From NCBI RefSeq assembly GCF_030068475.1, contig NZ_JAQOSP010000109.1:62001-126000 (forward strand): a stretch of DNA of 64,000 nt, written 5' to 3'. The notes beneath the pieces were generated by a model. It was not told the origin of the DNA. It saw only the letters and a program-made list of their open reading frames with translations, and ran no database searches. This document shows positions 1 through 64,000 of this stretch, piece by piece; position 1 is the stretch's first letter; every line of letters begins with the position of its first letter. This stretch comes from Roseofilum acuticapitatum BLCC-M154 (lineage in GTDB: Bacteria > Cyanobacteriota > Cyanobacteriia > Cyanobacteriales > Desertifilaceae). The position numbers were made by a program, and so were the translations under genes.

Positions 1-421
1 AGGGATAACTTAAATCTAAACTCGGTTGTGCATTCTGAAAGGTGGAGAAATCCTGAAGTAAACTGGATAAAAAGGCGCTGGTTTCTAAGTTTTTTGCCCT
101 TAAGCTCAATTGCAGTTGCTCTAGGAGTGCTTGTCTAATGGCTCGAATTTTATCGGGAAATTCGGCAGCGCAGGAGTCACTGAAGTTGACGGTAGCAGCA
201 CGAACGCGCCAATCTACCCCTAAGATAGGATCGGTGAGGTTTTGCTGGGCTATCTGATGGGCGATCGCCTCTATGTTAACCAATAATCGCTCAGAATCAT
301 CGGAAACTCGAAATAAATGGGGCTGATTGGCGATCGCCTGTACAATGCGATCGAGGATGTCTCTATAATCCACCCTGGGGAGATTATCATTGGCTTGTCG
401 TAAGGAACTAACCATAGTCAT
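1..421 (-). CDS. Hypothetical protein, N-terminal part (cut by window edge)
   Basis: An open frame reads from an ATG at 421 on the minus strand to base 1 without a stop, giving 140 residues of a longer protein. A second in-frame ATG at 415 is an alternative start, and an in-frame stop lies about 40 bases upstream of the first. The protein starts MTMVSSLRQANDNL, is mainly helical and polar, and has no signal peptide or membrane segment. Its HIP1 sites and codon use match the neighbours. I do not recognise the family. It is divergent from the DUF29 gene, with about 110 bases between the starts. Confidence 0.6.
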   Translation of the reverse strand, partial: MTMVSSLRQANDNLPRVDYRDILDRIVQAIANQPHLFRVSDDSERLLVNIEAIAHQIAQQNLTDPILGVDWRVRAATVNFSDSCAAEFPDKIRAIRQALLEQLQLSLRAKNLETSAFLSSLLQDFSTFQNAQPSLDLSYP

Positions 422-533
422 TAAAGCTACCGTCAATTCAAGTATACGATCGCCCCGTCCCCCTTACAAGTCATAATCAGCACTTGAAAGGAATCTGCTA
501 TACTATCACTGATGGAGAGATGAGGCGAAGAGA

Positions 534-977
534 ATGGAAAATCGTCTTTATGAAACCGATTTTTATGGTTGGCTGATGCAGCAATCTCACGTATTAAAAA
601 CCGGCGAATTCCAACAATTAGATATTGCCAATCTTGTTGAGGAACTGCAATCTTTGGGTAAACAGCAGCGTCAAGAACTCAGAAATCGTTTAGGCGTGTT
701 ATTGGGACATTTTTTAAAGTGGCAATTTCAGCCCGAAAAACGCAGTAAAAGCTGGCGAGCAACCATTCGAGAACAGCGCCGGGAAATTGTGCGCCTGATG
801 AAAGAAAATCCCAGCCTAAAACCCTATCTTGAAGAAGCAATGCTCTATGGTTATCAGTCGGGATTAGATTTAGTCGTGCGCGAAACCCCTTTAGATTATC
901 CCGATTTACCCGAAGATTGTATCTATAGTTTTGAACAAGTCGGCGATGCCAATTTTCCCGAAATCTTGCATGATTAG
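534..977 (+). CDS. DUF29 domain-containing protein
   Basis: A 147-residue protein of the DUF29 family, common and often multi-copy in cyanobacteria and of unknown function. Family features are visible: the N-terminal YETDFYGWLMQQ stretch, the DIANLVEELQSLGKQQRQEL segment and the LLGHFLKWQFQPEKR segment, with the usual aromatic and charged pattern, and length is normal. It is soluble, with no signal peptide. A purine-rich GATGAGGCGAAGAG precedes the ATG. It stands alone and converges on the TPR gene. DUF29 genes often lie in accessory regions, but nothing here links it to a mobile element. Confidence 0.85.
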   Translation: MENRLYETDFYGWLMQQSHVLKTGEFQQLDIANLVEELQSLGKQQRQELRNRLGVLLGHFLKWQFQPEKRSKSWRATIREQRREIVRLMKENPSLKPYLEEAMLYGYQSGLDLVVRETPLDYPDLPEDCIYSFEQVGDANFPEILHD

Positions 978-1004
978 AACTAACTCGCCCCCAAACCAGA
1001 CCCA

Positions 1005-1034
1005 TTTTTAATTTTTAATTTTTAATTTTTAATT
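1005..1034. repeat. Heptanucleotide tandem repeat (TTTTTAA type)
   Basis: About four copies of a TTTTTAA heptamer. On the minus strand it supplies the last codons (Ile-Lys-Asn) and the stop of the TPR gene. The same heptamer in the same gene-relative orientation ends glyQ at 59434-59465. Short tandem heptamers of this kind (STRRs) are known in cyanobacteria. Confidence 0.85.
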
Positions 1035-1950
1035 GATATAACTCTCGCGCTCGTTGTAATAATTGAGCCGCCATCATTGCCCACTGTTGATGCCCATCGG
1101 CTTCATATAATTCCTGGGCAAAGGCTAAGACGCGCTGTGCTTCTTGATAGTTCTGTTTTTGCATAAATACTAACCCTGCGCCATAATAGGCGTTGCCATA
1201 ATTGGGATCGACTTCGGCAGCCTTTCGGAAGGAATTCAGGGCTTCATCTAATTGCCCTTGTTGTAATAAAATGGAGCCGATCGCATAATAAGCTTGGGAA
1301 TACTCTGGATTTTTCTCCACTGCCTGGCGCAACATCTCCATCGCTGGAGTTAATTGCCCCTGTTCCTGATAAATCAAACCCAAATAATAATAAGGCTCTG
1401 GAGCAGTGGGAGAAAACAGAATGGCTTGCTTAAATGAGGCGATCGCCGCTTCCCCATTTCCCTGTAACTTTTGTACCAATCCCAGATTATAGTGCCCTAC
1501 CCCCAACTTCGGATCGAGCTGGATCGCCATTTGCAGATAGTCCTGAGCCTGTTGCAGATTACTCCCCTCCAACAGTGCTGCCCCTAAATTCGCGTAGGCG
1601 ATCGCAAAATTCGGATCGATCTGAATCGCTTGATGAAAAGCACTCGCCGCCCCCTGAAGATCCCCCATCTGTCGCAGAGCTAGACCTAAATTATACTGAG
1701 CCGGAGCCAAATTTGGGCCCAACCGCGTTGCCTCTCGAAAGGCAGCGATCGCCCGTTCCACCTCCCCCCCTTGAATCAATTGCAACCCTTGATTCAGATA
1801 CTCCACTGCCTGAGCATTAACCTCAACCTGAGCCAACTTCACCCCATCAAACCCTTGTACCGCGCTACCAGAGAACGGCATCGCGATCGCCGCAGCACAG
1901 CAAAAACCAAACCACCACCGACTACCAAAACCCATGTTCATCACTATCAT
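1015..1950 (-). CDS. Secreted tetratricopeptide repeat protein
   Basis: A 311-residue protein with an N-terminal signal sequence (hydrophobic FGFCCAAAIAMPF, then a likely SA cleavage site near residue 30). About seven consecutive 34-residue TPR units follow from residue 45 to 285, with the usual pattern (A-YNLG-A, A-AFHQAIQIDPN and similar). It should be a periplasmic or thylakoid-lumen scaffold; no catalytic domain is present, so the partner is unknown. The ATG at 1950 is the first of three close Met codons (1950, 1941, 1935). Its stop codon and the last residues IKN are encoded by the heptamer repeat, so its C-terminus may have been reshaped by repeat expansion. Confidence 0.85.
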   Translation of the reverse strand: MIVMNMGFGSRWWFGFCCAAAIAMPFSGSAVQGFDGVKLAQVEVNAQAVEYLNQGLQLIQGGEVERAIAAFREATRLGPNLAPAQYNLGLALRQMGDLQGAASAFHQAIQIDPNFAIAYANLGAALLEGSNLQQAQDYLQMAIQLDPKLGVGHYNLGLVQKLQGNGEAAIASFKQAILFSPTAPEPYYYLGLIYQEQGQLTPAMEMLRQAVEKNPEYSQAYYAIGSILLQQGQLDEALNSFRKAAEVDPNYGNAYYGAGLVFMQKQNYQEAQRVLAFAQELYEADGHQQWAMMAAQLLQRARELYQLKIKN

Positions 1951-1956
1951 TGTTAA

Positions 1957-2406
1957 TTATGAATTGATCCTCTGTGCCACTTGCCGCAGCCGGCCCAATT
2001 GTGCTTTCATATCCTCTTGAGTCCAACCCGCCGCAAACCGATTAAACCCAAATGCAATCAAAGGATTAGCAATCTCAAACTCAAAGCGGTTTACCAGACG
2101 AGTTCCAGACTCTATAGGTTGGCATTCCCAGCGATCGCACCCTTGAAAAAAACCCTCAAACTGCCACACCACTAACCCCGGTTGCCGCTCAATCACCCGA
2201 CTCCTGAGCGTCGGTTGTATCACCGGAATTTTAATCATAAACCGGGATTGACTCCCCACTTCCGTACTCCACACCCCCACCGGTTGACACTCCAACATCG
2301 GATTGAGCCATTGGTGCATCAAATCCAACTCAGTAAAACATCGCTCCACAGTTGTGGCATTAGCTTTAATCTCAATCGATTGCTCAAAAACTTGGCGAGA
2401 AGACAT
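1957..2406 (-). CDS. SRPBCC family protein
   Basis: A 149-residue protein of the SRPBCC (START/Bet v1-like) fold, which forms a hydrophobic ligand-binding cup. Supporting features are the N-terminal strand with FEQSIEIKANATTVERCFTE, the central VIERQPGLVVWQFEG strands, the GTRLVNRFEFE strand and the C-terminal helix QEDMKAQLGRLRQVA. Ligand and pathway are not predictable. The ATG at 2406 is chosen over an upstream in-frame TTG. It lies 6 bases upstream of the TPR gene on the same strand, so the two are probably co-transcribed. Confidence 0.8.
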   Translation of the reverse strand: MSSRQVFEQSIEIKANATTVERCFTELDLMHQWLNPMLECQPVGVWSTEVGSQSRFMIKIPVIQPTLRSRVIERQPGLVVWQFEGFFQGCDRWECQPIESGTRLVNRFEFEIANPLIAFGFNRFAAGWTQEDMKAQLGRLRQVAQRINS

Positions 2407-2535
2407 TTTCAAAGAACCGGGAAATAAGATGAATTGCTCGTTCTGTATTTTAGGATGTGATAAACTAATTTGAAAACAATCCTCTCCCTCAAAGTAGAGG
2501 TAACTCCATTATTAATTGTTACTTGTTAATTGCCC

Positions 2536-3828
2536 ATGGCTTCCCCCACATTAGTCGAACTCGCCCAGAAAACTCGGCAAGGAGCGCGTCAGTTAGCTGC
2601 CCTCACTACAGCACAGAAAAATCAGGCTATTGAGGCGATCGCCCAATCCCTAGAGCAGGCTGCACCCGAAATTATAGCCGCCAACCAAGCTGACTGCGAT
2701 GCTGCAACCGCCGCAGGTATTGCCAAACCCCTCTATCATCGCCTGAAACTGGATGAAACTAAGCTAAACGCCAATATTGCTGGGGTGCGAGATGTCCAAA
2801 AGTTACCCGATCCCGTGGGAACCGTGCAAATCCATCGGGAATTAGATCAAGGCTTAGTGCTGAAGCGGATCAGTTGTCCGTTAGGGGTTTTGGGTGTAAT
2901 TTTTGAAGCCAGACCAGAAGCGGCGATCCAGATTTCTACCCTAGCGATTAAGTCAGGTAATGGGGTCATTCTTAAGGGTGGAAAGGAAGCCATTCACTCC
3001 TGTGAAGCCATTGTCAAAGCCATTCGTCAAGGCTTATCGCAAACTGCCGTTAGTCCAGATGTGGTACAACTTTTAACCACCCGCGAGGAAACCGTAGCCC
3101 TGTTAAAGTTAGATCGATATGTAGATCTGATTATTCCTAGGGGTTCCAACTCTTTTGTCAGATTTGTGCAGGAAAACACCAACATTCCCGTATTGGGTCA
3201 TGCCGATGGCATTTGTCACCTGTATCTCGATGAATCTGCGGATCGAGAAAAGGCGATCGCCATTACCGTAGACGCAAAAACCCAATATCCCGCCGCCTGT
3301 AACGCCATCGAAACCCTCTTAGTCCATCAATCTTGCGCTCCCCAGATCTTGCCCCCCGTTGCCCAAGCGCTACAAGAAAAAGGCGTAAAATTACTGGGAG
3401 ACCCTGCAACCGTAGAATTATTAGGGATTGCCCCAGCCACAGAAGCCGACTGGTCTACAGAATACAGCGATCTGATTTTAGCCATTAAGCAAGTCGAAAG
3501 CCTAGAGGAAGCTATGGATCATATTAACACATACGGATCTAAGCATACGGATGCGATCGTCACGGAAAACCCCCAAGCCGCCCAACTCTTCCTGAATCAA
3601 GTCGATGCGGCAGGCGTGTATCATAACTGCTCCACCCGCTTTGCCGATGGCTTCCGCTACGGATTTGGCGCAGAAGTCGGCATCAGTACCCAACAAATGC
3701 CCCCACGCGGCCCTGTAGGATTAGAAGGATTAATCACCTACAAATATCAAGTCACCGGAAACGGTCATATTGCCGCCACCTACTCCGGAACCCATGCCAA
3801 ACCCTTCACCCACAGAGATATGGGATAG
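2536..3828 (+). CDS. proA: Glutamate-5-semialdehyde dehydrogenase (gamma-glutamyl phosphate reductase)
   Basis: ProA, 430 residues, reduces gamma-glutamyl phosphate to glutamate-5-semialdehyde with NADPH, the second step of proline synthesis in the cytosol. It has the ALDH-superfamily fold with family hallmarks: [41 protein letters not shown], the catalytic cysteine in [16 protein letters not shown], and C-terminal [14 protein letters not shown]. Length is standard. The ATG at 2536 is preferred to a TTG two codons upstream. proB is not adjacent. The proline-degrading PutA is encoded at 31.3 kb. Confidence 0.97.
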
Positions 3829-3904
3829 GGAGACGCACAGACGACGCGGCGATTATTTCCCATTCCCCCATTCCCCAATTCCCCCACTCCCCCATTCCCC
3901 AACC

Positions 3905-4741
3905 ATGACCCAATCGATTCAACCCCCCGAAGAAACCCTAATCCCTGACTCCTTGGGGACTAAATCTAAATTTTCCTTTTCCTGGCAAATTGGGTTTACC
4001 CTGGTCATGTTTGGGTTTATGTATCTGCCCATTGCCGTCTTAGCCTTATATAGCTTTAACCAATCTGCCTATAGTGCCAATTGGCAAGGCTTTACCTTCG
4101 ATTGGTACATCAAACTGTTCTCGGATGGGAGAATTTTGTCCTCTCTGCAAAATAGTTTAACTGTCGCCTTTTGTGCCGTGGGCGTTTCGGCAGTTTTAGG
4201 CACATTGATGGCAGTGGGATTAGCTAAGTATAAATTTCGGGGTAAATCCCTGTATCTGGGAGTATCTTATTTACCTCTGATTATTCCTGATATTGCGATC
4301 GCCGTTGCCACCCTTGTCTTCCTTGCCGTCTTTGCCATTCCCCTCAGTCTCTGGACGATTGTCGCTGCCCATATCGTCTTTTGCCTCGCCTATATTGCCC
4401 TCGTCGTCTCCACCCGACTCGCCGATTTAGACCCACACCTCGAAGAAGCCGCCCTAGACTTAGGGGCAACCCCTTTTAACGCCTTTATACAAGTCCTATT
4501 ACCCCAATTATTACCCGGTATTGTCTCCGGTTGCCTCCTCGCCTTTGTCCTCAGTATGGATGATTTCCTGATCGCCAGTTTCACGGCAGGCAGTGGCTTT
4601 AATACCTTGCCTATGGAGATCTTTAGCCGCATCAGAACCGGCGTAAAACCCGATATTAATGCCCTCAGTGTAATTCTAATTGTGATGTCTGGATTAGTCG
4701 CATTTCTAGGAGAATTTTGGCGCTATAAGAGTGAAAAGTGA
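3905..4741 (+). CDS. ABC transporter permease, PotC-like (spermidine/putrescine type)
   Basis: A 278-residue inner-membrane permease of the binding-protein-dependent type with about six membrane segments. The EAA loop that contacts the ATPase is clear: EEAALDLGATPFNAFIQVLLP followed by LLPGI. The closest familiar family is PotC, the second permease of polyamine importers. The ATG at 3905 is chosen because the upstream open frame runs through a low-complexity CCCCATTCCCC tract (3850-3903) that cannot be coding. No potA, potB or potD lies nearby, so its partners must be elsewhere. It follows proA with a 76-base gap. Confidence 0.85.
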   Translation: MTQSIQPPEETLIPDSLGTKSKFSFSWQIGFTLVMFGFMYLPIAVLALYSFNQSAYSANWQGFTFDWYIKLFSDGRILSSLQNSLTVAFCAVGVSAVLGTLMAVGLAKYKFRGKSLYLGVSYLPLIIPDIAIAVATLVFLAVFAIPLSLWTIVAAHIVFCLAYIALVVSTRLADLDPHLEEAALDLGATPFNAFIQVLLPQLLPGIVSGCLLAFVLSMDDFLIASFTAGSGFNTLPMEIFSRIRTGVKPDINALSVILIVMSGLVAFLGEFWRYKSEK

Positions 4742-4839
4742 TATAGCCTTTTCCTCTGCTATGCAATACAGCATCGATCCCCCTAAATCCCCCTCTTGGA
4801 AAGTGAATTTAACCCAAAATTGAATTCGGGGTTCTGTAG

Positions 4840-5057
4840 CCCCCGGTAGGGTGTGTTGCGGCATCGATAAATCATCGGTTTTGCGGATAAATATTAACCT
4901 AGCCGCAACGCACCGCCCCCACCAACAAACCCCATCAATAAATATGTGAATTTAACCAATAATCCAGATGGTGCGTTATGCGGAAATATCATTGGTTTGT
5001 AACCATTCGCATTTTCTAGCCGCATAACACACCCTACCCATTATGGTGTCGCCCCCT
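4840..5057. repeat. Palindromic repeat family A, single inverted copy
   Basis: This copy fills most of the 352-base gap 4742-5093. It has two stem-loops: one built on GGGTGTGTTGCGGC paired with GCCGCAACGCACC, the other on GGTGCGTTATGCGG paired with CCGCATAACACACCC, joined by an AT-rich linker. It is the reverse complement of the units at 27055-27697, with sequence drift. No coding capacity is seen. Bases 4742-4839 hold nothing recognisable. Confidence 0.85.
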
Positions 5058-5093
5058 ATCTCCCTATCCCCTAGTCAACCCGGCGATCGCCAT

Positions 5094-6449
5094 TTATCCT
5101 AACTTACCTTCCAATTCTTCTGGCATTTTAGGAATCCCGGCCGTCAGCACTTCGCACCCGGTTTCAGTCACTAAAATATCATCCTCAATGCGTATCCCAA
5201 TCCCCCGCCATTGCTGAGGCACTTCCGGTTGATCTTCTGCTGGTTTCACTAAGGGAGCAATATACAGGCCGGGTTCCACGGTTAACACTTGACCCGGTTG
5301 TAGCACTTGCCACTCTTCCTCATTTTGTTTATAGGCTCCCACATCATGGACATCCAGACCGAGCCAATGGCTAGTCCGATGCATGTAATAGGGCTTATAT
5401 TTATTTTCTTTAATCAGTTCTTCCGGTTCTCCCACTAAAAAGCCTAATTCGATCATGCCTTCGACTAGAACTTGAAGGGCAGTATCATGAACCGCATTAA
5501 AGGGGTTACCGGGTTTAATTTGGGCGATCGCCTGCCGTTGGCTCTCCAGGACTATCTCATAAATTACCCGTTGTTCCATACCATACTTGCCACCCACCGG
5601 ATAAGTACGGGTAATATCCCCATTATAATAGCCATAGGAACACCCGGCATCAATCAGGAGCAAATCCCCTGCTTCTAGGGCGCTGCTATTCTCAATGTAA
5701 TGGAGAATACAAGCATTAGCCCCAGAAGCCACAATAGACGGATAAGCCGGCCCCACCCCTCCCCGACGACGAAAGAGGCGCTCCATTTCCGCTTGAATTT
5801 CATACTCATAAATGCCCGGTTTAGCCATATCCCAGGCTAAATGATGGGCTTCTACAGAAATGGCGATCGCCTTACGCATCAGTGCCAATTCCGCCTCGCT
5901 CTTGACCAGGCGTAGCGGATGCAACAGGGTCATCGGGTCTTCTAAGGATGTGGGGCCAAAGCCTTTTTTCGGGTATTGTCTCAGTAAAGACTGCCACTGC
6001 TTCAAAATGGTCTGATTAAACCGTTCATCAATACCCAAGTGATAATATAGGCGATCGGCTTTCGCCAAATACTGAGGTAATTTTTCTGGCAACTCCCCAA
6101 TCGGATAGGCTTCGTCTGCACCATACAATGCTTTTGCATCCTCCACACCGATGCGGTATCCACTCCAAACTTCCTTTTCCCACTCCTTCGGTTGCACAAA
6201 CAAAACAAACCGGTGTTCCTCATGGTGAGGGGCTAAAACCGCCACCGCTTCCGGTTCATTAAACCCCGTCAGATAGAAAAAATCACTATCCTGGCGAAAC
6301 GGATACTCCACATCATGGTGCATGACGGCCAACGGAGCGCTGCGAAAAATGGCCGTACTCCCTGGCATTTGAGCCATTAATCTTTCCCGACGTTGACGAT
6401 ATTCATCTTGCAGTTGTACCGAAACGGCCTCGGAGAGGGATGATACCAC
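5094..6449 (-). CDS. pepP: Xaa-Pro aminopeptidase (aminopeptidase P family, M24B)
   Basis: A 451-residue metallopeptidase that removes an N-terminal residue preceding proline. The N-terminal creatinase-like domain (residues 1-170, with FRQDSDFFYLTGF) is followed by the pita-bread M24 domain. Metal ligands are visible in LLIDAGCSYGYYNGDITRTYPVGG (two Asp), in HRTSHWLGLDVHDVG (His), in VEPGLYI (Glu) and in GIGIRIEDDILVT (Glu). The GTG at 6449 is chosen because AAGGAGGT stands 9 bases before it; a longer upstream frame has no such site. It lies 87 bases downstream of nupC on the same strand, so nupC-pepP may be one unit for salvage of nucleosides and peptides. Confidence 0.92.
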   Translation of the reverse strand: MVSSLSEAVSVQLQDEYRQRRERLMAQMPGSTAIFRSAPLAVMHHDVEYPFRQDSDFFYLTGFNEPEAVAVLAPHHEEHRFVLFVQPKEWEKEVWSGYRIGVEDAKALYGADEAYPIGELPEKLPQYLAKADRLYYHLGIDERFNQTILKQWQSLLRQYPKKGFGPTSLEDPMTLLHPLRLVKSEAELALMRKAIAISVEAHHLAWDMAKPGIYEYEIQAEMERLFRRRGGVGPAYPSIVASGANACILHYIENSSALEAGDLLLIDAGCSYGYYNGDITRTYPVGGKYGMEQRVIYEIVLESQRQAIAQIKPGNPFNAVHDTALQVLVEGMIELGFLVGEPEELIKENKYKPYYMHRTSHWLGLDVHDVGAYKQNEEEWQVLQPGQVLTVEPGLYIAPLVKPAEDQPEVPQQWRGIGIRIEDDILVTETGCEVLTAGIPKMPEELEGKLG

Positions 6450-6536
6450 GCTAATTAGACCTCCTTTGATGACTAGGTTAAATATTAAGTCAATTTTCCA
6501 TGCATTTATCTTAATAGCGCTTCGGATCAAAGGGGG

Positions 6537-7946
6537 TTATCGTCCTAATGTAGCCGGATTACCGAAGTCAAAGAGTCCGGCGATACAACCGGTCATGAGG
6601 GTGGCGAGAGTGGCGGCCCAGAGGGCTTTGAAGCCGAGGGAAGAGACTTCGGAGCGCCGTTCGGGAATCAGGGAAGAGAGTCCACCAACAAAGATGCCAT
6701 AGGAGGCAAAGTGGGTAAAGCCACAGAGAACATAGCTGACGATGAGCATGGCGCGATCGCTAATGGCTCCAGTGCGGCTAAGATTAGCAAGACTAATATA
6801 GGGTGGCACATTGGTTTCAAAGACGCGACGACCGATAATCACGGAAGCTTGCCAAATCTCGTTAATATCTAGGGAAACTCCTGTGAGAATGGTCAAGGGG
6901 AAGAACAGGAAGCCCATAATATTTTGCAGGGTGACCACTTGAAAGACAGTACCGACTGGTGCAGGTAATCCGGATAAGCTATCAAATCCCATGTTAATTA
7001 GGGCGACTAAGCCCAAAATGGCGATAATGACCGCCGCAATACCCACAGCCATTTTCACCCCATCTAAGGCTCCCATAATCAGGCTGTCCATGGGATTAGG
7101 GCGTTTTTCCGGGTCTTCTTCCGGTTCTTCGGGAATTTTGCCCAGGGTTTCCGGTGTTCCGGTTTCGGGAACCAGGATTTTGGCAATTACGAAGCAAGCA
7201 GGAATGGTCATAATGGAAGCGGAGACCAAATGACCGGCAATGGAGGGAAAGACGGGGCGCAAAAATCCGGCATAGAGTCCGAGGACAGAGGAAGCGATGG
7301 AGCCAAAGCAACTGGTGAGAATGGCACAGATTTCGCTACGGGTCATTTTAGCGAGGAAGGGTTTAACGGCGATCGCCGATTCAATACCCACAAAAATATT
7401 AGCGGCTCCTGATAGGGACTCTGCCCCGCTAATTTTCATCGTTTTCTGGAAAATTTGGGCGAAGACCTTCACAATCGGTTGAATAATATTCAATCGATAG
7501 AGCAGAGCCACTAAAGCGGAAAAGAAGACCACTTGCGGTAGAGAGCGAAAGGCGAAGATATAGCCCGGATTGAGATTATCCGAACCTAGGGTATCTCCAG
7601 GAACGGCTACATAGGGTTGACCCACTGCCCGCATGATCCACCGTCCGGCTGGCCCCGGGCCAACCACCCGGTTGGGATCGGGCACAAAGGCGGACGTATC
7701 CCCCCCAAATAGGAAGCGAGCGCCCGCTTCTGAAGCGTCTAAGAGGGCATTGAGCAGATTATTGAGTTGGGCAATGAGGTCGCGGGTAGGGAGGACGAAA
7801 ACGAGCAGTCCAATAATCAGTTGTAGACTAATCCCAAAGATAATGGTTTTCCAGGGAACCACTTTCCGGTCTTCGGAACCCACCCAAGCGATCAGACATA
7901 AGACGACGATTCCGAGGGCGGAGATTAGGTTTAAGATGGGGTTCAT
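6537..7946 (-). CDS. Concentrative nucleoside transporter (NupC/CNT family)
   Basis: A 469-residue inner-membrane transporter that imports nucleosides with H+ or Na+. It has the CNT order: N-terminal helices, then the Na+/nucleoside core with GAESLSGAANIFVGIESAIAVKP, the gate segment with LTSCFGSIASSVLGLYAGFL, and the nucleoside-binding segment with NEIWQASVIIGRRVFETN and SYVLCGFTHFASYGI. Hydrophobic segments are spread over the whole length. A cytoplasmic linker rich in Pro and Glu (PEEPEEDPEKRPNP) splits the middle. The ATG at 7946 is the first Met. Substrate preference cannot be read from the sequence. Confidence 0.92.
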   Translation of the reverse strand: MNPILNLISALGIVVLCLIAWVGSEDRKVVPWKTIIFGISLQLIIGLLVFVLPTRDLIAQLNNLLNALLDASEAGARFLFGGDTSAFVPDPNRVVGPGPAGRWIMRAVGQPYVAVPGDTLGSDNLNPGYIFAFRSLPQVVFFSALVALLYRLNIIQPIVKVFAQIFQKTMKISGAESLSGAANIFVGIESAIAVKPFLAKMTRSEICAILTSCFGSIASSVLGLYAGFLRPVFPSIAGHLVSASIMTIPACFVIAKILVPETGTPETLGKIPEEPEEDPEKRPNPMDSLIMGALDGVKMAVGIAAVIIAILGLVALINMGFDSLSGLPAPVGTVFQVVTLQNIMGFLFFPLTILTGVSLDINEIWQASVIIGRRVFETNVPPYISLANLSRTGAISDRAMLIVSYVLCGFTHFASYGIFVGGLSSLIPERRSEVSSLGFKALWAATLATLMTGCIAGLFDFGNPATLGR

Positions 7947-8129
7947 GGGCAGAGTGCTTCCTTACAGTAGCCAGCCAATCCGGTGAGTTCACACCAATTT
8001 GACTATTATCAGACTCTGGAATTAGACCGATGTCAAGTCCAGAATGGCCCTAATCGATGAAAAATTGAGGTTAAGGGGTTTAAGCTTAGGATATAAGCAC
8101 TCCGTTGGTTTAGGGAGAATTTGAGGTTT

Positions 8130-8414
8130 ATGGAAGCGTTTGAGATTAATCCACCGGCTTGGACAGAGCAGGCGACCCATGCGTTTAAGTTTTGTTGTCC
8201 TCGTTGTGCGGCGACTTCTAGGGAAGCCGAGCGGGTTTGGTTAAATCGGCGATCGCCTGTTTATACGGAAGGTCATCGCCGCAAATGGCAAGAGTTCTAT
8301 CTCTGTGAATGTGGGCAAGCTTGGTGGGGTTGGAGCGATGAACGACCGCCTTCAGAGTTAGCAGGGGGCGATCGTCCTCAACCCGAACCGCCTAATCCGT
8401 TTGAGGGATTTTAG
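8130..8414 (+). CDS. Conserved cyanobacterial hypothetical protein with Cys pairs
   Basis: A 94-residue soluble protein with CCPRC near residue 23 and CEC near residue 63, a spacing that could bind zinc, and an aromatic CGQAWWGWSDERPP stretch. The C-terminus is Pro-rich. The ATG at 8130 (MEAFEINPPAW) is preferred over an upstream TTG three codons before. It converges on ndhM, with 10 bases between the stops. I recognise it only as a small conserved type; the function is unknown. Confidence 0.75.
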   Translation: MEAFEINPPAWTEQATHAFKFCCPRCAATSREAERVWLNRRSPVYTEGHRRKWQEFYLCECGQAWWGWSDERPPSELAGGDRPQPEPPNPFEGF

Positions 8415-8424
8415 GTCGGGAGGA

Positions 8425-8763
8425 TTATTGATCGACGGCGACTTGGGGCAAACCCATGCTGTAATTGACTGCCCGGCTTTCCAGGTTATAGCTGAGTTCT
8501 CCTTTCTGAAGGAGCGATCGGACAAAATGCTCCAAATCCGAGCCAATCCGACGCAGATTATACTCCGTCAAATCCTGGCCCTCATAAGCCGCCACCAACT
8601 CCTCAAATTTCCCATAGACCGCTTTCAGCGCCGAATCTGTCCAATTCAACTCATTATCCGGATCGACATCCAGAGTCAGCATATTTTCAGAAGGATTCAG
8701 TTCCTCCTTCTCAATAACAGCCGTAAAAATGCGGATATGGCGGGTCGTAGACTTCAGTAGCAT
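8425..8763 (-). CDS. ndhM: NAD(P)H-quinone oxidoreductase subunit M
   Basis: NdhM, 112 residues, is an oxygenic-photosynthesis-specific subunit of the thylakoid NDH-1 complex, which accepts electrons from ferredoxin and passes them to plastoquinone in respiration and cyclic electron flow. The family signature is plain: MLLKSTTRHIRIFTA at the start, LTLDVDPDNELNW in the middle, then YNLRRIGSDLEHFVRSLLQ and a terminal SRAVNYSMGLPQV. The ATG at 8763 is chosen because the homologous proteins start MLLKSTTRH; a longer upstream frame is not supported. Confidence 0.95.
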   Translation of the reverse strand: MLLKSTTRHIRIFTAVIEKEELNPSENMLTLDVDPDNELNWTDSALKAVYGKFEELVAAYEGQDLTEYNLRRIGSDLEHFVRSLLQKGELSYNLESRAVNYSMGLPQVAVDQ

Positions 8764-8902
8764 ATAATAGTCAATAAAAAAACAGCCTACAGGTATTCTG
8801 TCATTGCTCGGCAACGGACGCAATCTCTAAGCTATCTTAGGCAAGGGTGCAATTGTATTGATCTCCCAAACCCAATAACGCAGAGTCGTTTCCGCTTCCC
8901 TC

Positions 8903-10597
8903 ATGGCCAAAACTAAACTCAAATCCAAAGGAAAAGCACCTAATCCAGCAACTCTAGTCAAACCACCGCCAACAAAAGAAGAACTAGCCGCCAAAAAACG
9001 CGAATCCGCCAACGCTCGCAAAAAGTTCAATGGAGTCCTCGGACAGGCGATCGGTATTGGTTCAGTTTTTGGCTTAATTGCCTTTGCTGCCATGGGCGAA
9101 CCCTCATTTTTTGTCGTCGGATTATTTGGAATTGCTGTTCTCATATTTTCCTTGAACTATCCCATTCAAGCTCTATGGGCCTTCTATATCTATATGCCCT
9201 TTAGCGGTACTTTTGTCTATTGGGTAGGAGGAGGGAATGCCCTCCTTCACCTAGCAAAAGATGCGTTCTACATTCCCGGATTAATGGGCATCTATCAATA
9301 TACAAAACGATATCGTTTACCCTTCCTTGTGCCCAAAGCTTTAGTTCCCTTCATGTTCGCTCTGTTAGCTTATTGTATATTTGTCATTCTAGCAATCAAT
9401 ACAACTGAAAGAATATACAAAGGGGATAAACCTATTTTATTAGGCATTTTAGGCTTAAAAGTTTTTATGGGATATATTCCCTTAATTAGTTGTGGATTTT
9501 ATATGATTCGGGGAAAAAAAGAATTGCTCTGGATCACGCGCTTAACCACAATTCTTGCAATTATTACTTGTGTTCTCTGTTTGATGCAATATCAAATGCT
9601 TTCATCTGGTACATGCAACGGAACACGCGGTGCGACAGGAGATGCTTTGTTTAAGGCAGATATTGAAGCCAAATGTTTAGTGGGAGGCTCTTTAACCTTC
9701 AGTCCATCACAAAATCAAATTCGTCTTCCCAGCACCCTACCTTCCCCTTGGCACTGGGGTTGGTACATGATTTGTAGTGCCTTTTTTACGTTTGCCACCG
9801 CTTTTTGCGATCCTTCTCTTCCCTGGCAAATGGCTGGATTTGTTGGCATGGGTTTAAACTTCGTTTGTTCTGTAATTTCAGGGCAACGAATTGCCACAAT
9901 GCTTGTACCAGTAGTAACGATTATTTTACTGGTGCTGACGGGTCAAGTTGCCAACCTAAAACGATTTATTCCCATTGCATTGGGATTGACCTTGCTATTG
10001 GGAGGTGCTGCTGTAGCATTCCCCGATGTTGTGCAAGAAAGATGGGATAGTTTAATCGGTCGAGTCGGTGCATCTAACCCCGCAGATTTTATTGCTGAAC
10101 AAGCAGAAAGTTCTGCCAAGAGAGCTGGTTTATTTGGCAATGGATTAGGACGTGCAACTAACTCTGCTAGAGCATTTGGGAGGACTTTTTTGGTGGAAAC
10201 ATGGTTTCCAAAAATACTATTTGAACTTGGGAAGCCAGGGCTGACGTTGTTTTTGTTGATGGTTACAGTTCTCACCTGGGAAACGTTTAAATCTTATCGT
10301 TCGGTGAAAGATAAAAGCTTACGAAACTTTGGCGCTTGCTTCTGGGTATTTATTTTAATTATCAGTTACCAAACCTATTGGTATCCTCTGGATACTGATC
10401 CGGTGTGTGTCTACTATTGGTTGTTTGCTGGCATTACGTTAAAGTTACCCGCCATTGACAAGGAGGAACAGAAGAAAAAGCAAGAGTTGGAAGCGCTGCT
10501 GGAAGCACAAGCCGATCCGAAAAAACGCAAGAAATCTAAATCTAAATCGGCTAAATCTGGCAAAAATGGGCGTAAATCGAGTAAAAAGAGGAGATAG
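8903..10597 (+). CDS. hpsL: O-antigen ligase/polymerase-like membrane protein, HpsL-like
   Basis: A 564-residue polytopic membrane protein with about ten hydrophobic segments, a Lys-rich cytoplasmic N-terminus and a strongly basic Lys/Ser/Arg tail from about residue 520. The large external loop and the segment with SPWHWGWYM and VISGQRIATML fit the Wzy/WaaL-type O-antigen ligase superfamily. The gene order ligase, GT2, GT4, GT4 matches the cyanobacterial hormogonium polysaccharide locus hpsL-hpsN-hpsO-hpsP, and the name rests on that order and general resemblance. It probably polymerises or exports a polysaccharide used in gliding and biofilm. It heads the operon; the next gene starts 26 bases after its stop. 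Confidence 0.72.
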   Translation: MAKTKLKSKGKAPNPATLVKPPPTKEELAAKKRESANARKKFNGVLGQAIGIGSVFGLIAFAAMGEPSFFVVGLFGIAVLIFSLNYPIQALWAFYIYMPFSGTFVYWVGGGNALLHLAKDAFYIPGLMGIYQYTKRYRLPFLVPKALVPFMFALLAYCIFVILAINTTERIYKGDKPILLGILGLKVFMGYIPLISCGFYMIRGKKELLWITRLTTILAIITCVLCLMQYQMLSSGTCNGTRGATGDALFKADIEAKCLVGGSLTFSPSQNQIRLPSTLPSPWHWGWYMICSAFFTFATAFCDPSLPWQMAGFVGMGLNFVCSVISGQRIATMLVPVVTIILLVLTGQVANLKRFIPIALGLTLLLGGAAVAFPDVVQERWDSLIGRVGASNPADFIAEQAESSAKRAGLFGNGLGRATNSARAFGRTFLVETWFPKILFELGKPGLTLFLLMVTVLTWETFKSYRSVKDKSLRNFGACFWVFILIISYQTYWYPLDTDPVCVYYWLFAGITLKLPAIDKEEQKKKQELEALLEAQADPKKRKKSKSKSAKSGKNGRKSSKKRR

Positions 10598-10623
10598 TAT
10601 TCCTATACTTAGAGTCATTAACT

Positions 10624-11616
10624 ATGAATTTACCTTTTCTTTCTGTAATTATTCCTACCTATGGACGTGAGGAACCCTTACGCGATAGTATCCAGGATGT
10701 CCTCAAGCAGGATTATCCCCATTTTGAGCTGATAGTCGTCGATCAAACCGCCGAGCATAAACCGGAAGTGCAAGCGTTTTTGAATGAGATGGCTAATTCA
10801 GGTAAAATTAAGCTATTTCGAGTGAATTGGGCGAGTTTACCCGGAGCGCGAAATTATGCGGTACGGCGCTCTAGTGGGGATGTGGTGCTGTTTATTGATG
10901 ATGATGTGGTGTTACCGGAAGGGTATTTGATGGCCCATGCTCGCAATTACGATCGCCCCGAAGTCGGCGCTGTAGCTGGTCGCGTTTTTGACCGCATGAA
11001 GTTGGGCGAGTCTCAGGATGGTTACACCATTGAAGACTTACCCCCCCAAGCCTTCGATCCCGGCATTGCTTGGTATCACATTGATTTAGTCCATACCACG
11101 AAAGCTCAGGAAGTCATTTCTGCACGGGGGTGTAATATGTCCTTCCGGCGTGATATTTTTAGCAAACATGGCTTAGAATTTGATGAGCGATTTCGCGGTA
11201 GTGCGGTGCGGGAAGAGTCCGATTTTTGCTTGCGCTTGCGCCAGACCGGATACAAAATCTGGTACGATCCAGAGGCCAATTTGGTGCATTTAGGGGAAGA
11301 AACGGGAGGATGTCACGATATTTCTACGCGATCGCTAGAATATCAGATTACCTTCTACCATAACCACTTTCTCATGGGACTCAAAAATTTGACCGTCGGT
11401 CAGCAAGTCCGGTTCTTTAGCAAGTTATTTGACTGCCACGTTTTAGGTCATCCTCCCTGCAATAAAAGTGGTTCCCCCCTCAAAATCGTCAGTCGCGCAG
11501 GGTTCTACACCATGGGTTACTTCAGTGCTTGGCAAACTCGACTCAAAACTCTCTGGAAAACCGGACAAATGTATAGCCAGCAAGACGAAAAATGGACAAC
11601 TTCTAAATCGGTTTAA
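10624..11616 (+). CDS. hpsN: Family 2 glycosyltransferase, HpsN-like
   Basis: A 330-residue GT-A-fold enzyme. The N-terminus has the GT2 motif SVIIPTYGREEPLRDSI, the nucleotide-sugar and metal site is VVLFIDDDVVLPEGY (DDD at about residues 95-97), and the acceptor and base region has ARGCNMSFRRDIF and REESDFCLRLRQTGYKIWYDP. No membrane helices, so it acts at the cytoplasmic face. The ATG at 10624 follows the hpsL-like stop by 26 bases. By position it corresponds to HpsN of the hormogonium polysaccharide set. The sugar is unknown. Confidence 0.75.
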   Translation: MNLPFLSVIIPTYGREEPLRDSIQDVLKQDYPHFELIVVDQTAEHKPEVQAFLNEMANSGKIKLFRVNWASLPGARNYAVRRSSGDVVLFIDDDVVLPEGYLMAHARNYDRPEVGAVAGRVFDRMKLGESQDGYTIEDLPPQAFDPGIAWYHIDLVHTTKAQEVISARGCNMSFRRDIFSKHGLEFDERFRGSAVREESDFCLRLRQTGYKIWYDPEANLVHLGEETGGCHDISTRSLEYQITFYHNHFLMGLKNLTVGQQVRFFSKLFDCHVLGHPPCNKSGSPLKIVSRAGFYTMGYFSAWQTRLKTLWKTGQMYSQQDEKWTTSKSV

Positions 11617-11641
11617 TGGTGTTATTGGACTCTAGACTATC

Positions 11642-12811
11642 ATGAAAATCTTAATCGCCAGCCACACCTATATTGTCGATCTCAACCGCGAGAAACTGAG
11701 AAAATTAGCCCAACTCGATCCCACCATAGAAGTAACCGTCGTTGTCCCCAAACGATGGCGACCGGGAGGCGTACAAAATAAGATTATTGAAACTCAACCC
11801 GTCGATGAGGGTAATTTTCGGGTTGTGCCCTTGTCTAACTTTAGTGAAAATAACCAAGGGCTATTAACCTTTGGTCTAGATTTAGTGCAACTGCTAAAAA
11901 CATTCAAGCCCAATATCTTGCAGACCGAACAAGGCGCAAAAGCCTTTAGTCATGCAGAATTGATTACTCTCAATAAGCAACTAAACCTGAAAGCTAAAAA
12001 TGTATTTTTCACCTGGTGGAACTTACCCTATGAAGTTAAGTTTCCCATCTCTGTGTTAGAGGGTTTTAATCTGAAAAATTCCCACGGAATCATATCGGGA
12101 AACCAAGACGGAGCGGATGTTCTGCGCGATCATGGCTATGATGGCCCCATTAAAGTCATGCCCCAACTGGGGGTAGATGAGCAATTATTTTCCCCCCAAG
12201 AGCAACCAGAGTTAAGAATATCATTGGGCATTAAGCCGGATGAATTTGTGGTGGGTTTTGTGGGGCGATTTGTGGAAGAAAAAGGACTTTTAACCCTCTT
12301 CACAGCCTTAAAAGGAATTACAGAACATCCCTGGAAATGGGTGTTGCTCGGTCGCGGTGATTTGAAGCAAGAGATTTTAAACAAGGCTTCAGAATTTGGC
12401 TTACGAGACCGGCTTGTTTTTGTGGAAAGTGTCCCCCACGATCAAGTTTATCGCTATATTAATTTAATGGATGTCTTGGTTTTACCCTCTGAGACGACCT
12501 ATAAGTTTAAAACCTTAACAGCAGCCGGTTGGAAAGAACAGTTCGGCCATGTTCTAATTGAAGCAATGTCCTGTAAAGTTCCGGTCATTGGTTCAGATTC
12601 TGGGGAAATTCCCCATGTGATTGAGGAAGCGGGATTAATTTTTCCAGAAGCGAATGTAGATGGTTTGCGAAACTGTTTGCGTCAAATGATGGAAAATCAA
12701 GACTTACGGCAAGATTTAGCGCAAAAAGGTTACGAACGGGCTATGCTTCACTATACCAATACGGCTTTGGCAAAACAACAATTATCGTTTTATGAACAGT
12801 TGCTTGCCTAA
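11642..12811 (+). CDS. hpsO: Family 4 glycosyltransferase, HpsO-like
   Basis: A 389-residue GT-B enzyme of family GT4. The C-terminal domain carries VVGFVGRFVEEKGLLTLFTAL, the GRGDLKQEI loop, VDVLVLPSETT-like text (MDVLVLPSET) and the EX7E region FGHVLIEAMSCKVPVIGSDSGEIPHVI. It transfers a sugar from a nucleotide donor with retention. It starts 25 bases after the GT2 gene, so it is co-transcribed. Position and type match HpsO. Family assignment is sure; the gene name is from context. Confidence 0.75.
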   Translation: MKILIASHTYIVDLNREKLRKLAQLDPTIEVTVVVPKRWRPGGVQNKIIETQPVDEGNFRVVPLSNFSENNQGLLTFGLDLVQLLKTFKPNILQTEQGAKAFSHAELITLNKQLNLKAKNVFFTWWNLPYEVKFPISVLEGFNLKNSHGIISGNQDGADVLRDHGYDGPIKVMPQLGVDEQLFSPQEQPELRISLGIKPDEFVVGFVGRFVEEKGLLTLFTALKGITEHPWKWVLLGRGDLKQEILNKASEFGLRDRLVFVESVPHDQVYRYINLMDVLVLPSETTYKFKTLTAAGWKEQFGHVLIEAMSCKVPVIGSDSGEIPHVIEEAGLIFPEANVDGLRNCLRQMMENQDLRQDLAQKGYERAMLHYTNTALAKQQLSFYEQLLA

Positions 12812-12829
12812 ATTTTAAGTGGATATCTT

Positions 12830-12939
12830 GCCCTCTCCCTATATCCCTCTCCCTTGGGAGAGGGACTTCTCTCCCCTTCTCCCTTCGACTTCGCTCAGGG
12901 CAGCGCCTGCGGGAGAAGGGGCTGGGGGATGAGGGGAGA
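12830..12939. repeat. Palindromic repeat family F (CCCTCTCCC type), copy 1
   Basis: Two nested inverted repeats, CCCTCTCCC with GGGAGAGGG and CCCCTTCTCC with GGAGAAGGGG, in the 168-base gap inside the polysaccharide operon. The right half resembles 47819-47918. As RNA it would form strong hairpins between the HpsO- and HpsP-like genes and could attenuate transcription. It has no coding role. Confidence 0.8.
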
Positions 12940-12979
12940 TTTTGTACATATGCTATAAATTTCTATACTCTTAACTATA

Positions 12980-14146
12980 ATGCGCGTTTTACAAATTGTT
13001 CCTTCGATTTCTCTGGTCTATGGTGGCCCCAGTCAGATGGTCAAAGGGTTGTCTGCGGCCTTGAGTGATGCGGGTATTGAAGTAACTATTCTAACTACAG
13101 ATTCCAATGGCGATACGGGAGAAGCGCCTTTAGATGTGCCTCTAGACCGCCCTGTGGAAGAAAATGGTTATCACATTCGTTACTTTCGCTGCTCTCCCTT
13201 CCGACGCTACAAGTTTTCCCTAGATTTATTAAACTGGCTGTCTGAACATGCCTCAGAGTATGATATTGCCCATATTCATGCCCTGTTTTCTCCCGTCAGT
13301 TCGGCGGCAGCTACTATTGCCCGACGGAAAAAAATCCCCTATCTGATGCGTCCTTTGGGCACTTTAGATCCAGCAGATTTACGCAAAAAACGACAGCTTA
13401 AACGCCTCTATACGGCGCTGTGGGAAAAGCCTAATATTGCTGGAGCAGCCGCCATCCATTTTACCAGCAGCATTGAAGCGAAAATTTCCGATCGCTTCGG
13501 AACCGATACCCCTAGCGTAGTGGTTCCCTTGGGTGTACAACTGCCCCAACTGCCAGAACCGGGAAAAGCCAGAGCCAACCTGAACATCCCCCCAGATAAA
13601 CCCCTGATTCTCTATATGTCGAGAATTGACCCGAAAAAGGGCTTAGATTTGCTCCTTCCTGCCCTGGAAACCCTGGTAAATGAAAAATTTGAGTTTGAAT
13701 TCATTTTAGCGGGCGGAAATCCTCAAAATACCGCCTATGTGGAGCAAATTAAACAGCAAATCCAATCCTCGCCTTTAGCCCCTTGTACCCAGTTTCCAGG
13801 GTTTGTCACGGGTGAGGAGAAAGCAGCACTGTTGCGGGACGCGGATCTGTTTGTGTTGCCTTCCTACTATGAGAATTTTGGCATTGCGGTAGCCGAAGCG
13901 ATCGCCTCTGGAACTGCTGTCGTCATCTCCACAGGGGTTTATATTTGGGAAGATATTCAAAGATCGGCGGCTGGCTGGGTGTGTGGTTGTGATGTCAATT
14001 CTTTAACGGATAGTTTACGACTGGCTCTGAGCGATCGCCAAGAACGACTGAAACGGGGAGCAGCAGGCGCAGACTATGCGAAAACTCACTATAGCTGGCC
14101 GGCGATCGCTCAACAAATGATCGGTGTTTATCAAGAATTTCTTTAA
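12980..14146 (+). CDS. hpsP: Family 4 glycosyltransferase, HpsP-like
   Basis: A 388-residue GT4 enzyme. The N-terminal glycosyltransferase-4-like domain has SISLVYGGPSQMVKGLSAAL and the IAHIHALFSP acceptor region. The C-terminal donor domain has ILYMSRIDPKKGLDLLLPALE, the FPGFVTGEEKAALL loop and VLPSYYENFGIAVAEAIASGTAVVIS, which holds the EX7E pair. It is separated from the HpsO-like gene by repeat F, so it could be transcribed at a lower level. Position and type correspond to HpsP. The product sugar is unknown. Confidence 0.75.
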   Translation: MRVLQIVPSISLVYGGPSQMVKGLSAALSDAGIEVTILTTDSNGDTGEAPLDVPLDRPVEENGYHIRYFRCSPFRRYKFSLDLLNWLSEHASEYDIAHIHALFSPVSSAAATIARRKKIPYLMRPLGTLDPADLRKKRQLKRLYTALWEKPNIAGAAAIHFTSSIEAKISDRFGTDTPSVVVPLGVQLPQLPEPGKARANLNIPPDKPLILYMSRIDPKKGLDLLLPALETLVNEKFEFEFILAGGNPQNTAYVEQIKQQIQSSPLAPCTQFPGFVTGEEKAALLRDADLFVLPSYYENFGIAVAEAIASGTAVVISTGVYIWEDIQRSAAGWVCGCDVNSLTDSLRLALSDRQERLKRGAAGADYAKTHYSWPAIAQQMIGVYQEFL

Positions 14147-14215
14147 AATCAGTCTTCATACAATCATGTAGCCTGGAGATAGAATATAATAGAATATAAA
14201 GAGTTTATTCGTTAA

Positions 14216-15097
14216 TTGGCAGAGATCGTGATACTCTCAAATTTTTCTAGAAAACTTAACTATTTCTCTAGGGCTGCTAAAGAAATAGGTTATGGAAAAT
14301 TTTTATACCGCTATGGATTGCGTGGATTCCATAAGATAATCAAAGTCAATCAGAAAATGGTTTTATTCAATAATGTACCCATGATCTTGCCTTTTGGCAG
14401 TCAGTTTGGTACAGAGCTTTTTCTGAAAAAAGAGAAACTAGATTGGGGATCGGAAGCTGTATTAACTCGATTTTTAGATAAAGAGAAGAGCTTTATTGAT
14501 ATCGGGGCAAATATTGGATACTATACCTTGCTGGCGGCTCCATTATCCCGTGAGGTTTATGCATTTGAACCCGATCCAAGAGTTATTAAAACTTTAGAAG
14601 AAAACATTTCACAATTTCAAAATTGTCACATTATTAGAGAGGCACTTTATTCTGAAGCTGGCACGATGGAAATTTCTTTGAACTCTATGCCTGAACTGAA
14701 CTCACTAGTCAGGACAGACAATGAAGGGAAAAAGATGATCGTTAAAGTTAACACGTTAGATAACTTGATGTCAGAATATCCATCTTTAAAAGTTTCAGGT
14801 ATTAAGACAGATGCTGAAGGGGCGGATTTTGAAATTTTATTAGGTGGAAAAAATTTGCTGATCCGAGATCAACCCTTAGTTTTATCAGAGGCTTACCCCA
14901 ATAAAAATCTACTCAACTTTATCGAATCAATTGGATTTACCTGTTATGCTTTTGCTAAACCTAAAAATCAAGAGGTTTATCCGTCAAATGCCAAATTTAT
15001 TAAAATTGAAAAACAACCTAATAATTACCGCATTAAAATGATTTTCATCGTCCCTGCTAGACTAGCAACAGAGTTTCAAACCTTAGCATGTGTCTAA
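14216..15097 (+). CDS. FkbM family SAM-dependent methyltransferase
   Basis: A class I methyltransferase of the FkbM type, which O-methylates hydroxyls of sugars or other small molecules. The SAM site is SFIDIGANIGYYTLLAAPLS followed by AFEPDP, then the family motif KTDAEGADFEILLGG and a downstream E-A-YP stretch. The start is uncertain: TTG at 14216 gives 293 residues and GTG at 14228 gives 289. No in-frame ATG exists before about residue 45. It follows the GT genes, so methyl capping of the same polysaccharide is a fair inference. Its codon use is more A/T-rich than the hps genes. Confidence 0.82.
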   Translation: MAEIVILSNFSRKLNYFSRAAKEIGYGKFLYRYGLRGFHKIIKVNQKMVLFNNVPMILPFGSQFGTELFLKKEKLDWGSEAVLTRFLDKEKSFIDIGANIGYYTLLAAPLSREVYAFEPDPRVIKTLEENISQFQNCHIIREALYSEAGTMEISLNSMPELNSLVRTDNEGKKMIVKVNTLDNLMSEYPSLKVSGIKTDAEGADFEILLGGKNLLIRDQPLVLSEAYPNKNLLNFIESIGFTCYAFAKPKNQEVYPSNAKFIKIEKQPNNYRIKMIFIVPARLATEFQTLACV

Positions 15098-15392
15098 TAC
15101 AGCACTTTCCACAAAGCATTCGGCGTTTACGAACACTTCACCCCATAATCCACTTAAAATACTGTCCTGGTTTTCCCACACTCTGCTCCATCAGCTCCCT
15201 ATAGTACAAACATCAGGTTAGAGACAGAACCGAGATCACCGATCTCCAGGAGATCCATCACATCGCATCTCCACTTGCGCTCACCGTCATCTAGGACATC
15301 TCTAGAGCATCCTAGAACTAGAGGCTAAACCATCCAGATGCAAGCCCTAACCTGTCGTATGCTTTTGTATTTCCTGCCGAGGAACTCAAACC
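15098..15392. other. Intergenic region without recognised gene
   Basis: No supported gene is seen. A short reading frame beginning at 15338 overlaps the better-supported small gene at 15393 in another frame and is rejected. Several short palindromes occur, such as GATCTCCAGGAGATC near 15240. The promoter of the small gene probably lies here but no clear boxes can be given. Confidence 0.4.
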
Positions 15393-15545
15393 ATGAAAGT
15401 CCGATGGAAAACCTTAATCCCCAGGATAACCCTCTGGTTAGCCCTAGAAATCGTTCTCAGTTGCTTAGGACTCGATCATCTCGCCGATTACAGCGAGTAT
15501 GTCTTGGAAAAGAAAACCGTCACCCTATTGGTAATGGGTAATTAA
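15393..15545 (+). CDS. Small single-helix protein (50 aa)
   Basis: A 50-residue frame starts at ATG 15393, with GAGGAA eight bases upstream. It reads MKVRWKTLIPRITLWLALEI, then VLSCLGLDHLADYSEYVLEK and a short tail. The basic start, hydrophobic segment from about residue 9 to 27 and acidic amphipathic end look like a small membrane-associated protein. I recall similar short proteins in other filamentous cyanobacteria but cannot verify it. The function is unknown. It stands alone between the FkbM gene and repeat B1. Confidence 0.55.
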   Translation: MKVRWKTLIPRITLWLALEIVLSCLGLDHLADYSEYVLEKKTVTLLVMGN

Positions 15546-15569
15546 GTAATAAGTCATCAGTCATCAGTC

Positions 15570-15748
15570 ATATCAAATCCGGTTAAACAGTTGTCATTGC
15601 GATCGCAGCGAAGCATTCGCGCTTCTCGCAAGCTTCGCTTTCATGTTCGCGAAGCGGAAACGCCAAGATTCGGGGATTGTGCGATTGCTTCATTCCACTG
15701 CGTTCCATTCGCAATGACATACTGTAACTGATTCTTCGGATTTGATAT
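15570..15748. repeat. MITE-like repeat family B, copy B1
   Basis: The element is bounded by ATATCAAATCCGG and CGGATTTGATAT as terminal inverted repeats. Inside, TTGTCATTGCGA pairs with CGCAATGACA to form a second palindrome. B2 and B3 at 56638-56916 share the ends and this palindrome. B1 also contains a GTTCGCGAAGCGGAAAC stretch related to repeat family C, so it looks composite. It occupies most of the gap 15546-15831; the rest holds nothing recognised. Confidence 0.85.
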
Positions 15749-15831
15749 AAGCGATCTCCGCGTCCCCAATCCTAGACTTTCTGCAACCGATCCATTACTA
15801 TACAACTAAGCAATAATTTTCGAGCTTAGTC

Positions 15832-16428
15832 ATGAAACCGATCAAACTCCTCGCCATGGGCGCTCTGGTAGTCTGTCTAACCGTCCTCAGCCTCTGCGCT
15901 CCCCAGACAGCCCTCGCCAATCCCAATCCCAGTCAACTCTCCCATGCCATCGAAGAAATTGAAAACCTAGATGCCATGCGCTCTGGGTTAGCCTCAACCC
16001 TCAAAGATAAGACCGAAACCATCACCCCGGAAACCTTCAAACAAGTCTGTAAACCCGTAGGCATGAAAGCCCAAAAACTGAGCCAAGAAAATGGATGGCA
16101 AGTCAAACAAATGGCCACCAAATACCGTAACCCCGCTCATACTCCAGACACCCCAGAAGCAGAAGCCGCCCTTGCACTGCTCGATAGCCATCCAGAACTA
16201 ATGGGATTCTGGCAAGATGAAACCCTCAATGGTGAATCCGGACGGCGCTACTATCGCCGCATTAACGTAGAAGCCACCTGTTTAGGCTGTCATGGAGCAA
16301 AAGCAGCACGACCAGAATTTGTCAAACAAAACTATCCCCAAGATTTAGCCTATGACTTTAAGGTAGGGGATCTTCGCGGCATGTACGCTGTCTTTATTCC
16401 CGATGATGTTGCTTCTGAATCCAAATGA
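15832..16428 (+). CDS. DUF3365 (Tll0287-like) c-type haem protein
   Basis: A 198-residue exported haemoprotein. Residues 1-29 are a signal peptide ending ALA. The single haem-binding motif CLGCH is at 150-154. A conserved cysteine, Cys73 in FKQVCKPVG, corresponds to the residue that is the unusual axial thiolate ligand of the haem in Thermosynechococcus Tll0287. The fold of that family is PAS-like and it acts in the lumen or periplasm, possibly as a low-potential redox or sensor protein. Length is normal. The stop overlaps the start of the DUF3122 gene (ATGA), so the two are translationally coupled. Confidence 0.88.
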   Translation: MKPIKLLAMGALVVCLTVLSLCAPQTALANPNPSQLSHAIEEIENLDAMRSGLASTLKDKTETITPETFKQVCKPVGMKAQKLSQENGWQVKQMATKYRNPAHTPDTPEAEAALALLDSHPELMGFWQDETLNGESGRRYYRRINVEATCLGCHGAKAARPEFVKQNYPQDLAYDFKVGDLRGMYAVFIPDDVASESK

Positions 16429-16943
16429 AAGCACTTAAACCCCACCGAGGAAGACGCTGGCTAGTGGCTCTTTTAGCCGCTCTGCTCTTCCTCCTTCCTT
16501 CTACGCTCCTGGTTTCCCAACCCGCATCGGCCCTCATTCGCCAACAAGTGGAAGCACCGGGACAAACTCTCTATCAATCTCGCCATAGCTTGCGAGATGG
16601 GAGGGGCAAAACCTGGCAAGTGATTCTGTTTAAGCGGATCAAAGTGGGAGAATTAGCCAATGTTCAGTTACGTTTAGTGGGATTTCCCAATGAAACCGTA
16701 TTTCAACATCCCGCTTCTCTAACGCTAAAAGATAGTCAGGGTAACCGGTTGAGTGCTTCTGATGTTTTTGCAGATCAGGCTCCTGCCCCCAATGTGGGAC
16801 AGTATGAGTTAACGGATATCCTAGAGTCAGTTTCGGCTTCGGGTTCCCTAGAGTTGTCTTTGCCGGTGGAAGATGGGGAAATACGGATTTCTATTCCTTC
16901 GGTGATTATTTTGGAATGGCAGTATTTAGCCCGTGAGTATTAA
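16425..16943 (+). CDS. DUF3122 domain-containing secreted protein
   Basis: A 172-residue cyanobacterial protein with a basic N-terminus, a hydrophobic stretch (WLVALLAALLFLLPSTLLV) and an ASA cleavage site near residue 37. The mature part is rich in beta strand and has family text: RHSLRDGRGKTWQVILFKR, LRLVGFPNETVFQHP and the closing ILEWQYLAREY. The function is unknown. The ATGA overlap with the DUF3365 haemoprotein suggests the two exported proteins work together or need fixed stoichiometry. Confidence 0.8.
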   Translation: MKALKPHRGRRWLVALLAALLFLLPSTLLVSQPASALIRQQVEAPGQTLYQSRHSLRDGRGKTWQVILFKRIKVGELANVQLRLVGFPNETVFQHPASLTLKDSQGNRLSASDVFADQAPAPNVGQYELTDILESVSASGSLELSLPVEDGEIRISIPSVIILEWQYLAREY

Positions 16944-17075
16944 TTTCCCTTTCCACTCACAGAGGTGAAAAATTTTTCGCCCCCATCCCCCCATCCCCCC
17001 ATCCACCACTCTCTCGCCCAAAGCGCTGTAAGTCTGCTGTACAATCAATAAGCAGCTTCAGACAAACATAGGCTT

Positions 17076-18842
17076 ATGGTGATGGGATATCGTCGATGGA
17101 TAGGAGTGGTAATGGTGGTGATGGCGATCGCCTTATCTGCCTGTAGTCCGACCCCATTTCGCACCTCTGCGGCCGAAGTACCCCAACTGGTGCAAGCCAT
17201 TCTCAGCGATCCCAAAACCTTTAACTACGCCCTCAGTCAAGAATCTCCGAATATCTTTGGACTCACCTATGAAGGACTGGTAGAAACCAATGGATTAACT
17301 GGGGAAATTGAACCCGGATTAGCCGAATCTTGGCAAATTTCCAATGAAGGTAAGCGTATTGTCTTTACCCTCCGGGAGGGTTTGCAATGGTCAGATGGCT
17401 ATCCCCTCACGGCTGATGATGTGGTGTTTAGCTACAACGATGTGTATCTTAATGATGCTATTCCCACCTCTGCCCGATTTGTGTTGCTCATTGGAGAAAG
17501 TCGCGCTCTACCGACTGTAAGGAAATTAGGCGATCGCCAAGTCGAGTTTGCGATTCCTGAACCCTTTGCCCCGTTTTTACGCAGTACCGGCTTACCCATT
17601 TTACCCGCCCATGTCTTAAAAGAAACCATAGACACTAAAGATTCCCAAGGTAATCCCATCTTCCTCTCCACCTGGGGAACAGACACACCTGTGGAAAAAA
17701 TCGTAGTTAATGGAGCCTATCAACTAGAACGATATAATACAACTCAACGGGTGATTTTCAAGCGAAATCCCTACTATTGGAAAACCAATGAACAGGGCGA
17801 TCGCCTACCCTATATTGAACAGATTATTTGGCAAATTGTCGAATCCACCGATACCAACTTTCTCCAATTTCGTTCCGGCAGTTTAGATTTAGTCGATGTT
17901 TCTCCTGACTATTTTTCCCTGCTCAAAAAAGAAGAAAACCGGGGCAAATTTACCATTTATGGCAGAGAACCCACCCTCAGTTCTGTCTTTGTTACCTTTA
18001 ACTTAAATAAGGCCAGTCGCGATGGCAAGCCATTAGTCGATCCCGTCAAATCCCGATGGTTTAATGAAGTAAAATTTCGCCAGGCGATCGCCTACGCCCT
18101 CGACCGACAAACCATGGTCAATAATATCTATCGGGGCTTAGGAGAACCCCAATACTCTAATATTCCCGTGCAAAGTCCCTACTATCTCTCACCAGAAGAA
18201 GGCTTAAAAATCTATGACTTTAATCAAGAAAAAGCAAAATCCCTCTTACAAGAAGCCGGTTTTCAGTATAACAGCCAGGGACAATTAGAAGACGATCTCG
18301 GTAATCCCGTTCGTTTTACCCTTCTCACCAATGCAGGCAATAAAATTCGAGAAGCATTAGGAGTACAAATCAAACAAGATTTAAGCAAAATTGGCATTCA
18401 AGTCGATTTCCAACCCATCGCCTTTAGTACCCTCGTCGATAAACTCGGTAATACCCTAGATTGGGATGCCCACATCATCGGCTTTGGAGGAGGTGGGGTA
18501 GAACCCAATAATAGCGCCAATGTCTGGTCTTTGGAGGGTTCCTTGCATAGTTTTAACCAACAACCCCAAGCCGGACAACCCCCCATCGACGGTTGGAGAC
18601 CTGACCCTTGGGAGCAGAAAATTGCCGATCTCTACATTAAAGGAGCGCAAGAATTAGATGAAAAGAAGCGTAAGCAAATTTATGGAGAAGTGCAGCAACT
18701 CATTCAGGAAAATTTGCCCTATATTTATTTGGTGAATCAACTCTCAATGACGGCCGTTCGCGATCGCATTCAACCCATTCAATATTCTGCCCTGGGTGGG
18801 GCACTCTGGAATCTCGATCAACTCAAGATTGTTGATGAGTAA
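17076..18842 (+). CDS. Peptide/oligopeptide ABC transporter substrate-binding lipoprotein
   Basis: A 588-residue family 5 extracellular solute-binding protein. The N-terminus is a lipoprotein signal, with lipobox LSAC at residues 20-23 (Cys23 would be lipidated). The body has the SBP_bac_5 text LVQAILSDPKTFNYAL, NGLTGEIEPGLAESWQIS, FTLREGLQWSDGYPLTADDVVFSY, RQAIAYALDRQTMVNN and a C-terminal ENLPYIYLV. It binds peptides or related ligands outside the cytoplasmic membrane. No permease or ATPase gene is next to it, a common dispersed arrangement in cyanobacteria. It lies 13 bases upstream of larB. Confidence 0.92.
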   Translation: MVMGYRRWIGVVMVVMAIALSACSPTPFRTSAAEVPQLVQAILSDPKTFNYALSQESPNIFGLTYEGLVETNGLTGEIEPGLAESWQISNEGKRIVFTLREGLQWSDGYPLTADDVVFSYNDVYLNDAIPTSARFVLLIGESRALPTVRKLGDRQVEFAIPEPFAPFLRSTGLPILPAHVLKETIDTKDSQGNPIFLSTWGTDTPVEKIVVNGAYQLERYNTTQRVIFKRNPYYWKTNEQGDRLPYIEQIIWQIVESTDTNFLQFRSGSLDLVDVSPDYFSLLKKEENRGKFTIYGREPTLSSVFVTFNLNKASRDGKPLVDPVKSRWFNEVKFRQAIAYALDRQTMVNNIYRGLGEPQYSNIPVQSPYYLSPEEGLKIYDFNQEKAKSLLQEAGFQYNSQGQLEDDLGNPVRFTLLTNAGNKIREALGVQIKQDLSKIGIQVDFQPIAFSTLVDKLGNTLDWDAHIIGFGGGGVEPNNSANVWSLEGSLHSFNQQPQAGQPPIDGWRPDPWEQKIADLYIKGAQELDEKKRKQIYGEVQQLIQENLPYIYLVNQLSMTAVRDRIQPIQYSALGGALWNLDQLKIVDE

Positions 18843-18855
18843 TGAGTCATAAATA

Positions 18856-19632
18856 ATGAATACAGAAGAACTACACAGCCTTTTAGAAGCAGTAGCCGGG
18901 GGGAAAATGACTCCGGAATCTGCTCTCAATAAACTCAAATACTTTGATTTTGAACCCCTTTCTGCAAGTGCAGAAGAAGATCAGTTTGCTCGTATTGACC
19001 ATCATCGTGCCCTGAGAACCGGTTTCCCAGAGGTCATATGGGGGCCGGGAAAAACTCCCGATCAAATCGCCCAGATTATGAATACCCTACGTCAGAACAA
19101 CCCAGTGGTGATGGCCACTCGCATTGAACCCGATGTGTATCAAGAATTAGACGATCGCATACCCCATCTAATCTACTATCCCATGGCTCGGATTTGTGCG
19201 ATCGGTACTCCCCAAATTCATCACCCCGGTATCATCGGTATCCTCTCCGCCGGAACCGCCGATTTAGCCGTTGCCGAAGAAGCCGCCATGACTGCCGAAC
19301 TCTCCGGCTTTCGCGTTCAACGGCTGTGGGATGTCGGTGTCGCCGGTATCCATCGCCTCCTCAGCAATCGTGCTGTTTTAGACCAAGCCCATGTCTTAAT
19401 TGTCGTCGCTGGCATGGAAGGCGCTCTACCCAGTGTCGTCGCCGGTTTAGTCGCATCTCCTGTCATTGCCGTACCCACCAGCATCGGTTACGGAGCCAGT
19501 TTCAACGGGTTAGCCCCCCTACTCACCATGCTCAACTCCTGTGCCGCAGGCATCGGAGTCGTCAATATAGATAATGGATTTGGAGCCGCCATTTTAGCCG
19601 GCCAAATCCTCAGAACAGCTCAACGGTTATAG
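18856..19632 (+). CDS. larB: Nickel pincer cofactor biosynthesis protein LarB
   Basis: LarB, 258 residues, carboxylates and hydrolyses nicotinic acid adenine dinucleotide to start synthesis of the nickel-pincer nucleotide cofactor first found in lactate racemase. The C-terminal two thirds resemble PurE (AIR carboxylase): GILSAGTADLAVAEEAA, the DVGVAGIHRLL segment, VVAGMEGALPSVVAGLV and PTSIGYGASFNGLAPLLTML. The N-terminal region has the family start LHSLLEAVAGGKMTPESAL. larC and larE are not next to it. Cyanobacteria often keep larB without a known lactate racemase, so the client enzyme is unclear. Confidence 0.93.
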   Translation: MNTEELHSLLEAVAGGKMTPESALNKLKYFDFEPLSASAEEDQFARIDHHRALRTGFPEVIWGPGKTPDQIAQIMNTLRQNNPVVMATRIEPDVYQELDDRIPHLIYYPMARICAIGTPQIHHPGIIGILSAGTADLAVAEEAAMTAELSGFRVQRLWDVGVAGIHRLLSNRAVLDQAHVLIVVAGMEGALPSVVAGLVASPVIAVPTSIGYGASFNGLAPLLTMLNSCAAGIGVVNIDNGFGAAILAGQILRTAQRL

Positions 19633-19660
19633 GGTATTCGCTCTTAATTTTCGCTCTTAA

Positions 19661-21454
19661 TTACTCTGCCTGACGCTGTTTCTTTAACTGAAAATAAGCC
19701 TCCATCACTTGACGCACTTTAGGAGCAGCAAACTTACCGCCACCCCCTCCGGAGTTTTCCCCAAAGGCCACAATCACCACTTCTGGATTATCTAAAGGAG
19801 CATATCCCCCATACCAAGCATGGGATAAACGGGGGGGATCTTCAGCCGTTCCCGTCTTCCCCGCATTAATCGGTAAAGACAGGCTATTCATTACCCCTCC
19901 CGTTCCCGCACTCACCACTTGACGCAGGCCATCTTGCAAGATTTGAACAGTAATGGGACTTAGACCTAAAGACTCTCGCCAAATACGATCATCTCCATCT
20001 TGTTTGACTAAGTGAGGTTTCACTAAATCTCCTCCATTAGCCACTACTGCAAACATGACGGCGACTTGTAGAGGAGAAGACAATAAAAATCCTTGGCCAA
20101 TGGACATATTCACCGTATCGCCTACAAACCACTCATAACCGATATTTTCTCGCTTCCAAGCATCATCAGCGACTAAACCGGCTGCTTCTTCCTGCTCTAA
20201 TTCAATCCCGGTTTTGCGCCCAAATCCAAATCTTCTTGTCCAGTCAATTAGGATTTCTCCGCCAATTCCTTGGGCAATTTGATAGAAAAAGGTATCACTA
20301 CTCCAGGCCATGGCTCCCCTGAAGTCTAACGGCCCAAAACCAGCGCGGTTCCAGTCCCAGAATTTAATCCCGCCAACCTGAACATAGGGAAAGGTTCCCA
20401 AAACGGTGTAGGGAGAGAAGATTCCCGATTCAATAGCTGCTGCGGTGGTGACAATCTTGAAGGTAGAAGCCGGGGGAAACCCTTGCAGGGCACGGTTCAC
20501 AAAGGGATGGTCTCTACCTTGTACTTCTTTCCATTGATCCTCACTAATGCGCCCAGAGAAGATGTTGGGGTCAAATTTGGGATTACTAGCCATGGCTAAG
20601 ACTTCGCCATTTTGGGGATTCATGGCCACGATCGCCCCTTTATTATCTCCTAGAGCTGCTTCTGCCGCCATTTGCAGGTCTAAATCCAAGGTTAACTGTA
20701 CATCATCGCCCGCTTGAGCGGCTTTATGATCGAGGATGCGTACCACTTGCCCTTTGCTGTCTACTTCCACTTCTCGACCGCCCCATCCTCCCCGCAGTTC
20801 TTCTTCTAGGGCGGCTTCAATGCCCATTTGCCCGACAATATCGCCGAGGCGATAGCCTTCATTTTCTGTTTTCTCTAAGTCTTCTTCGTTAATTTCTCCG
20901 GTATAGCCTAAAACATGAGAAGCGACTTCTTTATAAGGATATTCCCGCGCTGCTTCCACATCCACTTCTATCCCTTCGAGTTCCCGACTATATTCGGCTA
21001 GGGCTGTCACTTCTTCGGCGGTGAGTCCTCTGGCAATCCGCAAGAGGTAGGGAGAGCTGTATTCTGCTTTATCCAGGCGGTTTTGAATTTCTGATTCGGG
21101 AATGTTGAGGATTTCCGAGAGCCGTTTGAGGGTGGTGGGCCATTCGGTTTTACGGCTGGCGAGGGGCCAAAGATAGACGGAGTGAGAAAGGCTACTACCG
21201 GCCAGAATCTTGCCATGGCGATCGAGTATTTTACCTCTTCCGGGGTGTTTGGGAATGACGCGAATGCGGTTATTTTTGGCTTCTTGTTCGTAGGTTTTCC
21301 CTTGGAGCAGTTGCAAATGTACCAGCCGAGTCCCAATGCCCCCCATCAAGCCGAGGGTAATCAGAAGTAAGAGGACTAATCCTTGGTAGTTACGCCCAGT
21401 GGTACGCTCCGTAGTGTGGGTTGTGGGAATGGGACGGGACTTGGTTAAGAGCAT
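19661..21454 (-). CDS. mrdA: Penicillin-binding protein 2 (peptidoglycan transpeptidase)
   Basis: PBP2, 597 residues, is the class B transpeptidase of the elongasome, cross-linking peptidoglycan during lateral growth. One N-terminal membrane anchor (residues 25-42) is followed by the dimerisation domain and the transpeptidase domain. Catalytic motifs are STFK with Ser330 and Lys333, SSD at 385-387 in place of SxN, and KTGT from Lys533. The GRGKILDRHGKILA segment is the usual PBP2 N-terminal box. A Gly-rich tract GENSGGGGGKFAAP near the end is typical. It converges on larB with 28 bases between stops. Confidence 0.93.
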   Translation of the reverse strand: MLLTKSRPIPTTHTTERTTGRNYQGLVLLLLITLGLMGGIGTRLVHLQLLQGKTYEQEAKNNRIRVIPKHPGRGKILDRHGKILAGSSLSHSVYLWPLASRKTEWPTTLKRLSEILNIPESEIQNRLDKAEYSSPYLLRIARGLTAEEVTALAEYSRELEGIEVDVEAAREYPYKEVASHVLGYTGEINEEDLEKTENEGYRLGDIVGQMGIEAALEEELRGGWGGREVEVDSKGQVVRILDHKAAQAGDDVQLTLDLDLQMAAEAALGDNKGAIVAMNPQNGEVLAMASNPKFDPNIFSGRISEDQWKEVQGRDHPFVNRALQGFPPASTFKIVTTAAAIESGIFSPYTVLGTFPYVQVGGIKFWDWNRAGFGPLDFRGAMAWSSDTFFYQIAQGIGGEILIDWTRRFGFGRKTGIELEQEEAAGLVADDAWKRENIGYEWFVGDTVNMSIGQGFLLSSPLQVAVMFAVVANGGDLVKPHLVKQDGDDRIWRESLGLSPITVQILQDGLRQVVSAGTGGVMNSLSLPINAGKTGTAEDPPRLSHAWYGGYAPLDNPEVVIVAFGENSGGGGGKFAAPKVRQVMEAYFQLKKQRQAE

Positions 21455-21621
21455 AAAGTGTTCAATCTTAAAGGGTTAGAATAGGAAGCACCAAAGGTTT
21501 ATAGATTAACAGCTTAATCGATGATGGTTAGAACGGTTGAGGAACTTTGAGATCATTCGTGCCTATTGTAAAGCAATTTTACTTAAATTCAAAAGATTTT
21601 TTACGGTTTCCTGGATTTATA

Positions 21622-21650
21622 TTGACATATAAGCCAAAATATGGTATTAG
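21622..21650 (+). promoter_or_regulatory. Candidate sigma-70 type promoter upstream of ffh
   Basis: TTGACA at 21622-21627 and TATTAG at 21645-21650 are separated by 17 bases, about 150 bases before the ffh start. The rest of the gap 21455-21798 holds no supported gene. The leader between promoter and ffh contains imperfect repeats around TTGCGAGGCAACC and TTGCCTTGCGATGCC, of unknown meaning. Confidence 0.5.
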
Positions 21651-21798
21651 AGTTATCTTATCATGAAGAAACTACAAAGAGTCGATTGCGAGGCAACCAA
21701 GCCCTCCGCTAAAATGCTCTCAGGTCAGTTAGGGACGCATTGCCTTGCGATGCCCCTCAATTGAATGCTTAACCTGAGTCAATAAGATTATTGAGTAT

Positions 21799-23247
21799 AT
21801 GTTTGATGCCCTCGCCGATCGCCTAGAGTCTGCCTGGAAAAGCCTCCGGGGACAAGATAAAATTAGTCAGAACAATATTAAGGAAGCCTTGCGGGAAGTC
21901 CGTCGCGCTTTGCTCGAAGCCGATGTAAATCTGCAAGTGGTGAAGAATTTTATTGCGGAGGTCGAGTCCAAGGCTCAAGGGGCCGAAGTGGTGAGCGGGG
22001 TACGCCCAGATCAGCAGTTCATCAAGATTGTTTATGATGAGCTGGTGGCGGTGATGGGGGGCGAGAATGAACCCCTAGCGAACGCGGAAAAGGCTCCGAC
22101 AGTGGTGTTGATGGCGGGGTTGCAAGGAACGGGGAAAACCACCGCATCGGCGAAGTTGGCCCTATATTTGCGGAAACAGGAACGCTCTTGTCAGTTGGTG
22201 GCAACGGATGTCTATCGTCCGGCGGCGATCGATCAGTTGATGACGTTGGGTAAACAAATTGATGTGCCGGTGTTTGAGCTGGGATCGGATGTCAATCCGG
22301 TAGAGATTGCCCGGCAAGGGGTAGAGAAGGCCAAGGCGGAAGGAATCGATACGGTCATTATTGATACGGCGGGTCGGCTGCAAATTGATGCCGATATGAT
22401 GACCGAGTTGGCAGACATTAAAGCGGCCGTGAATCCCCAAGAGACGCTGTTGGTGGTGGATGCGATGATGGGTCAGGAGGCGGCGAATCTGACCCATACC
22501 TTCCATGAACAGATTGGGATTACCGGGGCGATCTTAACCAAGATGGATGGGGATAGTCGCGGGGGTGCAGCCCTGTCCGTGCGGCGAATTTCCGGCAAAC
22601 CGATTAAGTTTATCGGCGTTGGGGAGAAGGTAGAGGCTCTGCAACCGTTTTATCCGGAGCGCATGGCTTCTCGGATTTTGGGGATGGGCGATGTGCTGAC
22701 TCTGGTGGAGAAGGCTCAGGAAGAGGTGGATTTGGCCGATGCGGCCAAGATGCAGGAGAAGATTCTTTCGGCCCAGTTTGATTTTACTGATTTCCTCAAG
22801 CAGACCCGGCTGATGAAAAGTATGGGGTCTCTGGGGGGTCTGATGAAGATGATCCCAGGGATGGGCAAGTTGAATGCGGATCAGTTGGAGCAGGGTGAGT
22901 TGCAGTTGAAGCGATCGGAGGCGATGATTGGTTCAATGACCACCGAGGAGCGCAAGAATCCGGATTTGTTGTCGAGTTCTCCAAGTCGTCGGCGGCGCAT
23001 TGCCAAGGGGTCTGGCCATTCGGAGAAGGATGTGAGTAAGCTGGTGAGTGATTTCCAAAAGATGCGATCGATGATGCAGCAGATGGGCCAGGGCCAGTTT
23101 CCGGGTTTACCAGGGGCATTCCCTGGAGGAGGCGGTGGCCCTGGGATGTTCGGGGGAGGACGGCCTCCGGCTCCGGGTTGGCAAGGCTATGGTGGAGCGC
23201 CCAAGAAGAAGAAGAAAAAGAAAAAGAAGGGGTTTGGCAATTTGTAG
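21799..23247 (+). CDS. ffh: Signal recognition particle protein (SRP54 homologue)
   Basis: Ffh, 482 residues, is the GTPase of the signal recognition particle that targets nascent membrane proteins. The N domain (1-95) is followed by the G domain with P-loop GLQGTGKTTASAKLA, DVYRPAAIDQL, DTAGRLQID and TKMDGDSRGGAALS, then the Met-rich M domain with GSLGGLMKMIPGMGK and SPSRRRRIAKGSG, which binds SRP RNA. The tail is Gly/Pro-rich and ends in a run of nine Lys, a cyanobacterial feature. ffh is usually next to rpsP in cyanobacteria; here an ATPase/RloB cassette separates them. Confidence 0.97.
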   Translation: MFDALADRLESAWKSLRGQDKISQNNIKEALREVRRALLEADVNLQVVKNFIAEVESKAQGAEVVSGVRPDQQFIKIVYDELVAVMGGENEPLANAEKAPTVVLMAGLQGTGKTTASAKLALYLRKQERSCQLVATDVYRPAAIDQLMTLGKQIDVPVFELGSDVNPVEIARQGVEKAKAEGIDTVIIDTAGRLQIDADMMTELADIKAAVNPQETLLVVDAMMGQEAANLTHTFHEQIGITGAILTKMDGDSRGGAALSVRRISGKPIKFIGVGEKVEALQPFYPERMASRILGMGDVLTLVEKAQEEVDLADAAKMQEKILSAQFDFTDFLKQTRLMKSMGSLGGLMKMIPGMGKLNADQLEQGELQLKRSEAMIGSMTTEERKNPDLLSSSPSRRRRIAKGSGHSEKDVSKLVSDFQKMRSMMQQMGQGQFPGLPGAFPGGGGGPGMFGGGRPPAPGWQGYGGAPKKKKKKKKKGFGNL

Positions 23248-23354
23248 GTTGGGTTGAACAGCAGTGAAACCCAACCAAGCGTCTGACTTTGTTGGGTTTT
23301 CCGCAAAGCGGACATACACGCTTCCTCAACCCATAGGAAATTAATTCAAATTTT

Positions 23355-24611
23355 ATGCTAATCGAGTTTAGCGTTACTAACTATCGCTCAATTAATGAAT
23401 GTCAAACTTTAAGTCTGGTGGCTTCTGAGGATGTGGATAATTTCCGGGAAAGCCATACCTTTGCTGCGCCCAATTCTAAGGATTTACACTTGCTCAAGAG
23501 TACAGCAATTTATGGCCCCAATGCCTCTGGAAAAAGTAATTTAGTTCGCGCTCTGAAAACGCTTCAGAATATTGTCATAAATTCCGCTAGTCGAATGCAA
23601 GAGGGAGATGAATTTGATGTTCAGTCTTTTCTCCTGGAATATGAGATCGAACAATCCCCATTTCGTATGGTCTTTCCTAATAGTATTACAGAATTCAAGA
23701 TTCTTTTCATTCAAAATAGTATTCGCTATGAATATGGAGTTTGTTTATACAAAACTCATGTCATTGAAGAATGGTTAATTGCTTATCCAAAACAACGAGC
23801 GCAAACTTGGTTTACTCGCAAACATAATATTGAAAATAAAGACTTGAATCCTAGCGATCGCGGCTATGAATGGTCTTTTCCCAGCTTAAAAGGTGAAAAG
23901 CAACGGATCAAAGTGTTAGTGCGCCCCAATTCCTTGTTTTTATCCCATGCAGCTCAAAATAATCATCCTCAACTGCTAGAGGTGTTTAATTGGTTCAAGA
24001 CGAATCTTAATGTAATTACAACGCTAGATTCTAAAAAAAAACATAGAGAGTATACAGCTCATAAATGTATTTCAGATCAAGATTTTAAGAAAAAAATAGT
24101 TGACTTATTAAATCAATCTAATAATGAAATTTCTAACATCAGTTTTAAAGATGAAAGAATTAGTTTTGCTTATAAACCCTATAAAAAAGGCACCTCTTCC
24201 CGTAATTCTTTTTCACTAAGTTGGTCTATCGATGATGAATCTGATGGAACACAACGATTATTTGAATTGGGGGGAGTATGGATTGAAGCGTTGCAAGAGG
24301 GGAAGGTCATCGCGATTGATGAACTCGAAAGGAGTCTGCATCCTACTTTAGCCCGTAGTTTGGTAGAAATGTTCCATAATCCAGAAACAAATCCCCATCA
24401 TGCTCAGTTGATTTTTACTACCCATGATACCACGCTTTTAGACCAAGATTTGTTTCGCCAAGATCAAATTTGGTTTACGGAAAAAGATCGGCAAAAAACT
24501 CATTTATATTCACTCCTAGAATTTCGTCCCCGTGAGGATGAATCTTTGCAAAGAGGGTATTTACTGGGGCGCTATGGTGCGATTCCATTTGTGGGAGGTT
24601 TGAAGATTTAA
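23355..24611 (+). CDS. AAA family ATPase (AAA_15/OLD-like), defence-type partner of RloB
   Basis: A 418-residue ABC-like ATPase of the AAA_15/AAA_21 group. It starts like RecF/OLD ATPases (MLIEFSVTNYRSI). The Walker A is GPNASGKS at 54-61. The signature-like SDGTQRLFELGG precedes Walker B VIAIDELERSLHP with Asp322-Glu323, and His357 in TTHDTTLLD is the switch histidine. The next gene starts 2 bases after its stop and encodes an RloB nuclease-like protein. Paired ATPase plus TOPRIM/RloB proteins are known in phage-defence systems such as AbiL and PARIS. The exact subtype is not assigned. Confidence 0.85.
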   Translation: MLIEFSVTNYRSINECQTLSLVASEDVDNFRESHTFAAPNSKDLHLLKSTAIYGPNASGKSNLVRALKTLQNIVINSASRMQEGDEFDVQSFLLEYEIEQSPFRMVFPNSITEFKILFIQNSIRYEYGVCLYKTHVIEEWLIAYPKQRAQTWFTRKHNIENKDLNPSDRGYEWSFPSLKGEKQRIKVLVRPNSLFLSHAAQNNHPQLLEVFNWFKTNLNVITTLDSKKKHREYTAHKCISDQDFKKKIVDLLNQSNNEISNISFKDERISFAYKPYKKGTSSRNSFSLSWSIDDESDGTQRLFELGGVWIEALQEGKVIAIDELERSLHPTLARSLVEMFHNPETNPHHAQLIFTTHDTTLLDQDLFRQDQIWFTEKDRQKTHLYSLLEFRPREDESLQRGYLLGRYGAIPFVGGLKI

Positions 24612-24613
24612 TC

Positions 24614-25240
24614 ATGGCGCGTAAAGGCAAATCAGAGAATAATTTAAAACGTAAGAAGGGCGATCGAAAGCCAAAAGATTATTTTCTTATTGTGGTTGAG
24701 GGTAAGACAGAAGATCAATATTTTCAATCTTTGAAAGAAGAGCTGCAATTAGTGACGACTAAGATTGAAGTGGTTGCCGCGTCTGGAGGAAAGAGTGGTG
24801 ATGCCAGAAAAGTGGTGCAAGAAGGGAAGCGGTTGCAAGAGAAGGAAAAACCCGATCGCCTCTATTGCGTGTTTGATGGCGATCGCCTAGAATTTGACGA
24901 AGCGTGTAAAATGACCAAGGATGATGAACCGATCTTTTCAATTCCCTGTTTCGATCTGTGGTTTTTACTACATTTCGAGTATACGAGTAGTCCATTGACC
25001 AGTGAGCAAGTATGCGACAAAGTGGACAGAATATTTAAAAAGCAGGAGATTCTTAAGCCTAATGAATCTTATGAAAAAGAAAAAGGTAGAGATTATTATA
25101 CCTGTCTCCGAACAGAACAGGAGAGGGCTATTAAAGGAGCCAAACGGTTAATGAAAGAGCAAGAGGAGAATGACTCGAATAACCCGTTAACCAGGGTTCA
25201 TCTATTGGTTGAAGAGCTAAAAAAGGTGAACAGGAGGTGA
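24614..25240 (+). CDS. RloB-like TOPRIM-type putative nuclease
   Basis: A 208-residue RloB family protein. A basic start is followed by the strand and acidic motif YFLIVVEGKTEDQYF (Glu29, Glu33), then RLYCVFDGD with Asp88 and Asp90, the two acidic clusters of a TOPRIM-like metal site. The family text FSIPCFDLWFLLHFEYT is clear. With the upstream ATPase it forms a compact two-gene unit resembling AbiLi-AbiLii or AriA-AriB arrangements, in which the TOPRIM protein is the toxic effector released on phage sensing. Anti-phage function is inferred from family context only. Confidence 0.85.
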   Translation: MARKGKSENNLKRKKGDRKPKDYFLIVVEGKTEDQYFQSLKEELQLVTTKIEVVAASGGKSGDARKVVQEGKRLQEKEKPDRLYCVFDGDRLEFDEACKMTKDDEPIFSIPCFDLWFLLHFEYTSSPLTSEQVCDKVDRIFKKQEILKPNESYEKEKGRDYYTCLRTEQERAIKGAKRLMKEQEENDSNNPLTRVHLLVEELKKVNRR

Positions 25241-25378
25241 GGGGGATGAACCACAGAGACATGGAGGAACGGAGAGGATTTGTGTTCTAAATTGTTAATT
25301 ATGGGTATAGCGGTGAAAAAATGGTAAGATTAGGAGTTGAGTGTCTAAAATCGAAAAGCTTAGTGCTGAAGGAAAGCG

Positions 25379-25642
25379 ATGATTAAGTTACGATTGAAAC
25401 GGTTTGGTAAGAAGCGGGAAGTGAGCTATCGGATTGTGGCGATGCCGAGTACGACTCGTCGAGAAGCTCGTCCTTTGGAAGAGTTGGGATTTTATAATCC
25501 GAGAACGGATGAGACTCGTCTTGATGTGCCGGGAATTGTACGGCGCTTGAAACAAGGCGCTCAACCGACTGATACTGTGCGTAACATTCTTGAAAAAGCG
25601 AATGTCTTTGAACAACTCAAAGCAACAACTGCGGAAAACTAA
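25379..25642 (+). CDS. rpsP: 30S ribosomal protein S16
   Basis: S16, 87 residues, is a small-subunit assembly protein. The family start [20 protein letters not shown] is intact, as are the GFYNPRT and [19 protein letters not shown] segments. The ATG at 25379 follows a GAAGGAAAG ribosome-binding site. It is followed 4 bases later by the KH-domain gene, the usual arrangement. Its usual upstream neighbour ffh is displaced by about 2.1 kb. Confidence 0.97.
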
Positions 25643-25646
25643 TGAT

Positions 25647-26045
25647 ATGACAACACAATCGACTTCACCCACTCCAGATTATTTGGAGTTGGTGCGGATG
25701 CTGATTCATCCGTTTCTAGAGTTTCCAGAGGAGTTGAAGATCGATTGTGAGGTGTCTACGAGTAAACCTCTGGTCTGGATACGGGTGGCGTTTTCGTCGA
25801 AGGATAAGGCGAAGGTTTATGGCCGGGGTGGCCGGAATATAGAGGCGATTAAAACGGTGCTGTTAACGGCGGCTCAGGCCGCTGGACAGTCGGTTTATTT
25901 GGATGTGTATGGTGGGTTCCATGTGGCGGGCGATCGCCATGAGTCTCATGAACACCATGAGGAGGGTCAAGTCCGAGATCGGAGTAAACCGCGCAAACCC
26001 TCGCGACCGGAACCGCGTCGAGTTCAAGGGCCTTATCGCCGATGA
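25647..26045 (+). CDS. KH domain-containing RNA-binding protein (KhpA type)
   Basis: A 132-residue protein starting at ATG 25647, 4 bases after rpsP. The KH domain (residues 10-80) has the loop KVYGRGGRNIEAIKTVLLTAA, equivalent to the GxxG RNA-contact loop. The rest is a charged His/Arg/Pro-rich tail, longer than in minimal KhpA proteins. In other bacteria such proteins bind RNA broadly and affect ribosome maturation and cell-envelope genes. The longer upstream reading frame overlaps rpsP and is not taken as the start. Confidence 0.88.
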   Translation: MTTQSTSPTPDYLELVRMLIHPFLEFPEELKIDCEVSTSKPLVWIRVAFSSKDKAKVYGRGGRNIEAIKTVLLTAAQAAGQSVYLDVYGGFHVAGDRHESHEHHEEGQVRDRSKPRKPSRPEPRRVQGPYRR

Positions 26046-26085
26046 GGACTAAAGGACTGGCAATTTGTTGCTTGGGTTGGGGTGG

Positions 26086-27051
26086 ATGATGAGCAGTGAA
26101 CAGGCAATCATTCAACTGCCGAGTCCCGATAGTGCGATCGCATTATCGGGAGTCCAAGGCGAGAACCTGAAAATCCTCAGTAGACAAACGGGAGCAACTG
26201 TGGTACTGAGGGGTCAGGAATTGCTGATTTCGGGCACAGCGAAACAGGTGGAGTTGTGTTCGGCTTTGGTGCGATCGCTCGAAGAGTTCTGGGGTAAGGG
26301 TAAGTTGCTCTCTGGTGTGGATGTCCTCACGGCCCGCCATGCTCTGGATACGGGCCGGCAGGACGAACACCAGGATCTGAAGAAAAATGTCCTCGCTCGT
26401 ACCCGTCGAGGGGAGGAGATTCGGGCGAAAACCTTTGCCCAAAAGCGCTATGTGGAGTCAGTTCGTACCCAGGATTTGACGTTTTGTATTGGCCCAGCCG
26501 GAACCGGAAAAACCTATTTGGCGGCGGTGCTGGCAGTTAAAGCGCTGCTAGATAACCAGTATGAGCGCTTGATTTTGACTCGGCCGGCCGTGGAAGCGGG
26601 GGAAAAGTTGGGGTTTTTGCCTGGAGATCTGCAACAGAAGGTGAATCCGTTTCTGCGGCCGCTTTATGATGCCCTCTATGAGTTTATTGAACCGGAGAAG
26701 ATTGGCAATTTGATGGATCGGGGAGTGATTGAGGTGGCTCCGTTGGCCTATATGCGCGGTCGGAGTTTGAATAATTCGTTTATTATTGTCGATGAGGCCC
26801 AGAATACGACTCCAGCTCAGATGAAGATGGTGTTGACGCGGCTGGGGTTTGGGTCGCGGATGGTGGTAACCGGGGATGTGACGCAAACGGATTTACCGGG
26901 AAATCAGCGATCGGGTTTGGCAGTGGCTGAGAATATTTTAAGGAATGTGGAAGGGGTTGGGTTTTGTAAGTTGACTCAAGCGGATGTAGTGCGTCATCCT
27001 TTGGTACAACGAATTGTCACGGCTTATGAACGCTATGAAAAGGCTCTTTAG
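26086..27051 (+). CDS. PhoH family ATPase
   Basis: A 321-residue PhoH-like protein. An N-terminal KH-like region (to about residue 80, with LSGVQGENLKILSRQTGATVVLRG) is followed by the P-loop NTPase with GPAGTGKTYLAAVLAVKALL, the RPAVEAGEKLGFLPGDLQQKVNPFLRPLYDAL block and Walker B FIIVDEAQNTTPAQMKM. It is an RNA-linked ATPase of uncertain role; related proteins act in rRNA maturation. ATG 26086 is taken, with 26089 equally possible; a TTG upstream is less likely. It ends the rpsP-KH-phoH group. Confidence 0.92.
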   Translation: MMSSEQAIIQLPSPDSAIALSGVQGENLKILSRQTGATVVLRGQELLISGTAKQVELCSALVRSLEEFWGKGKLLSGVDVLTARHALDTGRQDEHQDLKKNVLARTRRGEEIRAKTFAQKRYVESVRTQDLTFCIGPAGTGKTYLAAVLAVKALLDNQYERLILTRPAVEAGEKLGFLPGDLQQKVNPFLRPLYDALYEFIEPEKIGNLMDRGVIEVAPLAYMRGRSLNNSFIIVDEAQNTTPAQMKMVLTRLGFGSRMVVTGDVTQTDLPGNQRSGLAVAENILRNVEGVGFCKLTQADVVRHPLVQRIVTAYERYEKAL

Positions 27052-27054
27052 GTT

Positions 27055-27697
27055 GGCGGTGCGTTGCGGCTAGGTCAATATTTATCGTGAAAACCGATGA
27101 TTTATTGATGCCGCAACACACCCTACCGGGGGCGATACCATCATAGGTAGGGTGTGTTATGCGGCCAGAAAATGTCAATGGTTACAAATCAATGATATTT
27201 CCGCATAACGCACCGTCTGAATTATTGGTTCAATTCACATATTTATGGATGGTTTTTTTTGGTGGGGGTGGTGCGTTGCGGCAGGTCAATATTTTTCGTG
27301 AAAACCGATGATTTATCGATGCCGCAACACACCCTACGGGGGGCGATACCATCATAGGTAGGGTGTGTTATGCGGCCAGAAAATGTCAATGGTTACAAAT
27401 CAATGATATTTCCGCATAACGCACCGTCTGAATTATTAGGGGTTTGTTGGTGGGCGTAGTGCGTTGCGGCAGGTCAATATTTTTCGTGAAAACCGATAAT
27501 TTATCGATGCCGCAACACACCCTACCGGGGGCGATACCATCATAGGTAGAGTGTGTTATGCGGCCAGAAAATGTCAATGGTTACAAATCAATGATATTTC
27601 CGCATAACGCACCGTCTGAATTATTAGGGATTTTTTGGTGGGGGTGGTGCGTTGCGGCAGGTCAATATTTTTCGTGAAAACCGATGATTTATCGATA
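27055..27697. repeat. Tandem array of palindromic repeat family A (three full units and a partial)
   Basis: Units begin with GTGCGTTGCGGC at about 27060, 27271, 27459 and 27647, so the last spacings are 188 bases. Each unit has two stem-loops (GTGCGTTGCGGC with GCCGCAACACACC, and GGGTGTGTTATGCGG with CCGCATAACGCACC). Units 2 and 3 are nearly identical. The fourth stops after the first half-stem, 18 bases before the tRNA-Asp 3' end. A single diverged copy in the opposite orientation is at 4840-5057. No coding capacity is seen. Confidence 0.93.
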
Positions 27698-27714
27698 GTC
27701 TTGCGTGAGTTGTA

Positions 27715-27788
27715 CGGGACTGACGGGGCTCGAACCCGCAACTTCCGCCGTGACAGGGCGGTGCTCTAACCAATTGAACTACAGTCCC
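27715..27788 (-). tRNA. tRNA-Asp (anticodon GTC)
   Basis: On the minus strand the sequence folds as a 74-nt tRNA. The acceptor stem is GGGACTG with CAGTCCC and discriminator G, the D arm is GTTCAATTGGTTAGAGC, the anticodon loop is CTGTCAC with anticodon GTC, and the T arm is GCGGGTTCGAGCCCCGT. CCA is not encoded. Family A repeats begin just past its 3' end. Confidence 0.97.
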
Positions 27789-27913
27789 TTGTGTAAGCCA
27801 ATATCCATAGTTACATGATTTTTGGGGTTTGTCAAGGGTTTGGGGAATTTTTTTTGGGAATAGGGGAATGGGGGAATAGGGGAATGAGCAATCTTCCCAT
27901 CCCCCGCTCCCTG

Positions 27914-28138
27914 TCAGGTGACGACTTCGATGTATTGGCTATCCATCAAAAATGCGCCTCCAGGAAAGCGAACGCCCCAATATCCTCCGGGACGACAGTC
28001 GAGAATTGTGCCTTGTTCACCGAGTTGAATGACATCGGGTGGACGGAGCATGGGCATGGGTTCTGCGGTTTTGACGTAGGGAGGCATGGCAATGACGCGC
28101 ACGCGATCGCCGACTTGAAAGGTTTTGTTTTCACTCAT
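27914..28138 (-). CDS. sipA: Regulatory protein SipA (DUF3148)
   Basis: SipA, 74 residues, is a small cyanobacterial SH3-barrel-like protein that binds the histidine kinase NblS/Hik33 and modulates high-light and stress signalling. The family sequence is clear: [33 protein letters not shown], then [23 protein letters not shown]. The ATG at 28138 overlaps the cbiX stop (ATGA), so it is translationally coupled to the chelatase gene upstream. A longer frame from a TTG is not needed. Confidence 0.9.
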
Positions 28139-29106
28139 GGTACTTGCCAAATCCGTTGATGGTAGGCTTGAGGATCAGCATAGGGATCGACTGGGGGATG
28201 ATCGTGATCGTGGTGATGATGTCCATGTCCATGATCGTGGGAATGGGAATGATCGCCATCACCGAGGGCAGCTAACCGGAATTTGCATAACTCACAGTTC
28301 ATCTGTACTTGTCCCAACTGGGTTTCAATTTCGCGATCGCGCACCAACTGCATTAAAAGAGGATCGATACCCATCTCAGATAAGCATACATGGTTAATCT
28401 CTGGAAATTCTTCCTGTTGTTGGGCAGTGATATCGGCGATTTTCTTCACCAATACCCCAGTGAATAAGAAATAGGGTAACACGATAATCCGCTTGGGCTG
28501 ATAGAGTCGGGCGCGGCGAAATCCTTCTTCTAAACGGGGATGGGTAATGCCGATGAAACAGGTTTCGACGGTTTGATACCCGCTTCCTTCCCACACCATG
28601 CGAGCTAACTTGTAGACATCTCCATTGGCATCGGGATCGCTCGATCCGCGCCCCACAAACAGGAGTACGGTATCAGCGCGGGGATAGTCGGGGGTATCGA
28701 GGGCGGTTAGGCGATCGCGCCACAGATCTAAAATACTGGGAGTAATACCAAAGTGCCGACCATAGTGAAATGTCACTTGCGGATACTCTAAGCGAGCCGC
28801 ATCTAGGGCATTAGTGACATCAAACTTATTATGGCGGGCAGCAAATAACAAAATCGGCAGGGCGGAAAGGTCGGTATAGCCTTGCTCTACGCAGCGTTTA
28901 ACCCCCTCTAAAATGCTCGGTTCAGTTAACTCCAAAAAACAAGGAATCACGGGCCGAGAGGGGTCTAGGGCTTCGTAAGCGGCCGCAAAATCGATAAATG
29001 CATCTCTCCCTTCGCGATCGCGGCTCCCATGGCCAATCATCAACAACGGGCGGTTGATGGCTAGGGGAGAGAGTTGAATTGAAGACGGTCTAGATTGAAG
29101 TTGCAT
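28135..29106 (-). CDS. cbiX: Sirohydrochlorin chelatase (CbiX/SirB type)
   Basis: A 323-residue two-domain chelatase that inserts Co2+ or Fe2+ into sirohydrochlorin for cobalamin or sirohaem. The first CbiX domain starts [19 protein letters not shown] with a metal-site His, and the second contains [25 protein letters not shown] and [15 protein letters not shown]. The tail from about residue 286 is His/Asp-rich ([17 protein letters not shown]), a likely metal-storage segment. Cys residues in MNCELCKFR precede it. Its stop overlaps the sipA start. Confidence 0.92.
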
Positions 29107-29164
29107 GATCGCTAGTTAAGATTTAAGACCTAAGTAGAGGTGACTTGAAAGGGCTGTGATTAGC

Positions 29165-29202
29165 TCAAGAATCCCCGCACCTTTAGGTCGGGGAGTGTCA
29201 AG
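29165..29202. mobile_element. Possible solo end of an IS200/IS605-type element
   Basis: The segment with CCCCGCACCTTTAGGTCGGGG, followed by AGTGTCAA, forms a hairpin resembling the right end (and tnpB-associated RNA 3' end) of cyanobacterial IS200/IS605 elements. No tnpA or tnpB is present. The rest of the gap 29107-29482 has other short palindromes (CTATGGCATAG, ATAGCATAAGGCTATG, CAGCGCTTGGCGCTG) but no supported gene. Confidence 0.35.
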
Positions 29203-29482
29203 ATAACCCTATGGCATAGTAGGATAAACTCATAGCATAAGGCTATGCAGGGGTGGGGGATACAGCGCTTGGCGCTGGTGTAGGGGGAGTGAATTACAGG
29301 CAAAAGGCAATTGGCACTCATGATTTGAGCCTTTGATAATCTAACTTAGTGGAGCGCACAGTACAGAAATTCTGTATTCTAAGCATAGGAGACTAGCCAA
29401 ACGTCCCTTGGCGCTCATTGGCATAAGGTTCTAGCGTGTTTGTACCCTATTGAAATTCTTAAGGTTTAAAAGGTCAACCAGG

Positions 29483-30883
29483 ATGATGAAAATGGGTGAG
29501 TCTAAATCCCAAATTAATCTATTGACAATGTTCCGCTTGGGACTCTTTCAAATGGGTTTAGGGATTATGTCCCTGCTAACCTTGGGGGTGATTAATCGGG
29601 TGATGATTGATGAGCTGAAAGTGCCCGCTTTAATTGCATCTGGGGCGATCGCCGCCCATCAGTTTGTCTCGCCAGCACGGATCTGGTTTGGTCAACTCTC
29701 GGACGCAAAACCGATCGCCGGTTACCATCGCACGGGCTATGTTTGGATGGGTACTCTGCTGTTTACCACCACTTCATTTCTTGCCTTGCAAGTGGTTTGG
29801 CAACTGGGCAATAGTGCGGCTACTTTGGGATGGACTCCCTTAACCTATGCTTGGGCGGGTTTATTGGCACTGATTTTTGTATTCTATGGATTGGCTTTAA
29901 GTGCCAGTTCTACCCCCTTTGCTGCCCTCTTATTTGATGTCTCTGATGAGAGCAATCGCTCTAAATTGGTCAGTATTGTCTGGTCTATGTTAATGGTGGG
30001 GATTGTAGTTGGGGCAATTATTAGTAGTAGCTTATTGAAACAGTTGGGCTTAGATTCGCCCCCGGAAGATCTGCAAGCCTCGATTAATCGCCTGTTTATT
30101 ATTGTGCCCACATTGGTTTGTTTCCTCGCAGTGATGGGAACGTTAGGAATTGAGAAAAAATATTCGCTTTATGGCGATCGCACCAGCGCCACTAACCGAG
30201 AAGATCAAATTACCCTCGGTAATGCTCTGAAAATCCTCACTGCTAGTCGCCAAACCGGGATCTTCTTCACCTTTCTCCTCTTCATGAGCATCAGCTTGTT
30301 TATGCAAGATCCCGTCTTAGAACCCTATGGGGGCGAAGTCTTCCAGATGCCCATTTCAGAAACTGCACGACTCAATGCTTTTTTTGGCATGGGAACCTTA
30401 ATTGGGATTGGTTCCACTGGGTTTTTGATTACGCCTAGATTAGGCAAACAGCGCACCTGTTTTAGTGGCTGTGTGGGGACGGCATTTTGTTCTGGATTCC
30501 TGTTATTTTCCGGATTTACGGGTAATCCTCAAGCCCTAATGTTAAGCCTGTTTTTGTTTGGATTAAGTTCTGGAGTCTTGACGGCTGGAGCGATCGGATT
30601 AATGCTCGATTTAACGGCTGCGGAAACTGCCGGAACGTTTATCGGCGCTTGGGGACTCGCTCAGGCCATGGCGCGAGGAAGCGCCACCGTGTTAGGAGGA
30701 GCGGTTTTAGACCTGGGAAAAGCCTTGTTTTCTGAGCCGGTATTGTCCTATGGTTTGGTGTTTGTAGTGCAAGCGGGGGGCTTGATTGCGGCAACCTGGC
30801 TCTTGGGTAGGGTGAATATCCGCGAGTTCCAGGAAAACACCAAACAGGCGATCGCCCTAGTCATGGAAGGCGATTTAGAATAA
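29483..30883 (+). CDS. PucC/BCD family MFS transporter
   Basis: A 466-residue membrane protein with about twelve helices of the BCH/PucC family, related to light-harvesting assembly factors LhaA and PucC of purple bacteria. Typical text is TMFRLGLFQMGLGIMSLLTLGVINRVMI, QLSDAKPIAGYHRTGYVWMG, and LDLTAAETAGTFIGAWGLAQAMARG near the end. In cyanobacteria these proteins are thought to help pigment delivery or chlorophyll-protein assembly, with no proven substrate. The ATG at 29483 is chosen over an upstream TTG; 29486 and 29492 are also possible. Confidence 0.88.
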   Translation: MMKMGESKSQINLLTMFRLGLFQMGLGIMSLLTLGVINRVMIDELKVPALIASGAIAAHQFVSPARIWFGQLSDAKPIAGYHRTGYVWMGTLLFTTTSFLALQVVWQLGNSAATLGWTPLTYAWAGLLALIFVFYGLALSASSTPFAALLFDVSDESNRSKLVSIVWSMLMVGIVVGAIISSSLLKQLGLDSPPEDLQASINRLFIIVPTLVCFLAVMGTLGIEKKYSLYGDRTSATNREDQITLGNALKILTASRQTGIFFTFLLFMSISLFMQDPVLEPYGGEVFQMPISETARLNAFFGMGTLIGIGSTGFLITPRLGKQRTCFSGCVGTAFCSGFLLFSGFTGNPQALMLSLFLFGLSSGVLTAGAIGLMLDLTAAETAGTFIGAWGLAQAMARGSATVLGGAVLDLGKALFSEPVLSYGLVFVVQAGGLIAATWLLGRVNIREFQENTKQAIALVMEGDLE

Positions 30884-31026
30884 GCTATGACTAAACGAGA
30901 AGCGTCTTATTTTAGAAATTTTAAAGTCCAGTAGGGTGGGCAAGGTGTAGTGGGGAGATTGAGATTTACGCCAAGATCCTTGCCCACCTTACCGCTAGAA
31001 AACTTGGCTTAGGCGCTTTAGGATGG

Positions 31027-31152
31027 CTAGAACAAGGAAGGAAGTTTTTCTGACCATTCCGTAAAGAAGTTACTATTTTTAGCCACTTGCAATCCCAAGG
31101 TTTGTTTGAGAGTTCCTAGGGTAATCTCTTGTGCAGAAAGGGTTTGAGCCAT
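31027..31152 (-). pseudogene. Remnant of a restriction subunit R-like (HSDR_N) protein
   Basis: A 41-residue frame reads MAQTLSAQEITLGTLKQTLG and continues through FFTEWSEKLPSLF to a stop. This resembles the first 40 residues of cyanobacterial proteins annotated as type I restriction R-subunit N-terminal domain, which continue for another 150-200 residues. Nothing of the rest is present, so it looks like a truncated relic. The gap 30884-31334 also holds an inverted repeat at 30931-30992 (GTGGGCAAGG with CCTTGCCCAC). The resemblance is from memory. Confidence 0.45.
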
Positions 31153-31334
31153 GGGATATAGCAGTTTAGGATCGGGAATAGGGAATCGGAAAAACGGGGT
31201 TTTGCCCGCTCTGGGTTTTGTTTGTGATTCTTAACAAACTTTCAATCATACCGTACTTTCGAGATATATTGGAAAAATACACAAAAAATCAAGATTAATT
31301 CTCGATTCACATTCATTCCGAGGGGGAAGAATCT

Positions 31335-34322
31335 GTGGTAGCACAAGTCGAAAATCCAACCTACGAGAGCCAAACCCTGGCGATCGCCAAGGAACTACTC
31401 GCAGCGCAAGGGGAAAAGCGCTCTATCTTTGCCCAGATGCGCGATCAGATGCGTTGGGATGATAAGCTCCTAGACTGGGCGATGAATAACCCAGGGTTGC
31501 GGGTGCAATTGTTCCGGTTTATTGATTGTTTGCCTGCTCTGCGCTCTAAGGCGGAAGTGGCGCGGCATTTGCAAGAATATATGACAACGGAAGCAGTAGA
31601 ATTACCCAGCGCATTAAAGGGGATTCTTAATTTTACCCAAGCTGACTCCATGCCGGGACAAGTGGCTGCAACGACTGTATCCACGGCGGTAGAAACCCTA
31701 GCGCGGAAATATATTGCTGGGGAAACCGTACAGCAAGTGTTAAAAACTGTGGAAAATCTCCGTAAGGAGAAGATGGCGTTTACCCTGGATTTACTAGGGG
31801 AAGCGGTGATTACGGAAACGGAAGCAAAAGCTTATTTGCAAGGCTATATCGACTTAATCGATCAATTAACGGAAGCGGCGAAACGGTGGAAAACCATCCC
31901 CGAAATTGATGAAGCCGATGGGGAACCCTTGCCCAAGGTGCAAGTTTCGGTTAAGCTGACGGCGTTTTATTCCCAGTTCGATCCCCTGGATGCTGAGGGA
32001 TCTAAGCAACGGGTAATCGAGCGCATCCGTACCCTATTGCGTCATGCGAAAGAAAAGGGAGCGGCTATCCATTTTGATATGGAGCAGTATGTTTATAAAG
32101 ATATTACGTTTGCCATTCTCAAAGAATTGTTACTCGAAGACGAGTTTAAAACCCGTACCGATATTGGCGTAACTCTGCAAGCTTATCTGAGAGAGTCAGA
32201 AGCAGATTTAAAAGATTTAATTGCTTGGGCTAAACAACGGGGAAATCCGATTACCATTCGCTTAGTAAAAGGAGCCTATTGGGATCAGGAAACAATTAAA
32301 GCGGTGCAACATGACTGGCCACAACCGGTGTTTGATGATAAGGTGGCCACGGATGCTAACTTTGAGTTGCTGACGCAGTTGTTGTTGGAAAATCATGAGT
32401 ATCTGAATGCGGCTATTGGCTCCCATAATGTGCGATCGCAAGCCAGAGCTATTGCGATCGCCGAAACTCTGAACATTCCCCGCCGTCGCATTGAATACCA
32501 AGTTCTCTACGGAATGGGCGATCGCCTCGCTAAAGCCATGGTAAACCGAGGGTTGCGGGTGCGGATGTATGCTCCCTACGGTAGTCTGCTCCCCGGTATG
32601 GCTTACTTGATTCGCCGTTTGCTGGAAAATACCGCTAACAGTTCCTTCTTGCGTCAAAGCCAAGAAAACCGCCCCATTGAAGAACTCATTGGGCCTCCGG
32701 TGGTGAAAACAACGGGATCGCGACCCCAGAAAACCACTGCCTTTAAAAATGCAGCAGATACCGACTTTGCCCAAGTGACTAACCGAGAACGGGCGCAATC
32801 TGCGTTAAATAAAGTCCGTCCCCAACTGGGTAAAACCATTCTGCCTTACATTAATGGTGAGTTTGTCCAAACCGCAGAGAGTATCAATTCTGTCAATCCC
32901 TCTGACCCGACGGAGTTAGTGGCCAAGATTGGTATGGCTTCTGTTGAACAAGCAGAAACCGCCCTGAATGCCGCCAAAGCAGCCTTTCCCGGTTGGAAAG
33001 CCACCCCCGCAACAGAGCGAGCGCGGATTCTGCGAAAAGCCGCCGATCTGATGGAACAGCGCCGAGCAGAACTGTCCGTTTGGGTGATGCTGGAAGTGGG
33101 GAAAGTGCTGCAACAGGTGGATGCAGAGGTTTCCGAGGCGATCGATTTTTGTCGCTATTATGCCGATGAAATGGAACGGCTCGATCGCGGCCATAATTAT
33201 GATATTGCTGGGGAAAATAACCGCCTGACGTATCAACCGCGAGGCATTGCCCTGGTGATTTCTCCCTGGAATTTCCCCATCGCCATTACTACGGGGATGA
33301 CGGTAGCAGCTCTGGTAACGGGGAACTGCGTGATTCTCAAGCCTGCGGAGGTGAGTACGGCGATCGCCGCCCAATTGATGGAAGTGCTGATTGAGGCAGG
33401 AATCCCTAAAGGTGTATTTCAATTTTTACCTGCAAAAGGATCGACCGTGGGGGCCCATTTGGTCAAACACAAGGATGTGCATATGATTGCCTTCACTGGT
33501 TCCCAGGAAGTTGGCTGTCAAATTTATGCCAATGCTGCCCTACTGCAACCGGGACAGAAGCACATGAAGCGCGTCATTGCTGAGATGGGTGGTAAGAATG
33601 CGGTGATTGTGGATGAGAGTTCGGATTTAGACCAAGCCGTGCAAGGGGTCGTCGATTCTGCCTTTGGCTATAGCGGTCAAAAATGTTCCGCTTGTTCGCG
33701 GGCGATCGTCCTGGAACCGGTGTATGATGCGTTCTTGGAGCGGTTTGTAGAAGCGACTAAATCCTTGAATGTGGGGCCCGCAGACCATCCTTGTACCAAG
33801 GTGGGGCCGGTCGTGGATGAGACCTCCATGAAACGCATTCAGGGCTATATTGCCACCGGAAAACAGGAGGCTAAAGTGGCTCTAGAAATGTTGGCTCCCA
33901 ATGTTTCTGGCGCGAAAGAGGGCTATTATGTGGGGCCGACGATCTTCCAGGATGTGCCACCGACGGCTACCATTGCCCAAGAAGAGATTTTTGGCCCCGT
34001 GGTTGCAGTAATCAAGGCTAAGACGTTCCAGGAAGCGTTGGACATTGCCAATAATACCAATTTTGCCCTCACTGGCGGTCTCTATTCCCGCACTCCCAGC
34101 CATATCGACCAAGCGATGGCCGAGTTTGAGGTGGGCAATTTGTATATTAACCGCAATACGACGGGGGCGATCGTTTCTCGGCAACCCTTTGGTGGCTTCA
34201 AGCTCTCCGGAGTCGGGTCTAAAGCGGGTGGCCCGGATTACCTGATTCAGTTCCTCGAACCCCGGACTATTACGGAAAACATCCAGCGTCAAGGGTTCGC
34301 CCCCATTGAAGGTAACGAGTAG
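31335..34322 (+). CDS. putA: Bifunctional proline dehydrogenase / L-glutamate gamma-semialdehyde dehydrogenase
   Basis: PutA, 995 residues, oxidises proline to glutamate in two steps. The FAD-dependent proline dehydrogenase barrel occupies about residues 60-470 (VSVKLTAFYSQFDP, HFDMEQYVYKD, LVKGAYWDQE, GSHNVRS, RVRMYAPYGSLLPGMAYLIRRL). The NAD-dependent aldehyde dehydrogenase occupies about 500-985, with ISPWNFPIAI, FTGSQEVG, the glutamate of EMGGKNAVIV and catalytic Cys in SGQKCSACSRAIV. It starts at GTG 31335 with AGGGGGAAG six bases before. The N-terminal DNA-binding domain of E. coli PutA is absent. Confidence 0.95.
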   Translation: MVAQVENPTYESQTLAIAKELLAAQGEKRSIFAQMRDQMRWDDKLLDWAMNNPGLRVQLFRFIDCLPALRSKAEVARHLQEYMTTEAVELPSALKGILNFTQADSMPGQVAATTVSTAVETLARKYIAGETVQQVLKTVENLRKEKMAFTLDLLGEAVITETEAKAYLQGYIDLIDQLTEAAKRWKTIPEIDEADGEPLPKVQVSVKLTAFYSQFDPLDAEGSKQRVIERIRTLLRHAKEKGAAIHFDMEQYVYKDITFAILKELLLEDEFKTRTDIGVTLQAYLRESEADLKDLIAWAKQRGNPITIRLVKGAYWDQETIKAVQHDWPQPVFDDKVATDANFELLTQLLLENHEYLNAAIGSHNVRSQARAIAIAETLNIPRRRIEYQVLYGMGDRLAKAMVNRGLRVRMYAPYGSLLPGMAYLIRRLLENTANSSFLRQSQENRPIEELIGPPVVKTTGSRPQKTTAFKNAADTDFAQVTNRERAQSALNKVRPQLGKTILPYINGEFVQTAESINSVNPSDPTELVAKIGMASVEQAETALNAAKAAFPGWKATPATERARILRKAADLMEQRRAELSVWVMLEVGKVLQQVDAEVSEAIDFCRYYADEMERLDRGHNYDIAGENNRLTYQPRGIALVISPWNFPIAITTGMTVAALVTGNCVILKPAEVSTAIAAQLMEVLIEAGIPKGVFQFLPAKGSTVGAHLVKHKDVHMIAFTGSQEVGCQIYANAALLQPGQKHMKRVIAEMGGKNAVIVDESSDLDQAVQGVVDSAFGYSGQKCSACSRAIVLEPVYDAFLERFVEATKSLNVGPADHPCTKVGPVVDETSMKRIQGYIATGKQEAKVALEMLAPNVSGAKEGYYVGPTIFQDVPPTATIAQEEIFGPVVAVIKAKTFQEALDIANNTNFALTGGLYSRTPSHIDQAMAEFEVGNLYINRNTTGAIVSRQPFGGFKLSGVGSKAGGPDYLIQFLEPRTITENIQRQGFAPIEGNE

Positions 34323-34337
34323 GTTTAGATAGGGGCA

Positions 34338-34415
34338 AGAAATCCGGTTTCTGATCTGCCAGAGGTGGAAAGAAACCGGATTTCTATTCTCGCTGAAAAA
34401 CTTGGTTTCTTTGTT
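34338..34415. repeat. REP-like repeat family D, diverged copy
   Basis: Repeated AGAAATCCGGTTTCT and AGAAACCGGATTTCT palindromes just downstream of putA. They are variants of the AGAAACCCGGTTTCT family around the RAYT gene at 43.2 kb. They could act as a 3' stabilising or terminating hairpin for putA. Confidence 0.75.
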
Positions 34416-34425
34416 TTTTCCAATT

Positions 34426-34591
34426 ATATCAAGTCCGGTTTCCGCAAGCGGACATGAAAATTTGTTAAGAAGCGGGCAAGATGCCCGCACTCCTCGAATG
34501 CTTTGATATGACTGGAGTGGGAACATCTTGCTCCCTGGATTTTTAATTAGGGTATTTCCGCTTCGCGGACATGAATAAGCGAACTTGATAT
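34426..34591. repeat. MITE-like repeat family C, copy C1
   Basis: Ends are ATATCAAGTCCGG and CGAACTTGATAT. The interior carries GAAGCGGGCAAGATGCCCGC, a degenerate GGGAACATCTTGCTCCC hairpin and TTTCCGCTTCGCGGACATGA; the last motif occurs a second time in inverted form near the left end. The right end abuts the stop codon of the DUF3368 relic. Confidence 0.87.
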
Positions 34592-34734
34592 TATTCATCA
34601 GCGAGTTCAAGGGCTTTATCAATAATTGCATCTGAGATCCTAAAATTAGCTTCTGCTAAGGATTCAAGGATAGGTTTAATAGCAGAGATAATGTTTTTCT
34701 GTTTGGCCTGGATAAGCATTCCTACTGTACCCAT
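34591..34734 (-). pseudogene. C-terminal fragment of a DUF3368 PIN-like toxin
   Basis: The frame reads MGTVGMLIQAKQKNIISAIK and continues through PILESLAEANFRISDAIIDK to a stop. This matches the last 45-50 residues of DUF3368 proteins (GTLGVL-RAK, then a WLSD-type helix). An in-frame CTG-AAA-GTC just upstream extends it to the usual LKV-GT junction, where it meets the antitoxin stop. The PIN catalytic core, about 100 residues, is missing. It lies 12 bases after an intact UPF0175 gene, its normal partner, so the toxin has been disabled by an internal deletion. Confidence 0.65.
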
Positions 34735-34746
34735 GACTTTCAGGAT

Positions 34747-34965
34747 TCATAACCGGATCTCTTGCTCTAATTCAACCGCAGGGTAATTTATAACCGGAAT
34801 ACCCATCTTGCCGATCATTTCGATAAAAGTTCCCTTAGAGTAGCCAGCGAGTTTTGCGGCTTGACCGATAGAGACTTTCCCCACTTCAAACAGTTTTGCT
34901 GCTAGAAAGAGCTTGGCTTCATCTTCAGAGATAGTAGGAGGGATGTCTATGGTAAATTGAGTCAT
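34747..34965 (-). CDS. UPF0175 family protein (antitoxin of DUF3368 systems)
   Basis: A 72-residue protein of the UPF0175 family: short N-terminal strand FTIDIPPTISEDEAKLFLAA, then KLFEVGKVSIGQAAKLAGYSKGTFIEMIGKMGIP, a helix-turn-helix-like core. It normally precedes a DUF3368 PIN-like gene as type II antitoxin. Here the gene is intact but its toxin is reduced to a C-terminal fragment. It would bind DNA or the toxin; with no active toxin it may be a free repressor or anti-addiction relic. Confidence 0.85.
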   Translation of the reverse strand: MTQFTIDIPPTISEDEAKLFLAAKLFEVGKVSIGQAAKLAGYSKGTFIEMIGKMGIPVINYPAVELEQEIRL

Positions 34966-35062
34966 GAGATTAATTACAGGAAGTACAAGTGAAAAAATAC
35001 ATTTTCACCTATCGTTTACTAAGGACTCGTAATCAGGCTCTGAAAGTTAATTATGAAGAACT

Positions 35063-36484
35063 TTACGCCTGTTTCAAGCGATTGACTGCGGAAGTGACAA
35101 AGGATTGCACAAAAGCGGTGCGCTGGTTTTGTTCAAAGACTTGTTTAATCATTGCGGTCAATTTTTCTAGGTTTAATCCCTGTTCGGGTTGAAAGTCTTG
35201 GGTTTGGAAATATTCAATTAAACTTAATCCGGCAATGCGAGTTAAATAGGCAGCGCTGATGCCTTGTACCAGTCCCCCTGCTGTATAGGTGATGGTGTTG
35301 GTTTTGAGGATGCTGGTAATGGTTTGGGTGGAGAGTTCGACTAAGCCGAGTTTGACGATTAATTCACCGACAATGCCAGCTACTTTTTGACCTTGTTGGA
35401 GGTTAAAAGATTGGTTCGGTTGATAAATTTTGGCTAGGTCTAAAATCAGTTGACCGGTAATTGCGCCAGTGGTTAATAGATCGAGGCTGGGAATGGGGTT
35501 AGCAAAGGCAGTGGTAGCGGCGATCCATTGATATTGCTCGATCGCCGGTAGAGCGCGATCGCGGCGTTTTTGGTTCCAGATGGCTTGGATCTGGCTCTGT
35601 AAGGCTTCTGCTTGGCGCTGGATAGTGGCTAAAATGGGGGCGCTAGGAGCCGTAGCCACTTGCGCGAGACGGGTTTTCAGGGGTTCAATTTGGGGCGCTG
35701 GCTGTTCCATCCATTCGTCTATTGTGCCATCGGGTTGATGTTTGCGGACTTTGATTGCTTGAGGAATAGCGGCAGTTACCACTAAATCTTCTTTCTCTAG
35801 TTTACCCGTCATCCGGCTGTTGATTTGTTGGAGAATACTGGGCAATTCTTGGGGTAGATATTGGTCTTTTTTATTCAGAACCAAAATCACGTGATGATGA
35901 TTATTTTTAAGCTTTTGTAGGGTTTGATATTCAGAATCGGTTAAGTCTCCACTAATGACCAACAAAATTACATCACTGTTGCGGTGTTGTTCTTCAATCT
36001 GGCTTTGTAGATCTTCGCTAGGATTGGGCGTAAATAGGGCAGGGGTTTCTACGATCTGCCAATCTGGGGAGAGGAGATTGAACAGGCTACTTTTACCCAC
36101 ATTTTTACCGCCAGTAATGGCAATGCTTAGGGTTTGGCGATTAATTTCGGCTCTGAGTTCATCTAGGCGGTTTTGCCAACTGGAAATATCTATATCTTCG
36201 GTGGCTAACTCGGCGTTCGCGAAGCGACTCCAAAGGAGTATCGCCTCTTCAACTTGGGTAAATGTCCGTTCCAGGGTTTCCCGATTGACGGGTTGAGCAG
36301 GGGTTTCCACAGGGACAGAGCCAGAGTTTTGCCGCCACCACCAGATCCCACCCCAGGCGATCGCCCCCAGGGTAACCCATTCTCCCCATTCACTCACGGA
36401 ACTTTGGACATTTGCCCATAACCACAGGATCGCACCTAAGCCTAAGCCACTGACTAACAAAGGACGACGTATGAGTGTTGTCAT
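35063..36484 (-). CDS. GTP-binding membrane protein with DUF697 domain
   Basis: A 473-residue protein. Two hydrophobic segments at residues 9-25 and 36-52 are followed by a GTPase domain with P-loop ITGGKNVGKSSLFNLL near 125-140, a G3-like region around VETPALFTP lacking the canonical DxxG, and NKKD as G4. The C-terminal DUF697 domain (about 320-460) has hydrophobic helices with LLTTGAITGQLILDLAKIY. DUF697 GTPases are common in cyanobacteria and of unknown function; remodelling or volume regulation at membranes has been suggested for relatives. The ATG at 36484 is the first Met. Confidence 0.82.
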   Translation of the reverse strand: MTTLIRRPLLVSGLGLGAILWLWANVQSSVSEWGEWVTLGAIAWGGIWWWRQNSGSVPVETPAQPVNRETLERTFTQVEEAILLWSRFANAELATEDIDISSWQNRLDELRAEINRQTLSIAITGGKNVGKSSLFNLLSPDWQIVETPALFTPNPSEDLQSQIEEQHRNSDVILLVISGDLTDSEYQTLQKLKNNHHHVILVLNKKDQYLPQELPSILQQINSRMTGKLEKEDLVVTAAIPQAIKVRKHQPDGTIDEWMEQPAPQIEPLKTRLAQVATAPSAPILATIQRQAEALQSQIQAIWNQKRRDRALPAIEQYQWIAATTAFANPIPSLDLLTTGAITGQLILDLAKIYQPNQSFNLQQGQKVAGIVGELIVKLGLVELSTQTITSILKTNTITYTAGGLVQGISAAYLTRIAGLSLIEYFQTQDFQPEQGLNLEKLTAMIKQVFEQNQRTAFVQSFVTSAVNRLKQA

Positions 36485-36629
36485 CGATCTTCTCCACGAA
36501 ACCTAACCCGATCTCTAGCTTAACTCGATTGGGGGGCGATCGCGTACTATTCGGATAGGGTCGGCAGGGTATGCTTGTAGAATTTGAATGATATCGCTTA
36601 TCCTCCTGCCCACCTTACAATCGGGGATT

Positions 36630-37097
36630 TTAAAAGCGAATATTCTGCCAAATTTCAGCTTCAGCAAAACGCTCTAAATGTTTACGATTACTCGTAGCAA
36701 TCACAACATACTGACCAGGATATTCTTCTTGAAGGAGTTTCCATTGAGCGCATACGATCATATCACAATCAATATTTTTGAGATCGGCAGTTGGTATCCC
36801 TTGTTTTCTAGCTTCCGCCCATAATTTAGATGCTTCCTTGAGTACCGGTTGAGTAATCGGTAGAAAATCGATAATTTCTGGTAACCGATCTAGATTCTTT
36901 AGTCCATCATTTCTAGATCCAGTTAAACCTGCTAATAATAAACCTCGCCTCACTTCATAATCACAGATATCAGAAGAAACAAGATAAGCCCCTCTAGCCA
37001 AAATTTGATACAACCACCGTTTGCATTCTTGGGCTTCGCCTAAATAACTCGGAGATGAAATAAATCCGACAATTCCTGAATCTAAAAAGATGATCAT
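36630..37097 (-). CDS. PIN domain nuclease, VapC-like toxin
   Basis: A 155-residue PIN-domain protein, probably a ribonuclease toxin. Acidic active-site residues are visible: Asp6 in MIIFLDSGIVG, the glutamate in ICDYEVRRGLLLAG, and the aspartates in LKNIDCDMIVCAQW; a final VIATSNRKHLERF completes the fold. Length is normal. Its ATG overlaps the antitoxin stop (ATGA at 37094-37097), the classic coupled type II arrangement. This is the only apparently intact toxin in the window. Confidence 0.87.
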   Translation of the reverse strand: MIIFLDSGIVGFISSPSYLGEAQECKRWLYQILARGAYLVSSDICDYEVRRGLLLAGLTGSRNDGLKNLDRLPEIIDFLPITQPVLKEASKLWAEARKQGIPTADLKNIDCDMIVCAQWKLLQEEYPGQYVVIATSNRKHLERFAEAEIWQNIRF

Positions 37098-37321
37098 TCT
37101 TGATGATATAACTTAAAGCCTGATGGACGCTCTCGATCAATGATGTCCTTTACCGTTTGCCAATATTGTTCTCGGTCATGCACTTCTTCTGGAGTTGGTT
37201 CTTCTTCTATCCACTGTTTTAAGAGGGCAAGAGCCGGTTGATTTTTATCTATCTGCTCTTGAAGGGTCTGTCCTTTATGGGGCAAAACGAACCTAGATTT
37301 AGGTTTTAATTGTTCGGGCAT
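37094..37321 (-). CDS. Putative antitoxin of the adjacent PIN toxin
   Basis: A 75-residue protein from ATG 37321 (MPEQLKPKSRFVLPHKGQTL), acidic in the C-terminal half (EEEPTPEEVHDREQYW). I do not recognise a named family, but size, order and the ATGA overlap with the PIN gene support an antitoxin. The reading frame continues upstream through repeat C2; that part is repeat-encoded and is not taken as coding. Confidence 0.75.
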   Translation of the reverse strand: MPEQLKPKSRFVLPHKGQTLQEQIDKNQPALALLKQWIEEEPTPEEVHDREQYWQTVKDIIDRERPSGFKLYHQE

Positions 37322-37352
37322 AAACTTATTTTTGCTGATTGAATCCAAATTT

Positions 37353-37500
37353 ATATCAAGTCCGGATAAAGGGTGAAGAAGCGGGCAAGATGCCCGCACT
37401 CCTCTAATCCCTTGATATTGCTGGAGTGGGAGCGTCTCGCTCCCTAAGTTTTTAATCATGGCATTTCCGCTTCGCGGACATGAACAATCGGACTTGATAT
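37353..37500. repeat. MITE-like repeat family C, copy C2
   Basis: Complete 148-base copy with ends ATATCAAGTCCGG and CGGACTTGATAT and the GCGGGCAAGATGCCCGC, GGGAGCGTCTCGCTCCC and CGCTTCGCGGACATGA segments. It sits 32 bases upstream of the antitoxin ATG and so probably holds or displaces the promoter of the toxin-antitoxin pair. Confidence 0.92.
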
Positions 37501-37636
37501 TACTCGAATTTTAACACGCATCTCCCCACTGACTCACCTCACTCTGGATATGCGGGCGATCGCGTATCCTACACAGCAACAACTGTCTTGGAAGTGCCCT
37601 TAGAATAGTAAAGATTATTCTGGGAATCGATAGATT

Positions 37637-38107
37637 ATGAATACTCCAGAAGCGCTCAGTTGGCCAACATCCATAGAGGAAGCTAAATTAATCCAAGAAC
37701 AAGGGCGCGATCGCGTCATTACCTCGGATCGACTTTCAACAGTCCATTGGGTAGCTGGAGTCGATCTAGGCTTTGAAAATGGGGGCAAAACCACCAGAGC
37801 AGCAGTTGCCGTACTGAGTTTTCCAGATTTAAAGCTAGTAGAAACGGCGATCGCCCTTTGTCCGACCATTTTTCCCTATGTTCCCGGTTTTCTCTCCTTT
37901 CGTGAAGTGCCCCCCATCCTCAAAGCACTCCGTCAACTCACCACAACCCCTGATTTAATTCTTTGCGATGGTCAAGGATTGGCACATCCTCGTAGATTTG
38001 GATTAGCCTGTCATTTGGGGATACTGCTCGATTGTACTCCCCAATACCGTCTCCCCGAAACCACCCGCATTGCCGATCGCTTGGCCTCTAATCGAATTCA
38101 GAGTTAA
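37637..38107 (+). pseudogene. nfi: Endonuclease V with internal deletion
   Basis: Endonuclease V cuts next to deaminated bases and is normally about 220 residues. This frame has 156. The N-terminal two thirds are typical, with [13 protein letters not shown], the FLSFREVPP segment and [23 protein letters not shown]. The sequence then jumps directly to [20 protein letters not shown], the usual extreme C-terminus. About 65 residues are missing in frame at 38029-38038, including the conserved PTIGVAK lysine region. It reads as an in-frame deletion rather than a frameshift, so a stable but probably inactive protein could still be made. Confidence 0.82.
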
Positions 38108-38179
38108 GGTGAAGTACAATAGACCCAGATTCAGAAACCCCCTTCTGAAGCTTGGGTTAGCGCAACTATGTAGAACCTT

Positions 38180-38779
38180 ATGGAAGAAAATAATCAGGCT
38201 TTACGCTTACAATTTAATCCTAACCGCTCTTACATCCCCATTTCCTATGAAGAGGCGGATGTAGGCTTATGTACTCCAGAATTTGCCGCCAGTATTGTTG
38301 ACACCATCAACAAATCCGAAAAACTGCAACAGGAAAACGAAAAGCTCTCTCAACAAAACAAAACCCTCAATAAAGCCCTGAAAATGGCTTGTACCGACTT
38401 AGTGAAACAGTTGGGAGGCACTCCCCAACAAGTCAATGAGTTATACAAGCAATATGTCGATCGCTTTAAGCGTCCTGATCATGGCTCGCGGGCGATCATG
38501 TTCCTATTGCGCGATCGCCAAGAACAACTCGATATTAGCGATAAAGAGTTCGTCCGCTTTTGTGACTCCTATAAACTTTCCCCCCAAGATCTGCGGGATG
38601 TGTATGGAGGTAAAGAAATTAGTGACGAACAAATTGGGGCGATCGCCCGCATCGTCGGTCGGTCTCCCAAAGAACTGATCCAAATTCGGGATGGATTCAC
38701 GGATAATGAAATCTCCAAACTCGCCAGAATTTTAGGAACCAGTACCGAAGAACTCTCCGAACTTTTTGAAAGTCAATAG
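38180..38779 (+). CDS. Conserved hypothetical protein with coiled coil
   Basis: A 199-residue soluble protein. A heptad-rich coiled coil spans about residues 42-70 (KSEKLQQENEKLSQQNKTLNK). The C-terminal half contains three similar helical units, LDISDKEFVRFCDSYKLSPQ, EISDEQIGAIARIVGRSPKE and GFTDNEISKLARILGTSTEE, each like a small helix-turn-helix repeat. The family is not recognised. It is followed 12 bases later by a small membrane protein and both probably form a transcript. The ATG at 38180 is clear. Confidence 0.72.
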   Translation: MEENNQALRLQFNPNRSYIPISYEEADVGLCTPEFAASIVDTINKSEKLQQENEKLSQQNKTLNKALKMACTDLVKQLGGTPQQVNELYKQYVDRFKRPDHGSRAIMFLLRDRQEQLDISDKEFVRFCDSYKLSPQDLRDVYGGKEISDEQIGAIARIVGRSPKELIQIRDGFTDNEISKLARILGTSTEELSELFESQ

Positions 38780-38791
38780 GGGATAGTATTT

Positions 38792-38986
38792 ATGAGCGAT
38801 ATGAACGATCCCCCACCTAAACAAGGACTTGGACAATGGATTAGTTTCGCCGCCGATCGCTTTGGATTTGCCGGTTTAGGGTATATTCTTGGTGCAGTCC
38901 TGGTTCTAGTCATCGGTTGGTTTATTCACGCTTCCCAAAAATCCCCCCCCTCCAACCCCGAAACCCCCACCGAACAACAGCCATAG
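38792..38986 (+). CDS. Small single-pass membrane protein (64 aa)
   Basis: A 64-residue protein with one hydrophobic segment (GLGYILGAVLVLVIGWFIH, about residues 28-46), a Pro-rich N-terminal cytoplasmic part and a Pro/Glu-rich tail. AGGGGAT stands ahead of the ATG. It follows the coiled-coil gene by 12 bases and may anchor it. No family is recognised. Confidence 0.65.
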   Translation: MSDMNDPPPKQGLGQWISFAADRFGFAGLGYILGAVLVLVIGWFIHASQKSPPSNPETPTEQQP

Positions 38987-39040
38987 CCAAGATGGGGAGA
39001 TAGGGGAATCTCGAATTACTCATTACTCATTACTTAATTT

Positions 39041-39670
39041 ATGACCATTCAACCCTTTCAGATCGGCGAGCAGGATCTTAATGATGAACAACTCGCCCAT
39101 TATATGCAAGTCGGAGAAATTGCCGTCGATACTGAAACCATGGGCCTATTACCTCTACGCGATCGCCTCTGTTTAGTGCAAATTTCTGACCCCCAAGGCC
39201 ATGTCATTGCCATCCGGATTGCCAAAGGACAAACCACAGCCCCTAACCTTAAACAACTCCTAGAATGCCCAACGATTAACAAAGTTTTTCACTTTGCTCG
39301 ATTTGATGTGGCCCAGTTTCGCCATCATTTCGATATCATTGTCAATCCCATCTTCTGTACCAAAATCGCCAGCAAACTTGCTCGCACCTACACCAACCGT
39401 CATGGACTCAAAGAATTAGTGCAAGAACTGGAAAAAGTCGAACTCGATAAAAGTGCCCAAAGCTCAGATTGGGGAAATGTCGGCAACCTTTCCGAGGAAC
39501 AACTCAGCTATGCTGCTAATGATGTGCGCTATCTTCTGAGCGTGAAAGAAAAACTGATCCAAATGTTGCACCGAGAAGAGCGCTGGGAACTGGCTCAAGA
39601 GTGTTTTGGCTGTATCCCGGTTTTAGTTGCCTTGGATTTGTTGCAGTACAAAGATGTGTTAGAGCATTAA
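39041..39670 (+). CDS. Ribonuclease D-like 3'-5' exonuclease
   Basis: A 209-residue DnaQ-fold exonuclease of the RNase D type, without the HRDC domains of E. coli Rnd, as is usual in cyanobacteria. The DEDDy acidic residues are visible: Asp and Glu in IAVDTETMGL, Asp in FHFARFDVAQ, and the YAANDVRYLL motif with Tyr and Asp. It trims the 3' ends of tRNAs or other structured RNAs. The ATG at 39041 is the first Met. Two C-type repeats follow its stop. Confidence 0.9.
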   Translation: MTIQPFQIGEQDLNDEQLAHYMQVGEIAVDTETMGLLPLRDRLCLVQISDPQGHVIAIRIAKGQTTAPNLKQLLECPTINKVFHFARFDVAQFRHHFDIIVNPIFCTKIASKLARTYTNRHGLKELVQELEKVELDKSAQSSDWGNVGNLSEEQLSYAANDVRYLLSVKEKLIQMLHREERWELAQECFGCIPVLVALDLLQYKDVLEH

Positions 39671-39677
39671 TCGAGTC

Positions 39678-39825
39678 ATATCAAGTCCGGATAAAAAGTG
39701 AAGAAGCGGGCAAGATGCCCGCACTCCTCCAATCCCTTGATATTAATGGAGTGGGAGCGTCTCGCTCCCTCAGTTTTTAATCAGGGTATTTCCGCTTCGC
39801 GGACATGAACAATCGGACTTGATAT
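39678..39825. repeat. MITE-like repeat family C, copy C3
   Basis: Complete 148-base copy, close to C2 in sequence, with ends ATATCAAGTCCGG and CGGACTTGATAT. It is separated from C4 by a single base, so the two elements are tandem and in the same orientation. Confidence 0.92.
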
Positions 39826-39826
39826 G

Positions 39827-40027
39827 ATATCAAGTCCGGATAAAAAGTGAAGAAGCGGGCAAGATGCCCGCACTCCTCCAATCCCTTGATATTGCTGGAG
39901 TGGGAGCGTCTCGCTCCCTAGATGTTTAATTGTCGCTCCCTAGATGTTTAATTGTCGCTCCCTAGATGTTTAATTGTCGCTCCCTAGATGTTTAATTTAT
40001 AGTGTTTCCGCTTCGCGGACATGAATA
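39827..40027. repeat. MITE-like repeat family C, copy C4, expanded and lacking its right end
   Basis: It starts like C3 but a 22-base segment has been amplified (39912-39999), and after CGCTTCGCGGACATGAATAG the terminal CGGACTTGATAT is missing. It ends about 20 bases short of the gyrA stop. Confidence 0.88.
39912..39999. repeat. 22-bp tandem repeat, four copies, inside C4
   Basis: The unit CGCTCCCTAGATGTTTAATT plus two bases (GT, or TA in the last copy) is repeated four times with almost no change. It arises from the GGGAGCGTCTCGCTCCC loop region of the C element, by slippage or unequal exchange. The lack of divergence suggests it is recent. Confidence 0.92.
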
Positions 40028-40046
40028 GCCAGAATTTGCACCTCAT

Positions 40047-42650
40047 TTATTCTGGTAAGGGTTGGGGGGTGTCCATTTCAACGTCTTCCCCTTCCGTGGT
40101 TTCTTCCGCGTGGGTGGGCACTAGAGCAACTGCGGCAATGGTATCATCCTTATCTAACCGTTGCACTAAGACCCCGGTTGCACCCCGCGACTGTACGGAA
40201 ATGGCATTGGTAGACTGGCGAATAATGATGCCACGGGAGGTGACCATCATTAACTCATCGTCGGGGTGAACGATGCGTAGAGCGGCTAACTGATCGTTGC
40301 TTTTATGGGATTTGAACTTAGTGGCAATAATTCCTTTTCCAGAGCGGTTTTGTAGTCGGAATTGGTTGACGGGTACTCGTTTTCCATAACCTTTCGTGGT
40401 AACGACCAATGCCCAGGGGCCGAGGGGCGCGGTGTCGATGTCTTCGGTGTCGAGTGGCTCATTCACTTCTTCTTCTGCTTCGGTCTGATCGACCATGACC
40501 TCATTGAGTACCTGACCGGGTAAAATATCCATGCTAATCAGGCGATCGCCGTCCACCAGTTTCATTGCCCTTACCCCCCGTGCCGTCCGTCCCAAGGGAC
40601 GCACTTGATCGGTATTGGTTCTGAAATGAATGGCTTTACCCTGAGCAGAGGCAATAATGATACTGTCTTCTTCCGTGGCTCTTCTGACCCAACGCAACTC
40701 GTCGCCTTCAGCTAAGGAGATAGCAATTAATCCATTGGTGCGAATGTTACTAAAGGCATCAAGGGCAGTGCGTTTGATATAGCCTTTCTGGGTGAGCATC
40801 ACTAAGTATTCATGGTCGCTAAATTCGGAGACGGGGATAATGGAGGTGATTTTCTCATCCATGGGAATGGGTAACATTTGTACCATGGGTGTGCCTTTGG
40901 CGTTGCGGGAGCTGCTGGGAATTTGATAGGCGAGGAGACGATAGACGACACCGCGATCGCTAAAAAACAGCAGACTATCATGGTCGCAACAGGTCAAGAA
41001 ATGGTCAATACCATCATCTTCCTTCATTTTTGCACCAGATTTACCCCGCGTTGCCCGACTTTGGGCATCAAAGGTATCGACGGGCATCCGTTTAATATAG
41101 CCCTGTTCTGTAATTAAGATCACCGCTTTTTCATTGGCGATCAAGTCCATATCGACGAGATCCCCTTCTGCTTTTTCGATCTGGGTGCGTCGGGGAGTGG
41201 CAAATTTTTGTTTTAGTTCTGCACATTCTGCCTTAATCATCTCTAGGATGCGATTGCGGTTGGCGAGAATGTCTTTTAAATCTGCAATGCGAAGTTGCAA
41301 TTCTTCATGTTCTTGACGGATTTTTTCGGCTTCTAGAGCAGTTAAGCGCCGCAGTTGCATTTGCAGAATGGCATCTGCTTGCATTTCGGAGAGGGAATAG
41401 TCTTCGATCAGCTCAGTTTTGGCGCTGGGGGTATCGGCAGCGCGACGGATGAGTTGGATAATTTCGTCTAAGTATTGCATGGCAATCAGTAAGCCTTGCA
41501 ATAGATGGTCTCGCTCTTCGGCTTTGCGGAGTTCGTATTGGGTGCGTCGGGTGATGGTTTCTACGCGAAATTCCAGGAAGACGCTGAGGAAGTGTTTTAG
41601 CGAGAGGAGTTGGGGGTCATTATTGACCAATGCCAACATATTCGCCCCGAAGTTGCTTTGTAGGGGGGTTTGTTTGTAGAGGTTATTGAGAACGACCCTA
41701 GGATAGGCATCGCGCCGCAGTTCGACGACGATCCGCATTCCGTCGCGATCGCTCTCATCCCGAATATCGGCAATGCCTTCGATGCGTTTATCATTGACGA
41801 GTTCGGCGATCCGCTCAATTAAGGCAGCCTTATTCACCTGGTAGGGCAGTTGAGTAACAATAATCGCATCCCGTGACGGCCGCCCCCGATGTTCAATGGT
41901 TTCAATATCGGCTATGCCGCGCATGGTAATTGAGCCGCGCCCCAGGGTATAGGCTTCTTGGATGCCAGAGGTTCCCAGAATTTTGCCGCCTGTGGGGAAG
42001 TCGGGGCCGGGAATATACCGCATGAGGTCTGTATCGGTTAAGTCTGGATCGTCAATCAGGGCAACTAGACCATCAATCAGTTCTCCCAGGTTATGGGGGG
42101 GGATATTGGTGGCCATGCCCACGGCAATACCGGCTGAACCGTTGAGGAGTAGTTGGGGAACCCGTGCGGGGAGGACGATGGGTTCCTGCTGGGAGCCGTC
42201 GAAGTTGTCGATAAAGTCTACGGTTTCGGCTTCGATGTCTTGCAGCATGGCTTCGGTGGAGATTGCCTGGAGGCGGCATTCGGTGTACCGCATGGCGGCT
42301 GGGGGGTCGTTGTCTACGGAGCCGAAGTTACCATGACCGTTGATCAGGGGCGATCGCATGGAGAAGTCTTGGGCCATGCGAACCAGGGCATCATAAACGG
42401 CTGTATCGCCGTGGGGATGGTATTTACCGAGGACTTCCCCGACGACACGGGCACATTTCCGGAAGGGGCGATCGGGGGTTAATCCCAGCTCGTGCATGGC
42501 ATATAAAATCCGGCGGTGAACCGGTTTGAGTCCGTCCCTGGCATCGGGAAGCGCTCGACCTACAATGACGCTCATGGCGTATTCTAGGTATGACCGGGAC
42601 ATCTCATTTCTTAAGTCCGTGGGCACGATCCGATCTAGGGGGATACTCAT
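40047..42650 (-). CDS. gyrA: DNA gyrase subunit A
   Basis: GyrA, 867 residues, is the breakage-reunion subunit of gyrase, which introduces negative supercoils with GyrB. The N-terminal domain has [34 protein letters not shown] and the active-site tyrosine in [10 protein letters not shown]. The quinolone-determining region has [19 protein letters not shown]. Six C-terminal beta-pinwheel blades follow, with the GyrA-box-like [14 protein letters not shown]. The ATG at 42650 ([17 protein letters not shown]) is chosen from family alignment; the longer upstream frame is not supported. The C-terminus is acidic. Confidence 0.94.
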
Positions 42651-42798
42651 ACGGGGCAAGGCTCCATGCAGAAAACAATTCAGAAACCACAAAACTTGGT
42701 ATTCCGTCCCAGATTTTGGGTTTGGCTTGACCAAGTTATGAGTGTTTACTTATCAAATTTTAACATATTTTCAGAATCCTTTGGTCTCCAGGACTCTG

Positions 42799-42958
42799 AT
42801 GGGGGTGATAATGCTGGGCATTGCTTTGCTGTCCGCTTACCCAATGGCGATCGCCACAGAAAGACAAGATATCTGGCGATGCTGATAACTGGATACAATT
42901 ACGCAATGATATTCAGGTAAGTCAACCGTCAGAGCAACCACGTCTAATAACTCGATAG
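42799..42958 (+). pseudogene. Possible frameshifted remnant of a small secreted protein
   Basis: ATG 42799 opens a signal-peptide-like stretch (MGVIMLGIALLSAYPMAIAT) that stops at 42885. If one base is skipped near 42875 the frame continues as DADNWIQLRNDIQVSQPSEQ to a stop at 42958. It suggests an exported protein interrupted by a frameshift and shortened. No family is recognised. The rest of the gap 42651-43155 holds the start-side region of gyrA and repeat D2. Confidence 0.3.
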
Positions 42959-43042
42959 TTTTCGTTTTTTCTCTAAGAAGCCTCCATTTTAAGTGAGAGG
43001 GTAAAGTTCTCCAAATTCCAGCTTCTGTTCTTCGCAGGGTCT

Positions 43043-43145
43043 AAGAAACCCGGTTTCTTCAAGAAACCGGGTTTCTGGTCTACGCAGGAGGTTTCTCCCA
43101 CAACTTAGGATAAAATAAGAAAGTTGCAAGAAACCCGATTTCTGG
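43043..43145. repeat. REP-like repeat family D upstream of RAYT
   Basis: Paired palindromes AAGAAACCCGGTTTCTTC and AAGAAACCGGGTTTCT, then TCTACGCAGG, a GGATAAAATAAG segment and a last AGAAACCCGATTTCT ending just before the transposase ATG. The GGATAAAAT plus hairpin arrangement recurs upstream of the next two genes. Confidence 0.88.
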
Positions 43146-43155
43146 GGTAAAAAGA

Positions 43156-43725
43156 ATGCCCTATCGTCAGGTGCAATTTCAGCAAGGATGTTATTATCAC
43201 ATTTATAATCGGGGAAATAATCGGCAAGCGATCTTCTTTGAAACTGACAACTATCTCTACTTTTTGCGTCAGTTTCGCCATTACTTCATTGAACCGCAAG
43301 TCTTGGACGTTTTAGCCTATTGCTTGATGCCCAATCATTACCATTTTTTAGTCTACTTAAATCAGGCGGACTTTTCCCAGCACATGCAACGGTTTACCCT
43401 GTCCTATACAAAAGCCATGAATCGGCGTTATGAGCGTGTCGGTTCATTATTTCAGGGACGCTTTCAGGCCATTTTGGTCGATAACGATCGCTATTTAGCC
43501 CATTTAACCCGCTATATTCACCTGAACCCAGTGGAGGCGAATTTGGTCGAGTCGGCTGAAGATTGGCCATATTCCAGTTATCCAGAATATCTGCAAGTGC
43601 GCGGTGGCACTTTACCCCAATGTGAGAGGGTGACATCGCTGTTTGAGTCGGTGGATGCCTATCGCCAGTTTGTCGAGGAGGGAGGACGGGATGAGGTGAT
43701 TCAAAATTTGCTCTTTGATGAGTAG
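43156..43725 (+). CDS. REP-associated tyrosine transposase (RAYT, Y1_Tnp)
   Basis: A 189-residue HUH single-strand transposase. The metal-binding HUH motif is His61-Tyr-His63 in YCLMPNHYHFLVYL. The catalytic tyrosine is probably Tyr120 in LTRYIHLNPVEANLV. The N-terminal YYHIYNRGNNRQAIF is typical. Length and motifs are complete. RAYTs mobilise REP palindromes, and the gene is flanked on both sides by AGAAACCCGGTTTCT palindromes, the likely substrates. It has its own leader hairpin ending 11 bases before the ATG. Confidence 0.92.
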   Translation: MPYRQVQFQQGCYYHIYNRGNNRQAIFFETDNYLYFLRQFRHYFIEPQVLDVLAYCLMPNHYHFLVYLNQADFSQHMQRFTLSYTKAMNRRYERVGSLFQGRFQAILVDNDRYLAHLTRYIHLNPVEANLVESAEDWPYSSYPEYLQVRGGTLPQCERVTSLFESVDAYRQFVEEGGRDEVIQNLLFDE

Positions 43726-43751
43726 CCAAGGGGGGTATAGCCAAGGTGGCC

Positions 43752-43964
43752 AAGAAACCCGGTTTCTTCGAGAAACCGGGTTTCTGGTCTACGCAGGAGG
43801 TGCAAGAAAACCCAACTTCTAATCTTCCCGTGGAGGGGTCTAAGAAACCCGGTTTCTTCAAGAAACCGGGTTTCTGAGCTACGCAAGGGTTTCTGGTCTA
43901 CGCAGGGGGTTTCTCCCTCAACCTTGGGATAGGATGGGGGAAAGTCACCAGAAACTCGGTTTCC
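43752..43964. repeat. REP-like repeat family D between RAYT and the CHAT gene
   Basis: At least two inverted pairs of AGAAACCCGGTTTCT with AGAAACCGGGTTTCT, several TTTCTGGTCTACGCAGG copies, then GGGATAGGATGGGG and a final AGAAACTCGGTTTCC 10-20 bases before the CHAT gene ATG. The last part parallels the leader in front of the RAYT gene. Confidence 0.88.
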
Positions 43965-43974
43965 CATCGTCACC

Positions 43975-46900
43975 ATGGATGAACAACGCATCGCCGCTTA
44001 TCTTCACCTGATCCAACAACTGCTCACTTGTCCTGATGGGGACGAGGGACGGATACTGAACGAGAACCGCGAGTTGGTGAATGGGGAGTTTCTCCAGGTG
44101 TGTGAGACTATCGCCCAGCAGATGGAGCAGGGAGGGAGGGAGAATGAGGCGCAGTTTTTGCGGCAACTGGTGCGGGTGCTGCGGGGGAACGGGGAACGGG
44201 CGACAGAGCAAGAGTATAAGCAGTTTTGGATGACAGTGTTGCAAGCAACAGAGGAGAGTAGAGGAGACCCGAACGGGGTTTATCCGCTCTTGCAACAGAA
44301 TTTAGACAAATTAGATTTAACATTAGCTCAAATCTTGCCAGCTTGGGCCAGTCAGACACTGGAACAAGTTGAAGCAGAACAGAGGCAGGGTATTGCCGCA
44401 GTTATTGGTAATTTTGGTAATTTAATTCAACAATTTCCATTAGGCAGTCGGGCTGATAATCTGGAGATCGCAATCATCTGCTACGAAATTGCCTTTACAG
44501 TTTTTACCCAAGCAACGAACCCACCGATATGGGCAACTCTACAAAATAATCTGGGAGCTGTCTACTTAGACCGCATCAGGGGAGAGCGGGCCGAGAACCT
44601 GGAAAAGGCGATCGCCGCTTACTCTCTGGCCCTGCAAGTGTATACCCCTGAAGCCTTTCCCCAATACTGGGCCACCACCCAAAATAATCTGGGACTTGCC
44701 TACTTAGACCGCATCAGGGGAGAGCGGGCCGAGAACCTGGAAAAGGCGATCGCCGCTTACTCTCTGGCCCTGCAAGTGTTAACCCGTGAGGCCTTTCCCC
44801 AATACTGGGCTATGACCCAAAGTAATCTGGGAGAAGCCTACAGTAACCGCATCCGGGGAGAGCGGGCCGAGAACCTGGAAGAGGCGATCGCCGCTTACTC
44901 TCTGGCCCTGCAAGTGAGAACCCGTGAGGCCTTTCCCCAAGACTGGGCCACCACCCAAAATAATCTGGGAGCTGCCTACAGTAACCGCATCAGGGGAGAG
45001 CGGGCCGAGAACCTGGAAAAGGCGATCGCCGCTTACTCTCTGGCCCTGCAAGTGTATACCCGTGAGGCCTTTCCCCAATACTGGGCTATGACCCAACATA
45101 ATTTGGGAACTGCCTACTTATACCACATCAGGGGAGAGCGGGCCCAGAACCTAGAAGAGGCGATCGCCGCTTTCTCTCAGGCCCTGCAAGTGAGAACCCG
45201 TGAGGCCTTTCCCCAAGACTGGGCAGCAACCCAAAATAATCTGGGAGGAGCCTACCATCAGCGCATCAGGGGAGAGCGGGCCGAGAATTTGGAAAAGGCG
45301 ATCTCCGCTTACTCTCTGGCCCTGCAAGTGAGAACCCGTCAAGCCTTTCCCCAACAGTGGGCCATGACCCAAAATAATCTGGGAGCTGCTTACCGTGACC
45401 GCATCAGGGGAGAGCGGGCCAAGAACCTGGAAGAGGCGATCCGGCGTTATCAGGAAGCGCTAAAGGTGAGAACCCGCGAAGCCTTTCCGCAAGACCATGC
45501 CGCAACCCTGTGGAACCTGGGTCTGGCCTACCGGAAGGCAAGACAACCGCAGAACGCCTACAGCACTTTTGCCCAAGCCATTGACACCGTAGAAGAGATA
45601 CGCCGGGGCATTATTCTGGGTGGAGATGCAGATAAACAAAAACTGGCGGAAGAATGGCAAAAGCTCTATCAGAGCATGATCGAAGTCTGTCTTGAGCTGG
45701 AGGATGATTCTGGGGCCCTAGAATATGCCGAGCGCAGCAAGGCCCGCAACCTGGTGGAACTGCTGGCAGCCACCCGACTGCGACCGGAAGCCATTCCCCC
45801 CGACCTCTGGGAGCGCTACCGAGACCTCTATCAGCAGTGGTGGCAAGTCCAGCAACAGCAGGGGGGAGACTCGGACTCCCGTCCCACCCCTGGGGACAGC
45901 CGCAGCGCCCCGGTTGGCGGTGGGTCTGGAGTTCCGGCGGCCACTGTCCGCACTCTGCGCCAGCAGCTCGACCAGTTGATCGCAGAAGACATTACCCCCC
46001 ACGACCCCAAATTCGGCTATGGTCAACAGGTCACCCCCATCACCTACGGGGAAATTCAAGGGCTGGTCAACCCCCACACGGTGCTAGTCGAGTGGTACTT
46101 TACTGCTAAAGGTGTCCACAGTTTCATCGTCACCCACCAGGGAACCCAGCCCCAAGTCCTGACCACTGACCCCCAAGCACTGGAGCGCCTCGGAGAACTG
46201 ACCAACCTCTATCTGTCCAGCTATCAGCAAGACGACCTCACCCCCTGGCAAACCCAGTTACCCACCTATCTCGCAGCCTTGGCCGAAATCCTAGAACTCG
46301 ATACCCTGGTGGCCGCCCTTCCGGACTCCTGCCAGCAGTTAATCTTAGTCCCCTATCGCTGGTTGCACCTGTTCCCCCTGCACGCCTTACCCCTGGAGGG
46401 GGGCATTTTAGCCGACCGTTTCCCCCAAGGTATCCGCTACGCCCCCAGCAGCCAGATCCTACAGCTCTCGGTCTCGCAAGATGCGCCGGTTTCCGGTGAA
46501 GCCCTGTTCGCGGTGCAAAACCCCACAGCCGACCTGGAGTATACCGACCTGGAAGTGGAAGCCATTCAACAGTCCTTTAGCGCTCCCCCCACCATTCTCC
46601 AGGGAGAGCAAGCCACGAAAACCGAGTTTAACCAACGCCTGAGCCAACTGACGACGACGGACTTTGCCCATTTTGCCTGTCATGGCTATTTTAATTTTGT
46701 CCACCCTCAGAGTTCCGGCCTCATTCTGGCCGGTTCCCAAATGGGCGAAACCGGTGACCGACGCACCCCAGCCATCCGCTCCCGTCGGGGAACATTCGAG
46801 CCAGACAAATGCCTGATTTTGCCAGAAATCTTTAATCTGCGCTTACCCCACTGTCGCCTAGTGGTTCTCTCGGCCTGCGAAACGGCGATCTCGGATATCA

Positions 46901-47259
46901 CAGCCACCAGTGATGAATATATCAGTATTTTGGCGGGGTTTTTCTTTGCCGGTTCCCGCCATGTCCTGGGAACCCTCTGGGCCGTGAATGATGTGTCTAC
47001 GGCGTTGTTTATGATTTACTTTTACGAACGGTTGTTCACGGAACCGCGCCCCTCGGTGACGTTGGCGCTGAAGCAGACCCAGGAGTGGATGCGACAGGTG
47101 ACGGTGGGCGAGTTGCGAGGCTGGGTAAGGGGGTGTCGGTTGATGTCTGAGCCTGGGAAAAAGCGGGTGATGGCTCGTTTTGCGCGGGGATATAAACCAG
47201 AGTATACCCCCTACGATGAGCCTTATTATTGGGCGGGCTTCTGCGTGGTTGGGGTCTAG
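43975..47259 (+). CDS. TPR-CHAT domain protein (caspase-like protease)
   Basis: A 1094-residue protein. Residues 1-190 are a helical N-terminal domain. Seven nearly identical 46-residue TPR units follow (about 192-513), then degenerate TPRs to about 600, a low-complexity linker (about 625-660), and a C-terminal CHAT domain from about 850. The caspase-type dyad is visible: His903 in FAHFACHGYF and Cys968 in LVVLSACETA. CHAT proteases act in bacterial defence and programmed death, often cleaving a neighbour-encoded effector after TPR-mediated sensing. Two unknown genes follow on the same strand; one has two C-terminal membrane helices. The near identity of the TPRs points to recent expansion. 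Confidence 0.9.
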   Translation: MDEQRIAAYLHLIQQLLTCPDGDEGRILNENRELVNGEFLQVCETIAQQMEQGGRENEAQFLRQLVRVLRGNGERATEQEYKQFWMTVLQATEESRGDPNGVYPLLQQNLDKLDLTLAQILPAWASQTLEQVEAEQRQGIAAVIGNFGNLIQQFPLGSRADNLEIAIICYEIAFTVFTQATNPPIWATLQNNLGAVYLDRIRGERAENLEKAIAAYSLALQVYTPEAFPQYWATTQNNLGLAYLDRIRGERAENLEKAIAAYSLALQVLTREAFPQYWAMTQSNLGEAYSNRIRGERAENLEEAIAAYSLALQVRTREAFPQDWATTQNNLGAAYSNRIRGERAENLEKAIAAYSLALQVYTREAFPQYWAMTQHNLGTAYLYHIRGERAQNLEEAIAAFSQALQVRTREAFPQDWAATQNNLGGAYHQRIRGERAENLEKAISAYSLALQVRTRQAFPQQWAMTQNNLGAAYRDRIRGERAKNLEEAIRRYQEALKVRTREAFPQDHAATLWNLGLAYRKARQPQNAYSTFAQAIDTVEEIRRGIILGGDADKQKLAEEWQKLYQSMIEVCLELEDDSGALEYAERSKARNLVELLAATRLRPEAIPPDLWERYRDLYQQWWQVQQQQGGDSDSRPTPGDSRSAPVGGGSGVPAATVRTLRQQLDQLIAEDITPHDPKFGYGQQVTPITYGEIQGLVNPHTVLVEWYFTAKGVHSFIVTHQGTQPQVLTTDPQALERLGELTNLYLSSYQQDDLTPWQTQLPTYLAALAEILELDTLVAALPDSCQQLILVPYRWLHLFPLHALPLEGGILADRFPQGIRYAPSSQILQLSVSQDAPVSGEALFAVQNPTADLEYTDLEVEAIQQSFSAPPTILQGEQATKTEFNQRLSQLTTTDFAHFACHGYFNFVHPQSSGLILAGSQMGETGDRRTPAIRSRRGTFEPDKCLILPEIFNLRLPHCRLVVLSACETAISDITATSDEYISILAGFFFAGSRHVLGTLWAVNDVSTALFMIYFYERLFTEPRPSVTLALKQTQEWMRQVTVGELRGWVRGCRLMSEPGKKRVMARFARGYKPEYTPYDEPYYWAGFCVVGV
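44548..45513 (+). repeat. Seven 138-bp tandem repeats encoding TPR units
   Basis: Each unit encodes NLG-AY--RIRGERAENLE and KAIAAYSLALQV-TREAFPQ. The DNA is nearly identical between units, more than protein constraint alone requires, so recent duplication or gene conversion is likely. A degenerate half-unit precedes the run and a diverged TPR follows. Confidence 0.92.
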
Positions 47260-47280
47260 GTTTCTGATCTTGGTGGGGTC

Positions 47281-47418
47281 AAAGAAACCCTGGGGTCAAA
47301 GAAACCCTGTTTCTTAAAGAAACCGGGTTTCTGGTCTACGCAGGTTTCTGGTCTACGCAGGTTTCTGGTCTTCATGGGCTGCGATAAAATAGGGGAGGTG
47401 GTAGAAACCCGGTTTCTG
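47281..47418. repeat. REP-like repeat family D upstream of the 112-residue gene
   Basis: AAGAAACCCTGTTTCTTAAAG and AAGAAACCGGGTTTCT, three GGTTTCTGGTCTACGCA-type copies, then GCGATAAAATAGGGG and AGAAACCCGGTTTCT ending two bases before the next ATG. This is the third leader of the same type. Confidence 0.88.
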
Positions 47419-47420
47419 AT

Positions 47421-47759
47421 ATGACTGATGAAGAATATATGCAAGCGTTTCTCCAAGTCTGGGAAACGAACCCGAATAATATCTTTACTACGTCTGGAGC
47501 GATGAAAGGTTTGCCAGCCCTGAATACGCTGGTGGTGGAGTCAAAAGATGAGTCTAATGAGGTGTTTGCCGATAAACTGGGCCAGTGGTGTTCTGATTAT
47601 CCGAAATTGAGCGATCAGGTGTTTGCCGCTCACAACCGCAAGTTTAAATTCAAGAAGGATAGTCCTAAACCCCAGACGCAACCGGATAAAACCCTGGATA
47701 ATCATTATCCGCAAATCCCGGAGAGTTTGCGTAAGCGCATTCTTCAGTCAGATGGTTAA
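47421..47759 (+). CDS. Hypothetical protein next to the CHAT protease
   Basis: A 112-residue soluble acidic-then-basic protein starting MTDEEYMQAFLQVWETNP. The N-terminal 75 residues look like a compact helical domain (LNTLVVESKDESNEVFADKL); the tail is Lys/Pro-rich. I recognise no family. It could be an adaptor or death-like domain protein, as small helical domains often accompany CHAT proteases, but that is inference. Its start lies 2 bases after a D-type hairpin. Confidence 0.6.
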   Translation: MTDEEYMQAFLQVWETNPNNIFTTSGAMKGLPALNTLVVESKDESNEVFADKLGQWCSDYPKLSDQVFAAHNRKFKFKKDSPKPQTQPDKTLDNHYPQIPESLRKRILQSDG

Positions 47760-47818
47760 ATTTAGCCTTTTCAATGGATTTCCGCAAGGGGACATGGATG
47801 ACTATAGACTCGGTTTTG

Positions 47819-47918
47819 CCCTCTCCCTTTCATATCCGCTTTGCGGAAAATCCCTCTCCCACGGGAGAGGGACTTTGCTCCCCTTCTCCTGCGGGAGAAG
47901 GGGTTGGGGGATGAGGGG
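47819..47918. repeat. Palindromic repeat family F, copy 2
   Basis: CCCTCTCCC with GGGAGAGGG and CCCCTTCTCC with GGAGAAGGGG, as at 12830-12939, with a CCGCTTTGCGGA hairpin inserted in the left half. It lies between the small protein and the two-TM protein. Confidence 0.8.
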
Positions 47919-47933
47919 CACACGGTTGAACTG

Positions 47934-49310
47934 ATGCAAAAATCCTCTCTATCTCTTATGAATTCTACTCCTGCTCCGCTTGTTCTCGCGCCTAATGTCT
48001 ATTTGTTCGCCTATCAACTGTGTCAGAAGGGGAAGGATCACCTGTTTTGGACGGAGTGCGATCGCCTCTTAGAGCCGTTTGGGGTAAGCTTAAAGGATGA
48101 GCAAGAGGAAATTGAGTTCAATTCATCGGCTCTTGTTTCAGGTTCCGCCCAAGCCTGGCAACTGAAAGATAGTTACTGTTTATTTTTTAATCTAGGCTAT
48201 GAGGATGATCGAGAGAATTTAGAGAAAGTCTCCCTTGATGAACTGGGGAAAATTCTTAAGCCTAATGCTATTCTACATCATTTTACCAATCCAGGCAAAA
48301 AAACGTTTTTTCTGGGCAATACCCTGATTCTTACGGCCTATATTCCCAGCCCGAATAAACAACGCGACCCTGATTATTTACAGAGTCTAGCCAATAGCTG
48401 TTTTACCGGATTATTTGACCCGGATGAGTTGCAGTTATATGAATCCGGTGAGTTGTTTGGTAACTCAATTTTTGCCTATGACAACCGGGATAAAACCGGC
48501 GGCGATCGCCATGTTCTGATCTGGCTCTTCCGGGATGAACAAGCGCACGATGCGGTAAATCAATGCTTACCGTTGCTGACGGATTTGCTCTTTTATCGCA
48601 CAAAAATTGTGAAAGCGTTTGCAGATAGTCGCGAGATTTACCAAGGTTTGAAGCAAGGCTATGGAAACATCGAAGAAACCCTAGATGATTTGCAAATAAA
48701 ACTCGATAATCGACAGTCTAATGATTTAACCAAGGACGATCTGGCGGACTTCAAGGGTCAACTGAAAAATCTAACGAAAGAATCGTTACCCTATCGGCGC
48801 TTTCTGCGAAAGATGGATGATTTTGGCAATACCATTCAAACCAACTTAAAAAACTATGATTACAAGTTGGATGAAATAGCTCAAACCTTAAACCTTGCTC
48901 CTGAAAAATTGGGATTGTTCTATGAATTTGCCCAGGAGACTGCACCCTATTACCATGCCCAAATTCAAACCAATTTAAGCTATTTTGCCGATGGCACGGA
49001 GTTGGTGGATCAGGCGATCGCCACCATTCGCGGTTTAGTGGAGATCGAACAAGCCGAGAGCGATCGCATCTTACAACAGCAAAACGAAGCTTTGCAAAAC
49101 GAAATTCAGGCGATCGGTGTGGGTATCGCTGCGGGGGCGATCGTCGCTTCAACCTCTGGTTTAATGACTGAACCCTGGGATTTCCAGAATCTCAAACAAT
49201 TAGAATGGCAATTTCCCCTGCCCTTTCTGGTTGCTTTAGTCGGGAGTTTTCTTTGTTCTTTTAGTGCTTGGAAATTGGCCCGAAGATGGATTAAACATCA
49301 GCGTAACTGA
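47934..49310 (+). CDS. Unknown protein with two C-terminal membrane helices
   Basis: A 458-residue protein from ATG 47934; ATG 47958 is an alternative, and the longer upstream frame runs through repeat F. Residues 1-250 form a mixed soluble domain, 250-390 are helical with coiled-coil character (LDDLQIKLDNRQSNDLTKDD), and two hydrophobic segments lie at about 393-410 and 428-446, close to a basic C-terminus. The layout (soluble sensor, long helices, terminal helix pair) recalls CorA-type channels and membrane-effector proteins. No family is recognised. It follows the CHAT protease and the 112-residue gene and may be their target. Confidence 0.65.
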   Translation: MQKSSLSLMNSTPAPLVLAPNVYLFAYQLCQKGKDHLFWTECDRLLEPFGVSLKDEQEEIEFNSSALVSGSAQAWQLKDSYCLFFNLGYEDDRENLEKVSLDELGKILKPNAILHHFTNPGKKTFFLGNTLILTAYIPSPNKQRDPDYLQSLANSCFTGLFDPDELQLYESGELFGNSIFAYDNRDKTGGDRHVLIWLFRDEQAHDAVNQCLPLLTDLLFYRTKIVKAFADSREIYQGLKQGYGNIEETLDDLQIKLDNRQSNDLTKDDLADFKGQLKNLTKESLPYRRFLRKMDDFGNTIQTNLKNYDYKLDEIAQTLNLAPEKLGLFYEFAQETAPYYHAQIQTNLSYFADGTELVDQAIATIRGLVEIEQAESDRILQQQNEALQNEIQAIGVGIAAGAIVASTSGLMTEPWDFQNLKQLEWQFPLPFLVALVGSFLCSFSAWKLARRWIKHQRN

Positions 49311-49403
49311 GAACCCCTCAAATCGAGCCAAGAAAAACACTTCCTGAAGAATGTAAAGTTTTATGTCGAGATTCAACACTTCTGGTTTTAAGGGTTTTAG
49401 GAG

Positions 49404-49517
49404 ATGTCTAATGAGTTAGCCTCTCTGCATATTCCGCAAATGATTGTGATGCGAGAACTAATCCCAGATCGGGCAGCGCAAGAATTTCTCAAGGGTTTTC
49501 AGATTAAGGGTGAGTGA
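49404..49517 (+). pseudogene. Fragment of a second CHAT domain
   Basis: A 37-residue frame reads MSNELASLHIPQMIVMRELI, continues PDRAAQEFLKGF and stops. The IPQMIVMRE-IPD-AAQEFLK text matches the C-terminal part of cyanobacterial CHAT domains. An in-frame TAG just upstream shows it is not part of a longer gene. It probably remains from a lost CHAT gene. The rest of the gap 49311-49699 holds the rplU promoter and leader. Confidence 0.5.
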
Positions 49518-49568
49518 TGGAAAGACTGGTAAACCTGCCCCTACTATGGATTTTGAGGGGGATTAAAC

Positions 49569-49597
49569 TTGACAAAAAGTTGGTTAAGGTAGATAAT
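49569..49597 (+). promoter_or_regulatory. Probable sigma-70 type promoter of rplU-rpmA
   Basis: TTGACA at 49569-49574 and GATAAT at 49592-49597 with a 17-base spacer. The roughly 95-base leader holds a GCTGG-CCAGC hairpin near 49652-49665 that may be a ribosomal-protein leader structure. Confidence 0.65.
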
Positions 49598-49699
49598 GTT
49601 AGATTGTCTGCTTAATCCCTGCTCGGATCAGGTAAAAGCATCCCCAAATGCTGGCTACAACCAGCTACCTGTACGGCAACCTGAAGGAACCGATATCCC

Positions 49700-50068
49700 A
49701 TGAGTTACGCAATTATTGAAACGGGCGGCAAGCAATTACGGGTAGAACCCGGTCGCTTTTATGACATTGAACTGTTGGCGGTGGAACCGGAACAAACGGT
49801 TTCGATTGACCAGGTGTTGTATATCCAACATGGTGATGATGTCCATGTTGGTCAGCCTCTGGTGAGTGGCGCGACGGTGGAAGGAACGGTAATGCGTCAT
49901 TTCCGCGATCGCAAGGTTTTAGTCTATAAGATGAAACCGAAAAAGAAAACCCGCAAAAAACGCGGACATCGCCAAGAACGCACTCGTTTGATGATTAATT
50001 CTATTAATGTCAATGGAGAAGTGTTAGCCTCAACTCCAGCGTCTGCTGAAGCTTCTTCTGAGGCTTAA
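49700..50068 (+). CDS. rplU: 50S ribosomal protein L21
   Basis: L21, 122 residues, binds 23S rRNA. The start [24 protein letters not shown], the [22 protein letters not shown] segment and the basic [21 protein letters not shown] stretch are standard. A cyanobacterial Ala/Ser/Glu-rich tail follows. It is 51 bases upstream of rpmA, the usual pair. Confidence 0.97.
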
Positions 50069-50119
50069 TTGCGGTAAGCTTTGTACACTAGATAATAGAT
50101 AATCGATCTCAAAACTCCT

Positions 50120-50386
50120 ATGGCTCATAAGAAAGGAACTGGAAGTACACGAAACGGCCGTGACTCGAACGCCCAACGCTTGGGTGTGAAACGCTATGGT
50201 GGACAAAGTGTCCTCGCGGGCAATATTCTTGTTCGTCAAAGAGGAACGACTTTCCATGCGGGTAAAAATGTGGGTGTGGGCCGGGATTACACCCTGTTTG
50301 CTCTGACTGATGGTATCGTTACGTTTGAGCGTAATGGTCGATATCGTAAGAAAGTGAGTGTTTATCCGGCTGAAGCGACTTCGTAG
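50120..50386 (+). CDS. rpmA: 50S ribosomal protein L27
   Basis: L27, 88 residues, reaches the peptidyl-transferase centre with its N-terminus. [20 protein letters not shown] and [22 protein letters not shown] are intact. No N-terminal extension of the Firmicutes type is present. It is co-transcribed with rplU. Confidence 0.97.
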
Positions 50387-50400
50387 GTTGAATGGGTTTC

Positions 50401-50550
50401 ATATCAAGTCCGGTTATTCATGTCCGCGAAGCGGAAACACCCTAATTAAAGGTCTAGGGAGCGAGACGCTCCCACTCCAGTAAGATCAAGGGATTCTAGG
50501 AGTGCGGGCATCTTGCCCGCTTCTCTTTTCCCGTTCACCGGATTTGATAT
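50401..50550. repeat. MITE-like repeat family C, copy C5 (inverted)
   Basis: Ends ATATCAAGTCCGG and CCGGATTTGATAT with the interior reversed relative to C1-C4 (CGCGAAGCGGAAAC, then GGGAGCGAGACGCTCCC, then GCGGGCATCTTGCCCGC). The right end has the family B version of the terminal repeat, linking the two families. It lies just after rpmA. Confidence 0.9.
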
Positions 50551-50561
50551 TACTGAGATTT

Positions 50562-51455
50562 TTAAGTAGTGGCATCAAAGTCTTGGGTTTTGAGAATGAC
50601 CATGTTGTTGCCCACTAAGGAGTTACGGGCTAATAAATAACCTTGAAGATCGAGGATTTCTAAACGGGTAAAGTCGAGTTTGCGGGCACGCTTGAACATA
50701 TCGTTTGCAAGACGCTTTTGTTGCTCTAAGGGTAATTCATACCAGCGCCGATCGACTTTTAGCACGAGAAGACTATTCAAGAAATCGGCTTGCAGAGAAT
50801 CAATTAAACCCTCTTCATATTTTTGGGTTAATTGGTTAACTTGCTCTTGAATGGTGACGATTAACCGTTGTTCGGGGGTGAGAATGGGAGGGGGCGCAAT
50901 TTCTACGGGAATGGGTTCGTTGGTTTCTTCTTCCTCAAGGGGTTTTTCTGTTTCTGGGGGTTCAGGTTCTGCGCTGATGTCTTCTTCAACAGATTCAGAA
51001 ACCGGTTCTGGACTCTCTTCAGGGATAGGTTCGGGTTCGGTATCCTCTGGAGGTGCTTCGGGTTCTGATGGGATCTCTGGTACTTCTATTTCTGGTTCTT
51101 CAATGGTTTCTGTCGGTTCTGGGGGTTCGGGGAGTTGCGCGAGTTCTGGAGCAGGACGGGGAATGAGGGAAACGGAGAGGATCAGAGAGAGGGTGATGAC
51201 TGCACCGATGAGCAAACTGAGGTCAAAATCATTGATGGTGCTATTCCAGGGATCGGATAACTTTCCACGCACCCATGCTAAGAGTTGATCCCAGAGGGGA
51301 AATATGGGCTGTTGGGGAGTGGAAAGGGGTGGGGTTTCTAGGCGATCGGCGATCGCCTGCAAACGGGTAATGAGCGATCGCAAGATCTTCAGCATTTGCC
51401 GTTTCAGCCAAGAGGGACGCTCTTCTGGTGGAGAATGAGAAGGTTGTCGTGCCAT
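50562..51455 (-). CDS. Hypothetical membrane-anchored protein with Pro/Glu-rich spacer
   Basis: A 297-residue protein. A basic cytoplasmic N-terminus (1-75) is followed by one membrane segment (LLIGAVITLSLILSVSLI, about 81-98), a Pro/Glu-rich spacer (about 105-195) and a compact helical C-terminal domain (200-297; LTPEQRLIVTIQEQVNQLTQ, WYELPLEQQKRLANDMFKRA). The spacer resembles TonB-like wall-spanning regions. The function is unknown. The single ATG at 51455 is clear. Confidence 0.7.
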   Translation of the reverse strand: MARQPSHSPPEERPSWLKRQMLKILRSLITRLQAIADRLETPPLSTPQQPIFPLWDQLLAWVRGKLSDPWNSTINDFDLSLLIGAVITLSLILSVSLIPRPAPELAQLPEPPEPTETIEEPEIEVPEIPSEPEAPPEDTEPEPIPEESPEPVSESVEEDISAEPEPPETEKPLEEEETNEPIPVEIAPPPILTPEQRLIVTIQEQVNQLTQKYEEGLIDSLQADFLNSLLVLKVDRRWYELPLEQQKRLANDMFKRARKLDFTRLEILDLQGYLLARNSLVGNNMVILKTQDFDATT

Positions 51456-51554
51456 AATTTCCCTGCATTAAAACCAATGTCTTAATTTAGCATTGTATGA
51501 AGCATTAAACCTGAAAAAATGGCTCATGATGTAATCAGGAAATAAATGCTCCAT

Positions 51555-52106
51555 TTAATCAAATTCTGGGGCCCAGATTTCTACCACGGGTAATTCCCAT
51601 CCAGGGAGCAATTCTGGAACAGTGAAAACATCTCCATCCCCTAACGTTATCGGGTCTTGATTGAGTCGATAAACCTCCATTGTCCGAGTTCTCGGATCGA
51701 CCAATACTCCTACCTGAGTTCCTAATGCGATGAATTCTTGGATTTTCTGGCGCAATTTGTCGATATTATCCGTTCTCGACTTCACTTCAAACATGAGATC
51801 CGGCACTAATTCGGCATACCCTTCCGTAGTGCGCGGTAAACGTTGAGCCAGGATAAAAGAAGCATCCGGTGCGCGAACATCTCCATCAGCATTGGGTAAA
51901 CGAAAGCCACCACTAGAACCCGATACCCGACCTAAGCGACGAGGACGCACCCAATTCCGAAGTTGGGCGGCAATTTCGATGCCAACTTCTTCTGATTCTA
52001 ATCCGGAAGGACTCATACAGATAATTTCTCCTTGAACTAATTCCATCCGATAGTTGGGATGCTGGGTTTGGAGATATTCTAGGTCTTTGATGGTTAATTT
52101 AGGCAT
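51555..52106 (-). CDS. Uma2 family endonuclease (DUF820)
   Basis: A 183-residue PD-(D/E)XK-fold protein of the Uma2 type, expanded in cyanobacteria. Typical text is MELVQGEIICMSPSGLESEE, VRAPDASFILAQRLP, YAELVPDLMFEVKSRTD (catalytic Glu and Lys) and VGVLVDPRTRTMEVYR. Function is not established; many copies are thought to be mobile or defence-associated nucleases. It reads away from the short antitoxin-like gene. Confidence 0.88.
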   Translation of the reverse strand: MPKLTIKDLEYLQTQHPNYRMELVQGEIICMSPSGLESEEVGIEIAAQLRNWVRPRRLGRVSGSSGGFRLPNADGDVRAPDASFILAQRLPRTTEGYAELVPDLMFEVKSRTDNIDKLRQKIQEFIALGTQVGVLVDPRTRTMEVYRLNQDPITLGDGDVFTVPELLPGWELPVVEIWAPEFD

Positions 52107-52231
52107 AGGGTTTGCAGTGTTAGCTTGATATGTGATTCTAATAGGTAGCGCTTTGGAGGATATGACGTTTGCTCAAATCTGATAATTTTGTATACTACTG
52201 ACTATAATATCATGTCAATTCAAGCAATGTT

Positions 52232-52459
52232 ATGTCACTACAAGAGGTTAAACAGCAAGTGGTAAAGCTCTCGGTTAGAGAACGTCTATCATTAGTCAGT
52301 TTTATTATCGAGTCTTTGCCAGAATTGAGGATTTCTACGGCAGAACGTTCTAGGGCAATTGAACAGATGCGAGGGTTATTAAAAATAGATAAACCTGCAC
52401 CGACTGATGAGGAAGTGAAGGCTATCCTAGAAGAGCGGCGGATAGACAAGTATCTTTAG
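52232..52459 (+). CDS. Small antitoxin-like protein without a toxin
   Basis: A 75-residue protein, MSLQEVKQQVVKLSVRERLSLVSFIIESL-type N-terminus split over positions 1-29, then a charged C-terminal helix ending EERRIDKYL. It resembles short helical antitoxins that precede PIN or MazF toxins, but no toxin gene follows: the next sequence is the truncated glyQ copy. It may be a relic separated from its partner. The assignment rests on general resemblance only. Confidence 0.6.
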   Translation: MSLQEVKQQVVKLSVRERLSLVSFIIESLPELRISTAERSRAIEQMRGLLKIDKPAPTDEEVKAILEERRIDKYL

Positions 52460-52489
52460 GCAAAATTAAAACAGCAGCTTTTCTAAATT

Positions 52490-52571
52490 CCCCTTTTGGG
52501 AGACAATAGAGACTGTTGTGCTTGTCGAGGAAAGTTGGGGCATGAATTTTCAGTCAGTCATCGCTACCTTA
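52490..52571. repeat. Duplicate of the glyQ 5' region (left copy)
   Basis: Similar to 58519-58602. The last 47 bases (52525-52571) are identical to 58556-58602 and include the glyQ ribosome-binding site, ATG and first ten codons. Upstream the copies drift. After base 52571 they diverge completely. The copies bracket the biosynthetic island. Confidence 0.93.
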
Positions 52572-52631
52572 GTCCTAGCCCAAAACCTGGTAAAAATTGA
52601 GGGTTGGGCAATACCGGAGACAGAAAAGTGA
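52542..52631 (+). CDS. Chimeric 29-residue leader ORF (glyQ start fused to novel tail)
   Basis: ATG 52542 opens [10 protein letters not shown], the exact glyQ N-terminus, then runs VLAQNLVKIEGWAIPETEK to TGA at 52629-52631. The last four bases overlap the GTG start of the aldehyde dehydrogenase (GTGA at 52628-52631). This places the glyQ translation start in front of the operon and should couple translation to the first enzyme. It is unlikely to be functional as a peptide. Confidence 0.6.
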   Translation: MNFQSVIATLVLAQNLVKIEGWAIPETEK

Positions 52632-54040
52632 ATACTACGAATCATCAAACCGAATTAGACAAAATTCAACAGGAAGTCCATCTGTTATTAGAGAGAGCAG
52701 AAAAGGCAGCTCATGTTTTTAGTCGCTATCCGACAAAACAAGTGAAACAAATTGTCGAGGCAATGGTTGAAGCTGGCAAAGAAAAGGCTGAATTTTATGC
52801 GGAATGGTTGGTCAGTGAAACAGGATCCGGTAATGTCAGTGATAATGTAAAAAAGAATCTGGATTGTTCGGTTGGATTGCTAAATCGATATCGGATTGCT
52901 GATTTTATCGAGCCTAAGATTGATGAAGAAAAGAAGATCATGAGCTTTCCGAAACCGGCAGGAGTCATAGCCGCCTTAATCCCCAGTACTAATCCCGTGA
53001 TGACGGTCTATTACAAGGCGATTATCAGTGTGATGACCCGCAATGCGATTATTTTTTCTCCTCATCCTGCGGGACAAAATTGCTCGATTCACGTTGTAGA
53101 TTTAATGGCAGAAGTCGCGGAACAAGCAGGCGCACCATCCGGAGTAATTCAGACGATTCGCCAACCCAGCCTTCTCGCTCTGAATGCTTTAATGGCATCC
53201 CCCAAAATTAGCGCGATTTTAGCAACTGGGGGCCCCAAACGAGTCCGGGAGGCTTATCGGTCCGGGAATCCTGCGATGGGGATGGGGCCGGGAAATGTCC
53301 CCTGTTTCGTACATGAGTCTGCTGATATTGAGAGAGCAGCCGCACAAATTATCACCAGTAACAGTTTCGATCACGCGCTTCCCTGTGTTTGTGAATCGGT
53401 TGTGTTGGCCGATCGCACTATTGCTCCCCAACTCAAGGTCGCTTTAGGGCGATCGGGGGGATATTTTGTGACCGATGAAGCCGCCCAAAAACTACGCAAT
53501 TACCTTTTTCTGGAAACTGGACTGAATCGCAAAGCCATTGGGAAAAGTGCCCTTTGGATTGCTCAACAAGTTGGTTTTTCTGTGCCGAAGGATACTAAAA
53601 GTTTGCTCGTGGAAATCCATGCGGTGGGCGATCGCGAACCCCTCAGCCAAGAGAAAATGTTTCCTGTGATGGGGTACATTCAAGTGGATGGCATAGAGGG
53701 GGCAATTGAGAGGGCTGTGGCAATGTTGGAGGCGATCGGTAAAGGTCACTCTGCGGTGATTCACAGTGACGATCCGGCGATCGTTGCCCGTTATGCGGCG
53801 GCTTTGCCCGTCTGCCGAATTGCAGTCAATACCCAAGGGGTTCAAGGCTCTAGTGGCGTTTCCACGAATCTGACGATGGGACCGGTGATTGGTACGGGAT
53901 TCTTCGGGGGCAGTTCAGTGGATGATAATATCGGCCCTCAATACTTAGTACAGTGGTCTCGTGCGGCTTATCCGGCAGACTCGAAGGTTTCTCTGCAAGA
54001 TAGGGCAGAGGCGATCGCCGAGTTATCTGGAGAGGCTTAA
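52628..54040 (+). CDS. CoA-acylating aldehyde dehydrogenase (acyl-CoA reductase)
   Basis: A 470-residue enzyme of the EutE/AdhE-N/SauS type, interconverting acyl-CoA and aldehyde with NAD(P)H. Family marks: GVIAALIPSTNPVMTVYYK, RNAIIFSPHPAGQ, GAPSGVIQTI, ILATGGPKRVREAYRSGNPA, GPGNVPCFVHESAD, and catalytic Cys253 in FDHALPCVCESVV; GVQGSSGVSTNLTMGPVIGTG closes the fold. GTG 52628 is chosen because GGAGA lies 8 bases before it. It heads the type III PKS operon and the next gene is 4 bases away. In this context it may reduce the aromatic CoA thioester. Bacterial microcompartment genes, another home of this family, are absent. Confidence 0.88.
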   Translation: MNTTNHQTELDKIQQEVHLLLERAEKAAHVFSRYPTKQVKQIVEAMVEAGKEKAEFYAEWLVSETGSGNVSDNVKKNLDCSVGLLNRYRIADFIEPKIDEEKKIMSFPKPAGVIAALIPSTNPVMTVYYKAIISVMTRNAIIFSPHPAGQNCSIHVVDLMAEVAEQAGAPSGVIQTIRQPSLLALNALMASPKISAILATGGPKRVREAYRSGNPAMGMGPGNVPCFVHESADIERAAAQIITSNSFDHALPCVCESVVLADRTIAPQLKVALGRSGGYFVTDEAAQKLRNYLFLETGLNRKAIGKSALWIAQQVGFSVPKDTKSLLVEIHAVGDREPLSQEKMFPVMGYIQVDGIEGAIERAVAMLEAIGKGHSAVIHSDDPAIVARYAAALPVCRIAVNTQGVQGSSGVSTNLTMGPVIGTGFFGGSSVDDNIGPQYLVQWSRAAYPADSKVSLQDRAEAIAELSGEA

Positions 54041-54044
54041 ACCC

Positions 54045-54776
54045 ATGACAGAGCTTTCGGGTACAGTGCAAATGAAACGAGTGGGAGAAGCAAACAATAT
54101 CGCTCTCTTCGTCCTCGATCGCCCAGAAAAAGCGAATGCTTATCACGATAGGATGATTCGCCAGTTCGCAGAACAGTACGCTGAAGCTCTGAGCGATCGC
54201 ACCATTCGCGTGGGTATTGTGACGGGAGCCGGAGAGAAAGTTTTTTGCGCTGGTGCTGATATTTCCAGTTTAGGTGATCGCTCCTATGCCGATGGATTAA
54301 ACTTACAGAGTCGGCAGCTTTTTGATAATTGGGCTAATGCGCCTTGGCCAACGATCGCCGCGATTCAAGGGCCAGCCATTGCCGGGGGGTTAGAATTGGC
54401 TCTAGCTTGTGATTTTCGCATCTGTAGCCCTGGGAGTTGGTTCTCGCTACCTGAAGTCGATTTAGGCTTAATTCCGGCTGCTGGGGGAGTGCGTCGGCTG
54501 ACTAAATTGGTGAACGAAGCGAGGGCAAAAGTGATCGTTCTCTTTGGGCAAAAAGTGGATAGTGCCACAGCGCTACAGTGGGGACTGGTTTCTCAAATCA
54601 GCGATCGCCTCTGGGAGGACACCCTTCACCTTGCCGAAACTGTAGCTCAACGAGATCCCCTGGCGATGCACCTGGCGAAACTGGCCATCCAATCGGTTCA
54701 TGGGAGTTTGGGAGATAAAACTGTCGAAGCCGTTGCCCAAGCATTACTCTACCAGCGAAAAATAGAGACACAATAG
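54045..54776 (+). CDS. Enoyl-CoA hydratase/isomerase, DpgD-like
   Basis: A 243-residue crotonase-fold protein from ATG 54045. The oxyanion hole is VFCAGADIS and QGPAIAGGLELALACDF, and the two catalytic acids Glu117 and Glu137 (in SLPEVDLGLIPAAGG) are present, so it should be active. Next to a DpgA-like polyketide synthase it may correspond to DpgD, which assists dehydration and aromatisation to 3,5-dihydroxyphenylacetyl-CoA. The start follows the reductase stop by 4 bases and GGAGAGG lies before it. The DpgD link is context-based. Confidence 0.85.
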   Translation: MTELSGTVQMKRVGEANNIALFVLDRPEKANAYHDRMIRQFAEQYAEALSDRTIRVGIVTGAGEKVFCAGADISSLGDRSYADGLNLQSRQLFDNWANAPWPTIAAIQGPAIAGGLELALACDFRICSPGSWFSLPEVDLGLIPAAGGVRRLTKLVNEARAKVIVLFGQKVDSATALQWGLVSQISDRLWEDTLHLAETVAQRDPLAMHLAKLAIQSVHGSLGDKTVEAVAQALLYQRKIETQ

Positions 54777-54780
54777 CATT

Positions 54781-55872
54781 ATGGTCGCGCCCAAATCACT
54801 CATGCAATCTTCCGTAACTTCTTCCAAATTTCCCCGACTTATTGCGATCGGTACTGCCACTCCTCCACACAAATACACTCAGGCCGATGTATTAAAAATT
54901 TTCAATATCACTAATCCAAAAACTCGCAAAATTTTCAGTAATTCTCATATCAAATCCCGTCACCTTTGTTTACCCAAACCCAATCAAGAGGGTCAGAGGG
55001 TGCAAGAAAGCCAAGGGGATTTACTAGAGAAACACAAAAAGATGGCGCTAGATATTGGACAGTCAGCCATCAAAAAAGCATTAGAAAAAGCTGGACTGAA
55101 TCCTCAAGATATTGATTACATCAGTGTCGTCTCCACCACAGGTTTGCTCTGTCCGAGCCTGAGCGCACTTTATATCAAAGAGATGGGGATGCGTCAGAAC
55201 ATTTATCGGATTGATATTGTTGGCATGGGCTGCAATGCAGGATTAAATGGTCTTCAACCGGTCGTCAATTTTTGTGCCCTCAATCCAGAGGCGATCGGTC
55301 TCCTCCTTTGTGTTGAAGTCTGTTCTGCCATGTATGCAATTGATGATACCTTCAGTACAGCAGTGGTCAATTCGTTATTTGGAGATGGTGCAGCCGCCGC
55401 GATCGTTTCTGGCCGAGCTTTTCCCGGATTATCCACTGGGCCCAAAATTCTGGGCTTCAGCTCCCACATCATGCCAGAGGCGATCGATGCTATACGGCTT
55501 GATTGGCAAGCAACCCACTATGCCTTATATTTGGATCGACAAATTCCTTATCTTTTGGGACGGAATGTTAAAATTCCTGTGGATCGCTTGCTCGATCGCT
55601 TCAATCGCAAACGCCGAGATATTCAGCATTGGGTGATTCATTCCGGGGGGCGCAAAGTGATCGATTCGATCAAATATGCTTTAAATATTACCGAGCATGA
55701 TGTTCGCCATACCACCCATATCCTGCAAAATTATGGTAATTTATCTTCGGCCTCTTTTCTCTTCTCTCACGAACGACTATTGCAGGAAGGCGTTGCTCAG
55801 GAGGGAGAGTCTGTCATCATGATGACGATGGGACCGGGTTCGACGATTGAATGCTGCTTGGGGGAATTTTAA
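54781..55872 (+). CDS. Type III polyketide synthase, DpgA-like
   Basis: A 363-residue chalcone-synthase-fold enzyme. The catalytic triad is Cys151 in DIVGMGCNAGLNG, His287 in WVIHSGGRKVID and Asn320 in LQNYGNLSSAS. The stretches CVEVCSAMYAIDDT, STAVVNSLFGDGAAAAI and GFSSHIMPEAIDAIRLDW match 3,5-dihydroxyphenylacetyl-CoA synthase (DpgA) far better than plant chalcone or alkylresorcinol synthases, as I recall them. DpgA condenses four malonyl-CoA. The tight operon with two crotonase-fold proteins agrees. Starter and chain length must be tested. Confidence 0.88.
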   Translation: MVAPKSLMQSSVTSSKFPRLIAIGTATPPHKYTQADVLKIFNITNPKTRKIFSNSHIKSRHLCLPKPNQEGQRVQESQGDLLEKHKKMALDIGQSAIKKALEKAGLNPQDIDYISVVSTTGLLCPSLSALYIKEMGMRQNIYRIDIVGMGCNAGLNGLQPVVNFCALNPEAIGLLLCVEVCSAMYAIDDTFSTAVVNSLFGDGAAAAIVSGRAFPGLSTGPKILGFSSHIMPEAIDAIRLDWQATHYALYLDRQIPYLLGRNVKIPVDRLLDRFNRKRRDIQHWVIHSGGRKVIDSIKYALNITEHDVRHTTHILQNYGNLSSASFLFSHERLLQEGVAQEGESVIMMTMGPGSTIECCLGEF

Positions 55873-55875
55873 GGC

Positions 55876-56577
55876 ATGAGGCAATACACTACGTTAAAAC
55901 TTACTAAACGGGAAACGATCGCCAATGTCAACTTGCAATGGTCAGATCCAAGCCAGTTGAATGCAGTCGGGTTGTCAGAATTGCTCCAATTAATCAACGA
56001 GATCGAAGATGACGAGACTTGTAAGCTCATCATATTTTGGGGATTGGATGTTCAACAGACAGCGATCGCCGCACCGCCTACATTTGATGCTTGTAGCAAA
56101 TGGGAAAAGTTTTTACGGCGGCTCGAACGATTTGCGGGGGCATCCATTGCGGCGATCGATGGCTATTGTACCCGGTTTCACGTTCAACTTGCCCTCGCTT
56201 GCGATTATCGGGTTGCGACTGCGCGATCGCTCTTCCAAATACCAGAAGTGAAAGAAGGGTATCTCCCTGGAATGGGGGTATTCCGATTAGCTAAATATAC
56301 GGGAGTAGGCGTTGCTCGTCGCTTGCTGTTTACTGGCGCTCAATTTTCTGTTGAAGAGGCGATCGCACTGGGAATTGTCGATCGCGCCTGTGAAACGACT
56401 GCATTGGAACAGACTATTGAAGATGTGCAGCAGGCGTTGATGCCGATTCACCCTCAAGTATTACAAAATACCCGCAGATTACTCAATGAATCTTTTGCCA
56501 CGTCTTATGAAGATGCGATCGGACATTATTTAGCAGTACAGGATCTATGCCTATCTCAATTGCCAGAGAGAACATAA
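55876..56577 (+). CDS. Degenerate crotonase-fold protein, DpgB-like
   Basis: A 233-residue crotonase relative, 4 bases after the PKS stop. The fold marks AAIDGYCTRFHVQLALACDYRVA and FQIPEVKEGYLPGMGVFRLA are present, but the first oxyanion loop (AGADI type) is missing and the Gly-Gly-Glu of the second is changed, so hydratase activity is doubtful. DpgB is likewise a diverged crotonase that raises DpgA output. It may be an assembly or cyclisation partner. The gene ends the compact four-gene run. Confidence 0.8.
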   Translation: MRQYTTLKLTKRETIANVNLQWSDPSQLNAVGLSELLQLINEIEDDETCKLIIFWGLDVQQTAIAAPPTFDACSKWEKFLRRLERFAGASIAAIDGYCTRFHVQLALACDYRVATARSLFQIPEVKEGYLPGMGVFRLAKYTGVGVARRLLFTGAQFSVEEAIALGIVDRACETTALEQTIEDVQQALMPIHPQVLQNTRRLLNESFATSYEDAIGHYLAVQDLCLSQLPERT

Positions 56578-56637
56578 CCTAAAATATAATGGGTGTCAGC
56601 GAAGTGCATTCATCCGTAAGCAATCAAATACCAGGTA

Positions 56638-56916
56638 ATATCAAATCCGATTAAACCATTGTCATTGCGACCGCAGGGAAGCAATCGCCAAGATTACCGA
56701 GATGGTTGAGATTGCTTCATTCCGCTGGAGCGACCTTCGCAATGACTAATCGTAACTGATTTTCCGAACTTGATATAATATCAAATCCGGTTAAAGACTT
56801 GTCATTGCGACTAGAGGGAAGCAATCGCCAAGATTACCGAGATGATCGAGATTGCTTCGTTCCGCTGGCGCTCCACTCGCAATGACATACTGTAACTAAT
56901 TATTCGGATTTGATAT
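56638..56916. repeat. MITE-like repeat family B, tandem copies B2 and B3
   Basis: B2 (56638-56776) and B3 (56778-56916) are both 139 bases and one base apart, with ends ATATCAAATCCG and CGAACTTGATAT or CGGATTTGATAT, and the TTGTCATTGCGA/CGCAATGAC palindrome inside. They separate the four-gene PKS run from the methyltransferase, filling the gap 56578-56921. Confidence 0.93.
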
Positions 56917-56921
56917 AACTG

Positions 56922-57944
56922 ATGATTCCTTATCAACAAATGTTTTGCCTGCTCGACTATCGCATTGTCTCCCACTTTACGGAGACCTGTATTAGCCTTG
57001 GGGTATTCGATCATCTTGCAACTCATTCTTTATCTGTATCGGAGTTAGCCAAGCGAACCGGAACTCATCAGCGATCGCTCCATCGCTGTTTACGGGGACT
57101 GGCTCATTTTGACTTGTTCGCGATCGAACCGGATGCCAATCCTTCTCGGTCTATGGTTTCTCTGACCGACGTTTCACAATACTTAGTCCTGAACTCAGAA
57201 TTTTCCCTCAGACCATGGCATCACTTCTGTCAGTTAGCCCAGTCCAGAAAACATGAGCAACGACGGACTCTGTGGAAAGAACTGTTACAGACTGGCAAAA
57301 GTATTTATCAGCTTGGGCGCGATCGCCTCTTCTACGATTATCTACAAGAACATCAGGATTTAGCCACTGCTTTTGATCAAGCAATGGAGTCCATGTCGCG
57401 GGTCGAAATTCGGGATATTTTGCAAGGGTTTGACTTTTCTCAATCCCAAAAGATTGCTGAAATTGCCGGGGGAAATGGGGCACTCATTACCGGAATTTTA
57501 CAAAAGTACGAAGGCATTCAGGGGCAACTGTTTGATGTTCCCGACACGATATCTCGCGTCTCTGGTCAACCGCGTTTGCAGGCGATCGGCGTTGATATGC
57601 GCGTTACATTACCCGATATTCCGGGGGATAGCATCCTAAAACGGATTTTGCATTCCTATTCTGATGAGCAGGCACTCACGATTCTCAGAAATGTCAGGCA
57701 GGCCATGCACCCTGGTAACAAACTATACATTTTTGAACTGATTGAAGATTGCCAAGTCCGCAACCCCTATATCGGCATCAAAAACTTGCAGATGTTGTTA
57801 GTACATGGCGCACCAGGAGAAAGTGGAGGCCCCGGAGAACGGACTCGATACGAGTTTGCCTCTTTACTCCACAGCGCAGGCTTTGAACTGGTTAACATTC
57901 AACCCTTACCCTCGATTGACGCAATTGTAGCAGTTTACCCCTAG
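56922..57944 (+). CDS. SAM-dependent O-methyltransferase (family 2, PF00891 type)
   Basis: A 340-residue methyltransferase. The N-terminal dimerisation winged-helix (1-110) has GVFDHLATHSLSVSELAKRT. The SAM domain shows AEIAGGNGALITGILQKY, the acidic FDVPDTI, and RILHSYSDEQALTILRNVRQAM. Such enzymes methylate phenolic hydroxyls, including polyketide products. It lies downstream of the DpgA-like operon but is separated from it by two B repeats, which may lower co-transcription. Its stop overlaps the stop of the convergent TerB-like gene by 4 bases. Confidence 0.88.
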   Translation: MIPYQQMFCLLDYRIVSHFTETCISLGVFDHLATHSLSVSELAKRTGTHQRSLHRCLRGLAHFDLFAIEPDANPSRSMVSLTDVSQYLVLNSEFSLRPWHHFCQLAQSRKHEQRRTLWKELLQTGKSIYQLGRDRLFYDYLQEHQDLATAFDQAMESMSRVEIRDILQGFDFSQSQKIAEIAGGNGALITGILQKYEGIQGQLFDVPDTISRVSGQPRLQAIGVDMRVTLPDIPGDSILKRILHSYSDEQALTILRNVRQAMHPGNKLYIFELIEDCQVRNPYIGIKNLQMLLVHGAPGESGGPGERTRYEFASLLHSAGFELVNIQPLPSIDAIVAVYP

Positions 57945-58441
57945 TCTTCTCCCGGAATACCTTCAGGATGCCAGATCCGAATCCGCTTCTCTCTCAAAGC
58001 CTGTTCTTCTTCAAACAAACTCTCAAGTTCTGCTACTTTGGCTTCGTCAATTCCGAGCTTGCCAGCCATTTTACGAATCGTCGCCTTTTCTCCGTCACTG
58101 TAGTCCCCATCCGCAGCCGAAGCCTGAATTGCTTCATAAACGAGAACATAACGTCCCTTTTTGGCTAGGGGATCGCTGAATACGAGTTTTTCAAGATCGT
58201 CGGTTGTGCCTGTTCCGTCATAATTCCTAAGTTCGTCAATTTGGCTCTCACTCATCTCAGGATGGTAGGTTGTGGCATGACCGATGACCCAATCCCGTTC
58301 GGGTTGTGAGAGTTCTCCATCTCCATTGGCACAGAGTAGCAAGGCTTTGTACCAAATTACAGAGGTCTCGGGGGGAAGGGTTTTGGTAATTCCGTAGCGA
58401 TCGGTTTTAATCCAAGGGGCTGGCCCGTAGACTTCATACAT
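57941..58441 (-). CDS. TerB-like domain protein
   Basis: A 166-residue soluble protein from ATG 58441. The central helical text ALLLCANGDGELSQPERDWV and YEAIQASAADGDYSDGEKATIRKMAGKLGI gives two acidic helix pairs typical of the TerB/DjlA-N fold, with DGDY and DGELS as potential metal sites. Function is unknown; TerB-like proteins are linked to stress and membrane processes. It sits in the island in the opposite orientation, next to glyQ, and may be original to the locus rather than part of the pathway. Confidence 0.75.
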   Translation of the reverse strand: MYEVYGPAPWIKTDRYGITKTLPPETSVIWYKALLLCANGDGELSQPERDWVIGHATTYHPEMSESQIDELRNYDGTGTTDDLEKLVFSDPLAKKGRYVLVYEAIQASAADGDYSDGEKATIRKMAGKLGIDEAKVAELESLFEEEQALREKRIRIWHPEGIPGED

Positions 58442-58518
58442 TTGTAGGATGCTCCATGTGCAACTTTTCCTGGAGTATATCATTGTTCACTAGTCGTTCA
58501 CTACTCGTGATTACCCCT

Positions 58519-58602
58519 CCCCCTTTTAAGGGAAAATAGAAACTGTTGTACTCGATCGAGGAAAGTTGGGGCATGAATTTTCAGTCAGTCATCGCTACCT
58601 TA
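58519..58602. repeat. glyQ 5' region, original (right) copy
   Basis: Counterpart of 52490-52571, with 47 identical bases at 58556-58602. Here the sequence continues into the full glyQ gene, so this is taken as the original. Confidence 0.93.
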
Positions 58603-59445
58603 AATCAGTTTTGGGCCGATCGCGGGTGTTTAGTTGTCCAGCCCTATGATACCGAGAAAGGAGCCGGAACCATGAGTCCCCATACCTTTCTGAGGGCGAT
58701 CGGGCCGGAACCTTGGTTCGTCGCGTATGTAGAACCCTGTCGTCGTCCCACCGATGGACGCTATGGCGAAAACCCCAACCGTTACCAGCACTATTATCAG
58801 TATCAAGTGCTGATGAAACCCTCTCCCAATAACATTCAGGACATTTATCTGGACTCCTTACGGGTTCTTGGTATTCAGCCCGAAGACCATGATATTCGCT
58901 TTGTTGAAGATAACTGGGAATCTCCCACCCTCGGCGCTTGGGGAGTGGGTTGGGAAGTTTGGCTCGATGGCATGGAAGTCACCCAATTTACCTATTTTCA
59001 GCAATGTGGAGGCATTGATTGCCATCCCGTTGCCATCGAGATTACCTATGGTTTAGAGCGCTTGGCCATGTATCTGCAAAATGTGGAAGCCCTAACTGAG
59101 ATTCAATGGAGCGATCGCCTAAACTATGGTGACATTCATCTACAAGGGGAAATCGAGCAATGCACCTACAATTTTCAAGCCTCCAACCCCGAATTACTCT
59201 TTAAGTTATTTGAACTCTACGAACAAGAAGCCACTCAACTGATTGACAAAGGCTTAGTCACTCCCGGTTTAGACTATGTACTCAAATGTTCCCATAGCTT
59301 CAATCTTCTCGATGCCAGGGGTGTGATTGCTGTAACGGAACGCACCCGCTATATCAGCAGAATCCGAAGTTTAGCCCGCAAAATCGCCCACCTCTATCTG
59401 GAGCAAAGGGAAAAACTAGGCTTTCCCCTATCAATTAAAAATTAA
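58573..59445 (+). CDS. glyQ: Glycine-tRNA ligase alpha subunit
   Basis: GlyQ, 290 residues, is the catalytic alpha subunit of the bacterial heterotetrameric glycyl-tRNA synthetase. Class II motifs are visible: [19 protein letters not shown] at the start, [54 protein letters not shown] and [14 protein letters not shown]. Length is normal. glyS is not adjacent, usual in cyanobacteria. ATG 58573 is preferred over an upstream frame. The last residues IKN and the stop come from a heptamer repeat. Confidence 0.97.
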
Positions 59446-59465
59446 AAATTAAAAATTAAAAATTA
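59434..59465. repeat. Heptanucleotide tandem repeat (ATTAAAA type) at the glyQ end
   Basis: About four and a half ATTAAAA heptamers. It provides the glyQ stop and last three residues, as at 1005-1034 for the TPR gene. Confidence 0.88.
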
Positions 59466-59498
59466 GGGAGATAAGGAATCACCAGTCTCCCTATTGCC

Positions 59499-60416
59499 TT
59501 ATAATTGCCATTCCTTCAACTGCTGGGCAACCACAGAAACAAACCTTTCTGTAGATTCATAAGGTAAAACATTCCGCCCTGGTATTTTTTTGCCTTCTCC
59601 ATTGGGCAGATGGGCAAGATATTTGGTCAACCATTGATCTGCCTTTTCTTGCTTCCCTTCTTTACTAATGCTGGACGCTTTTTCCCCCACACAAACTAAC
59701 GTCGGTTGAGTCATTTTTTCAATCTGTTCTTGATAATCTCTGCGCCAAAATCCAGCCAAAAAGGAAAAGACCGCATGACGACTTGCCGGGTTTTCTGCAC
59801 CAACTTTTAGGGTATCTAACCATTCATCATCAACATCATAGGATTCGCCAAAAAGCTGGCGAATGGAAAAAGATTCTAAAAATTGACGACGACGAGCATA
59901 CCGATAAAAAGCATTACCTAGGGGGGAGTCAAACCCATTCCAAAGCAGGCGATTTTGCCAATCGGGGCTGCTATGGGTTATCACTGGCCAAGAGGGCGGC
60001 CCGGATAAGACGAATGCCTTTAGCCAGGTGTGACTCTTTTCACGTTGGTTTAAAGCAATAGCCACCGGAAACAACGCCCCCTGAACCACTAAAATTACCG
60101 GTTTTTGAATCACCGTCTCGATCAAATAATGGAGCTGTTCTGCCCAATCTTCGGGAGTATAGGCAACTCGCGGCATATCGCTTTCACCACATCCGAGTAA
60201 ATCAGGATTATAGATGGGTTGGTTATAGCCTTGGGTGCGCCATTCGGTAATAAAGCGATCCCAGAATCTCCGGGATAATCCTACACCAATCGGATGGAGC
60301 AGGAGTAGAGGAGTAGCTTGGGGAGTAGAGTCCGGTGGGGAACTGACTTCATAGGCACAGCGATAGGTTTTCCAGGTATAGTATTGGGTGGCTGAAATGC
60401 TGTCGTGTTTGATCAT
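59499..60416 (-). CDS. Alpha/beta hydrolase fold protein, catalytically degenerate
   Basis: A 305-residue alpha/beta hydrolase-fold protein from ATG 60416, with GAGGAA upstream. The oxyanion HPIGVGLSRRFWD and PDLLGCGESD segments are normal. The nucleophile elbow, usually GxSxG, reads VVQGALF with Gly113 in place of serine, and the C-terminal catalytic histidine region reads GRNVLPYEST without His. It probably lost hydrolase activity and acts as a binding or lyase-like protein. The ORF could start further upstream at a TTG. No neighbour suggests a ligand. Confidence 0.8.
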   Translation of the reverse strand: MIKHDSISATQYYTWKTYRCAYEVSSPPDSTPQATPLLLLHPIGVGLSRRFWDRFITEWRTQGYNQPIYNPDLLGCGESDMPRVAYTPEDWAEQLHYLIETVIQKPVILVVQGALFPVAIALNQREKSHTWLKAFVLSGPPSWPVITHSSPDWQNRLLWNGFDSPLGNAFYRYARRRQFLESFSIRQLFGESYDVDDEWLDTLKVGAENPASRHAVFSFLAGFWRRDYQEQIEKMTQPTLVCVGEKASSISKEGKQEKADQWLTKYLAHLPNGEGKKIPGRNVLPYESTERFVSVVAQQLKEWQL

Positions 60417-60600
60417 TGGCTTGTTCCTCTGTTTGCTCAAAGATAATAATAGACTTCTTGCACAAATCAGACAATAGCTACTCTAGCAATAGGCAAAAGA
60501 ATACCAGCTTAGAGTATCCTTGAATTCGAGGAATTGTATGAGTTATCATTTAAGGGTAATTTAGAATATTTTTCTTAAGAGCGCAAAGCGCTGTAACACC

Positions 60601-61176
60601 ATGCTCACCACTCACCCTCGCTTTCAAACCTTTGAAGACTACCTAAACTACGACGATAACTCAGAAAAACTCTATGAACTCTTTAACGGTGAACTAATAG
60701 AAATGCCTCCTGAATCCGGTCTAAACTTTGAAATTGCCACCTTTCTGCTTATTCAATTTGCAGCATTAGTTGGACATCGTAGAGTTCGAGGAAATGGCTT
60801 AGAACTCGAAGTCAGAGGTGAACCCAAAAACCGCTATCCTGACCTCACCATTATTCGCCAAGAACACATTGAACAACTCTCGAAACGAAATACCCTACGA
60901 CTTTCCATGTCTCCCCCCCTGTTAGTCATCGAAGTTGTCAGTCCTGGAGAAATTCAAAGAGAACGAGACTACATTGCTAAACGAACTCAATATCAAGACT
61001 GTGGCATTCCCGAATACTGGATTGTTGACCCCCAAACCGAAACCATTCTCATTTTAGAATTAATCAACAATACTTACACGGAAGTCGGAACATTTCGCCA
61101 AAACGATTTACTCCCCTCTGCCAACTTCCCCGAACTCAACCTAACCGTTAGTCAAATCCTCAATCCTACCCCATAG
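60601..61176 (+). CDS. Uma2 family endonuclease (DUF820)
   Basis: A 191-residue Uma2 protein, the second in the window. RFQTFEDYLNYDDNSEKLYE and LFNGELIEMPPESGLNFEI form the N-terminal part; the PD-(D/E)XK core has RYPDLTIIRQEH and LLVIEVVSPGEIQRERDY; DCGIPEYWIVDPQTETILI follows. It differs from the gene at 51.6 kb, so the two are not a recent duplicate. The role is unknown. Confidence 0.88.
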   Translation: MLTTHPRFQTFEDYLNYDDNSEKLYELFNGELIEMPPESGLNFEIATFLLIQFAALVGHRRVRGNGLELEVRGEPKNRYPDLTIIRQEHIEQLSKRNTLRLSMSPPLLVIEVVSPGEIQRERDYIAKRTQYQDCGIPEYWIVDPQTETILILELINNTYTEVGTFRQNDLLPSANFPELNLTVSQILNPTP

Positions 61177-61303
61177 TGGACTGTTTAAGATGATTTCAGG
61201 CGATCCGCAATTAATCGATATGCAGATACGCCGTTTTTGGAGAATTGGTTAAAAATAAACTATGATAGAATCGTAGAATGACGTAAACCAGTTGAGAAAA
61301 TTT

Positions 61304-61534
61304 ATGATCGTTAGAGCGAAAGGAATTAAGCGAGGACAAACTATTATTTTGACTGAAGCGCTTTCTCTCCCGGATCAAGAAGTTGAAATCATGGTCATGC
61401 CTATTTCCAAGCCACAGAGTGAAACCCGCAAAAAAAGTACACTAGCTGATTTTGTGGGAGTCCTAAAAGATTCACCCAATTTTCAAGATGATCCGGTGGT
61501 AATTCAGCGTCAGATGCGTGATGATTGGGATTAA
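61304..61534 (+). CDS. Antitoxin-like protein upstream of a truncated VapC
   Basis: A 76-residue protein from ATG 61304 (MIVRAKGIKRGQTIILTEAL). The short beta N-terminus and Lys-rich middle, then LADFVGVLKDSPNFQDDPVV, resemble AbrB- or DUF2281-type antitoxins. Its end overlaps the ATG of a PIN-domain toxin whose gene is truncated, so the pair is a decayed VapBC-type module. The upstream TTG in the same frame is not needed. Confidence 0.75.
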   Translation: MIVRAKGIKRGQTIILTEALSLPDQEVEIMVMPISKPQSETRKKSTLADFVGVLKDSPNFQDDPVVIQRQMRDDWD

Positions 61535-61619
61535 GTTCTTGTTAGATACTAATGTCGCGATCGGCATTCTCAAAGCCTATCCATCAGCCCTGGCATTGCT
61601 GACAACTGAGCAGTTCTAA
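61521..61619 (+). pseudogene. Truncated VapC-like PIN toxin
   Basis: ATG 61521 starts MIGIKFLLDTNVAIGILKAY, a clear PIN-domain N-terminus with the first catalytic Asp in LLDTN, but it stops after 32 residues (TTEQF). About 100 residues including the other acidic residues are missing. The start overlaps the antitoxin end by 14 bases, as in functional pairs. The toxin is dead. Confidence 0.75.
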
Positions 61620-61712
61620 ACTGATCGTTAATAAGATGAATAAATGTAACAGATTGCCGTAGGGTGAGAGTTGGGGCTGATAAGAGTAGAGAGAATTTCT
61701 GGAGTCAGTCAG

Positions 61713-61820
61713 ATGAGTAGGAGCGATCGCCGTCGGCGAACTTGGGGTTTGATTGTGCGCTATGGTATAGTGGCGATCGCCATTACCACCACCGGAACTG
61801 TTTCCGCTCATACTGTTTAG
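61713..61820 (+). pseudogene. Short ORF with a signal-peptide-like segment, possibly truncated
   Basis: A 35-residue frame, MSRSDRRRRTWGLIVRYGIV and on to AHTV, has a basic start, hydrophobic core and a likely SA site. After the TAG the same frame runs 13 more codons to TGA. It may be the N-terminus of a lost exported protein. Little else is seen in the gap 61620-61927. Confidence 0.3.
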
Positions 61821-61927
61821 TCTCCGATTCCTCAAATTCTGGCATCGAGTTCAACAGATTGAACGCTCAACTTCTCCCTAGATTGATAGAATACAGATAC
61901 TGCTTAAATAAAACCTGATAAGGGATA

Positions 61928-62299
61928 ATGACTCAATCCCCACTTTGTAAATACCTCTCTCAATGGGCGAAACTGGAACCCCAACGGTGTCGCCAACGCA
62001 ATAGCCGCAGCTTTGAAGTAATTTACCAAGGAGATTGGTACTCGGTTGCCGATTATCCTGGTAGTCATGGCATGATTATTGCGGCAGTTTTAGATAGTTG
62101 CCAACACCAACAAATTGCTTGTTCCTTTGAATATGTGCCCCAACCTTTAGATACACCCGATCGGCTACAACTCTCCTGTCAATCGGATCGGGTGATTCAA
62201 CATCAAGATGATAATCTGGTCAGTCAAATCCCAGCTTTTTTCCTGGAACAGTATTTACTGGCCTTGGAAAAAAATCAGACAGTTGCCCAATGTTCATAA
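61928..62299 (+). CDS. Conserved cyanobacterial hypothetical protein
   Basis: A 123-residue soluble protein with a mixed alpha/beta appearance (FEVIYQGDWYSVADYPGSHG, MIIAAVLDSCQHQQIACSFE) and several Cys residues. No motif or family is recognised with certainty. The ATG at 61928 follows GATAAGGG. It converges on clpB with a D-type hairpin between them. Confidence 0.65.
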   Translation: MTQSPLCKYLSQWAKLEPQRCRQRNSRSFEVIYQGDWYSVADYPGSHGMIIAAVLDSCQHQQIACSFEYVPQPLDTPDRLQLSCQSDRVIQHQDDNLVSQIPAFFLEQYLLALEKNQTVAQCS

Positions 62300-62307
62300 G
62301 CTCTACC

Positions 62308-62340
62308 AGAAACCCGGTTTTTTCAAAAAACCGGGTTTCT
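62308..62340. terminator. D-type hairpin between convergent genes
   Basis: AGAAACCCGGTTTT and AAAACCGGGTTTCT are perfect inverted repeats around a short loop. The position between two convergent genes suggests a bidirectional terminator or mRNA 3'-end stabiliser. No long T-run follows, so termination is inferred from position. It is a member of the family D repeats. Confidence 0.5.
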
Positions 62341-62358
62341 AGACCTCTTGAGAATATT

Positions 62359-64000
62359 CTAAGTTTTGACTAAACTGGCGGGCAAGCGCTTCAAGGTTAA
62401 GCGCTCGTTTTCTTCATCTACAAAGATGGTATCGCCTTGGCTAAATTCACCCCGCAAAATCCCTTTAGCAATGGTGGTTTCTAACTCCCGTTGAATCGCT
62501 CGTTTTAAGGGCCGTGCCCCATAAACCGGATCGTAACCCACGGCAGCGAGGAAATCTAGGGCCGCATCGGATAACTTGAGGGCGATTTTGCGGCCTGCTA
62601 ACCGTCGTTCTAAGTGTACCGTTTGCAGTTGCACAATTTCCCGCAGTTGCTCTTGTTTCAAAGAGTGGAAAATAATCGTTTCGTCAATCCGGTTGAGGAA
62701 TTCTGGGCGGAATGTGGAGCGCAAAGTATCCATAACTCGCTTTTGCATTTCCTCGTAATTCTCGTCATTGCCGGCCAAATCCAAGATGTATTGGGAACCG
62801 ATATTCGAGGTCATAATAATAATCGTATTTTTGAAATCTACGGTATGACCTTGGGAGTCGGTAACCCTGCCATCATCGAGAATTTGCAGCATGATATTGA
62901 AGACATCCACATGGGCTTTTTCAATCTCATCAAACAAAATCACGGAGTAGGGACGGCGGCGAATGGCTTCCGTTAATTGTCCCCCTTCATCGTAGCCGAC
63001 ATAACCGGGAGGCGCACCAATTAAGCGGGAAACTGCATGTTTTTCCATGTATTCGGACATATCAATCCGAACGAGGGCTTCTTCGGTGTCAAATAGGTAG
63101 GCGGCGAGGGCTTTGGCGAGTTCTGTTTTTCCGACTCCAGTGGGGCCGAGAAAAATAAAACTGGCGACGGGTCGATTGGGGTCAGAGAGTCCGGCGCGAG
63201 AGCGTTGAATGGCATCAGAAACGGCGGTTACGGCTTCATTTTGGCCGATGACGCGCTGGTGTAATTCGTCCTCTAAATGGAGGAGTTTTTGCATTTCTGA
63301 CTCGACCAGTTTACTGATAGGGATGCCTGTCCATTTAGAGATGATTTCGGCAATGTCGGATTCGGTGACTTCTTCGCGCAATAAGGATTTCCCGGTGGTT
63401 TGGGATTCAGAAAGATGGGTTTCTGCTTTGGCCAGTTTCTTTTGCAAGGTGCTTAGTTTGCGATATTTCAATTCGGCTGCCCGGTTGAGATCGTAGTTGC
63501 GTTCGGCTTGCTGAATTTCAATATTAACGCGATCGATTTCTTCTTTAATGCCTTGAAGATTGTCGATCATGTCTTTTTCTAATTGCCATTGGGAATTGAG
63601 GGCATGTTGCTGTTCTTTTAGGTTGGCGAGGTCTTTTTCTAAGCGCTCTAGTCGTTCTGAAGAAAGGGGATCATTTTCTTTTTGTAAGGAAAGGCGCTCC
63701 ATTTCTAGTTGCAATATTTTGCGGTCAATTTCGTCGAGTTCTTCGGGTTTAGAGGTGATTTCCATCTTTAAGCGGGCGGCAGCTTCATCGACTAAATCGA
63801 TCGCCTTATCGGGAAGGAAGCGATCGCTAATATACCGAGTCGATAAGGTAGCGGCTGCAACCAGGGCACTATCGGAAATCTTCACCCCATGATGGACTTC
63901 ATAGCGTTCTTTGAGTCCCCGTAAAATGGATACCGTATCCTCAACAGTGGGTTGATCCACATACACCTGTTGAAAGCGGCGCTCTAGGGCGGCATCCTTT
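62359..64000 (-). CDS. clpB: ATP-dependent chaperone ClpB, C-terminal part (cut by window edge)
   Basis: About 546 residues are visible; the frame is open to base 64000 ([20 protein letters not shown] at the edge). It holds the end of NBD1, the coiled-coil middle domain ([20 protein letters not shown] and around) and NBD2 with Walker [15 protein letters not shown], Walker [12 protein letters not shown], the pore loop [11 protein letters not shown] and the arginine finger region [11 protein letters not shown]. ClpB disaggregates proteins with DnaK. The long middle domain separates it from ClpC. The N-terminal domain lies outside the window. Confidence 0.95.

Follow-up and report, generated by a model that had tools for sequence, protein, structure and literature searches.

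A compact set of five enzyme genes, in which a DpgA-clade type III polyketide synthase lies among two crotonases, a CoA-acylating aldehyde dehydrogenase and an O-methyltransferase, is conserved in five carrier genomes, and a sixth, TerB-family gene is genetically linked to it. On balance, we consider it probable that this gene set is a small specialised-metabolism operon that converts malonyl-CoA to 3,5-dihydroxyphenylacetyl-CoA, releases it reductively as an aldehyde and O-methylates it, possibly with the TerB protein as a partner. In the window (the whole 64,000-nt stretch of Roseofilum acuticapitatum BLCC-M154 DNA that was analysed), the features are:

52628..54040, + strand: CoA-acylating aldehyde dehydrogenase (acyl-CoA reductase), 470 aa, GTG start; NCBIfam and PDB matches
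54045..54776, + strand: ORF2, crotonase of the enoyl-CoA hydratase type, occupying the DpgD position, 243 aa; Pfam ECH_1, 151 bits
54781..55872, + strand: DpgA-clade type III polyketide synthase, 363 aa; NF042429 score and tree
55876..56577, + strand: ORF4, degenerate DpgB-like crotonase, 233 aa; top NCBIfam model DpgB
56636..56915, no strand assigned: two tandem 140-nt repeat copies with inverted ends, directly preceding the methyltransferase gene
56922..57944, + strand: SAM-dependent O-methyltransferase (Methyltransf_2 and dimerisation domain), 340 aa
57941..58441, − strand: TerB-family protein, 166 aa; PF05099, PDB 2ou3

Operon layout and proposed pathway

All five plus-strand ORFs are present, and the Pfam and NCBIfam assignments agree with all five gene families. 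The catalytic positions named below are those generally taken as active in these enzyme families. The first four genes are separated by 3–4 nt in the window, and across the carriers they are spaced by a few nucleotides or overlap. A search for the same gene order in other cyanobacteria, which the sequence-only reading had proposed as a check, found the first four genes collinear and in identical order in 5/5 carrier genomes, belonging to three families and two orders, and all five enzymes were present in each. Since the carrier genes are free of stops and under purifying selection (dN/dS ~0.06–0.25) in five genomes, the gene set is not a product of chance.

In the proposed pathway, the DpgA-clade synthase would condense four malonyl-CoA into 3,5-dihydroxyphenylacetyl-CoA, with the DpgB-like ORF4 product and ORF2, the crotonase standing where DpgD would be, aiding dehydration and aromatisation. 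Formation of this CoA ester would follow the established chemistry of DpgA, DpgB and DpgD, and by that analogy it is a well-supported prediction. In the second step, the dehydrogenase would act in place of DpgC and, with NAD(P)H, free the acyl group in the form of 3,5-dihydroxyphenylacetaldehyde, which a housekeeping enzyme may reduce onward to the arylethanol. The O-methyltransferase would then cap one or both ring hydroxyls, and in a fourth step the TerB protein may help, perhaps as a shield for the cell against the reactive phenolic aldehyde or in the handling of that compound. We infer steps two to four, with their direction, order and product, from enzyme family and gene position.

The aldehyde dehydrogenase and the proposed fate of the CoA ester

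The four best NCBIfam models of the first gene product were AdhE (386.8 bits), the acetylating EutH_ACDH (381.4 bits), the acylating SauS (273.5 bits) and PRK15398 (250.9 bits), which we take to be the EutE/PduP-type model, and the fifth dropped to 51.5 bits. The protein lies below every curated equivalog cut-off (AdhE, 951; EutH_ACDH, 620; SauS, 600). Its top PDB match was 5j78, an acetylating acetaldehyde dehydrogenase (E 1e-95), and its catalytic Cys253 aligned with the AdhE-type cysteine. The four top profiles, the cysteine and the conservation of the gene with the set bear out the earlier proposal that the operon opens with a CoA-acylating aldehyde dehydrogenase. No relative of this enzyme was found at E≤1e-8 in six actinomycete dpgA loci, 9 kb being searched on each side.

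DpgC had been claimed to be missing, and a search of four of the five carrier genomes agreed: none encodes a DpgC over the cut-off (0/4), elsewhere in the genome included, and the best matches were the operon's own crotonases. The aminotransferase had likewise been called absent, which held for the 17 window proteins scanned, the scope of that result; no NRPS was found among the same 17 proteins.

That AdhE-type dehydrogenases interconvert acyl-CoA and aldehyde speaks for reductive release. The enzyme could also act as an oxidant, or its substrate could be a short aliphatic aldehyde, like the named substrates of its closest relatives. It is conceivable, though we regard it as unlikely, that 3,5-dihydroxyphenylacetyl-CoA is made while the dehydrogenase runs oxidatively and acylates CoA, supplying acetyl-CoA or another acyl-CoA or recycling an aldehyde; the pathway would then end in 3,5-dihydroxyphenylacetic acid, or its amide, in O-methylated form. 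The nearest named relatives, acetylating acetaldehyde dehydrogenases and an aldehyde dehydrogenase from a microcompartment operon of Rhodococcus jostii RHA1 (42%), belong to families able to run this way. Against this, the gene leads the operon and is kept with the set in 5/5 carriers, and malonyl-CoA is the only substrate that DpgA requires, according to the available sections of PMC5132015 and PMC3849588. Reductive release is our preferred reading of the second step.

The synthase and its crotonase partners

The synthase, with its Cys151/His287/Asn320 triad intact, scored 458.4 bits against the DpgA model NF042429 and passed the curated NCBIfam cut-off of 425, which the source genome alone passed among 386 sampled genomes of the phylum (1/386) and which was passed in 3/10 genomes within the family. 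Phylogenetic analysis placed it in one clade with six actinomycete DpgA sequences at a support of 100/100 (L051, L053 and L054 are annotated dpgA; L049, L050 and L052 are unannotated records named by match), the operon synthases forming their own clade, sister to actinomycete DpgA. The first synthase tree left out rows L023 and L025, and its FabH outgroup row was 31% filled. Score and clade support the DpgA-type synthase of the sequence-only reading. In the tree used for AU tests, to which the other type III synthases contributed a selection of 18 rows, union with the alkylpyrone-type Pks11 was rejected (6e-7), as were unions with three further solved synthases, 4b0n (2e-4), 1u0m (6e-6) and Steely1 (0.002), the last two being less sure because both have long branches in that tree. 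The phylogenetic check proposed earlier thus separated the synthase from the alkylpyrone type, with a comparison set that held no named alkylresorcinol synthase. A DpgA-clade synthase is already in print for one cyanobacterium, Moorea producens PAL-8-15-08-1 (excerpts of PMC8086630), so the phylum was known to have a synthase of this type.

ORF4 scored best against the DpgB model NF042431 among 68 models (105.8 bits, below the cut-off of 140; next model, 79.2 bits). Its first crotonase glutamate is replaced by glutamine (Q104), the second is retained (E124), and the segment of the first oxyanion hole is absent. Alignment revealed three features shared with DpgB: the stretch KWE...RRLER, a gap of one residue following PGM and, at the C terminus, the motif ED-A/C-I/L-G. 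Local identity to six DpgB-type proteins was 28–36%, comparable to the overall identity of 29–31% between Xanthomonas and actinomycete DpgB given in the part of PMC3849588 consulted. The crotonase tree, which used three of the six DpgC rows, trimmed, leaned towards a grouping of ORF4 with DpgB, at a support of 93/87 (not starred), and of 95/91 in a tree with one wrong-frame row. ORF4 is a credible DpgB relative, though under the cut-off, in line with the degenerate DpgB-type partner suggested earlier.

ORF2 retains both crotonase glutamates, E117 and E137, aligned with those of DpgD. The active residues of the DpgD-like crotonase in the sequence-only reading therefore stood, while its identity as DpgD came down to position: the DpgD model NF042430, whose cut-off is 400 bits, gave 120.5 and ranked 17th in the model list. 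This low score and the alignment rule out a true DpgD; the crotonase tree does not decide, a clade of ORF2 with DpgD being neither shown nor rejected (p-AU 0.206). By sequence, ORF2 appears to be a generic enoyl-CoA hydratase in the DpgD place.

Membership of the DpgA clade at 46–50% identity to the actinomycete enzymes does not prove an unchanged product. The synthase may have drifted to a product that differs in chain length or ring closure and on which the dehydrogenase and methyltransferase act; the Dpg likeness would then mislead us about the chemistry. The modest identity, the separate sister clade and a set without DpgC (in the four carriers searched) or a true DpgD speak for such drift. 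We nevertheless give it slightly less credence than an oxidising dehydrogenase, as the curated DpgA cut-off is passed, a DpgB-type partner is retained, and DpgA from complete Dpg sets of Xanthomonas is itself 54–55% identical to actinomycete DpgA, as stated in the portion of PMC3849588 at hand.

The methyltransferase exceeded the gathering scores of both its Pfam domains (89.8 and 43.5 bits) and has the motif histidine intact (H244); AlpH and CalO6, its closest PDB structures, are far relatives (phmmer, 103–106 bits). The earlier claim of a family-2 O-methyltransferase after the operon held for the family and for its detection in 5/5 carriers, and less well for its placement, 344 nt from the fourth gene. 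Of this gap, 280 nt are the tandem repeat copies; one copy lies between the same two genes in L032, and none was found in L047. The filling of the gap by repeats, together with a gap of 44 nt in G392, argues against a mere neighbour.

The TerB protein passed the PF05099 gathering score (25.9 against 24.4 bits) and matched PDB 2ou3 by profile (E 1e-23); its AlphaFold model from the single sequence had a mean pLDDT of 67.6. Each of the five carriers has the gene next to the operon, in one of two arrangements; the sequence-only reading had mentioned neither this linked gene nor the decay in relatives described here. Close copies are rare (7/388 and 2/388 genomes in two samples), and in the samples searched the subfamily at E≤1e-45 comprised the carriers, G557 and two relatives lacking the synthase, in which methyltransferase and TerB have decayed jointly, broken TerB copies lying beside methyltransferase remnants. 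That a Dpg-like trio simply has the genes for the methyltransferase, TerB and possibly the dehydrogenase as unrelated neighbours is very improbable: the left flank varies among carriers, two inserted ORFs part the methyltransferase from the operon in G508, it is on a different contig in G671, and G557 has an intact TerB gene without the operon, but the tight spacing of the first four genes, the presence of five enzymes in every carrier and the restricted TerB subfamily all oppose it.

To our knowledge, the molecular role of the TerB family is unsettled, and the link to the operon offers a handle on it. A more specific proposal, which we put forward only tentatively, is a third exit from the Dpg pathway, in which CoA-dependent reductive release would yield an O-methylated aryl-acetaldehyde or arylethanol, with TerB serving this pathway specifically as a chaperone, a sensor or a means of self-protection. 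If true, this would add a new class to the type III polyketides of cyanobacteria and, as far as we know, would be the first defined small-molecule job for any TerB protein.

More broadly, this rare set is predicted to make the same aromatic ring that feeds vancomycin-type antibiotics and then to form an aldehyde and methylate it, which, if true, would add a new branch to a known pathway. Hierridins and (7.7)paracyclophanes were the only cyanobacterial type III polyketides isolated as of 2021, according to the sections of PMC8086630 available; a compact DpgA-clade operon of five to six genes would add a third such chemistry and offer a source of 3,5-dihydroxyphenylacetyl compounds without DpgC. 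No report of this gene set was found among the open-licence PMC papers searched, and a search on cyanobacterial dimethoxytoluene turned up nothing of relevance (PMC7554305, PMC4400912).

Comparison with known systems

With the Dpg pathway of glycopeptide producers (DpgA-DpgB-DpgC-DpgD), the operon has in common the DpgA-clade synthase, the DpgB-type helper and an adjoining crotonase with both glutamates. It differs in the dehydrogenase, methyltransferase and TerB genes, in the lack of a DpgC over the cut-off in four carriers, and in ORF2, which by sequence is not DpgD. The Ken2-7 and VemA-F sets, which make the kendomycin and venemycin starter units, combine DpgA, B and D homologues outside Dpg biosynthesis with an aldehyde dehydrogenase; in the passages of PMC5132015 consulted, the proposal is that a DpgC homologue acts with a decarboxylase to form 3,5-dihydroxybenzaldehyde, which an enzyme of the benzaldehyde dehydrogenase type oxidises to the acid. 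By contrast, the operon has a dehydrogenase of the CoA-acylating kind, and the search of four carriers turned up no DpgC. The 'clade 1' synthase of the cyanobacterium Moorea producens PAL-8-15-08-1 is described as belonging to the DpgA clade as well, with a cluster unlike others in that clade (excerpts of PMC8086630).

Among individual enzymes, the AdhE N-terminal domain, EutE/PduP and SauS share family scores and the catalytic cysteine with the operon dehydrogenase, which is free-standing, lacks an alcohol dehydrogenase domain and falls below the curated cut-offs; no microcompartment genes were found among the window proteins scanned. AlpH and CalO6 share the domain pair and motif histidine with the operon methyltransferase. 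No other ter genes were found among the window proteins scanned, and the operon TerB, of the same family as TerB/COG3793 (PDB 2ou3) by profile, forms its own closely conserved subfamily tied to the operon.

A DpgA-type synthase and two crotonase relatives

The region at 52628-57944 carries five genes, all on the plus strand, and is laid out with its downstream neighbor as follows:

52628-54040, +, predicted CoA-acylating aldehyde dehydrogenase
54045-54776, +, ORF2, crotonase
54781-55872, +, type III polyketide synthase
55876-56577, +, ORF4, DpgB-like crotonase
56636-56915, tandem repeat of two 140-nt copies, MITE-like, with ATATCAAATCCG-type inverted ends, between ORF4 and the methyltransferase
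56922-57944, +, O-methyltransferase
57941-58441, −, TerB-family protein, 166 aa

The synthase scored 458 bits against the NCBI DpgA model (cut-off, 425). Its identity to six DpgA proteins from actinomycetes, three annotated as DpgA and three so named from their match, was 46-50%. A 33-sequence tree placed the synthases from the five genomes with the operon (carriers) in a 100/100 clade with the six DpgAs, each set being also a single group, which bears out the DpgA-type assignment of the sequence-only reading. The phylogeny that it had proposed as a check rejected a grouping with the alkylpyrone-type Pks11 (p-AU 6e-7), in a sequence set that held no named alkylresorcinol synthase. Groupings with the THN synthase 1u0m (p-AU 6e-6), with the algal 4b0n (2e-4) and with Steely1 (0.002) were likewise rejected, less surely for 1u0m and Steely1 because of their long branches.

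The two crotonases had been read as a degenerate DpgB and a DpgD with its active residues kept. For ORF4 the likeness is credible: DpgB was its best model (105.8 bits; next model, 79.2), the two had indel and motif features in common, and they grouped together in the crotonase tree (support 93/87), but the score lay below the cut-off of 140. ORF2 did keep both glutamates, but general enoyl-CoA hydratases (at best 148.7 bits) outscored the DpgD model (120.5 bits; cut-off, 400), and a clade with DpgD was neither supported nor rejected (p-AU 0.206). At 32-35% identity, ORF2 is less like actinomycete DpgD than is Xanthomonas DpgD, at 61-62% (PMC3849588).

Flanking enzymes and the proposed route

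The claims that the operon starts with an enzyme of the CoA-acylating class, is followed by an O-methyltransferase and lacks DpgC also held up, the last in the four carriers searched. The four best models for the first gene product were all CoA-acylating aldehyde dehydrogenases, followed by a drop to 51.5 bits; it fell below every equivalog cut-off, and its catalytic cysteine (253) was kept in all five carriers. By sequence, we assign it to that class. Its best-ranked plasmid relative was an aldehyde dehydrogenase from a Rhodococcus jostii RHA1 microcompartment operon (42%), and no relative was found in six actinomycete dpgA neighborhoods (9 kb each side). The methyltransferase retained the SAM motif and histidine, with AlpH and CalO6 as the nearest solved structures. 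No DpgC over the cut-off was found in the four carriers searched (all except G671).

By analogy with established DpgA/B/D chemistry (PMC5132015, PMC3849588), the set would yield 3,5-dihydroxyphenylacetyl-CoA. Judged from enzyme class and gene position, reductive release by the dehydrogenase and O-methylation by the methyltransferase would come next.

Distribution, layout and the linked TerB gene

A synthase over the DpgA cut-off occurred once among 386 genomes of the phylum and three times among 10 of the family (3 of 6 of the genus), and one at E ≤ 1e-50 in 4 of 388 order and 2 of 388 class genomes, in overlapping phylum, family, order and class samples that cover part of the phylum's genomes. 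The carriers are the window genome (G000), G392, G393, G508 (another family, same order) and G671 (another order, same class). The proposed search for the same gene order in other cyanobacteria found the first four genes in identical order in all five; in G671 a contig end cuts ORF4, and the methyltransferase lies near the end of a different contig. No copy of any operon gene had an internal stop, and dN/dS was 0.06-0.25 for the five enzymes, some dS values being saturated.

The first four genes look like an operon because the gaps between them are small (3-4 nt in the window; a few nt or overlap in G508). The methyltransferase, the fifth gene, lies 344 nt from ORF4, 280 nt of which is the repeat. 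Sequence record L032 has one repeat copy at the same place, and none was found between these genes, only 44 nt apart, at the G392 locus (L047). A further diverged copy lies at 15570-15747. In G508, two similar ORFs, PEP-CTERM-like by eye, occupy the interval (L046 12238-13653, −). Just upstream of the operon, the 82 nt at 52490-52571 match at 90% the 5′ end (58520-58602) of glyQ, the gene on the downstream side; this second copy is absent from L032, L047, L046 and L089. The duplication suggests a local rearrangement by which the front end of glyQ came to lie ahead of the operon. Elsewhere in the window, 43975-47259 (+) encodes a protein of 1094 aa in which many similar TPR-type units can be made out by eye and whose C-terminus carries a CHAT domain (164 bits in Pfam), possibly a defence or signalling protein.

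The TerB gene faces the methyltransferase in G000, G392, G393 and G508. The G671 layout differs: there TerB precedes the dehydrogenase in the same orientation, which gives two arrangements of the linked genes. With three lineages among the carriers, the linkage exceeds shared descent within one genus, although the number is small. TerB was conserved more tightly than the enzymes (90-99% among carriers; dN/dS 0.03-0.09). At E ≤ 1e-45 it occurred in 2 of 388 class genomes, both carriers, while the order sample, also of 388, had seven genomes with it, namely the four carriers of the order together with G386, G388 and G557. No synthase was found in G386 or G388 in the family and order searches; in each, a TerB gene interrupted by a stop codon adjoins a C-terminal methyltransferase remnant (41 and 92-94 codons; the one in G388 is 195 nt from the end of its contig). 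In G557 a TerB gene of this subfamily is intact (L096 10201-10707, −), and the other five genes are absent from the 20 kb examined around it. This speaks against strict dependence of TerB on the operon; the G557 gene is either a last remnant or has an independent role. In G389, G390, G391, G008, G387 and G419, TerB and methyltransferase relatives were distant (34% or less) or not found.

Comparison with known systems

Larsen et al. (2021) reported one cyanobacterial DpgA-clade synthase among 517 genomes, in Moorea producens; its cluster is described as unlike others in the DpgA clade (PMC8086630). No published description of the present gene set was found in the accessible portions of the open-licence PMC literature. 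The kendomycin and venemycin clusters use DpgA/B/D for other ends but via a DpgC homologue (PMC5132015).
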